Below, one piece after another: positions 1 to 36,378 of a stretch of DNA of 36,378 nucleotides. Source of the stretch: a virus; the IMG/VR virus record IMGVR_UViG_3300025632_000039, positions 1-36,378 of that record. One strand, written 5' to 3'. Below the pieces are notes generated by a model. That model was not told the DNA's origin and did no database searches. It saw only the letters and a list, made by a program, of their open reading frames with translations. Numbering within the stretch: position 1 is the first letter of the stretch; every line of letters begins with the position of its first letter. Made by a program: the position numbers and the translations under genes.

Positions 1-7
1 ATAGATA

Positions 8-421
8 ATGGGATTTAAACTAGGAAAAGAAAAAGGATTACAAGTATCTAATGGAGAAATTCAAAATAAGATGAGATTCAATAAAGATACTGTATCTATA
101 CCTGGTGTACCTGTTTTCAGAAAAGACCTAGGCGAGGGCATATTAGGTGAGGCTAATATGGATGGAAGTGTTTTTCTTAGCAATGACATTGAGCCTGGCA
201 GCAAACAAGAAAGAGAAGTTCTCATACATGAGATGAGGCATGCCACCGACATGAGAATCGGTAAACTAAAATACGAAGACGATTATATTAAGTATAACGG
301 AGAGACGTATCAAAGAAAAGACATTAACGGGGAGGATATGATTAACTACGATGGTAAATGGATCCAAGCTGGTAGTACTAAGTTCCCTTGGGAGCTCGAA
401 GCAAACAACGGTAATAAATAA
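8..421 (+). CDS. Small HExxH zinc-metallopeptidase-like phage protein
   Basis: This 137-aa protein carries a gluzincin-like HExxH motif, H74-E-M-R-H78, in the context LIHEMRHATD. A downstream PWELEA segment (E129 or E131) could supply the third zinc ligand. This resembles compact 'minigluzincin' peptidases of phages, which lack large accessory domains. The start is ATG at 8. The bases before it (TAG at 2-4) are compatible with a preceding gene ending just outside the window. It starts MGFKLG, a weaker form of the MAFK/MGFK opening used by two small proteins at 1503 and 1750. No signal peptide is visible, so it probably acts in the cytoplasm or in the virion. The nearby holin candidates make a lysis role conceivable, but no cell-wall-binding domain is present. 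The metallopeptidase fold is fairly likely; the substrate is unknown. Confidence 0.6.
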   Translation: MGFKLGKEKGLQVSNGEIQNKMRFNKDTVSIPGVPVFRKDLGEGILGEANMDGSVFLSNDIEPGSKQEREVLIHEMRHATDMRIGKLKYEDDYIKYNGETYQRKDINGEDMINYDGKWIQAGSTKFPWELEANNGNK

Positions 422-443
422 CAATTAAACAAATTAAACAAAA

Positions 444-815
444 ATGGCAACATTAACACCAACATTAACTTTAGCATCTTCAGATATGAATGGAGATGTC
501 TTGAACTTATCAGTGACAGATACTCTGGCGGTTCTTGGACAAGTTACAACAAAACAAGTAGTGGCAACAACATCAGGAGTTGTGTTTGCCGCAGCAGCTA
601 ATTATACTAAATCATTTGTATACTTAAAGAATCTTAGTACGGTAGCAGCTGAAATCATAACAATTGAAAAAGCAGATTCAGGCGATGAGTACCTTTTTTT
701 AGGTGCTGGAGAATTTGCGTTCTTCCCTTGGGCGTCATTAGTAGACTTAGCATTAGACGCAGCAACAGGATCACCTGTATTAGAAGTTAGAATATATCAA
801 GAAGCAGCAGCATAA
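444..815 (+). CDS. Putative phage structural/decoration protein, paralogue 1
   Basis: This 123-aa protein is rich in Ala, Thr, Val and Leu, has no Cys and looks all-beta. It opens MATLTPTLTLASSD and contains NLSVTDTL and, later, the segment GEFAFFPW. The next gene (841) repeats the same opening and has GEFAFFPL at the equivalent place, so the two are tandem paralogues. Small beta-rich proteins of this kind in phage late regions are usually virion surface (decoration or fibre) proteins; that role is inferred, not shown. The start is ATG at 444, preceded by an A-rich leader without a Shine-Dalgarno sequence. The 22-base spacer from the previous gene resembles the leader before the gene at 3186. 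Confidence 0.6.
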   Translation: MATLTPTLTLASSDMNGDVLNLSVTDTLAVLGQVTTKQVVATTSGVVFAAAANYTKSFVYLKNLSTVAAEIITIEKADSGDEYLFLGAGEFAFFPWASLVDLALDAATGSPVLEVRIYQEAAA

Positions 816-840
816 ATTAATAAATAAATAAACAAAAAAC

Positions 841-1287
841 ATGGCAACATTAACACCAACACTTACGCTTGCTAGCACTGATATCTTTGCTGGTCAACCG
901 TTAAATTTATCTGTTACAGATACTTTAACAGTATCAGCTCCAATGACGGATATATCAAGAATGAATACTAATGATAATATTGGTAACGGAGCTGGTATAA
1001 TTATACCGGATTTACAACAAGACACTTACTATGTATATATAAAGCACACTGCTGTTTTAGCATCTGACGGTTTAACTGCAGCAAATGCTGGGGATGACTT
1101 TGTAACCCTTAGTAATGCAGATGGAGAAGCTGGATCTGAACTTTTAAGATTATACCCTGGAGAATTTGCATTTTTCCCTTTAGCTCCAGCAGATGGAACG
1201 GATGGTGGTGTAGAGGTAGGAGGTTTAAAAGTAACAGCGGCTTCAGCAGAAGTACAGATTAACTACGGTTTCTGGAAGAGATCATAG
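841..1287 (+). CDS. Putative phage structural/decoration protein, paralogue 2
   Basis: This 148-aa protein is a diverged copy of the 123-aa product upstream. It has the same first ten residues (MATLTPTLTL), then LNLSVTDTL, an internal YYVYIKHTAVL strand matching FVYLKNLSTV, and the GEFAFFPL segment. It is longer because of a loop around residues 75-100 (DGLTAANAGDDFVTLSN) and because its C-terminal strand differs (VQINYGFWKRS). No catalytic motif is visible. Its stop codon overlaps the GTG start of the next gene by one base. A virion surface protein is the best guess; two copies could make hetero-oligomers or reflect functional divergence. Confidence 0.6.
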   Translation: MATLTPTLTLASTDIFAGQPLNLSVTDTLTVSAPMTDISRMNTNDNIGNGAGIIIPDLQQDTYYVYIKHTAVLASDGLTAANAGDDFVTLSNADGEAGSELLRLYPGEFAFFPLAPADGTDGGVEVGGLKVTAASAEVQINYGFWKRS

Positions 1288-1499
1288 TGGAAATATTTAA
1301 AGATAACAATAACTGGAACGAGAAATCTATTATCGGATTCATTGCATTTGCAATAATGTGTGTGATTATGATAGTAGATCTTGTAACCGGTTGGTTAGGT
1401 AGAGACTTAATGATTAATGAATTTGTATATGATTCGTTTGTACTTGTAGTACTTGGTTGCTTTGGTATAAGTGGATTAGAAAAATTCGCAAAAAAATAG
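1287..1499 (+). CDS. Two-TM small membrane protein, holin-like candidate
   Basis: This 70-aa protein starts at a GTG that overlaps the previous stop (TAGTG, translational coupling). It has two hydrophobic stretches: residues about 15-34 (IIGFIAFAIMCVIMIVDLVTG) and about 48-62 (YDSFVLVVLGCFGISGL). They are separated by a short charged loop, and the C-terminus is basic (EKFAKK). Size, topology and position 450 bp before a second holin candidate fit a holin or a holin-associated protein. No family could be named. The gene begins in-frame immediately after its neighbour and is certainly part of the same operon. Confidence 0.55.
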   Translation: MEIFKDNNNWNEKSIIGFIAFAIMCVIMIVDLVTGWLGRDLMINEFVYDSFVLVVLGCFGISGLEKFAKK

Positions 1500-1502
1500 A
1501 TT

Positions 1503-1748
1503 ATGGCATTTAAAATGAAGGGCTTTAGCCCATTTACTAAAAAACAAGATACAGACCCAAGAAAATCTCCAGAAGCAAGGGAAAAAGCTGCAAAAGAGAT
1601 CAAGGAGTTAGAAAATAGACCTGATTATAAAAGAAATGAACTCTTAGGAACCATAAGTGACATTAAGTTTGGCGCTGAAGGTAGATCATTAACAGATAGC
1701 GAGAAGAAGCAAATAGCAGATCTTAAGGCTCAAATTGCCGCATTATAG
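1503..1748 (+). CDS. Small tagged phage protein (GFSPFTKK N-terminus), copy 1
   Basis: This 81-aa, highly charged, helical protein starts MAFKMKGFSPFTKK, then continues with Lys/Glu-rich helix (residues about 20-45) and a C-terminal helix ending QIADLKAQIAAL. The gene directly downstream starts with almost the same 14 residues and then diverges completely. The N-terminus thus behaves like a portable tag placed on unrelated small proteins. There is no membrane segment or known domain. Function unknown; packaging into the capsid is one hypothesis. Confidence 0.6.
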   Translation: MAFKMKGFSPFTKKQDTDPRKSPEAREKAAKEIKELENRPDYKRNELLGTISDIKFGAEGRSLTDSEKKQIADLKAQIAAL

Positions 1749-1749
1749 T

Positions 1750-1956
1750 ATGGCGTTTAAATTACCGGGCTTTAGCCCATTTACAAAAAAAGCAGGGCCA
1801 GAAACTAAAAAGTTTGATATTGATAATAATGTTGATCCTTTTTCAGACGAAGAGACGGCTTATGAAAATGCTCAAAATGATTACGACACTGATAATCCAA
1901 CCAAAGAGCAATTAGCGAAAGCTTTAGCAAAAGTAAAATCAGAAAAGACAAGATGA
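1750..1956 (+). CDS. Small tagged phage protein (GFSPFTKK N-terminus), copy 2
   Basis: This 68-aa acidic protein starts at ATG 1750, one base after the preceding stop. An upstream in-frame ATG at 1735 is rejected because it lies inside the previous gene and would put five residues before the conserved opening MAFKLPGFSPFTKK. After the tag the sequence is Asp/Asn/Glu-rich and probably disordered, with a short Lys-rich helix at the end (EQLAKALAKVKSEKTR). Its stop TGA overlaps the next ATG (ATGA at 1953). Function unknown. Confidence 0.55.
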   Translation: MAFKLPGFSPFTKKAGPETKKFDIDNNVDPFSDEETAYENAQNDYDTDNPTKEQLAKALAKVKSEKTR

Positions 1957-2345
1957 GTATTTTAACTAAAATATTTTCTGGTGGTGCTGCTGATCTTGTA
2001 AAAGGTATAGGTGGAGTTGTAGACAATCTGCATACATCTAAAGAAGAAAAGTTAGAGGCAGAAAGAAAAATAAAAGAATTAATAGCTAACTACGAGATTG
2101 AGATGGAAAAAAACATTACTTCTCGTTGGGAAGCAGATTTAAAATCAGACTCATGGCTTAGCAAGAACGTTAGACCAATGGTTTTAATATTTTTAATAGT
2201 ATGCACTATGCTATTGATATTCATAGACGCAGGTGCGATAAAATTTAACGTGAAAGACTCTTATGTAGATCTTTTACAATTAGTATTAATAACCGTGATC
2301 GGCGCTTATTTTGGCGGTAGATCATTAGAAAAAGTAAAAAAATAA
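1953..2345 (+). CDS. Holin, GTA/3TM-like family candidate
   Basis: This 130-aa protein has an N-terminal amphipathic region with a Gly-rich start (FSGGAADLVKGIGGVVDNL), a Lys/Glu-rich helix (residues about 30-55), the segment WLSKNVRPMVLIFLIV that leads into a first TM helix (about 71-88), and a second TM helix near the C-terminus (about 103-120, LLQLVLITVIGAYFGGRSLEK). This pattern matches the holin family described for gene-transfer-agent release and found in many phages: a charged helical start, SWL-x3-RP before the first TM, and GGRS at the end. It would form lesions in the inner membrane at lysis. The start overlaps the previous gene by four bases. No endolysin is evident beside it, unless the HExxH protein at 8 serves that purpose. 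Confidence 0.65.
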   Translation: MSILTKIFSGGAADLVKGIGGVVDNLHTSKEEKLEAERKIKELIANYEIEMEKNITSRWEADLKSDSWLSKNVRPMVLIFLIVCTMLLIFIDAGAIKFNVKDSYVDLLQLVLITVIGAYFGGRSLEKVKK

Positions 2346-2348
2346 ATT

Positions 2349-3155
2349 ATGATTAATGGAAAATATCAATTGGCTACTATTGAGCCAAAAATAGATGCAC
2401 TACCTAACCAGGCGTTTGCAAACAAAGATTTGCTTTTTGACTGGACTGCGTTTCAAGTACCAAAAGGAACTTGCGCTATTAAATCAATAAACATTATAAT
2501 GCAAGGTACTGATGCTGTCGCTGCTAATGGAGCAATTGACTTTGGTTTGTTTTTTGCTAAAAGTATAAATAATGTTGCACCACCTTCATTAGGCACAACT
2601 AATGCCCCGGTAACAGTTATAAAAGCTGCGGCCGCTAGAAGACATATTATAGCTTATCAAGCTATAGATTCTTCTGAAATGGAAGATAACCAAGACGCTT
2701 TAATAGGTTATAACATACTTGGAAGTGGAAACCTTAACACATCAAATATAGCTTCGAATAGACATGACGCTGTATTAGAAGGAGATCCATCTTTTGGTGG
2801 AGACGCTAACTACAGTAAAACAGTTGAGGGTTTTCAAACTATATGGGTTGCTGGAATAACAATTGGAGCAGCTAACTTTGGTACGGCTTGCCTTATTGAT
2901 GGTGCAGTTACAGATCTCGCTACTAGAACTTTTGATGTATCTGAAGATACTGATGCAGATGATGTTTTTGCAGTTGGCGACGAACTTATAGCTTGTGCCT
3001 CTAATGGAACTAGCGTTCAGGTAATTGGAACTGTCACGGCTGTAACTGCTGATACGGTTACTACTGATGGTGTGGGATTTGATGGTGCTTTAGCTAATGA
3101 TGATGAAGTATGCTTTAGAAGCCCTATAACATTAAGATTAGGATTAGAATATTAA
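2349..3155 (+). CDS. Putative virion decoration or fibre protein
   Basis: This 268-aa protein is beta-rich and has no signal peptide. The N-terminal two-thirds starts INGKYQLATIEPKIDALPNQAF and looks like a compact domain of unknown family. The last ~80 residues form a repeat-like beta module (DVFAVGDELIAC... IGTVTAVTADTVTTDG... NDDEVCF), a pattern of alternating GD and IGTV strands common in phage head-decoration and fibre proteins. It lies among small late genes just ahead of the packaging genes. A surface structural role is inferred from composition and context; enzymatic motifs are absent. Confidence 0.5.
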   Translation: MINGKYQLATIEPKIDALPNQAFANKDLLFDWTAFQVPKGTCAIKSINIIMQGTDAVAANGAIDFGLFFAKSINNVAPPSLGTTNAPVTVIKAAAARRHIIAYQAIDSSEMEDNQDALIGYNILGSGNLNTSNIASNRHDAVLEGDPSFGGDANYSKTVEGFQTIWVAGITIGAANFGTACLIDGAVTDLATRTFDVSEDTDADDVFAVGDELIACASNGTSVQVIGTVTAVTADTVTTDGVGFDGALANDDEVCFRSPITLRLGLEY

Positions 3156-3185
3156 AAACAAACAATTAACTTAAATTAAATAAAA

Positions 3186-3488
3186 ATGGCAACAACAAAA
3201 TTAAAAGGTACAAGTAAAAAAATTAAAGAACTTAAAGGTGTTAAACCTGAAAAAGTTAAAAGCGAGGAGTTAGAAAAGATACAAAGTGTAGTTGGTAAAA
3301 TAAACAATCTTTATGTTGAGTTGGGTAGGTTAGAAGCGCTTAAGCATAACAACCTACACACTTTAGCTGGTATTCAAGACGAATTAATGGTAGTGCAGAA
3401 TGATTTAAATAAAGAGTATGGTACTGATGATATTAATATTCAAACTGGAGAAATAAAATACGAAGACGATGTCAAAGTTAATTCGTAA
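3186..3488 (+). CDS. Conserved small coiled-coil phage protein
   Basis: This 100-aa protein has a Lys-rich start (residues 1-25) followed by a long helical, coiled-coil-like region (about 28-80, with KINNLYVELGRLEAL and IQDELMVVQNDLNKEYG) and ends with the segment INIQTGEIKYED. Short helical proteins ending in EYG-x-IQTGEI recur in Bacteroidetes phages, but no function is established that I can name. The start is ATG 3186 behind an A-rich leader. The 3' end overlaps the next gene by 20 bases. Confidence 0.6.
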   Translation: MATTKLKGTSKKIKELKGVKPEKVKSEELEKIQSVVGKINNLYVELGRLEALKHNNLHTLAGIQDELMVVQNDLNKEYGTDDINIQTGEIKYEDDVKVNS

Positions 3489-3690
3489 AATAAGTATCGG
3501 TAAAGATTATAAGAATGACGCTATGCACTATGCTGTAGGGCAAGAAGTGTACGGTGGTCATACTATCTGCGATATTATAGAGGAAGACGATAAGTTTTCT
3601 GTCTATATCAAAAAAAATAAAGACGTATTACCTTGGAAAGACTTTAACAAGAATATGGCTGTGTCCGTAGAATATAACTTACAATATTAA
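3469..3690 (+). CDS. Conserved small phage protein (KxxIGKDYKNDAMHY type)
   Basis: This 73-aa protein starts inside the end of the previous gene (ATG 3469, 20-base overlap, different frame). It has the opening MSKLIRKISIGKDYKNDAMHY, then VGQEVYGGHTICDI and a short beta-rich C-terminus. This opening is one I associate with small proteins in Bacteroidetes phage late regions, of unknown role. No catalytic or membrane features are visible. The overlap and conserved look make it a real gene rather than a chance frame. Confidence 0.6.
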   Translation: MSKLIRKISIGKDYKNDAMHYAVGQEVYGGHTICDIIEEDDKFSVYIKKNKDVLPWKDFNKNMAVSVEYNLQY

Positions 3691-3694
3691 AACT

Positions 3695-3874
3695 ATGAGA
3701 AATTCACCACTAAAAGCGTTTGTAGATTTAACTAGAAAAGATGGGCCTAGAGTGTCTGAAAAAGAAAAAAAAGATAGACAAGATAAAACCCGTAAAGAAA
3801 GAGAAAAGGCAAATAAATTTGAACATAACGTAGAGGCTAAGATGGATCATTATAGAGATACTTTTAGGAAATAA
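3695..3874 (+). CDS. Small charged phage protein, 59 aa
   Basis: This short frame starts at ATG 3695, four bases after the previous stop, and ends TAA at 3872-3874, whose last base is the A of the next ATG (TAATG). It encodes 59 residues opening MRNSPLKAFVDLTRKDGPR and then a Lys/Arg/Glu-rich helix (EKEKKDRQDKTRKERE) that ends DTFRK. Without it there would be a 183-base gap, and its ends fit the neighbours exactly. That supports it as a genuine gene. Function unknown; the basic helix could bind nucleic acid or another virion protein. Confidence 0.6.
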   Translation: MRNSPLKAFVDLTRKDGPRVSEKEKKDRQDKTRKEREKANKFEHNVEAKMDHYRDTFRK

Positions 3875-4464
3875 TGAAAAGCGTTTACAACTTTGTTGTA
3901 AAGCCAAAAGGAGAAAGATATAACAATACTAAAAAATTTGACGGTGGAGAGTTAATACTTAACACAGATATATTTCAACACCAGTATGTTAACAGAGAAG
4001 CTATTGTTATATCAACCCCAATTATTGGTGATACAGATATAAAACCAGGAGATACAGTTATAGTGCATCACAATGTTTTTAGAAGATGGAATGATATGAA
4101 AGGCATTGAAAGAAATAGTAAGTCTTATTTTAACGAAAATACTTACCTTATAAACCACGATCAAATCTTTTTATACAAACAAAAGGATAAGTGGATAGCT
4201 CCAAAAGGATATTGTTTTGTAATACCTTTAAAAGCTACAAATCAGTTTAACACTGAGTCTGAAAAACCTTTACAAGGTATTGTCAAATATTCTGACGGTA
4301 CAGTTAAAGTTAACGATCTAGTTGGTTTTAGACCAAGTAGTGAATACGAGTTTATAGTTGATGGCGAGAGACTATATCGAGTTTTATCTAATTTTATTAC
4401 AATCAAATATGAACATCAAGGAAACGAAGAAACGTATAATCCAAGCTGGGCACAAGGCAGTTGA
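3874..4464 (+). CDS. Predicted tandem GroES-like (co-chaperonin) protein
   Basis: This 196-aa protein shows the strand order of a GroES/Cpn10 barrel twice. In the first half (residues 1 to about 108), YNFVVKPKG is the first strand. A disordered KKFDGGELILNT stretch sits where GroES has its mobile loop, then EAIVISTPIIGDTDIKPGDTVIVHH matches the GroES 'G.V...G......VK.GD.V' core, and YLINHDQIFLY matches the closing 'Y.I.....I'. The second half (about 109-185) repeats this as GYCFVIPLKA, QGIVKYSDGTVKVNDLVGF and VDGERLYRVLSNFITIKYE. Phage co-chaperonins such as T4 gp31 assist host GroEL in folding the capsid protein; that role is inferred here. Tandem GroES units are known from plastid Cpn20. 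Gene overlaps by one base upstream and 56 bases downstream. Confidence 0.55.
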   Translation: MKSVYNFVVKPKGERYNNTKKFDGGELILNTDIFQHQYVNREAIVISTPIIGDTDIKPGDTVIVHHNVFRRWNDMKGIERNSKSYFNENTYLINHDQIFLYKQKDKWIAPKGYCFVIPLKATNQFNTESEKPLQGIVKYSDGTVKVNDLVGFRPSSEYEFIVDGERLYRVLSNFITIKYEHQGNEETYNPSWAQGS

Positions 4465-4687
4465 AGAGCTTATCAAAGTAGGTGAAGAAGCTATTGTCAC
4501 TGACTCTGAAGATGATCTAACAGCTGATAAGTTAAAGAACGCCGCAGCATCTAAAAAACTAGCTATATTTGACGCATTTGAGATACTTAACAGAATTGAA
4601 GAAGAAGAAAACTTGCTTGAGGGTAAAACACCTGAAGAGGCAAAGGAAAAAACTTTTAAGGGATTCGCAGAAAGTAGATCTAAATAA
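4409..4687 (+). CDS. Small helical protein before the terminase, possible small terminase subunit
   Basis: This 92-aa protein is acidic and helical (IIQAGHKAVEELIKVGEEAI, AASKKLAIFDAFEILNRIEEEENLLE) and its stop overlaps the large terminase start by one base. I choose ATG 4409 (MNIKETKKRIIQAG) because the earlier ATG at 4358 would read 17 residues of another-frame sequence from inside the GroES-like gene. Position and helical make-up fit a small terminase or a packaging accessory protein. However, there is no recognisable helix-turn-helix, so the assignment rests mainly on context. Confidence 0.55.
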   Translation: MNIKETKKRIIQAGHKAVEELIKVGEEAIVTDSEDDLTADKLKNAAASKKLAIFDAFEILNRIEEEENLLEGKTPEEAKEKTFKGFAESRSK

Positions 4688-6903
4688 TGTACGAGCAAAG
4701 TTTAGTTAAGACAGTTGAGCCGGTTAAGAAAACTACTATCAGTAGACTTAACAAGGGTAAGAAATGGAAATACGGTTACGATAAAGAACACGATATTATA
4801 GTGTTATCTCAAAACGGGCAAATAGGTGAGATAATAGAAATACAAGGACTAGTTATTGCGCTACCAAAAGCTCCTAAAGAAGTATACAAAGATCCGAAGA
4901 ACAAATGGGTGAAATTCGAGTATCCCAAGGAGTTGCAAAGAATTAAGAATATATTCGATTGGAGGAATTATCCGGAAAGCAGTAAAGAAAAATGGTACGA
5001 TTACATAGATCAAGAATTCACAAGAAGGGAGGAGGGTTTTTGGTTCACGAATAATGGTAAACCAACCTGGATAACAGGTACGCAATACATGTACTTGCAA
5101 TGGAGTAAAATTGATGTAGGTGCTCCAGATTTTAGAGAGGCAAACAGATTGTTTTATATATTCTGGGAAGCTTGTAAAGCAGACAAAAGATGTTACGGAA
5201 TGTGCTACCTTAAAAATAGACGTTCTGGATTTTCTTTCATGTCATCAGCGGAAACGGTTAATTTAGCCACTCTTGCCAGTGATAGTAGATTTGGTATATT
5301 ATCTAAAACTGGATCAGATGCAAAAAAGATGTTTACGGACAAAGTTGTTCCTATATCAATTAATTATCCTTTCTTTTTTAAACCTATCCAAGATGGTATG
5401 GATCGTCCTAAATCAGAACTTGCTTATAGAGTACCTGCTAGTAAGTTTACAAGAAAGAAAATGTCAGCTACAGATGGTTTGGAAGAAATCGAAGGCTTAG
5501 ACACGACGATTGATTGGAAAAATACCGGAGACAATAGTTATGATGGTGAAAAGTTAGCATTATTAGTACATGATGAAAGTGGTAAGTGGGAGAGACCCGA
5601 TAATATTTTAAATAACTGGAGGGTTACAAAAACATGTTTACGATTAGGTAGTAGGATTATTGGTAAATGTATGATGGGCTCAACTTCAAACGCTTTAGAT
5701 AAAGGTGGAGAAAACTTTAAAAAACTATACAATGCCTCAGATGTCACGAAGCGAAATAGAAATGGTCAGACAAAGTCTGGATTATACTCTCTTTTTATCC
5801 CAATGGAATGGAACTACGAAGGGTTTATTGACGAGTATGGAATTCCAGTATTTACTACTCCTGATATCGATAGATTCACACCAGACGGTGAACTGATAGA
5901 TGTAGGTGTAATAGATAACTGGCAAAACGAGGTAGATGGTCTAAAAGACGATCAAGACGCTTTAAATGAGTTCTACAGGCAATTCCCTAGAACTACAGAG
6001 CACGCATTTAGGGATGAGACTAAAGGAAGTATATTTAACTTAGTTAAGATATACGAGCAGATAGATTATAACGAAGAACTGTCTAGAACTCTAGGAATTA
6101 CAACAGGTAATTTTCAGTGGGTCAATGGGATTAAAGATTCTCAAGTAATATTTTATCCAGATCCAAAGGGTAGATTTAAAGTTAGCTGGGTTCCACCTCA
6201 ACAGCTACAAAACAGGATAATACTTAAAAACGGTATTAAATATCCTGGCAATGAACACATGGGAGCTTTTGGTTGTGATAGTTACGATATATCAGGTACA
6301 GTGGATGGGGTTGGATCAAAAGGAGCTTTACACGGTCTAACTAGATTCAGCATGGAAGATGCTCCGGCTAACAGTTTCTTTTTAGAATACTTGTCTAGAC
6401 CACCAACGGCCGAGATGTTCTTTGAGGACGTTCTAATGGCTTTAGTATTTTACGGGATGCCTATACTCGCAGAGAACAACAAACCTCGTCTCTTGTATTA
6501 TCTGAGGCGTAGAGGATACAGAGGGTTTAGTATGAATAGACCAGATAAAATATGGAACAAGTTGTCCGTTGCAGAAAAAGAAGTAGGTGGTATACCTAAC
6601 TCTTCAGAAGATATTAAACAAGCTCACGCAGCGGCGATTGAGATGTATATACAAGATCACGTTGGAATGAAGCAAGATGGAACGTTTGGTGATTTGTATT
6701 TCAATGAGCTACTAAACGATTGGGCAAAGTTTGATATAAACAAAAGAACAAAGCATGATGCATCGATAAGTTCTGGTTTAGCTATTATGGCTAACAACAG
6801 ACATTTATATGCACCAAACGCCAAGATAGAAAAACAACCATTAAGTATATATATTTCAAAATATTCAAATACTGGGGGTATGTCTAAAATAATTAAAAAA
6901 TAA
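4687..6903 (+). CDS. terL: Terminase large subunit (packaging ATPase/nuclease)
   Basis: This 738-aa protein would translocate DNA into the prohead by ATP hydrolysis and cut the concatemer. The N-terminal ATPase (about 90-450) has a deviant Walker A-like segment K176-NRRSG-F-S183 after hydrophobic CYL. It has a clear Walker B, LALLVHDE, with D296 and E297, and a coupling-motif-like MMGSTSNA at about 325. The C-terminal RNase H-like nuclease (about 500-715) starts with D531 in GAFGCDSYD, continues through an acidic FFEDVLMAL stretch and ends with D691 in TKHDASIS. These are the usual three acidic metal-binding positions. It is somewhat longer than T4 gp17. It starts at ATG 4687, overlapping the preceding stop, with the portal gene one base downstream. 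Family assignment is secure from motifs and gene order. Confidence 0.9.
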   Translation: MYEQSLVKTVEPVKKTTISRLNKGKKWKYGYDKEHDIIVLSQNGQIGEIIEIQGLVIALPKAPKEVYKDPKNKWVKFEYPKELQRIKNIFDWRNYPESSKEKWYDYIDQEFTRREEGFWFTNNGKPTWITGTQYMYLQWSKIDVGAPDFREANRLFYIFWEACKADKRCYGMCYLKNRRSGFSFMSSAETVNLATLASDSRFGILSKTGSDAKKMFTDKVVPISINYPFFFKPIQDGMDRPKSELAYRVPASKFTRKKMSATDGLEEIEGLDTTIDWKNTGDNSYDGEKLALLVHDESGKWERPDNILNNWRVTKTCLRLGSRIIGKCMMGSTSNALDKGGENFKKLYNASDVTKRNRNGQTKSGLYSLFIPMEWNYEGFIDEYGIPVFTTPDIDRFTPDGELIDVGVIDNWQNEVDGLKDDQDALNEFYRQFPRTTEHAFRDETKGSIFNLVKIYEQIDYNEELSRTLGITTGNFQWVNGIKDSQVIFYPDPKGRFKVSWVPPQQLQNRIILKNGIKYPGNEHMGAFGCDSYDISGTVDGVGSKGALHGLTRFSMEDAPANSFFLEYLSRPPTAEMFFEDVLMALVFYGMPILAENNKPRLLYYLRRRGYRGFSMNRPDKIWNKLSVAEKEVGGIPNSSEDIKQAHAAAIEMYIQDHVGMKQDGTFGDLYFNELLNDWAKFDINKRTKHDASISSGLAIMANNRHLYAPNAKIEKQPLSIYISKYSNTGGMSKIIKK

Positions 6904-6904
6904 G

Positions 6905-9319
6905 ATGAATAGACGAACTACAAATAATTTCTTTCCTAGCCAAGTAGTTAGTGATGCCGAGAAGATTAGTTATGAATACGGTTTAAAGGTTGCTCGTGCT
7001 ATTGAACGAGAGTGGTTTGACAATAGTTCTAATGGTAGTAGGTATAATAAAGGATTAAATAATTTTCACAATTTAAGACTGTATGCTAGAGGTGAGCAAT
7101 CTATACAAAAATATAAAGATGAATTATCTATTAATGGTGATTTATCATATCTAAACTTAGACTGGAAACCAGTTCCAATTATACCTAAGTTTGTTGACAT
7201 AGTTGTTAACGGAATTGCAGAGAAACTATATGATATAAAAGCATACTCACAAGACCAAGCTGGAGTTAGCAAAAGAACAGCCTACATGGAGCAAATCCTT
7301 GATGATATGGCAATGAAAGATTTTGATGCGGCTACAAAAGAAGGTTTAAATATAGACCTGTCAAAAACACCAAAAGAAGAACTTCCCGACTCAGAAGAAG
7401 AGCTAGCATTACACATGCAACTTAACTATAAGCAAGCTGTTGAGTTAGCTGAGGAGGCGGCTTTAGGCGTTTTGTTTAAAGGCAATAACTACGATTTAAT
7501 AAAAAGAAGGTTCTACCAAGATTTAACAATACTGGGTATTGGAGCTGTAAAAACTTCTTTTAACACGTCTGAAGGTGTGGTTATAGACTATGTTGATCCG
7601 GCTAACTTAGTTTATTCGCATACAGAATCACCATATTTTGAGGACATATACTATGTTGGCGAGGTAAAAGAAATTCCAATTAACGAGTTGGTTAAAGAAT
7701 TTCCACATTTAGAACACGAAGACTTAGAGGAAATATGTAAAAAGAATAGTGCTTATAGAGACATGGGCCGTAGAAATCGTGATAACGATAATAACAAAAT
7801 TCAAGTACTATACTTTAACTATAAAACTTATATGAACGAAGTTTATAAGGTTAAAGAAACAGCTAGTGGTTCTGCTAAAATAATAAAAAAAGATGATAAG
7901 TTTAATCCACCAGTAGATGTAGACTTTAAGTTTTCTAAATTACAAAGAGCTATCGAGTGTTTATATGAAGGAGCGTTAATCCTTGGTACTGATAAATTAC
8001 TTAAATGGGAGATGGCGAGGAATATGATGCGTACTAAAAGTGATTACACTAAAGTTAAAATGAACTATGCTATCTGTGCACCAAGAATGTATGAAGGACG
8101 AATAGAATCACTTGTAAGCAGAATAACTGGGTTTGCTGACATGATACAACTAACTCATTTAAAACTTCAACAAGTATTATCTAGAATGGTTCCTGATGGT
8201 GTTTATTTAGATGCAGACGGTTTGGCTGAAATAGATTTAGGTAATGGAACAAACTACAATCCACAAGAAGCGCTTAACATGTACTTTCAAACAGGTTCTG
8301 TTATTGGTAGATCGTTAACTCAAGATGGTGATCAAAACATGGGTAAAACACCTATACAAGAAATATCTAATAGTAGTGCTGCTGCTAATAAAATGCAGGG
8401 GTTAATCAATACTTACAACTACTATTTACAAATGATTAGGGATACAACTGGTTTAAACGAAGCTAGAGATGCTTCCACACCAGACGCTAAATCGTTAGTT
8501 GGTATACAAAAAATGGCTGCAGCAAACTCAAATGTAGCTACAAGACATATCTTACAGAGTGGTATGTTCTTAACAGCAGAAGTTGCTGAATCATTATCTT
8601 TAAGAATATCTGACATACTAGAATATTCTCCAACAAAAGATGCTTTCATACAATCTATAGGCGTTCATAATGTTGCTACATTAAAAGAGATGGCAGAGTT
8701 ACACTTATACGATTTTGGAATATTCTTAGAGTTAGCACCAGATGATGAAGAAAAACAAATGTTAGAAAATAACATACAAACATCTATACAGCAAGGATCA
8801 ATAGACTTAGAAGATGCTATTGACTTAAGAAACATTAGAAATATTAAGCTAGCTAATCAAATGCTTAAAATTACTAGAAAGAAAAAAGCAGAGTTAAAGC
8901 AAAAGCAAGAACTCGAAATGACAGAAGCTCAAGGTAAATCTCAAGCAGAAGCTTCTAAAGCAGCAGCAGAAGCAGAGACTCAAAAAGCTCAGGCAGCACA
9001 CCAATTGAACGTTGAGTTGGAAAATGTAAAGTCACAAAATAAAACTCAGCAAATGCAAATGGAATCTGAGATTAAAAAAGAACTCATGCAAATGGAGTTT
9101 GAGATCAACATGAAGCTTCAAGAGATGAACATGAAGGAGGTTGATATGAAAGACACAAGAAAAGAAGATCGTAAAGACGATAGAACAAAAATGCAAGCAT
9201 CACAACAGAGTGAGCTTATAGACCAAAGATTAAATAAGAAACCACCTAAAAAGTTTGAGTCCTCAGGTAATGATATAATGAGTGGCGAGTTCGGTTTAGG
9301 AGCATTTGGTCCTAAGTAA
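6905..9319 (+). CDS. Portal protein with long C-terminal coiled coil
   Basis: This 804-aa protein directly follows the large terminase and precedes scaffold and capsid genes, the standard place of the portal. Its N-terminal part has the usual long helices, with NLDWKPVPIIPKFVDIVVNGIAE near residue 80, a clip/wing region with VVIDYVDPANLVYS around 220, and a QQVLSRMVPDGVYLD helix around 425. After about residue 650 it becomes an Ala/Gln/Lys/Glu/Met-rich coiled coil (KAELKQKQELEMTEAQ, then QMQMESEIKKELMQMEFEI) to about 770, with a Gly/Pro tail. Podovirus portals such as P22 gp1 have a C-terminal helical barrel projecting into the head; the coiled coil here fits a comparable barrel. Portal function is inferred from context and architecture. 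Confidence 0.85.
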   Translation: MNRRTTNNFFPSQVVSDAEKISYEYGLKVARAIEREWFDNSSNGSRYNKGLNNFHNLRLYARGEQSIQKYKDELSINGDLSYLNLDWKPVPIIPKFVDIVVNGIAEKLYDIKAYSQDQAGVSKRTAYMEQILDDMAMKDFDAATKEGLNIDLSKTPKEELPDSEEELALHMQLNYKQAVELAEEAALGVLFKGNNYDLIKRRFYQDLTILGIGAVKTSFNTSEGVVIDYVDPANLVYSHTESPYFEDIYYVGEVKEIPINELVKEFPHLEHEDLEEICKKNSAYRDMGRRNRDNDNNKIQVLYFNYKTYMNEVYKVKETASGSAKIIKKDDKFNPPVDVDFKFSKLQRAIECLYEGALILGTDKLLKWEMARNMMRTKSDYTKVKMNYAICAPRMYEGRIESLVSRITGFADMIQLTHLKLQQVLSRMVPDGVYLDADGLAEIDLGNGTNYNPQEALNMYFQTGSVIGRSLTQDGDQNMGKTPIQEISNSSAAANKMQGLINTYNYYLQMIRDTTGLNEARDASTPDAKSLVGIQKMAAANSNVATRHILQSGMFLTAEVAESLSLRISDILEYSPTKDAFIQSIGVHNVATLKEMAELHLYDFGIFLELAPDDEEKQMLENNIQTSIQQGSIDLEDAIDLRNIRNIKLANQMLKITRKKKAELKQKQELEMTEAQGKSQAEASKAAAEAETQKAQAAHQLNVELENVKSQNKTQQMQMESEIKKELMQMEFEINMKLQEMNMKEVDMKDTRKEDRKDDRTKMQASQQSELIDQRLNKKPPKKFESSGNDIMSGEFGLGAFGPK

Positions 9320-9332
9320 AATTATTAACTAT

Positions 9333-9352
9333 TATTATATTATATTATGGCA
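9333..9352 (+). repeat. 20-bp direct repeat at start of scaffold gene, copy 1
   Basis: TATTATATTATATTATGGCA lies across the start codon of the scaffold-like gene and is identical to 12101-12120. It consists of TATTA units running into ATGGCA. It may be a shared translation-initiation or promoter-proximal element; low sequence complexity means coincidence is possible. Confidence 0.5.
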
Positions 9353-10525
9353 GAAAAAGAAGAGCCAATCGCTGATAGCGAAACTGGCAAAATTAAAGTA
9401 AAGAAAAAAGAAACAAAACAACCAGACGGTAACGAAACAAAAGGTAACGTTACTAAGGTTGCGGCAAAAATGAAGAAACCAGCTGAAGCTGTTGAACCAA
9501 CAGTTACAAAGGTTGATTTAAACAATCCACCAGAAGAAAAACCAGTTGAAGAAGTTAAACCTGAAGCTGAAGCGCAAGAGGTGGAAAAACAAGATGTACC
9601 AGTTGTAGAGGAAATTACTAACGAAACCGTAGAGCAGGTAGAAGAAGTAGCCGTTGAAGCTGCTGAGGCTATAAAAGAGTCTATGGAGACTGGCGAGCCT
9701 TTACCAGAGAATATTCAAAAGTTAGTTAACTTTATGGATGAGACTGGTGGTGATTTAAATGATTACGTTAAGCTTAATAGAGATTACAGTGATATGGATA
9801 ACCAAGACATACTGTATGAGCATTACAAGCAAACTAAACCTCATTTAAATGCAGAAGAAATTAACTTCCTTTTGGAAGATCAATTCTCGTTCGACGAAGA
9901 TGTAGACGACGATAGAGAAATACGTAGAAAAAAACTAGCGTTAAAAGAGCAAGTTGCAAACGCTAAATCTCAATTGGAAGAGAGTAAATCCAAATACTAT
10001 GAAGACATTAAAGCTGGGTCTAAACTAACTGACGATCAACAAAAGGCAATTGATTTCTTTAATAGATACAACAAGGAAGAAGCGAGTAACAAAGAGGTAG
10101 CAGATAAACAAAAATCTACTTTCTTAAATAAAACCGAGCAGGTTTTTAACGACAAATTCAAAGGTTTTGAATATGAGATCGGGGATAAGAAATTTAGATA
10201 CAACGTAAACAACGCTGGGGCGGTTAAGGATACTCAGGTAGACATTAATAATTTTGTCAAGAAGTTCTTGAATGAAAATAATGAAATGTCAGATGCTCAA
10301 GGTTATCATAAATCACTTTATACAGCAATGAATGCTGATGCTATCGCTAAACACTTTTACGAACAAGGCCAGGCTGATGCTATGAAAGATAGTGTTGAAA
10401 ATGCTAAAAACATAGATATGAGCCCTAGACAATCACACGGTACTGTAAGTGCTGGTGGTATAACCGTAAGAGCTTTAGGTGATAACTCTGCTGATTTCAA
10501 ATTTAAAATTAAAAACAAAAAATAA
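9347..10525 (+). CDS. Scaffold-like protein of the prohead
   Basis: This 392-aa protein sits between portal and major capsid genes. Its first ~115 residues are low-complexity and rich in Glu, Val, Pro and Lys (PPEEKPVEEVKPEAEAQEVE), probably disordered. The middle is helical and charged (RRKKLALKEQVANAKSQLEE). The end is basic, ADFKFKIKNKK, like the capsid-binding C-terminal tails of phage scaffolds. Scaffolds organise capsid subunits during prohead assembly and are then removed or degraded. No protease motif is present within it. The name rests on position and composition, because scaffold sequences diverge widely. Confidence 0.7.
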   Translation: MAEKEEPIADSETGKIKVKKKETKQPDGNETKGNVTKVAAKMKKPAEAVEPTVTKVDLNNPPEEKPVEEVKPEAEAQEVEKQDVPVVEEITNETVEQVEEVAVEAAEAIKESMETGEPLPENIQKLVNFMDETGGDLNDYVKLNRDYSDMDNQDILYEHYKQTKPHLNAEEINFLLEDQFSFDEDVDDDREIRRKKLALKEQVANAKSQLEESKSKYYEDIKAGSKLTDDQQKAIDFFNRYNKEEASNKEVADKQKSTFLNKTEQVFNDKFKGFEYEIGDKKFRYNVNNAGAVKDTQVDINNFVKKFLNENNEMSDAQGYHKSLYTAMNADAIAKHFYEQGQADAMKDSVENAKNIDMSPRQSHGTVSAGGITVRALGDNSADFKFKIKNKK

Positions 10526-10545
10526 CAAATTAAAAATTTAAAATT

Positions 10546-12042
10546 ATGGCAATATCAAACCCTGGTGGTTTGTTAAATAGTGTTCCAGCTGCAAGGCAAC
10601 AAACATTATCTACAAACTATCTAGATTTTACAGGCGCAGGTAACGACTGGGCACAACAATATTTACCAGATCTTATGGAGCAAGAAGCTGAAGTTTTCGG
10701 ACCGAGAACTATTTCAGGATTTCTTTCAAAAGTAGGAGCTGAAGAGTCTATGACTTCTGACCAAGTAGTTTGGTCTGAGCAATCAAGATTACACTTATCG
10801 TATACAGGTACGGTTCAACCAACTGGAGATGTAAATGGTACAATTACAATAGCTAACGATATTGATGGACAAGCTGTTGCAGCTGGAAAACACGGTATTA
10901 GAGTTAACGATATGTTGTTAATAGCACAAGCTGGCGCTGTAGTTAAAGCTTTGGCTGTTGAAACTCCAAACTCAAATGTTATTACAGTCGAGCCTTACGC
11001 AGAGGCAACTTTATCTGCTGCTGGTCTTACTGCCGCTGCTTGTACTGTGTTAGTTATAGGTTCTGAGTTCGGTAAAGGAGCTGCTTATGCTGATGAAACT
11101 GGTACTTTTAAAACTGATTCAAGAGGAGCTAACGAGCCTTCATTCAAAACGTTTACTAACAAGCCAATCATTATGAAAGATTACTACGAAGTATCAGGTT
11201 CTGATGTTTCTAGAGTTGGTTGGGTTGAAGTTGCTGCTGAAGATGGTCAAGCTGGGTACTTATGGTACTTAAAAGCTGAAGCTGATACAAGAGCTCGTTT
11301 TAACGATCACTTAGAAATGACTATGCTTGAAGCTGAAAAAACAGTTGCTAACTCTATTATTGGATTTGGCGAGAACAGTCAAGTTAGAGGTGCTGCTGAT
11401 GCTGGTGCTAACGGAGCTGGTACTGAAGGTTTATTCGCTGCTATTGAGTCAAGAGGTAATATTACTTCTGGTATCACTGGTGTTAACGCTGCAACTGATT
11501 TAGCTGAATTTGATGCTATTTTAGCTGAGTTTGATTCTCAAGGTGCTATTGAAGAAAACATGATGTTTGTAAACAGAGCTACTTCGTTAGCAATGGATGA
11601 CATGTTAGCTTCTATGAATTCTTACGGAGCTGGAGGTACTTCTTACGGAGTATTCGACAACGAAGAAGATATGGCTTTAAACTTAGGTTTCTCTGGTTTC
11701 AGAAGAGGTTCTTATGACTTCTACAAGTCTGACATGAGATACTTGAATGACAAAGCTACAAGAGGTGGTATTAACTCTGCTGCTGGTTCAGCTGCTATCC
11801 GTGGTATTATTGTTCCTGCTGGAACTTCTACGGTTTATGACCAACAATTAGGGAAAAACCTTAAGAGACCATTTTTACATGTTAGGTACAGAGCTTCACA
11901 AACTGACAATAGAAAAATGAAAACTTGGGTTACTGGTTCTGTTGGAGCTGCTACATCTGCTTTAGATGCAATGCAAATCCACATGTTATCAGAAAGATGT
12001 TTAGTTACACAAGGTGCTAACAATTTCATGTTAATGAAATAA
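10546..12042 (+). CDS. Major capsid protein
   Basis: This 498-aa protein follows the scaffold gene and is closed by a strong terminator. It opens AISNPGGLLNSVPAARQQTL, then has FGPRTISGFLSKVGAEESM, a long helix with KAEADTRARFNDHLEMTMLEAEK (about 245-270), and a C-terminal PFLHVRYRASQTDNRKMKTW strand that ends in SERCLVTQGANNFMLMK. The alternation of an N-arm, a spine-like helix and a beta-rich P-domain fits an HK97-fold shell protein, of the size used by crAss-like and related podoviruses. Codon choice is unusually uniform (GCT, GGT, ACT, TCT), more than in neighbouring genes, as expected for the most abundant product. Position is the strongest evidence. Confidence 0.82.
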   Translation: MAISNPGGLLNSVPAARQQTLSTNYLDFTGAGNDWAQQYLPDLMEQEAEVFGPRTISGFLSKVGAEESMTSDQVVWSEQSRLHLSYTGTVQPTGDVNGTITIANDIDGQAVAAGKHGIRVNDMLLIAQAGAVVKALAVETPNSNVITVEPYAEATLSAAGLTAAACTVLVIGSEFGKGAAYADETGTFKTDSRGANEPSFKTFTNKPIIMKDYYEVSGSDVSRVGWVEVAAEDGQAGYLWYLKAEADTRARFNDHLEMTMLEAEKTVANSIIGFGENSQVRGAADAGANGAGTEGLFAAIESRGNITSGITGVNAATDLAEFDAILAEFDSQGAIEENMMFVNRATSLAMDDMLASMNSYGAGGTSYGVFDNEEDMALNLGFSGFRRGSYDFYKSDMRYLNDKATRGGINSAAGSAAIRGIIVPAGTSTVYDQQLGKNLKRPFLHVRYRASQTDNRKMKTWVTGSVGAATSALDAMQIHMLSERCLVTQGANNFMLMK

Positions 12043-12056
12043 GCATTTATTATATT

Positions 12057-12090
12057 AAAGACCGGGGCTTCGGCCTCGGCCTTTTATTTT
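12057..12090 (+). terminator. Rho-independent terminator after the capsid gene (UUCG loop)
   Basis: A perfect 7-bp stem (CCGGGGC at 12062-12068 with GCCTCGG at 12073-12079, one G-T pair) closes a TTCG tetraloop. After an A-C mismatch, the stem extends with GC and three AT pairs (12057-12060 with 12081-12084), and a T-rich tail follows (TTTTATTTTT). It sits 15 bases past the capsid stop. It would end or attenuate transcripts after the capsid gene. Confidence 0.85.
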
Positions 12091-12100
12091 TATTAATTTA

Positions 12101-12120
12101 TATTATATTATATTATGGCA
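12101..12120 (+). repeat. 20-bp direct repeat at start of the 283-aa gene, copy 2
   Basis: Identical to 9333-9352 and placed in the same register over the start codon (ATG 12115). Here it lies directly downstream of the terminator, where a new promoter would be needed if termination is complete; no clear flavobacterial -33/-7 pair is visible. Confidence 0.5.
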
Positions 12121-12966
12121 AAGAAAACAAAGAAGGTTGAGGTAGAACCTCAAATTGAAACAATGGAAGAAGTAGTTACAGAATATTTTGAAGAGCCTGT
12201 AGTTGAAGAACCAAAAGCAAGAGAAAGATTAAAACCTACAAACGAGTGGGAAATTAAAGATAGAATGTATTACTTGAAAGGCGGTAAAACACCTTTATCT
12301 AGATCTATAAAATCTACAGGTATATTTTACTTTGATGAAGAAAAAGGTTACGAAAGAGAACTTAAGTACTGTCAAAATCAAAGAACACCATTTGTTGACG
12401 AGATGAAAGGTGATCAAAGATTAGAGCATATTGTGTTTAGGTCAGGCGCTTTATACGTACCAAAAGAAAAAACAATTTTACAAAAACTACTTTCTTTATA
12501 CCACCCAGGTAAAGATGTTATGTACGAAGAGTACAAGCCAGAAGGTATTGCAGCTGAAGAAATTGATGTGTTAAATATTCAAGTTGATGCTTTAATAGCG
12601 GCTAGAAATATTGATATAGATATGGCTGAAGCTATTATGCGTGTAGAGAAAGGATCTGAAGTATCAGAGTTAAGTTCTAAGGAGCTTAAAAGAGATTTAT
12701 TAGTATTTGCAAGAAATAATCCTAAGCTCTTCTTAGAGCTAGCGGATGATGAAAATGTAATGCTAAGAAACTTTGGTATTAAAGCTGTTGAAAATGGAAT
12801 ATTAAGATTATCTTCTGATCAAAGAAACTTTATGTGGGGTAGTAATGGAAGGAAACTAATGGTTATACCATTTGACGAACATCCTTATACTGCATTAGCA
12901 CATTGGTTTAAAACTGATGAAGGTATGGAAATCTATTCTAATATAGAGAAAAGATTAAATCAATAA
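12115..12966 (+). CDS. Capsid-proximal phage protein, probable head completion or neck component
   Basis: This 283-aa protein begins with a Lys-rich start and an acidic stretch (KKVEVEPQIETMEEVVTEYF). It then has a beta-rich region (NEWEIKDRMYYLKGGKTPLS, FRSGALYVPKEKTILQKLL) and a helical C-terminal half with ELKRDLLVFARNNPKLFLEL and a final YTALAHWFKTDEGMEIYSNI. I do not recognise a characterised family. Position between capsid and ring proteins suggests a structural protein of the head or neck. It is bracketed by two UUCG hairpins, which could set its expression apart from the capsid gene and the tail genes. No enzyme motif is visible. Confidence 0.6.
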   Translation: MAKKTKKVEVEPQIETMEEVVTEYFEEPVVEEPKARERLKPTNEWEIKDRMYYLKGGKTPLSRSIKSTGIFYFDEEKGYERELKYCQNQRTPFVDEMKGDQRLEHIVFRSGALYVPKEKTILQKLLSLYHPGKDVMYEEYKPEGIAAEEIDVLNIQVDALIAARNIDIDMAEAIMRVEKGSEVSELSSKELKRDLLVFARNNPKLFLELADDENVMLRNFGIKAVENGILRLSSDQRNFMWGSNGRKLMVIPFDEHPYTALAHWFKTDEGMEIYSNIEKRLNQ

Positions 12967-12975
12967 CAAAATAAT

Positions 12976-12999
12976 ATGGTTGTCCTTCGGGGCAACCAT
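12976..12999 (+). terminator. 10-bp perfect hairpin with UUCG loop, terminator or attenuator
   Basis: ATGGTTGTCC (12976-12985) pairs over all ten bases, including one T-G pair, with GGGCAACCAT (12990-12999) around a TTCG loop. It starts nine bases after the stop of the 283-aa gene. The following sequence is A/T-rich but not a clean T-run, so it may attenuate transcription or protect an mRNA 3' end rather than terminate fully. Confidence 0.7.
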
Positions 13000-13017
13000 T
13001 TATTAAAATTTAATTTT

Positions 13018-13182
13018 ATGGAGGACAAATCAAAGGGTTTAGGAGACTCAATAGAAAAATTTACAAAAGCAACAGGGATAAAAAATATTGTTGATCAAGT
13101 TAATAAACTTAGAGGAAAGAAAGATTGTGGTTGTGGAAAAAGAAAAGATCAGCTTAACAAAAAATTCCCTTATAAAAAATAA
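13018..13182 (+). CDS. 54-aa Cys-rich phage protein (CGCGKRK motif)
   Basis: Start ATG 13018 gives 54 residues: MEDKSKGLGDSIEKFTKATGIKNIV, then DCGCGKRKDQLNKKFPYKK. An upstream ATG at 12976 is rejected because it lies within the UUCG hairpin and would add 14 unconserved residues. The ending D-C-G-C-G-K-R-K...LN..FPY is a recurrent motif of tiny proteins encoded in Bacteroidetes and marine phages. Two Cys could bind metal or pair between subunits. Function unknown; the location next to neck genes hints at a virion or assembly role. Confidence 0.65.
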   Translation: MEDKSKGLGDSIEKFTKATGIKNIVDQVNKLRGKKDCGCGKRKDQLNKKFPYKK

Positions 13183-13188
13183 AAAAAT

Positions 13189-13881
13189 ATGATACTAGTA
13201 GACACGGTATATCAAAGAGTTTTAGCGCTAGCTAACAAAGAACAGAGAGGGTATGTAACGCCTCAAGAGTTTAATCTACTAGCTAATCAAGCTCAAATGG
13301 AAATATTTGAACAATATTTCTACGATCAAAAAAGTGAAGATCAAAACCTAAAAAATTCAACCGAATTTTCTAATGTAGACGAGATGTTAGACGAAAAACT
13401 CTCTATATTTAAAACTACACAAGCCTTAACAGTTGCTGGATCTATTGGAACACTTCCTAACAACATGTATAGACTAGGATCTTTATTCTATGCTAGTTCT
13501 TTAATTGAAGTAGAGCAAGTCACAGAAGAGGAACTGATGTACCTACAGCAATCACCTTTAGCAAAGCCAAGTGTTTATTGCCCTGCTTTCGTAAGAAGTG
13601 GTGGTGATGTTGTGACGCTGTATCCTACTCCACTAACTGCTATAAATTTAAATTATATAAGAATGCCTTTGAAAGTTAATTGGGGTTACTCCGTTATTAA
13701 CGATAAAGCTCTTTATAATGGAACACCAGGTGTTTCGACGGATTTTGAATTACACAAGAGTGATGAGACTGAGTTGGTTTATAAAATATTATCGCTAGCT
13801 GGCATAGTCGTGGTGAAACCAGGTTTAGGCACTTATGCAGAACAACAAATAGCAGCACAAAAAACTCAAGAAAAACAATAA
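13189..13881 (+). CDS. Ring/connector protein below the portal (crAss-like R1 type)
   Basis: This 230-aa protein begins ILVDTVYQRVLALANKEQRGYVTPQEFNLLANQAQMEIFEQYF. This helical opening is characteristic of the first ring protein in crAss-like and other Bacteroidetes podoviruses. The centre is beta-rich (VTLYPTPLTAINLNYIRMP) and the C-terminus helical (GTYAEQQIAAQKTQ). It is near the size of T7 gp11 and occupies the same gene position, after the capsid and before the large tail protein. It probably binds the portal and contributes to the DNA channel. Six bases separate it from the 54-aa gene and three from the next. Confidence 0.7.
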   Translation: MILVDTVYQRVLALANKEQRGYVTPQEFNLLANQAQMEIFEQYFYDQKSEDQNLKNSTEFSNVDEMLDEKLSIFKTTQALTVAGSIGTLPNNMYRLGSLFYASSLIEVEQVTEEELMYLQQSPLAKPSVYCPAFVRSGGDVVTLYPTPLTAINLNYIRMPLKVNWGYSVINDKALYNGTPGVSTDFELHKSDETELVYKILSLAGIVVVKPGLGTYAEQQIAAQKTQEKQ

Positions 13882-13884
13882 GAA

Positions 13885-14934
13885 ATGGGATTATACAATG
13901 GTAGTTTAGCTAATTATTATGGAGGTTTAGAGGATACTGGATCTTATCAATTCATATCTGTAACAGATATTATAAATAACTTTCGAGTTGCTTATGTAGG
14001 CGAGGATAAAATAATACCTAAAATATCTAGAGCAGATATAAAGTTTCATGCTTTAAGAGGTATTCAAGAGTTGTCTTACGATACATTTAGAGCTTGCAAG
14101 ACACTGGAATTAGAAGTGCCACCAAGCTTATTATTGTTACTACCACATGATTATGTAGAGTACACTAAAATATCATGGATAGATAGTAATGGTAAATGCC
14201 ACCCAATTAACCAATGTAAGTCATGTCCAAAAGACCCTTTGTCATACGAACAAAATGACGATGGTACTATAAATGTAGGAACAATTACAGCGGGTGAAGA
14301 TGTAACGGTAACAGTACCAGCTTATGGTACCGGTTGGAATCCAGTTTATAATGATGAAGAAAAAAGATATGATGATGATGTAAATGACCCAAGAAATTGG
14401 GATGTTTGGAACGCCGCAACTACAACAACAACAACACTTGGCTCTTACTACTCACAGGATCCTACGGTAGAAGATTCTACAACTTGGGCCAACGTTCAAA
14501 ATAGTGGTTCTGTAAACAGTGCTAATAACAGCGTTGACGCTGAAGATACTATGTACCAAACTAATGTTGGCCAAAGGTATGGACTAGACCCTCAGCATGC
14601 TAATATTAATGGTTGTTTTTGGATAAACTGTAGAACAGGAAAAATTCATTTTGACTCTAATTTAGCTGGTAAAACTGTGACTATACAATACATAAGCGAT
14701 GGAGTTGCTACTGATGATGAGATGATAGTTCATAAGTTTGCCGAAGAAGCTATGTATAAGCATATAGCTCACTCAATATTAAACACAAGAGCTAACACAG
14801 ATCGCAATATAGTTGCTACATTTAAAAAAGAAAGATTTGCTGCTGTTAGAAATGCTAAGATAAGATTATCAAGTATAAAGCTAGAAGAGATTACTCAGAT
14901 AATAAGAGGTAAGTCAAAATGGATTAAACACTAA
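13885..14934 (+). CDS. Second neck/ring protein, likely head-tail connector
   Basis: This 349-aa protein starts MGLYNGSLANYYGG, has a conserved-looking helical block VTDIINNFRVAYVGEDKIIPKISRADIKFHALRGIQELSYDTFRA (about 35-75) and a beta-rich PPSLLLLLPHDYVEYTKISW segment. A central Thr/Asn/Asp-rich region (about 120-220) holds a cluster of Cys (QCKSCPKD) before it. The C-terminal domain (VTIQYISDGVATDDEMIVHKFAEEAMYKHIAHSI) is helical. Order and size fit the second of the stacked ring proteins in crAss-like podoviruses. Function by analogy: joining portal ring to tail. The central low-complexity insert is unusual and could be an exposed loop. Confidence 0.65.
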   Translation: MGLYNGSLANYYGGLEDTGSYQFISVTDIINNFRVAYVGEDKIIPKISRADIKFHALRGIQELSYDTFRACKTLELEVPPSLLLLLPHDYVEYTKISWIDSNGKCHPINQCKSCPKDPLSYEQNDDGTINVGTITAGEDVTVTVPAYGTGWNPVYNDEEKRYDDDVNDPRNWDVWNAATTTTTTLGSYYSQDPTVEDSTTWANVQNSGSVNSANNSVDAEDTMYQTNVGQRYGLDPQHANINGCFWINCRTGKIHFDSNLAGKTVTIQYISDGVATDDEMIVHKFAEEAMYKHIAHSILNTRANTDRNIVATFKKERFAAVRNAKIRLSSIKLEEITQIIRGKSKWIKH

Positions 14935-14937
14935 AAT

Positions 14938-17900
14938 ATGCCGTTATTTAATAAAACATTTCATTTAGGAAAAATGAACAAGGACATGGACGAGCGTGTC
15001 GTTCCTTCCGGCGAATATAGAGACGCAGTTAATATAGAGGTTCAAACTTCTAATTATTCTGACGCTGGTACGGCTCAAACTTTAATGGGTAACACCTTGA
15101 TATCATCACAAATGGTACCAGATGGGAGTACTTGTGTTGGTAGTATAGCTGACAATAAAAACGACAAGGTTTACTATTTAGTTGCAGGTCCAGAAGAAAA
15201 ATTTAACGAAACTGATGGTTCTACTTACGATTGGAACACACCTTCTTCTTGGAAAGATTATATAATAGAATATGATATAAAAACAGAAACTTTTAAATAT
15301 GTTTTTGTAGATATATATAGAGCGAATTATGAGGTTGTTGGCTTTAAACCAAGTAGCAACGCTGATTTGTCAGGTGAGATTACAATGCAAACGCCTACAA
15401 CTAATCCCTATACACACATTAGACACGATATGTTTGTTGATGTTTATGATAGCTTAGGCGCTAGTTACATAACACAACTTCAACAAAGCTCTACAACCTG
15501 CGTTGCCGGTCCAGTTGATAATATTGTACAGTTATACAGCACTTATATAGATTTTAAAAACAGTAACACTCCAATATCACCAGGTAGTTGGTTGAATTTT
15601 AGTGCAAAAAGAATATTAAACTTTCATAAAAATGTATACATAACAGGTATTAATATTATAGATGGCATGTTGTTTTGGACAGATAATCATACTGAGCCTA
15701 AAAAAATAAATATTAAAAGATCTATTGCTGGTACGGGTGGTTATGAATACTTGCCGTCAGCTATGCCTGGAGTGTTTGATGGAGACACTGATCTTTTCCA
15801 TACTAGATTATGTGTAACACCAGACAAAGCTAATCCACTTACAGTAAAACTTAAAAGCTTTACACAACCTTGGTTTGTTAAAGAAGAAAACATAACTGTT
15901 ATTAGGCAACACCCCTTAGCGGCTCCAATTTTAAAAATGGCTTCACATGAAGATGATAGATTCGAGGCTAACGGAGATTTTGCAGCCACATCCGCCTCTA
16001 CTGATGGTAGTCCTTTGGATATAAGTGGATTACCAATTGCTGCTAATAATTCATTTTCTTACACGGCTCCTAATGGTTTTATTTATAATAAAAGAGTAGG
16101 TGATTTAATAGAAAACATTAGAGTAAGTAGTAATGTTTACTGGAAGATAGGCGATACAATATTATTTAATCAAGATCAAGGCGATGATGTTAGTGTTAGC
16201 GGGTTTACAGAGCACGATGTAAGATGTACTGTTACAGGTGGAACTGGAGTTGGTGCCCCTTCAACAGGTCCTTTTGATATGATGATAGAATCTATAGACA
16301 CAGAGTCGATAGACGCAGAGCAAAAAACATGGCATCTAAGGTTGGAAAAAGAAAAACCAATGTTTGAGTTTAAGTTTCCAAGGTTTGCTTATAGGTATAA
16401 GTATGAAGACGGTGAGTACTCTACGTTTTCACCTTGGTCTGAACCGGCTTTTATACCTGGTCCATTTGATTATTTACCTAAAAAAGCATTTAACTTAGGT
16501 ATGACTAATAGACTTAGAAGTCTAACTATAACTAATTACGTAGTTGAAGAATCATTAAGACCCCAAGGTGTAGTCGCTATTGATTTGTTGTACAAAGATG
16601 AGTCTTCACCTAACATATATACTGTAGAAACTATTAAAATGACTGATGGTTGGGTTCACGAAAACGACACAGAAGGTTTATTGCTTTGGCCAGACTCCGT
16701 GACTGGAACATTAGATAATTTTGGAAATCCAGTTGTTGATCCAAGCAAAAACCATAGAGGCGAGTACAAGGTTACTTCGGAGCTTATACATGCTACAGTT
16801 CCTTCAAACCAATCACTAAGACAATGGGACAACGTGCCTAGAAAAGCACTAGCACAAGAGATAACTAGTAGTAGGTTAGTTTATGGTAACTATTTACAAA
16901 ACTATAATCTTACTAGTGATTTTATTGGTAATGAAATTAGGCCTAAATTATTAGTGTCACTACTACCTAGTGAAACACAACTTAACGCAACAAATATTGA
17001 GGAGGATGATGACGGAAACGATACTGTTGAAATAAACATTGTTGACGATGAGTTTAAAGCTACTGGAGTTCCAATGCCACATAAAACATGTAGATCACTT
17101 CGTGAGTATCAAGTTGGGGTAGTTTACGGTGATGAATATGGTAGAGAAACACCTGTGTTAGCAGGCGATGGATCTACTGGAACGCTAACTATACCCAAAA
17201 TGTTCTCTAGCACGGCTAATCAATTAAGAGTACAGGTGGCCTCTGATCATCCTAGTTGGGCTAAGTACTTTAAGTTTTTTGTAAAAGAAACTTCTAATGA
17301 ATATTACAACATGGCTATGGATCGTTGGTACGATGCTGAAGATGGTAATATTTGGTTGTCATTTCCTAGTGCTGATAGAAATAAAGTTGATGAAGAAACA
17401 TTTATAATATTAAAGAAAAGACACGATACACATCAACCAGTTGATGATCCAGCTAGATATAAAATTATAGCAATAGAAAACGATGCTCCAGATTTTATTA
17501 AAACAAACGTTAAAAGTCTTGGTATTGTTTACAACAACACAGCTAAAGATGATATTGGTAGTTCTACGCTAGGTTTTCCTTTAGTTAATTTTGAGCAGAT
17601 TTGGTTTAAAGACGATGCAAATGGTGCAGATAAAATATTTGGCACAGTTGGAAGTAGTAGTTCTAGTTTGTCTGGTATAATAACAATGGTAAATGATGGA
17701 AGCTGTTATATACGAGTTAGAACTGTTAACATAAAATCAGATTGGTACCAAGTAACAAAAGTGGTAAAAGACTCGGCTGATAATAGATATAAATTTACTA
17801 TTGACGGTGTTTTTAAAGAAGATGTAGAATTCTCTAGTTCAGATGGTAGTTTCTCTGGCGCTGTAAGTGATTTACGTATAGAGCTAGCAAACTTTAAGGT

Positions 17901-20900
17901 TGAAAATAAAAAAGAATTTGAAGGCAGATTTTTTGTAAAAATATTTAAAGATTTAGTATTATTGCAAAACTTGCTTTTACCCGCAGAGAAAAAATATAAA
18001 GTTAAAGGCGCTTCTAAAATGGGTTATTGGAACACGCCAAATGGAGATAGAGCTAAAAATGCAGCCGCTGGATCTCCTCAAGCTGACTGGGAAACATTTG
18101 GTGTTAACTGTAAAGGTGAGTTTGATGCACATTCAAGCTCGTCACCCCATTACAATAACGAATTTAGAATAGGCAATGTTAATTCAACTGCTAACGATCG
18201 CAATTACTTTTTTTCTTCACCAAATATAGGTACAATGGTAGGGCCTTATCATTTGCAGTTTCCTGGGTGTAGTAGAGCAAAAGGAACTGGAACGTGGTAT
18301 ATGAAAGCTTCAAATTTTTTCCATATATGTGCTGCTTACGTTAGATCTCCTCAGGAAGAAAACTACAACAACTGTATCGATATTAGTCTTAACACCACTA
18401 AAGGAGAACGTGGTAAAGGAATTTATACGTATAACGGTCTACCAACCATGGATATTGGATATGTTTTTAGTGGTAGCAGTTATGTTTTTCCTCAAGAAGC
18501 GCAAATTTTTTATGATCAAATAACAACTGTTGGAACTACATTTAGATTTAGAGAAGATCCAGATGGAGTGGTTTACAAAGTTACTAACTCTAGAACTAGT
18601 GGTCAACAAACCAGCAGTCCATATAATACAAATGGTCATATTGGTCACCAACACACTTACGCGGATAAAGTAAGTTGGTGGAATGCAAATAAAGGTAATC
18701 GCAAGGTTAGGTTTAGTGTTAGTTTTGAAGATGTAAACCAACCTGGAACTGTTTTTAATGGTCCTAGTGGGTATAATGTAATAGGTGGTAAAAGCACAAC
18801 AAAAACAACTGGAGTTCAAGAGTTAGGTTACTGGGGTGGAGTTCATAATGTAAGCAACCTAGGCGGTGGAGGTGATGATAACAACATGGTGGTTCCAATG
18901 CCACCTGGATATAATGTTTCTACTGCTAGTTGTGGAAACGGGAGTGGACCTCCTAGTAGTACAACTTACACAGATGCTGATGGAAACACAGTAACAGCGA
19001 TAAAACAAGCTAGAAGGTGGAGACAGCACACGGGTAAGTTTCACATTATAGAAATTGTTGAAGAAATAACTGATGATGATGCTGACTTTAGCTCTAAAAA
19101 TCCAGCAGTATGGGAAACAGAGCCAAAAGAAGATGTTGGAATGGATATTTATTATGAGGCTTCAAACGCTATACCAATAGAAATAAACGCATCTACAAAC
19201 GAGTTGTTTGCACCATTTAATAGTTTAGTTAATCGATTAGGAAGTCCTTTCTCAGGAGAGTATAAGGTTACTGGTTGGAGTGAAAACACTGTTACGCTAA
19301 ATAATCCTTTACCTAACGCACTTAGTGGTTCTAGATATAAGTTCACAAGACCAGACGGTTTTGTATCAACAGCTATATTACACGAGCCAATAGATGGAAA
19401 TACTGGGCAACCTGTATTGTTTCCTAATACCGCATTTAATGTTAGTGTTTTAAAACTTAGGGGCTGGAAAGTAGCTGCATACCCAATAGTTAATGCTAAC
19501 AACAACGATGCTCCACATAATCAGATATATACTTTATCTTGGTTTAATGCTTATGCGTTTGGAAATGGTATTGAATCTGATAGAATTAGAGATGATTTTA
19601 ATCAATCTACACTGGCTAACGGTGTTAAAGCATCTACAGTATTAGCTGAGCAATATAAAGAAGAACATAGGAAAACAGGTTTAATACACTCTGGTATATA
19701 CAACTCTACTAGTGGTGTAAACCAATTAAATCAATTTATAGCGGCAGAGAAAATAACTAAAGATATGAATCCTACTTATGGTAGTATTCAAAAGCTACAT
19801 ACAAGAGATTCTAATATAGTTGTGTTACATGAAGATAAATGTATGAAAGTATTAGCTGATAAAAGCGCTTTATTTAACGCCGATGGCGGTAAGAACGTAG
19901 CTATATCAGCAAACTTTTTAGGATCAGACGAGCCTTTTGCCACTAGATATGGAATATCTACAAACCCTGAATCTTGCGCCACAGATTTAGCTGGTAGATT
20001 ATATTTTGCAGATAGAACTAGAGGAGCTGTTTTAAGGCTGTCTAACGATGGTATTACAAATATATCTGATTATGGTATGAACTACTGGTTTGGTGATAAT
20101 CTAGGACCTCTAACACAGCAAATATTAGGTTCTTTTGACGACAAGAAAGAGGAGTATAATATAACTATAAAAGGTTTGTATCCAGTTGGTCCACCTAGTG
20201 ATGATAAGTGTGGTTGTGATACTAACACTGTTAGCAGGAGTCAAGATCCTTACGATACAAGAAGCTTAGAAAACACTACTATATTAAGAACTCAAGGTAA
20301 CTTAAACATTGGTAGTGTTAGTGTTGGTAACAGTGATTTTTATAATTCTGAAGTAACACTTAGTTTTAGTGAAAAAGCTAAAGGCTGGATATCATTCAAA
20401 TCATTTGTTCCAGAAAGTGGAGTTAGTATTAACAACGAGTATTATACATTTAAAGATGGTGAGATGTATAAACACCACTCAAATAATAGCTATAATACTT
20501 TCTATGAAGATTTATTGGGTGATGACGCTTTTACTGAATCTAGCGTTACGGTTTTATTCAACGACGAGCCTGGTACTGTAAAAAGTTTTTCTACGTTAAA
20601 CTACGAAGGATCACAAGCAAAAAATAAAGCTAATCTAACTGATAATGAGTACTACAACCTTGTAGATAGAGAAGGTTGGTATGTTAGTGATATTAAAACT
20701 AACTTACAAGAGTCAAACTATTTAGAATTTAAAGGTAAAGAAGATAAGTGGTTTACACATATTAAAGGTGATACTACTACTTTACAAAATCTAGATGAAA
20801 AAGAGTTTTCGGTTCAAGGCGTTGGAAGCTACATAAGAATGGAGGTTGTGGGTGAGGAAGCAAAACAAGAGGTATGTTTAACTATCACCCCAAACATTAA

Positions 20901-21606
20901 TTGCGTTCAAGTACTTGGGTGTATGGATCCTAATGCACTTAACTATAATGCTAACGCAAATGTTGATGATGGTAGTTGTACTTATAAACCACCACCGCCA
21001 CAACCGACTTATGGTTGTACTGATCCTACCGCAAATAACTATGACCCAAATGCAGCTATTGATGATGGGAGTTGTTTATATGGTAGCGGCGGGCCGGTTA
21101 TGTGCCCATGGACTCATCTTGGAAGAGCCACGGATGCTAACTGGATTCCTACTCAAAACAATTATCCATATCCTTTACAAGGCTTTTATACCCAAGTAGC
21201 ATTTAGTCGCGCGCAATATATTCCATCTAATCATGATATTACAGTTGCACCTTTTTACAGTTTTGTAGGAAATCCTTCAGGCAACATGGGTACGCTGTCT
21301 AACAATAGAAGAGTAACAGGATGGCATATAACTAAACCACAATACGTCGGGCCTCTTGACTCTGCTACAAACGCCTTGTTTAATTCTTATTGGAATATCA
21401 CTGGTGCTGATGCTGGGCCTTTATCTGGATGGCAGTCTCCTATTATAAAATCGTGGAACGACGTTATCTCGACATTAAATGCAATGGGTATAGTATCGCA
21501 AACATTAACAAATAATGATGACTGGGATAATTTATATACTATATTTACTAATGCTATTGGTTTTCAACCTGTTTACGGACCATCTATTAATTGTTCTAAT
21601 TTTTAA
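14938..21606 (+). CDS. Giant tail tubular/muzzle-type protein with C-terminal Cys repeats
   Basis: This 2222-aa protein opens FNKTFHLGKMNKDMDERVVPSGEYRDAVNIEV. That opening is typical of the 'stabilisation' or tail-hub proteins in Bacteroidetes and marine podoviruses, and is comparable in position to T7 gp12. Around residues 1660-1750 are ESCATDLAGRLYFADRTRGAVLRLS and DGITNISDYGMNYWFGDN, propeller-blade-like segments of the same family. The long middle (about 950-1500) is beta-rich with Gly/Ser/Asn-rich loops and is larger than in T7. Residues 1995-2046 hold two 20-residue Cys-bounded repeats joined by a Pro-rich linker, followed by a ~175-aa C-terminal domain (PWTHLGRATDANW... QPVYGPSINCSNF), a candidate receptor-binding tip. 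It would form the short tail channel and adhesin. Confidence 0.75.
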   Translation: MPLFNKTFHLGKMNKDMDERVVPSGEYRDAVNIEVQTSNYSDAGTAQTLMGNTLISSQMVPDGSTCVGSIADNKNDKVYYLVAGPEEKFNETDGSTYDWNTPSSWKDYIIEYDIKTETFKYVFVDIYRANYEVVGFKPSSNADLSGEITMQTPTTNPYTHIRHDMFVDVYDSLGASYITQLQQSSTTCVAGPVDNIVQLYSTYIDFKNSNTPISPGSWLNFSAKRILNFHKNVYITGINIIDGMLFWTDNHTEPKKINIKRSIAGTGGYEYLPSAMPGVFDGDTDLFHTRLCVTPDKANPLTVKLKSFTQPWFVKEENITVIRQHPLAAPILKMASHEDDRFEANGDFAATSASTDGSPLDISGLPIAANNSFSYTAPNGFIYNKRVGDLIENIRVSSNVYWKIGDTILFNQDQGDDVSVSGFTEHDVRCTVTGGTGVGAPSTGPFDMMIESIDTESIDAEQKTWHLRLEKEKPMFEFKFPRFAYRYKYEDGEYSTFSPWSEPAFIPGPFDYLPKKAFNLGMTNRLRSLTITNYVVEESLRPQGVVAIDLLYKDESSPNIYTVETIKMTDGWVHENDTEGLLLWPDSVTGTLDNFGNPVVDPSKNHRGEYKVTSELIHATVPSNQSLRQWDNVPRKALAQEITSSRLVYGNYLQNYNLTSDFIGNEIRPKLLVSLLPSETQLNATNIEEDDDGNDTVEINIVDDEFKATGVPMPHKTCRSLREYQVGVVYGDEYGRETPVLAGDGSTGTLTIPKMFSSTANQLRVQVASDHPSWAKYFKFFVKETSNEYYNMAMDRWYDAEDGNIWLSFPSADRNKVDEETFIILKKRHDTHQPVDDPARYKIIAIENDAPDFIKTNVKSLGIVYNNTAKDDIGSSTLGFPLVNFEQIWFKDDANGADKIFGTVGSSSSSLSGIITMVNDGSCYIRVRTVNIKSDWYQVTKVVKDSADNRYKFTIDGVFKEDVEFSSSDGSFSGAVSDLRIELANFKVENKKEFEGRFFVKIFKDLVLLQNLLLPAEKKYKVKGASKMGYWNTPNGDRAKNAAAGSPQADWETFGVNCKGEFDAHSSSSPHYNNEFRIGNVNSTANDRNYFFSSPNIGTMVGPYHLQFPGCSRAKGTGTWYMKASNFFHICAAYVRSPQEENYNNCIDISLNTTKGERGKGIYTYNGLPTMDIGYVFSGSSYVFPQEAQIFYDQITTVGTTFRFREDPDGVVYKVTNSRTSGQQTSSPYNTNGHIGHQHTYADKVSWWNANKGNRKVRFSVSFEDVNQPGTVFNGPSGYNVIGGKSTTKTTGVQELGYWGGVHNVSNLGGGGDDNNMVVPMPPGYNVSTASCGNGSGPPSSTTYTDADGNTVTAIKQARRWRQHTGKFHIIEIVEEITDDDADFSSKNPAVWETEPKEDVGMDIYYEASNAIPIEINASTNELFAPFNSLVNRLGSPFSGEYKVTGWSENTVTLNNPLPNALSGSRYKFTRPDGFVSTAILHEPIDGNTGQPVLFPNTAFNVSVLKLRGWKVAAYPIVNANNNDAPHNQIYTLSWFNAYAFGNGIESDRIRDDFNQSTLANGVKASTVLAEQYKEEHRKTGLIHSGIYNSTSGVNQLNQFIAAEKITKDMNPTYGSIQKLHTRDSNIVVLHEDKCMKVLADKSALFNADGGKNVAISANFLGSDEPFATRYGISTNPESCATDLAGRLYFADRTRGAVLRLSNDGITNISDYGMNYWFGDNLGPLTQQILGSFDDKKEEYNITIKGLYPVGPPSDDKCGCDTNTVSRSQDPYDTRSLENTTILRTQGNLNIGSVSVGNSDFYNSEVTLSFSEKAKGWISFKSFVPESGVSINNEYYTFKDGEMYKHHSNNSYNTFYEDLLGDDAFTESSVTVLFNDEPGTVKSFSTLNYEGSQAKNKANLTDNEYYNLVDREGWYVSDIKTNLQESNYLEFKGKEDKWFTHIKGDTTTLQNLDEKEFSVQGVGSYIRMEVVGEEAKQEVCLTITPNINCVQVLGCMDPNALNYNANANVDDGSCTYKPPPPQPTYGCTDPTANNYDPNAAIDDGSCLYGSGGPVMCPWTHLGRATDANWIPTQNNYPYPLQGFYTQVAFSRAQYIPSNHDITVAPFYSFVGNPSGNMGTLSNNRRVTGWHITKPQYVGPLDSATNALFNSYWNITGADAGPLSGWQSPIIKSWNDVISTLNAMGIVSQTLTNNDDWDNLYTIFTNAIGFQPVYGPSINCSNF
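20920..21075 (+). repeat. Two Cys-flanked Asp/Asn repeats within the tail protein
   Basis: Residues C1995-C2014 and C2027-C2046 are each 20 residues long and share C-x-D-P-x-A-x-N-Y-x5-A-x-[VI]-D-D-G-S-C. The linker is Pro-rich (PPPPQP). The Asp/Asn pattern looks calcium-binding and the terminal Cys could pair. This repeat type is abundant in secreted proteins of marine Bacteroidetes. Confidence 0.8.
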
Positions 21607-21615
21607 TTAACCCCT

Positions 21616-22398
21616 ATGGCAAATTACACAATAACAAGACATACTGAAACTGATCACAAGTACGGTTGTACTAGTTACTCAACAATACAAACCGAAGGTC
21701 AAGTAGCTACAGACGGTGGACCGTTAGACAGTACTGTTGTTTGGGATATAACAGCTGATCAGGGTTTTTCAATTTCAATAGATGATTTTAGTTTTACAGG
21801 GGCCTCTTCAATGAATGTGCCGGCAACAATACCAGCATCAACATCTTGGGAGAATCTGCCTAGTCCAATTTTATTTGCACAGATGGTTCAAATTTCTACA
21901 GTTTTAATTAGGGTTACTTTATACTTATCTCCAGATCCCACTCAACCTGGTTTTAATTTTGGTAATAGTTTTGTTATGCCTAGCACCGATGTAAATACCG
22001 TTGTAGCTATAGAGGGTTGTGCTAAGATAGCTGGACACTCTATGCGATTGTGGTTCAACGAACCGGCTGGCAATAATACTATAACAGAAATAACCGTTAA
22101 TCCAGAGTTAGAAAATCGCTTAGCACAAACTGGAGATGGTGATGGTGGTTTAAAATCCCATGAAGTAGTTGGTATGCTACCACCACAACCCTTAGATAAA
22201 GTGGCTAGTAGTAGCGGTGATTATTTAATGAGTTATGTTGTAGTTGCTGAGAGTGGTTATAGATACAGATCAGCGCCAACTTTAACAATTAATAGTAAGC
22301 TTTATAACGTAGAAAGTTTTACTCAGTTAACTCCTAGTGAATATAAAGAAGGTGAAAATAACATAACAGGTGTAAGGTTTGAGATTTATAAAAAATAG
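21616..22398 (+). CDS. Putative tail or fibre structural protein
   Basis: This 260-aa beta-rich protein begins ANYTITRHTETDHKYGCTSYST, with a central INPSD-type Thr/Ser/Pro-rich region (ASSMNVPATIPASTSWENLP). Its C-terminal module is SYVVVAESGYRYRSAPTLTIN...NNITGVRFEIYKK. It lies nine bases after the giant tail protein and in the same operon. I do not recognise the family. Ser/Thr richness, few charges and position suggest an accessory tail protein. No catalytic motif was seen. Confidence 0.55.
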   Translation: MANYTITRHTETDHKYGCTSYSTIQTEGQVATDGGPLDSTVVWDITADQGFSISIDDFSFTGASSMNVPATIPASTSWENLPSPILFAQMVQISTVLIRVTLYLSPDPTQPGFNFGNSFVMPSTDVNTVVAIEGCAKIAGHSMRLWFNEPAGNNTITEITVNPELENRLAQTGDGDGGLKSHEVVGMLPPQPLDKVASSSGDYLMSYVVVAESGYRYRSAPTLTINSKLYNVESFTQLTPSEYKEGENNITGVRFEIYKK

Positions 22399-22400
22399 AT

Positions 22401-23648
22401 ATGGCATATAAGAAATATAAAAAGGAAGAAGCAGTAAGAGTTGATAAGATTAAACTGGAAGCAGTAGAAGCTGTTGAGAAAAAAGAAGAGGCAACTAAAA
22501 CTACTGAAAAAGCAACGGCTGCTATAAAAGAAGTTGATGGAGTAAGGCCTGCAAACCCTGATCAAAATGTATATGTTGCTAGTGGTGTAGATACTTACTC
22601 GCAACAAGGATTAACCGATCTAGGTATATATCTACCAATTGAAACCACTTCTCAAGAAGAAATACAGCGTATAATAGAAACTATTGAAGTTGCACCCGCA
22701 ACACCAGTTGTTAGTTTTGACCTAAACTATGACGTAGAATTGATACCAGTTCCTGATATGGATAAAATATATTCTTTAACAACGGTTGAAAACAATATAT
22801 GGGACAAACCTGATTTTGAATATGCTGATGATGATTCACAACAACCTTACGCGTTAAAAAACTTTATAAATCAAAATGGTAAAGATTTTAGCATATCCGT
22901 GAGTGGAGCAGAAGGAACTGAATTTAGATTAGCTATATTTAATGAAACAGATAACACATACTATAGTTGGGAGGAGGTTGATAGTGTTAATATAGACGCT
23001 ACAACGTCTGAACAATCTATAATATCAAGTATTGGTTTTTATCACGGTGAGCGTTATTTTAGTGGCGTTATACCGGCGTCTGGTAGACAGATAGTGCCAG
23101 TTAGCATACCAGCTTCAAGTGGTGAGGTTTGTTATAAGATTGGTTTTGTAGAAGTAGATAGTCGAGATTTAATGGGTAAAGGAACCACTGATTATGGTAG
23201 TATACTACCTGTTTTTGGAATACCCAACCCACCTTTGTACAAGTTAACTCAGTTGCCACAATCATCAACAACAATAACTTTAAGTCAATCAGTTTTAAGT
23301 AGTAATATAACTGGAGCCTTAACAATAAGCCATCCGCCTGGATCGTTATTAAATAACAGTATATCTACTTTAGGTAAGTATGATATAAGTTTGAGTTTTA
23401 ATCCTAGAGATAAAGTTTCATTATCCGCAAGCGCATCAAATGGTATATTAAATAATATACATATATTGGCAGATGATTTTTTAGATTCACAAACAGAGGT
23501 GTTAAGCATGGATTTAATAGCTAGTGTTAGCGATAGTAACCTATGTAAAATAGTTGGAACAATTACGCTAGGTAAATCATCTTTGAGACCATCAACTATA
23601 AACTTTGATACAGCAATGATATTTACAACAAACGCAGACCTAACATAA
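22401..23648 (+). CDS. Putative tail structural protein with helical N-terminus
   Basis: This 415-aa protein has a Lys/Glu/Ala-rich helical N-terminus (residues about 1-50, EAVEAVEKKEEATKTTEKATAA), then a beta-rich body. The body includes DGVRPANPDQNVYVASGVDTYS, an IPVPDMDKIYSLTT strand pair and Ser/Thr/Asn-rich C-terminal strands (SLSASASNGILNNIHIL). It begins two bases after the previous stop. The helix-plus-beta organisation is like fibre or tail-attachment proteins that anchor via a helical stem. Family unknown to me. Confidence 0.55.
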   Translation: MAYKKYKKEEAVRVDKIKLEAVEAVEKKEEATKTTEKATAAIKEVDGVRPANPDQNVYVASGVDTYSQQGLTDLGIYLPIETTSQEEIQRIIETIEVAPATPVVSFDLNYDVELIPVPDMDKIYSLTTVENNIWDKPDFEYADDDSQQPYALKNFINQNGKDFSISVSGAEGTEFRLAIFNETDNTYYSWEEVDSVNIDATTSEQSIISSIGFYHGERYFSGVIPASGRQIVPVSIPASSGEVCYKIGFVEVDSRDLMGKGTTDYGSILPVFGIPNPPLYKLTQLPQSSTTITLSQSVLSSNITGALTISHPPGSLLNNSISTLGKYDISLSFNPRDKVSLSASASNGILNNIHILADDFLDSQTEVLSMDLIASVSDSNLCKIVGTITLGKSSLRPSTINFDTAMIFTTNADLT

Positions 23649-23658
23649 AACATAAAGC

Positions 23659-24015
23659 ATGCCAATACTACAATTCACATTTGCACATCAATTAAACGTT
23701 TCAGCGCAGGTTGGAGACACAGCTTATTATGTACCAACATCTACGTCTGCTCAATTTCAAGTTAACTCGTCTGATATTATCGAGATAGGTAATATAACTT
23801 ATGTTAGTCCAGATGGACTTGGGTTTTGGTGTAACACAACACTTTCTCCATCATCTTACCCTAGCTCCTCAGATTATATTTTCTTTTCCAAAGATAATAA
23901 AGCTAACCAAGCAAGTGTGTTGGGTTATTATGCAAAAGTACAACTAAAAAACAGTTCTAATACTAAAGCTGAGGTATATAGAATTAGTGCTGACGCGTTT
24001 GAAAGTAGTAAATAA
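23659..24015 (+). CDS. Small beta-rich virion protein candidate
   Basis: This 118-aa protein opens MPILQFTFAHQLNVSAQVGDTAYY and ends with ASVLGYYAKVQLKNSSNTKAEVYRISADAFESSK. That ending (a LGYYA strand followed by short strands and FESSK) is a look shared by small proteins next to tail genes in Bacteroidetes phages. It has a single Cys, no TM helix and no catalytic motif. Ten bases separate it from the previous gene. Probable minor structural protein. Confidence 0.6.
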   Translation: MPILQFTFAHQLNVSAQVGDTAYYVPTSTSAQFQVNSSDIIEIGNITYVSPDGLGFWCNTTLSPSSYPSSSDYIFFSKDNKANQASVLGYYAKVQLKNSSNTKAEVYRISADAFESSK

Positions 24016-24054
24016 ACAGCAAAAACTGTGACTATATTAGGTATAAATTTAATT

Positions 24055-24549
24055 ATGTCTAAAAATAAAATACAAAAAACCAAGCACGAATTATCTAGTG
24101 ATTTTAGACAAAAAATTACTAAGCTAGAGCAAACCATGATTGCTAGTGCTGATGGTGAAAATATTATTGCTGGTACTAAAGATAAACCTATAGTTACTAA
24201 CAGTAATAAAATACCTATTAAACATTTCTTTATGGAGGGTGTATATGTTAGAGAGATGACAATGTTTGAGGGTACAGCTGTTGTAGGAGCTATTCATAAA
24301 CATTTACACATGTGTTTTTTATTATCTGGATGCTTAACAGTTACAGATGAAAATGGAACTAAAGATTATATAGCACCATGTTATATAATATCTAGTCCAG
24401 GAATTAAAAGAGTATTATATGCTCACGAAGATTCTGTGTGGTACAATATTCATCAGAACCCTACAAACACAGAAGATGTAAAAGAAATAGAAGAAAATTT
24501 AGTTGCAATAAATTATAAAGAATATGAAAAATATATTAACGAAAAATAA
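24055..24549 (+). CDS. Cupin-fold phage protein
   Basis: This 164-aa protein has a cupin-type metal site: MTMFEGTAVVGAIHKHLHMCFLLSG, with H81, H83 and H85 available and G92 at the turn. It continues with TVTDENGTKDYIAPCYIISSPGIKRVLYAHEDSVWYNIHQNP, where the last His-containing part corresponds to cupin motif 2. Cupins are small double-stranded beta-helix proteins that bind Fe, Mn or Zn. A phage copy could be an enzyme or a virion component, and the substrate is not readable. ATG 24055 is chosen over the GTG at 24028 because it is a standard start with the A-rich leader and the added residues would be hydrophobic and unexplained. The N-terminal 60 residues are helical and charged. Confidence 0.7.
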   Translation: MSKNKIQKTKHELSSDFRQKITKLEQTMIASADGENIIAGTKDKPIVTNSNKIPIKHFFMEGVYVREMTMFEGTAVVGAIHKHLHMCFLLSGCLTVTDENGTKDYIAPCYIISSPGIKRVLYAHEDSVWYNIHQNPTNTEDVKEIEENLVAINYKEYEKYINEK

Positions 24550-24555
24550 TAAGAT

Positions 24556-25173
24556 ATGGGATTTGTAGTAACAGCAGCCGTCGTAGGTGGTACTGTTGGG
24601 TTAGCAAAACTCGGTATGTCTTTAGGTGGCCGTAAAAAAAGAATAGCTGAGCAGAAGGCGGCTAAGAAAGAAATGGAGGCATCGAAAAAAGCGTACGCAG
24701 CTTTAGATGTTAGTAACACTTTTAAGAACATGGAGAATAAAATGGAAGATCTTACTATCAATCAAAAAGGTGCTCAATTCGAGGCTGAAAAAGGAGCTCA
24801 AAGTAGAGCTAATACTATGCAGCAATTACAAGGTGCAGCTGGTGGGTCTGGTATTGCAGCTTTAGCACAACAAATGGCTAACTCAGGACAGCTAGCAGCT
24901 CAAGCGGCTAGTGATAAAATAGCTACACAAGAAGCTGCTAATCAAAAAGCGGCGTCAAAAGAGGCTGCAAGTTTACAAATGAAAGAAAGAGAAGGTGAAG
25001 CTGTTGCTCAACAAAGACAAATGGATAAAACCGGAACACTGCTTGGAATGTCGCAACAAAGAACTGCTGCTGCTAATCAAGCAAGAGCAGATGCTAAAGC
25101 GGCTCAAATGGGTGCTATTGGTGATATTGGTGGTGCGGTTGTTGGAGGTTTAACTGGTGGTGTTGGAAAATAA
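24556..25173 (+). CDS. Internal virion/ejection protein candidate (T7 gp14-like)
   Basis: This 205-aa protein has a hydrophobic N-terminal segment GFVVTAAVVGGTVGLAKLGMSLGG (about 2-25), Gly-zipper in style, followed by a long Ala/Gln/Lys-rich helical region (about 30-180) and a C-terminal Gly-rich hydrophobic tail (GAIGDIGGAVVGGLTGGVGK). Ala-rich helices flanked by glycine-zipper ends are a feature of podovirus proteins injected into the cell envelope, such as T7 gp14 (196 aa). Gene order, followed by a mid-size and a giant protein, supports this. Direct homology is not visible. Confidence 0.6.
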   Translation: MGFVVTAAVVGGTVGLAKLGMSLGGRKKRIAEQKAAKKEMEASKKAYAALDVSNTFKNMENKMEDLTINQKGAQFEAEKGAQSRANTMQQLQGAAGGSGIAALAQQMANSGQLAAQAASDKIATQEAANQKAASKEAASLQMKEREGEAVAQQRQMDKTGTLLGMSQQRTAAANQARADAKAAQMGAIGDIGGAVVGGLTGGVGK

Positions 25174-25189
25174 ATTAAAAAAATAGATT

Positions 25190-26593
25190 ATGGCAAGTGA
25201 TACTAACTTAATTCAAGGAGCTGCTGCGGCTTACAAAGACAGAGACGCAGCTGGTATGAAACGAGCTGGTATGGGGTTAGATAAAATAACCGCAGCGGCT
25301 AACGCGTGGCGTGACACAAAAATAGCAGAACAAAAAGCTGAAGACAAAAAAATTGAAGCTCTTCAAACTAAACTGAACGAACAGATAACAACCGAAGCCG
25401 CAACATCTAAGGCTTTAGGAAAATCAGAATACAACGCCTTTAAAAAAGATGCTAGAGCAATAAGAGATAGGTTGTTAGAAGCTAAAAGAAGTGGAGATAT
25501 TGATGCGCAGCAAGACGCTCAAATAGAGTTAAATGAATTAATGACTAACTCTCAAAAACTTAAAGATAGTTATGAAGCTATTGGTGAGAGTATTCCAGAA
25601 CTAGACATGAAGGCTATGACACAAGAGGGTAGGGATGCTTTTGAAAACTTTAAAAACAATCCAACTAGAGAACATTTTAGAAATGAAGATGGTGAAGATG
25701 CTTATAGATGGCAGGTGTTAGACGAAAATGGTCAACCAGTTCAAGACACTAACGAAGATGGTTCACCTAAAGTTGACCCTGACACTCAACAACCAGTTTA
25801 CAAAACACAATCATATACTCCAGATCAAATAAATGATCTTGGTGTAATGCCACAAACAGCAAACGGTAAACTTTTAAAAGACTTTGAGTTAGAATTAGCT
25901 GAAAACTATGAAGCTGGAGGTAGTATGGACAAAGCTATTAACGTAAGAGATGTAAGAGCAAAAGTAGCAGATCTTATACCAAAAACTCCAGAAGCACTTA
26001 GAAGCTGGGCTAAGAGTAATCCTACTGAAAACCATAAGCTAAACGTTGGAGGTTATTTATTAGATAATATATCTAGATTAGGTAACTATTCTGATTTAGG
26101 TGTTGTGTTTGAAAATTTAGAAGGCGTTGAAGATAAGCAAAAAGAAGGAGAACCCGGTTATGGTGTTATAGATGAAAATGACTTAATAAGTGATGAGGAT
26201 AAAGGTAAACTTGTCGATGCTATAATGAATGCTGATTACCCGGACATATCGCACGGTATATTAACAGAAGTTTATACTAACATAACTTATAATAGAGCAA
26301 TTGGTAAAGAAAACTACGATTATGACGACGGAGCGGATAACATGCTAGACGGATCATCTGCTGAAACACAAGATGAGAGAGATAAAGTTTTAACTGAAAA
26401 ACAAAAGACAAATTTAGTTGAGTTAAAGAAAGATCCTAAACCAGGAGAAACACCGAAAGCTATGGCTAAAAGATTAGACATGGATGTTAAAGATACTATA
26501 TGGGATGAGGAGACTCAAAAATTTATAAGTATACAATCATTGTACGCCACAGCGGCAAATAAGAAGGCAATAGGAGATACATCAAAATTTTAA
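25190..26593 (+). CDS. Helical internal virion protein candidate (T7 gp15-like position)
   Basis: This 467-aa, mostly helical, charged protein opens ASDTNLIQGAAAAYKDRDAAGMKRAGM. It has Lys/Glu/Gln-rich helices over residues about 40-140 (EQKAEDKKIEALQTKLNEQ) and a more varied middle and C-terminal half with acidic segments (EDGSPKVDPDTQQPVYKTQSYTPDQIN). No signal peptide, TM helix or catalytic motif is visible. It lies 16 bases after the glycine-zipper protein and 11 bases before the giant protein. The three look co-expressed and may form an ejection complex, with this as the second component. T7 gp15 is larger (747 aa), so the parallel is positional. Confidence 0.55.
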   Translation: MASDTNLIQGAAAAYKDRDAAGMKRAGMGLDKITAAANAWRDTKIAEQKAEDKKIEALQTKLNEQITTEAATSKALGKSEYNAFKKDARAIRDRLLEAKRSGDIDAQQDAQIELNELMTNSQKLKDSYEAIGESIPELDMKAMTQEGRDAFENFKNNPTREHFRNEDGEDAYRWQVLDENGQPVQDTNEDGSPKVDPDTQQPVYKTQSYTPDQINDLGVMPQTANGKLLKDFELELAENYEAGGSMDKAINVRDVRAKVADLIPKTPEALRSWAKSNPTENHKLNVGGYLLDNISRLGNYSDLGVVFENLEGVEDKQKEGEPGYGVIDENDLISDEDKGKLVDAIMNADYPDISHGILTEVYTNITYNRAIGKENYDYDDGADNMLDGSSAETQDERDKVLTEKQKTNLVELKKDPKPGETPKAMAKRLDMDVKDTIWDEETQKFISIQSLYATAANKKAIGDTSKF

Positions 26594-26604
26594 AATAATA
26601 TATA

Positions 26605-29600
26605 ATGGCATATAACGAAGAAGCTTTAGACTACGCTTATAATGATTTTAAGCAAGGTGGTTATTCTAAATCTAAAGAGGAGTTTGTTGAACTATTGGGT
26701 TCTAATGAAGAGGCTTTTAAAATGTCTTACGATTCATTTAAACAAGGTGGGTACGCAAAAAGTGCTGAAGAATATAGTACTTTGCTTGGGTTAACACCAG
26801 CAGCCCAAGAAGACTTTCCAGCAGACGAAGAAGTAAAGGAAGATCCATCACAGGAGGATGTCACTGTGGAAGGAGAAGATGGGGCATCCGAATCTGGGGA
26901 TACTTCTTCGGAATCACAAGAGACTGAAGAAGGGTTTGATTATGAGGCTGAAAAATTTAAAACAGAAGAAGATCTTAAAAAAGAAGACGATGAGTTTTAT
27001 GAAGCTTGGAAAGAAATTAATCCAGACAGTAATTTAACTAGGGAGGAGGTTACAACTGAAAAGAAAAAAAGAGACGCAAAAGACGAGGAAGAACCAACAG
27101 CGGATATTGATACTTCTGACCCATTGATGAGACCCTATTTGATGGATGAAAACCAGTTAATAGCACAACCATCTTCAACAGCGGTTCCTCAGCTTAACGA
27201 AGGAGAGCAAGAAGAAAGAACAAGAAAAGGAGTTGAAAAAGAAAATCTAGAAAAACAAGCGTTAACCGATTTAAACAATTACAAGAAAAAACATAGACAT
27301 CAGTTTCAAGAAGTTACTAGTAATTACGACCCTAATTTTCCTACACCCGATGGTAACATAACATTAGCCCCAGTGGGTACCGCTATAACAAAATCAATGA
27401 ATGAAAAGTTGGTATTGGGTATGATAAAGAATAATAAAGAAATTCAAGAAGTTATTATTCCGAGTCTTTATACTGATAATAAGAAAGAAATTGAAAATAA
27501 AATACAAGAATTAAGAAGTAAATACGGAGATGGTACTAACTTCTATTCTGAGGCTGACTATGCGGAAGCACAGGGAGAATTAAACTCTTTTGTTTCTAGC
27601 TTTTTATTTGAACACCCAAGATATGTTGAGATTGTAAATCAATACTCAAACGCTATGAACAAGCTGAATCTTAAAGATAATTCAGCATACCAAGTAGATA
27701 AAAATACTCCTCCGTGGTTGAAAGGTTTAGAAAGGTTTGGGCGAAAAAGTCCTCTTAATTTTCTTAATTTATCTCCAATGGCAGCATACAGCACGGCTCA
27801 CAGCATGGGTACGGGTATGTTTGGTCATGTTTCAAAATTAAAAGAAAAATATGATTGGGGGCCAAGGTATGAAAAACATCAAAGAAACCTACAAAGAGCA
27901 GAGCAAGAAGGTTGGGATGATAGTAAAACTGGTTTTGTAAACGAGCAAGGAGACTTTAAACCCTTGGCTTCTAAGAGAGATGATTATAGAACCCCAACAA
28001 CTTGGGGTGAGGCTAAGAAAAACATGCAAAAGATTCTTAACAAGAACCAAGACGACTTTAAAAGGGATCTAATGATTATTCAAGAGCGTCGCGCTAAAGA
28101 GGGGGCTTTTAAAAAAGCTTCGTTTGAAAGATTTGCTTCTGGAGAGCATAGTTTAAAAGAGTTGGGTTTAATGATATCAGAACAAGGACCAAATATGATC
28201 GCAGCCTTAGCGTCTTTTGGTGCTTTACCAGCCATGAGTGAGGGTGCTACTATTTACGAAACTTTAGTAAGAGATGCCGCTAAAGAAAAGTATGGTTTAC
28301 TATTTAAAGAACCTACAGCAGAGCAAATGTATCAAGTTTTAATGGATGATACAGGAAACAAAATGGCTGATACAGCTACCGCTTCAACCGTTGCTATAGC
28401 TGGATTAGAGTATATTGGCGCTAGAACAATGATGCCCGTATTTAAAGACGCTATAGGATCTTTGTTAAAGGGTCAATTTAAAAGATCGTTAAGAGGATTA
28501 GCTAATACTGGTCAAAGTATGGCTTTGGGTGGTTTTACAGAGGGTTTAACTGAGGGTTTGCAAACAGTAGTATCTAGTATGGCGACGGGTCATTGGAGAG
28601 CTGAAGAATTTACTGAGGCTATTGGAATGGGTACTGTAATGGGTGTAATAATGCCTTTTGGTGGAAGTGTAGTTACTCAAACCTCAAGAGAACTTAGCGA
28701 AAGTATAAAAATAGTTGCTAGTAGATATGATAAAAAGGTTTCAGATAAAATGTTTAACAACCACCAGTCTTTATTAGATGAAGCTTTGAAGACGGGGCAG
28801 ATAGACATGCAGGAATACAAAGAAAAAACGGAGGCGTTAGCATCTGTAAGAAATAGCAATAACAAAATACCTAAAAATCTTAACGAAAAAGAAAAAACTG
28901 AATCTATAGATTTACTTATAGAAAAAGAAACTATAGAAAAAGAAACAGAAGGCAAAGATAAAAACCTTGTTGTAAAACAAAGTGAGAGAGTAGAGGCTAT
29001 AGACAATAGATTACAAGAAATTGGTTCTGAAGCACAGTTAAGATCTGTAAAGAAAATAGCCGAACAGGTAGAAGAAAAAACAGGTAAAAAAATAAATATA
29101 CGTAAAGGTAATACAAAAGATCAAAAGGCTTTTCTTGAAGAGCAAGAGGGAGATGAAATACAGTTCAGCAAAGGTGTTGTTAATTTTATGAAGGAAGTTA
29201 TAGCTGACCCAACCTCTACAAATGAAGAAGTAGCAGAAGCAAGGGCTATATTAAGAGCACAGAGAAAAGGAGATAGACAACGTTTAAACGCTATAAAAGG
29301 AGGCTCTACTAACTACGGTAGCATGATACCCGTGCTTAATGAAAACGGAGAGGTTATAAGTTTTGACATGTTTATAAACGAGGAAACTTCTATGCAAGAT
29401 GGTATGGTCAACACCGCTGCTCACGAAATGTTTCACGCCATGTTGTTTGCTACGCTCAAAGGTAATACTGAAACACAAATGGATTTTGGTCAAGGCGTAT
29501 TGAGTGCTATGGAAAATGGTGGCATGCAGCTGAAACCTGGTAGTAGTTTAGCCGCTAGAATGAGTATGTATTCTCCAGAAGAAGGTTTAGGGGAAGAGGT

Positions 29601-32600
29601 CGCAACATTAACTTCAGAAGCCATGTTAAATGACGAGGTTGATATAAACGAAACTGGTTTTGACATACTAGGGAATATGTTAAGAAGATTTTCACAAAAA
29701 CATCTTGGTGTTTTGGGTGGTATAAAGTTTAACACAAACAAACAAATATTTAATTTCCTTAAAGATTATAATAAATCTATAGAAGATGGTAAGGGGTTAA
29801 ACAAAGCGATGTTAAAAGCCTTTACAAAAGGAGTTAAAGGTAAGGTAATAAAAGGATCTAAAGAAGCTAAAGCGCAAGTTATGGGTTCTAAATCTGGATT
29901 TGCTCAAGATGAGATTATTAAAGATTTAGGTTTAGCCTCAAACACTGCTGATATTGTTTCTAGAAACGAATCTATAGAAAAAGATATTATAAAAGAAGGT
30001 GTTAAAGATGACAAAGGTAATATAATAGCATCTACAGCAAACCAAAGGAGATTAGCCGAAAATAATTTACCTAGAGCTTTTGCTCTGGCTAGACAAGCTG
30101 CTAATAAAGGAAATGATCTTACGTTAGAAGAGGGTTTAAAAATGAACGACGTTATGGAGTTTTTTAGTGAATACTCTTTAAAACTTACTGAGTTAGCTAG
30201 AACGTACAAAGCTCAAATGATAGATCCTAAAACTGGTAAAATTATAAAAGTACCGTTTGGTGCTTATATGAACTCGTTGCTACCATTAAAGTATTCTGGT
30301 ATATTAGACAAGCTTAAAAGTAAAGTTGAAACATCTAGCATGTCAGATGAAACAACTGCTAAAACAGTTGCTAAAAAGTTTGCTTCAAATACAGAACTTT
30401 CTAACACGGAAGTTGAGGGTAAAACTGTAGCTTTAAATTCTATTAACGAAAACAAAGTTCAAAAGCAATTAGTTAAAATAGCTAAAGGAATAGAGTTACT
30501 TGGGGGGTTACGTAAATACAAAGACGTTAAAGGCGAGCTAGTTGCGCACCGTAAGTTTATGAAAGACGGTACTGAAATAACTCCAAAGCTAAAAGCTCAA
30601 TACAAAAAAGATGGTAAAAAACCGCCTAAAGAATTAAAATCTCTACGTGAACCAATAGGCGAGTTATACGGTGGGCTAGAAGCTGTAGCTAGTATATTTG
30701 GTAAAGATATTGCTATTAGAATTTTACGAGAACAAGATCTTACTACTGAACAACGAAGATCAGCTCAAGATAAAATATTACAATATACCCCAGAGATAAT
30801 AGCTATGATGCCATTTGGCACGACAGCTAGTGGTGATGCTACTGGCGTTGCTAATACTAAATTAAGTATATTTTATAAAAAACTGGCTAGAACCAAAATG
30901 AAAAATACTGGTACTGGTAAAGGTTTAGCTACACAACAAAAACAAAATATAGATCCTACTAAATTTAGAGAGTTAGTAGGTCTCGTGAGAGGCGGTAGAA
31001 TAAACAACACGTCAGTAGACGGTGCTATTAGAGCTATTATAGTTCAAGTTGCCGCTATAGCCAACAATCAATCTATAAGACAAACGCACGGTCCACAAAC
31101 ATTATCTTTAAAAGATGGTAAAGCATCTACAATGTGGAGTAAAAGATTTACGGGTGATGGTACTATAGAGGGAGATATGAGTCTTTTAATGTTACAGGAA
31201 AACGTTTCTTATCAAAAACTACTTCAATCTAAAATAGATGCTCTTGTTAAAGATGGTTTAATGACAAGGAAAGAAGCTGAAGAAACTTATGGTTCTATAG
31301 ACATGAACTCAGAAGAAGGAAGAGCTGACATGCTAAATTGGGTGTATAATAATATGAGTAATTATATGCCTTGGTCTTTCTTTAATCACACTGGTAATTG
31401 GACTGGTACGTTTACAACTGTTAAAATTGATAAAATACCGAAGAAAGAATGGCGTAAAAAACGAGATGATTATTCTGTAAGATCTTTTAAAAAACCTTAT
31501 GCTGATTTAACTAAAGATCAAAAAAAGGTAGTTGAGAGAAAAATGACAAAAGATAATTGGCCTGGAGAAATAACTGAGAAGAAACACAAGGGTAATCTTC
31601 TGTTTAAAGACGCTGTAGAGTTAAAAGAAGCTCAACAAGCGTTTATAGACAGTGGTGCCGCTTGGAATGGTGAGAATATATCAGAACAAGATAAAACCGA
31701 TATTGCTAATGCGTTAAAAAGAACAACTCAAAACGAAAAAAATCTTAAAGATAAAAAAGCCAAAGCTAGTAAGAGAAGGGGTGTAAAATTAATATGGGGT
31801 ATATTTGAGCAAATGGTTCAAGATAACCCAGCTAATTTAAAATACATAGCGGCTCTATTGTCGTCTTCAGCTTCTCAACAAGGACATTTTATGAGAACTG
31901 GTTCTGATTTTGCTTTCTTAAACACTTTAAGTGGTAAAAACGTAGAAGAACACACGCAGGCTGCAACCGCTTTTGGTAGATTTTTGTTTAGTAGATTAGC
32001 AGAAGGTAGTTTATCAGAAAACATAGATGTTGCTTTGGAGTCTTATTTTCAAGGTTCTTTACCAAAAATATATGATAATAAATTAAAAGGTGACACTTGG
32101 AGTTATCAAAGTGATGCCGGTAGATACACATGGGGAGTTTTAACTGGACAGATGAACATCTGGGTTAGATACTTTAATCCGGACGTCAACAACAATAACG
32201 GTGGTATTGACCCTAATGTAATAGTTTTATCAAACGGTAAAACGTTGGCTCAAGAATATGGAGTTGATACTAAAGGTGAGGTTACACCTGAAATTTTAAA
32301 ACTACAACAAGAAACCTTGTTTAGATTGTTTAGTGGTGAAATTGACGTTAACGATGCTAGATTAACTATGGAAGCTTTAGTTAAAGTAAACAGAAAACCA
32401 GGTATTGAAGAGGCTGTTATTTTGGATAAGGCTAGAAAAAAAGCTAGAGTTTATGCTTCTAAGCCAGCTAAAGGAATTACAGTTTTAGATTTTGATGATA
32501 CGTTGGCTACAAGTAAATCTTTAGTTATATCTACGTCACCTGATGGTGCGGTTAGAAAGCTAACGGCTGAAGAATTTGCTCAAGAGGGCGCTGATTTATT

Positions 32601-35280
32601 AGATCAAGGTTGGACACATGATTTTTCAGAATTTAGTAAAGTTGTGGATGGTAAAGTTGCATCGCTGTTTAATAAGGCAATGAAATTACAAGGTAAATTT
32701 GGTCCTGAGAATATGTTTGTACTAACAGCAAGACCTGCTGATTCTGCCCCAGCTATATTTGAGTTTTTAAAAGCTAATGGTTTAAATATACCATTAAAGA
32801 ATATTACTGGTTTAGCAAATTCAACGCCTGAGTCTAAGGCACTTTGGATAGCTGATAAAGTTGCTGAAGGATATAATGACTTTTATTTCGCAGACGACGC
32901 TTTACAAAACGTGCAAGCTGTAGATAATATGCTAGAACAATTTGATGTTAAACGTAAAGTTCAACAAGCTAAAATACAATTTAGTAAAAGGTTAAACCCT
33001 GAGTTTAACAATATATTAGAAGGATCAACCGGCGTTGAATCTCAAAAACAATTTTCTGATGCTCAAGCAAAATTAAGAGGTCAAAAAACTAAATACAAAT
33101 CTATAATACCAGCATCTGCTCAGGATTTCCAAGGATTATTATATAACTTCTTAGGTAAAGGTAAGAAAGGAGAGGCCGATATGGTTTTCTTCAAAAAAGC
33201 TTTAATAGATCCATTTGCTAGAGGTATTAATGAGTTAAATGCGTCAAGACAAACAGCTGCAAATGATTTTGAAAATTTAAATAAAAAATTCCCTGATGTT
33301 AAGAAGAAACTTAACAATAATATAGAGGGCTTAGACTATACTTACGATCAAGCTATGAGAGTTTATCTTTGGAATAAAGCCGGTTTTGAGGTTCCTGGTT
33401 TGTCTAAAAGAGATTTAGCAGCTTTAACTAGTATAATAGAAAATAATCCTGAAATGAAAGTTTACGCTGACGCTATAGGTTTAATTTCTAAAAAAGAAGA
33501 TGGTTATTCGCAGCCTAAAGACTATTGGTTAGCTGAAAGCATTGCTTCTGACTTATTGAGTGATGGCGCGATTGGAGATAAAAGATCTGATTTCCTTGCT
33601 GAATGGATAGAGAATAAAAACATGATATTTTCTCCTGAAAATCTAAACAAAATAGAAGCTATATATGGTTCTAAGTTTAGAGAAGCTTTAGAAGACATGT
33701 TATATCGTATGGAAACTGGTAGAAACAGACCAATGGGTGGTGGTAGGTTAGTAAACGGTTTTATGAATTGGACAAACAACTCTGTTGGTGCAATCATGTT
33801 CTTGAACTTACGTTCTGCTACACTACAAACTATATCGGCTGTCAATTACGTTAATTGGACTGACAATAATCCGGCTAAAGCAGCCGCAGCATTTGCAAAT
33901 CAACCACAGTTTTGGAGAGACTTCTCTTATATATTTAATTCTGATTATTTAAAACAAAGAAGATCTGGTAATCAAAGAGGTGTAAATGAGGCAGAATTAT
34001 CTGAAGCAGTAGCTGGTAGTGATAATAAAGCTAAAGCGGCTATAGCTTGGTTGCTTAAAAAAGGGTTTACACCAACACAGATTGCAGATAGCTTTGCAAT
34101 ATCTATGGGTGGTGCTACGTTCTACAGAAATAGAATTAAAAAGTATGTCAAAGAAGGTATGACTACAGAGCAAGCTGAAAAACAAGCGTTTTTAGATCTT
34201 CAAGAAACAACAGAGGTAAACCAGCAATCAGCTAGACCTGACATGATATCTCAGCAGCAAGCGTCTCCACTTGGTAGATTAATATTAGCATTCCAAAATA
34301 CCCCTATGCAGTACGCTAGGATAATGAACAAAGCCACTAGAGATTTAGTAAATGGTAGAGGTGATTATAGAGCTCATGTATCTAAGATTGTTTATTATGG
34401 TTTTGTTCAGAGTATAATATTTGGTGCTTTACAATCTGCATTGTACGCTTCGCTTGGAGACGATGATGAAGAAGATTTCGGCAGAAAGAAGGAAAGAATA
34501 TTAAATCAAATGGTAGATTCTTGGTTAACTGGTATTGGTTATGGTGGTAAAGCTATTGGAACAATGAAAAATACCATTATGGAGTACCTAAAGCAAAGAG
34601 ACAAGGGTTTTAACTCTGATCATGCTTACACATTGTTAACTCTACTTAGTTTCTCCCCACCAATAGGATCTAAACTACGTAAGATATATTCATCTATACA
34701 AACTGAAGAATTCAATAGAGGTGTTTTCAGTAAAAGAGGATTTACTTTAGATAATCCTATTTGGTCTGGTATTGGTAATGTTGTTGAAGGCCTTACAAAT
34801 ATTCCGCTTGGTAGGATATCTAATTTAATGTTACAACTAGATAACGCTATGGATCCTGCTCACAAATGGTGGCAACGTGTTGCCTTGTTATTAGGACAAA
34901 ACACTTGGGACTTAGGAATTAAAGATCCAGATATCGAAGCTGCTAAAGACGAGGTAAAAGAAGAAAAGAAAATAGAGTCTAAGAAGAAAGCTAAGATCAA
35001 GAAGGAGCAGAAGAAAAAAGAAAAAGAAGAAGAGAACAAAGCTGTAATAGAAGAGAACAAAAAGAAAAGTAAGAAAGACGGTATTTGTTCTGCTGTAAGT
35101 AAAAGTGGTAAAAGATGTAAAACTAAAGTTGTTGATGGTAAACTATTTTGCACTGTACACGAGTCTACTACTAAAAGATCTGACGGTAAAGAAGTTCAGT
35201 GTAGAAAACGTAAAGCAGACGGCAAAAGATGTAAGATGAAAACGACAAACAAAAGCGGGTATTGTTACTACCACGATTAA
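26605..35280 (+). CDS. 2891-aa giant multidomain virion protein (peptidase, HAD, Cys3His modules)
   Basis: Visible segments in order: two 30-aa repeats (residues 5-62); an acidic disordered region (about 65-170); a glycine-rich, membrane-like region (about 525-690, with ALGGFTEGLTEGLQ); a metallopeptidase with H940-E-x2-H944 and E997/E998 as possible third ligand; and a HAD phosphatase. The HAD motifs are D1962-F-D1964-x-T1966, T2041 in MFVLTARP, K2078 and DD2097-2098. Further on are a helical block with FQNTPMQYARIMNKATRDLVNGRGDYR before an IIFGALQSALYASL hydrophobic stretch (about 2560-2620), a Lys/Glu coiled coil (about 2775-2825) and two Cys3His modules at the end. Such fusions correspond to 'polyvalent' proteins injected with phage DNA. 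Position parallels T7 gp16. No RNA-polymerase DFDGD motif is present, so it is not the crAss-type virion polymerase. Confidence 0.8.
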   Translation: MAYNEEALDYAYNDFKQGGYSKSKEEFVELLGSNEEAFKMSYDSFKQGGYAKSAEEYSTLLGLTPAAQEDFPADEEVKEDPSQEDVTVEGEDGASESGDTSSESQETEEGFDYEAEKFKTEEDLKKEDDEFYEAWKEINPDSNLTREEVTTEKKKRDAKDEEEPTADIDTSDPLMRPYLMDENQLIAQPSSTAVPQLNEGEQEERTRKGVEKENLEKQALTDLNNYKKKHRHQFQEVTSNYDPNFPTPDGNITLAPVGTAITKSMNEKLVLGMIKNNKEIQEVIIPSLYTDNKKEIENKIQELRSKYGDGTNFYSEADYAEAQGELNSFVSSFLFEHPRYVEIVNQYSNAMNKLNLKDNSAYQVDKNTPPWLKGLERFGRKSPLNFLNLSPMAAYSTAHSMGTGMFGHVSKLKEKYDWGPRYEKHQRNLQRAEQEGWDDSKTGFVNEQGDFKPLASKRDDYRTPTTWGEAKKNMQKILNKNQDDFKRDLMIIQERRAKEGAFKKASFERFASGEHSLKELGLMISEQGPNMIAALASFGALPAMSEGATIYETLVRDAAKEKYGLLFKEPTAEQMYQVLMDDTGNKMADTATASTVAIAGLEYIGARTMMPVFKDAIGSLLKGQFKRSLRGLANTGQSMALGGFTEGLTEGLQTVVSSMATGHWRAEEFTEAIGMGTVMGVIMPFGGSVVTQTSRELSESIKIVASRYDKKVSDKMFNNHQSLLDEALKTGQIDMQEYKEKTEALASVRNSNNKIPKNLNEKEKTESIDLLIEKETIEKETEGKDKNLVVKQSERVEAIDNRLQEIGSEAQLRSVKKIAEQVEEKTGKKINIRKGNTKDQKAFLEEQEGDEIQFSKGVVNFMKEVIADPTSTNEEVAEARAILRAQRKGDRQRLNAIKGGSTNYGSMIPVLNENGEVISFDMFINEETSMQDGMVNTAAHEMFHAMLFATLKGNTETQMDFGQGVLSAMENGGMQLKPGSSLAARMSMYSPEEGLGEEVATLTSEAMLNDEVDINETGFDILGNMLRRFSQKHLGVLGGIKFNTNKQIFNFLKDYNKSIEDGKGLNKAMLKAFTKGVKGKVIKGSKEAKAQVMGSKSGFAQDEIIKDLGLASNTADIVSRNESIEKDIIKEGVKDDKGNIIASTANQRRLAENNLPRAFALARQAANKGNDLTLEEGLKMNDVMEFFSEYSLKLTELARTYKAQMIDPKTGKIIKVPFGAYMNSLLPLKYSGILDKLKSKVETSSMSDETTAKTVAKKFASNTELSNTEVEGKTVALNSINENKVQKQLVKIAKGIELLGGLRKYKDVKGELVAHRKFMKDGTEITPKLKAQYKKDGKKPPKELKSLREPIGELYGGLEAVASIFGKDIAIRILREQDLTTEQRRSAQDKILQYTPEIIAMMPFGTTASGDATGVANTKLSIFYKKLARTKMKNTGTGKGLATQQKQNIDPTKFRELVGLVRGGRINNTSVDGAIRAIIVQVAAIANNQSIRQTHGPQTLSLKDGKASTMWSKRFTGDGTIEGDMSLLMLQENVSYQKLLQSKIDALVKDGLMTRKEAEETYGSIDMNSEEGRADMLNWVYNNMSNYMPWSFFNHTGNWTGTFTTVKIDKIPKKEWRKKRDDYSVRSFKKPYADLTKDQKKVVERKMTKDNWPGEITEKKHKGNLLFKDAVELKEAQQAFIDSGAAWNGENISEQDKTDIANALKRTTQNEKNLKDKKAKASKRRGVKLIWGIFEQMVQDNPANLKYIAALLSSSASQQGHFMRTGSDFAFLNTLSGKNVEEHTQAATAFGRFLFSRLAEGSLSENIDVALESYFQGSLPKIYDNKLKGDTWSYQSDAGRYTWGVLTGQMNIWVRYFNPDVNNNNGGIDPNVIVLSNGKTLAQEYGVDTKGEVTPEILKLQQETLFRLFSGEIDVNDARLTMEALVKVNRKPGIEEAVILDKARKKARVYASKPAKGITVLDFDDTLATSKSLVISTSPDGAVRKLTAEEFAQEGADLLDQGWTHDFSEFSKVVDGKVASLFNKAMKLQGKFGPENMFVLTARPADSAPAIFEFLKANGLNIPLKNITGLANSTPESKALWIADKVAEGYNDFYFADDALQNVQAVDNMLEQFDVKRKVQQAKIQFSKRLNPEFNNILEGSTGVESQKQFSDAQAKLRGQKTKYKSIIPASAQDFQGLLYNFLGKGKKGEADMVFFKKALIDPFARGINELNASRQTAANDFENLNKKFPDVKKKLNNNIEGLDYTYDQAMRVYLWNKAGFEVPGLSKRDLAALTSIIENNPEMKVYADAIGLISKKEDGYSQPKDYWLAESIASDLLSDGAIGDKRSDFLAEWIENKNMIFSPENLNKIEAIYGSKFREALEDMLYRMETGRNRPMGGGRLVNGFMNWTNNSVGAIMFLNLRSATLQTISAVNYVNWTDNNPAKAAAAFANQPQFWRDFSYIFNSDYLKQRRSGNQRGVNEAELSEAVAGSDNKAKAAIAWLLKKGFTPTQIADSFAISMGGATFYRNRIKKYVKEGMTTEQAEKQAFLDLQETTEVNQQSARPDMISQQQASPLGRLILAFQNTPMQYARIMNKATRDLVNGRGDYRAHVSKIVYYGFVQSIIFGALQSALYASLGDDDEEDFGRKKERILNQMVDSWLTGIGYGGKAIGTMKNTIMEYLKQRDKGFNSDHAYTLLTLLSFSPPIGSKLRKIYSSIQTEEFNRGVFSKRGFTLDNPIWSGIGNVVEGLTNIPLGRISNLMLQLDNAMDPAHKWWQRVALLLGQNTWDLGIKDPDIEAAKDEVKEEKKIESKKKAKIKKEQKKKEKEEENKAVIEENKKKSKKDGICSAVSKSGKRCKTKVVDGKLFCTVHESTTKRSDGKEVQCRKRKADGKRCKMKTTNKSGYCYYHD
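26617..26790 (+). repeat. Two 30-aa N-terminal repeats of the giant protein
   Basis: Residues 5-32 and 35-62 repeat with period 30: EEALDYAYNDFKQGGYSKSK then EEAFKMSYDSFKQGGYAKSA, each closing with EE[FY]..LLG. They are probably helical pairs. Similar AY..F...GY repeats are seen at the starts of large Bacteroidetes phage proteins. Confidence 0.85.
35086..35274 (+). repeat. Two identical-spacing Cys3His zinc modules at the end of the giant protein
   Basis: C2828-x9-C2838-x10-C2849-x2-H2852 and C2866-x9-C2876-x10-C2887-x2-H2890 share the same spacing with a 38-residue period. Around the second Cys each has GKRCK and the last pair is FC..H or YC..H. This looks like zinc binding, possibly to DNA. 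Confidence 0.85.
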
Positions 35281-35314
35281 GTAAACAATTGAAAAAATAA
35301 GTGATAATATAAAG

Positions 35315-36378
35315 ATGGTAAGAAAACTAATAATATTGCTACTGCTTATATCTAATATAACTGTAGCGCAAACATTTGGTAAAGAAGAGATTAAAAGCTT
35401 ATTAAAGTATTCTACTTTTTACACAGCTGTTAACGGTGGAACATCACTTTCTGATGTTGATGTATTTTCTGTAGATAATGGTTTATCTACACAGACTATA
35501 TCAACTCCTTATGATTATAATTTTACCATAGGATTGCGTAAGATTGCAAGGTTTGGCTATGAAAACAAAGCTCAAACATTTTATGATGGCACGGAATCTA
35601 ATTACAGTGATGCGGCCACTGTCGGTAAAGTTAAGGGGGTTGAGTACTTATTTGAGGTTGATTACAAAAGACAAGAAGGTGTTGACTATATGGATCAACA
35701 TCATTTTATTAGATTTAGCTCTGACGATGGTTGTCCAGATGAACTGTGTATAAACTTTTTTGCTTTAAAGATAGAGTATTTAGAAGATGGTTTTGCAGAT
35801 ATTAAATATTTTGAAGCATCGGAAAGATATAGACAACGTAAAAGTAAAAACCTATCATGGAACGTTGGGTTAACGCATAGACTTGCTGAGCCTTATGGTT
35901 ATAACGCTTTGGATGAGTGGATGTTAGACAACGGTGATTTACATTATACATATTTAGCTTTACAGGAAGGCTACGAAGTTGATGTGTATAGCAACTCATA
36001 TTACTCTCCTTCTGGAGAACTTGTAGCTACTAGCGCTGAGGTTTGGGAGGCAGTTGTAGTGCCTCAAGTGCTAGCTGATTACACTGAAAAGAAAAGAAAT
36101 GAATTAAAGAAAACTATACAACATTCTTTTGTTGTTGGTTTTGATTACTATAAGTACTCTAAGAAAACATGGATGCACGCTTGGGGAAGTTTAATGCCTT
36201 ATCATTATGATGATGGCAGCGAATTTAGCTACCACAATTATGTTGACGGTCAATGGTATGATTATTCTGGTGGATTAATATACGGAATAAAAGTAAACAA
36301 AAACTTAGGATACTTTGTGGAAGGAAAATACAATAAGTACTGGAATAGAGAATGGTACGACTTTAAATTAGGATTAAA
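35315..36378 (+). CDS. Secreted, beta-barrel-like outer-membrane protein candidate (3' end missing)
   Basis: An open frame from ATG 35315 runs 354 codons to the window edge without a stop, so the C-terminus is missing. Residues 1-18 form a clear Sec signal peptide: positive start (VRK), hydrophobic core (LIILLLLISNITV), then cleavage after A18 with Q19 next, the typical Bacteroidetes form. The mature part is rich in Tyr, Trp, Asp and Gly, with alternating-residue strands (FVVGFDYYKYSKK, GYFVEGKYNKYWNREWYDFKLGL) ending in aromatic residues as in outer-membrane beta-barrels. A phage-encoded outer-membrane protein could block receptors or change host surface properties; this is inferred. Two Cys lie close together (DDGCPDELCINFF). 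It is 34 bases after the giant gene. Confidence 0.7.
   Translation, partial: MVRKLIILLLLISNITVAQTFGKEEIKSLLKYSTFYTAVNGGTSLSDVDVFSVDNGLSTQTISTPYDYNFTIGLRKIARFGYENKAQTFYDGTESNYSDAATVGKVKGVEYLFEVDYKRQEGVDYMDQHHFIRFSSDDGCPDELCINFFALKIEYLEDGFADIKYFEASERYRQRKSKNLSWNVGLTHRLAEPYGYNALDEWMLDNGDLHYTYLALQEGYEVDVYSNSYYSPSGELVATSAEVWEAVVVPQVLADYTEKKRNELKKTIQHSFVVGFDYYKYSKKTWMHAWGSLMPYHYDDGSEFSYHNYVDGQWYDYSGGLIYGIKVNKNLGYFVEGKYNKYWNREWYDFKLGL

Follow-up and report, generated by a model that had tools for sequence, protein, structure and literature searches.

A probable ejected polyvalent giant with predicted zincin metallopeptidase and HAD phosphatase modules in a probable marine Bacteroidota podovirus

Main finding

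In this study, a giant gene product encoded in a 36,378-base IMG/VR record of an uncultured virus (IMGVR_UViG_3300025632_000039, hereafter the window) was identified as probably an ejected polyvalent protein of a marine podovirus infecting Bacteroidota. The ORF at 26605-35280 started with ATG and contained 0 internal stops. The whole reading is that the ejected giant carries a self-processing zincin and a HAD phosphatase that probably acts on nucleic-acid ends; its probability was put at about 0.5. The first-pass annotation had proposed that the gene product is a polyvalent-type fusion, that its slot is of the ejection type and that it acts early after entry. Slot synteny, a gp14-like neighbour, a cysteine desert and the match of the helical C-terminal region to polyvalent proteins supported the fusion and its slot, and on the same basis early action at entry is probable.

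Gene neighbourhood

The three adjacent genes at the end of the head operon were as follows.

24556-25173, + strand: smaller of two ejection-type proteins, in the T7 gp14 position; 205 aa, Cys-free, with a hydrophobic N-terminus
25190-26593, + strand: ejection-type protein in the T7 gp15 position; 467 aa, Cys-free
26605-35280, + strand: giant, probably ejected, polyvalent-type protein, 2891 aa

PHROG family matches showed GroES-like, terminase, portal and head genes upstream of the giant. The window portal was about 27-50% identical to portals of Flavobacterium (elemo), Cellulophaga, Maribacter and Tenacibaculum phages. The two candidate internal proteins described earlier before the giant were both present and Cys-free. 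The 205-aa protein was 57% identical to its counterpart in the related locus L001, which matched the phi38:1 structural protein gp099 at 27%, linking the window protein to gp099 via L001. The giant was the last of the three genes and was Cys-free but for its terminal modules, consistent with T7/N4-type ejection sets.

The last head-operon slot was also occupied by a giant in elemo (3694 aa), the Cellulophaga phages phi38:1 (gp101) and phi19:3, Maribacter phage Panino and MW202828. The elemo giant and phi38:1 gp101 are called 'structural protein', an annotation that rests on the records. No homology was detected by hhalign between the C-terminal region of the window giant and elemo gp18 or the MW202828 giant.

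Two further genes were observed around the trio. A small cupin-like protein (HKHLHMCFLLSG...) was encoded at 24028-24549, between the head genes and the ejection trio, and was also found in L001. The gene after the giant (35315-36376, running off the window end) had a signal-peptide-like start and read like an outer-membrane beta-barrel protein; the giant of L001 was followed by the same gene.

Cysteine content and terminal modules

35086-35274, + strand: two Cys3His modules, C-x9-C-x10-C-x2-H, sole cysteines of the giant

The giant contained six Cys in total, all in these modules (C2828/C2838/C2849/H2852 and C2866/C2876/C2887/H2890), and the terminal zinc modules called by the first-pass annotation were confirmed in the sequence as two copies. 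DUF5763 (PF19067) matched in two stretches with 17.8 bits, below the Pfam gathering cut-off of 26.3.

The bodies of 92 giants contained 11 Cys in 239,397 residues (0.046 per 1000), and 84 giants had none; the other ORFs at the same loci had 11.4 Cys per 1000. Cys was uniquely depleted, with a giant-to-neighbour frequency ratio of 0.004, the next lowest residue having 0.64. The two ORFs upstream of the giants were also nearly Cys-free (17 of 44,201 and 9 of 22,525 residues). Zero Cys was counted in T7 gp15 and gp16 and in N4 gp50 (3342 of 3500 aa checked), gp51 and gp52, and one in T7 gp14. The absence of Cys in N4-like vRNAPs has been published and tied to injection (PMC3915230, PMC2784036). 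The Cys-free body of the giants may reflect a largely unfolded exit through the tail. Already known for N4-like vRNAPs, the cysteine desert was seen here across 92 giants, and it may serve as a guide to further ejected proteins.

Modules of the giant and their distribution

Besides the enzyme domains, the following regions were distinguished.

26605-26802, + strand: N-terminal tandem repeat, residues 1-66, common to the MW202828 giant (BLAST 4.7e-6)
28372-28794, + strand: Gly-rich, mildly hydrophobic region, residues 590-730, homologous in L001
30595-31104, + strand: 'TG' conserved module, residues 1331-1500, in about 1/3 of relatives
31513-32295, + strand: 'EH' conserved module, residues 1637-1897 (E 6.8e-66)
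32992-35004, + strand: C-terminal region, residues 2130-2800, constant and helical throughout; probably the virion/ejection part

Pfam, PHROG and NCBIfam searches with the giant and with parts of it gave sub-threshold matches only, and those to Nop5_N, DUF1707 and zf-primase were dismissed as due to chance. The 'EH' module, with the consensus H-x-hR-x-GAE...yEHA, occurred in about 1/3 of relatives. A glycine-rich, membrane-like region had been claimed earlier; residues 590-730 were indeed about 11% Gly, with a single moderately hydrophobic stretch at 672-690, and no clear transmembrane segment was found in them, which leaves the membrane-like part of the claim weak.

A Foldseek search of BFVD with the C-terminal model returned close viral relatives (43-58% identity), Cellulophaga phi19:3 S0A015 and some 45 phage proteins sharing 10-17% identity. 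Several of these phage proteins were named 'large polyvalent protein' or 'PolyVal ART' (E 1e-11 to 1e-4), and one BFVD relative was named UDP-N-acetylglucosamine kinase. Several catalytic domains in one 2891-aa protein, together with folds shared with annotated large polyvalent proteins, place the giant in the polyvalent class.

The C-terminal region as query returned 18 loci, and the HAD region returned at least 584 IMG/VR loci. The giant and the HAD gave no matching record by tblastn against 50,697 phage records. The C-terminal region was present in all of 94 large ORFs with a median identity of 47%, and the HAD had a median of 76%. The N-terminal 600 residues of the window giant were matched in 5 of these ORFs, the zincin part in 46 (28% identity) and the zinc tail in 25. 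The first 80 relatives were picked by HAD similarity, so the prevalence of the HAD among them is biased; 12 of the 18 relatives found via the C-terminal region had the HAD, and five of those 12 had the nested kinase described below. Identities of the two regions were discordant: pairs with 46% C-terminal identity reached 96% in the HAD, and pairs with 80% went down to 70%. The HAD was therefore read as a cassette that moves between giants which have otherwise diverged, and by these comparisons it is the most conserved, swappable module of the giants.

Matches in genome contigs were also considered. They lay on short contigs (<=14.9 kb) in MAGs of Maricaulis, Woesearchaeota, Aliivibrio and Ilumatobacteraceae. 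A prophage or host origin was rejected because the contigs were short and the MAGs unrelated, and the matches were read as stray phage DNA.

HAD phosphatase module

32473-32970, + strand: HAD phosphatase cassette, residues 1957-2122; the window copy holds no nested kinase

All four HAD motifs (I-IV: DxDxT, T/S, K, DD) were found in the window giant. The residues reported in the first-pass annotation as a complete set, D1962, D1964, T1966, T2041, K2078, D2097 and D2098, were all at their positions, and each was 100% conserved (66 of 66 sequences). Motif I and the DD pair were separated by a constant 137 residues. The dN/dS of the HAD was 0.02-0.12 across eight pairs, showing strong purifying selection.

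Structure prediction had been recommended as a check; AlphaFold gave a HAD fold, and the zincin model aligned with lethal-factor zincins. The AF2 model of the HAD showed a Rossmannoid fold with a cap, with pLDDT mostly 50-77. Many of its top structural rows were HAD phosphatases, aligned over about 100 residues, and the neighbours included class C acid phosphatases and phosphoserine phosphatase. The structural matches of both enzyme domains were modest (Z <=7.5 for the HAD, 5.9 for the lethal-factor zincin). Foldseek of both models (HAD/C-terminal and zincin) against PDB gave no E below 0.19, and only the second look with VIA-align was informative; the HAD profile had no match among PDB sequences. 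The best Pfam match of the HAD was DUF2608. The family phrog_415, 'polynucleotide kinase', was matched by 12 of 21 HADs (best 6e-5); the window HAD did not match it at E 0.1. Motifs, fold and purifying selection predict with high confidence that the module is an active phosphatase.

Kinase-like domain inside the HAD flap in relatives

Loci such as L001 and L015 had a P-loop domain of 199 residues just after HAD motif I, which lengthens the spacing between motif I and the DD pair to 336. It was carried by about 60 virus contigs (L001, L011, L015, L021; L111-L172) and was absent from the window giant. The insertion point corresponded in the model to the turn of the HAD flap hairpin (strands 1974-1977 and 1983-1986). 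The nested kinase matched AAA_33 (5e-10) and Zeta_toxin (1e-9) in Pfam and phrog_505, 'polynucleotide kinase', with E down to 2e-11. Against structures, it matched polynucleotide kinases weakly and also, weakly, PezT. Its relatives in cultured phages included RNA ligase/polynucleotide kinase proteins; no RNA ligase was seen within the 36-kb window.

Phage RNA repair by polynucleotide kinase and HAD is established (PMC7824862). The polynucleotide-kinase-like domain nested in the HAD flap of relatives suggests that the HAD heals nucleic-acid ends. A nucleic-acid end had been among the substrates first considered; the nested domain strengthened this part of the proposal, and the lack of that kinase in the window copy weakened it.

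Standalone relatives of the nested kinase were observed in L191 (3980-4642) and L192 (2977-3645), belonging to HTVC008M and Melnitz. A search run without a positive control found no HAD of this type in HTVC008M. The Melnitz standalone kinase starts with MKTFAELQE, which we take to resemble the T4 capsid-targeting leader.

Zincin metallopeptidase module

29032-30009, + strand: zincin metallopeptidase domain, residues 810-1135 (modelled)
29422-29436, + strand: active-site HExxH, H940-H944, with E998 (29596-29598) as third ligand

The motif H940-E941-M-F-H944 was the sole HExxH of the giant. Such a motif arose in 1.5% of composition-preserving shuffles of the giant, and it was present in nearly every relative. 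Profile iteration around it brought together 68 relatives. In an alignment of 59 zincin sequences (14-58% identity to the window copy), the only fully invariant positions were H, E, H, the later Glu (E998), one Asn and one Phe, in agreement with the earlier claim of an HExxH peptidase. The model had a mean pLDDT of 79 and placed HExxH on a helix and Glu on the next, the arrangement of the zincins of polyvalent proteins. The longest structural alignments of the model were several lethal-factor entries (Z 5.1-5.9, 148-164 residues), below trusted Z. Polyvalent MPTases have been linked to the lethal-factor zincin family (PMC5512222); judged from the model, the resemblance of the window zincin to lethal-factor zincins is in fold only.

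Junction motif

29164-29172, + strand: FSK junction motif before the zincin, F854-S-K
32980-32988, + strand: FSK junction motif between the HAD and the C-terminal region, F2126-S-K

FS[KR] was found in 52 of 72 short junctions between the HAD and the C-terminal region, 46 of 88 windows before the HAD and, for the 'TG' module, 17 of 34 ends, compared with 2.8% of random windows; the counts beside the HAD are not independent, because HAD-adjacent junctions are partly inherited together. Away from the HAD, [IV]xFS[KR][ST] was observed 17 times vs 0.7 expected. The motif was not shown at the starts of the 'TG' module or at either edge of the 'EH' module. A WSK variant of the [IV]xFS[KR] motif was seen at 31135-31143 of the window, and L016 carried six sites. 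The FS[KR] junctions are proposed as candidate processing sites of the zincin.

Proposed mechanism and alternative explanations

Together with the two small upstream gene products, whose gene order with it matches that of T7 gp14-gp15-gp16, the giant is very probably packaged into the head, and it would pass out through the tail mostly unfolded. Packaging and ejection may be the task of the constant helical C-terminal region, and the variable N-terminal two thirds may carry exchangeable enzyme modules, as their sequence patterns suggest. The zincin would most likely make cuts in the giant at the borders of its modules, FS[KR] being possible sites, and free the enzymes after entry, a step considered slightly less than an even bet. 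Self-processing has been proposed for polyvalent proteins (PMC5512222); the N4 vRNAP, which also has an MPTase, goes into the particle unprocessed (PMC5512222), which counts against it. The HAD would most likely act on nucleic-acid ends, such as 3' phosphates of host tRNA or phage DNA that defence nucleases have damaged, again at slightly less than even odds. In some relatives, the 5'-polynucleotide-kinase-like domain in the HAD would complete a kinase-phosphatase pair for end healing. The full chain of virion-delivered end healing, in which the zincin cuts FS[KR], the HAD 3'-phosphatase (with the nested kinase in some relatives) is freed and repair precedes phage expression, is rather improbable as a whole.

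The retention of the zincin also bears on the alternative that it is an injected effector cutting a host protein and not the giant itself. Such effectors are known in conflict systems (PMC5512222), and 14-58% identity around an invariant active site could mirror changing host targets. A host target, as first suggested, nevertheless became less likely: the zincin is nearly universal whatever the other modules and is kept while the N-terminal half changes, and FS[KR] recurs at module junctions, so that a general processing role, and with it self-processing, fits better. The effector is a rather unlikely explanation. For the HAD, the corresponding alternative is that it breaks down a small phosphorylated molecule, either a signal or a metabolite (such as a defence nucleotide or a sugar phosphate), the nested kinase being a zeta-type sugar-nucleotide kinase. 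The Zeta_toxin and weak PezT matches of the kinase, the BFVD relative called a UDP-N-acetylglucosamine kinase, and the acid phosphatase, phosphoserine phosphatase and DUF2608 matches of the HAD are consistent with it. The phrog_505 and phrog_415 matches of the kinase and the HAD, the RNA-ligase fusions of kinase relatives and the lack of the kinase in the window copy argue against it, and a small-molecule substrate was considered improbable to a similar degree.

A structural or tape-like internal protein, whose enzyme domains are passengers or serve assembly (head maturation), would agree with the helical C-terminal region constant in all 94 relatives and with the head genes in the neighbouring slots. 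The invariant catalytic residues and the low dN/dS of the HAD oppose it, as does the absence of Cys, which matches ejected proteins. The HAD is moreover exchanged between lineages and missing in 6 of 18 C-terminal relatives, unlike an assembly enzyme. Such a role is very unlikely. If the reading as an ejected giant with a self-processing zincin and a HAD phosphatase is true, a phosphatase enters the cell along with the genome in a major group of marine Bacteroidota phages, and the cassette concerned is spread over hundreds of marine virus contigs.

Comparison with known systems

The window trio resembles T7 gp14-gp15-gp16 and N4 gp52-gp51-gp50 in being three adjacent genes of rising size with the giant last. 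It differs from these sets in that the family searches performed found no sequence homology to them, and in that the window giant has a zincin and a HAD, whereas the T7 and N4 giants have a transglycosylase or an RNA polymerase.

The giants of elemo, phi38:1/phi19:3 and Panino share with the window giant the last slot after terminase, portal and head genes and the absence of Cys. Among the slot-equivalent giants, homology to the window giant is limited to the N-terminal repeat of MW202828 and a marginal zincin match of elemo (E 0.04). The elemo and MW202828 giants, like that of the window, have HExxH sites; unlike in the window giant, no HAD motif or terminal Cys3His modules were found in them. 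The elemo, phi38:1, phi19:3 and Panino giants have 0 Cys in the whole protein, whereas the window giant has the terminal six.

The relatives of the window giant are similar to T4 Pnkp-type kinase-phosphatases and phage RNA-repair HADs (PMC7824862) in combining a HAD with a P-loop polynucleotide-kinase-like domain. The kinase is N-terminal in the T4 Pnkp type and lies inside the HAD flap after motif I in the relatives; the window copy differs further, being a HAD alone within an ejected-type giant.

Compared with polyvalent proteins (PMC5512222), the window giant is likewise a multidomain phage giant with a zincin MPTase as hub and swappable enzyme domains, and its C-terminal region matches annotated large polyvalent proteins structurally. 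Unlike in the surveyed proteins, the most conserved module here is a HAD, with a nested kinase in relatives; the main text of that survey (PMC5512222) makes no mention of a HAD phosphatase. The polyvalent class and Cys-free injected vRNAPs were known, whereas the HAD cassette, the HAD-kinase nest and the zinc tail as the sole Cys site, undescribed in the open-access literature searched, are the new elements.
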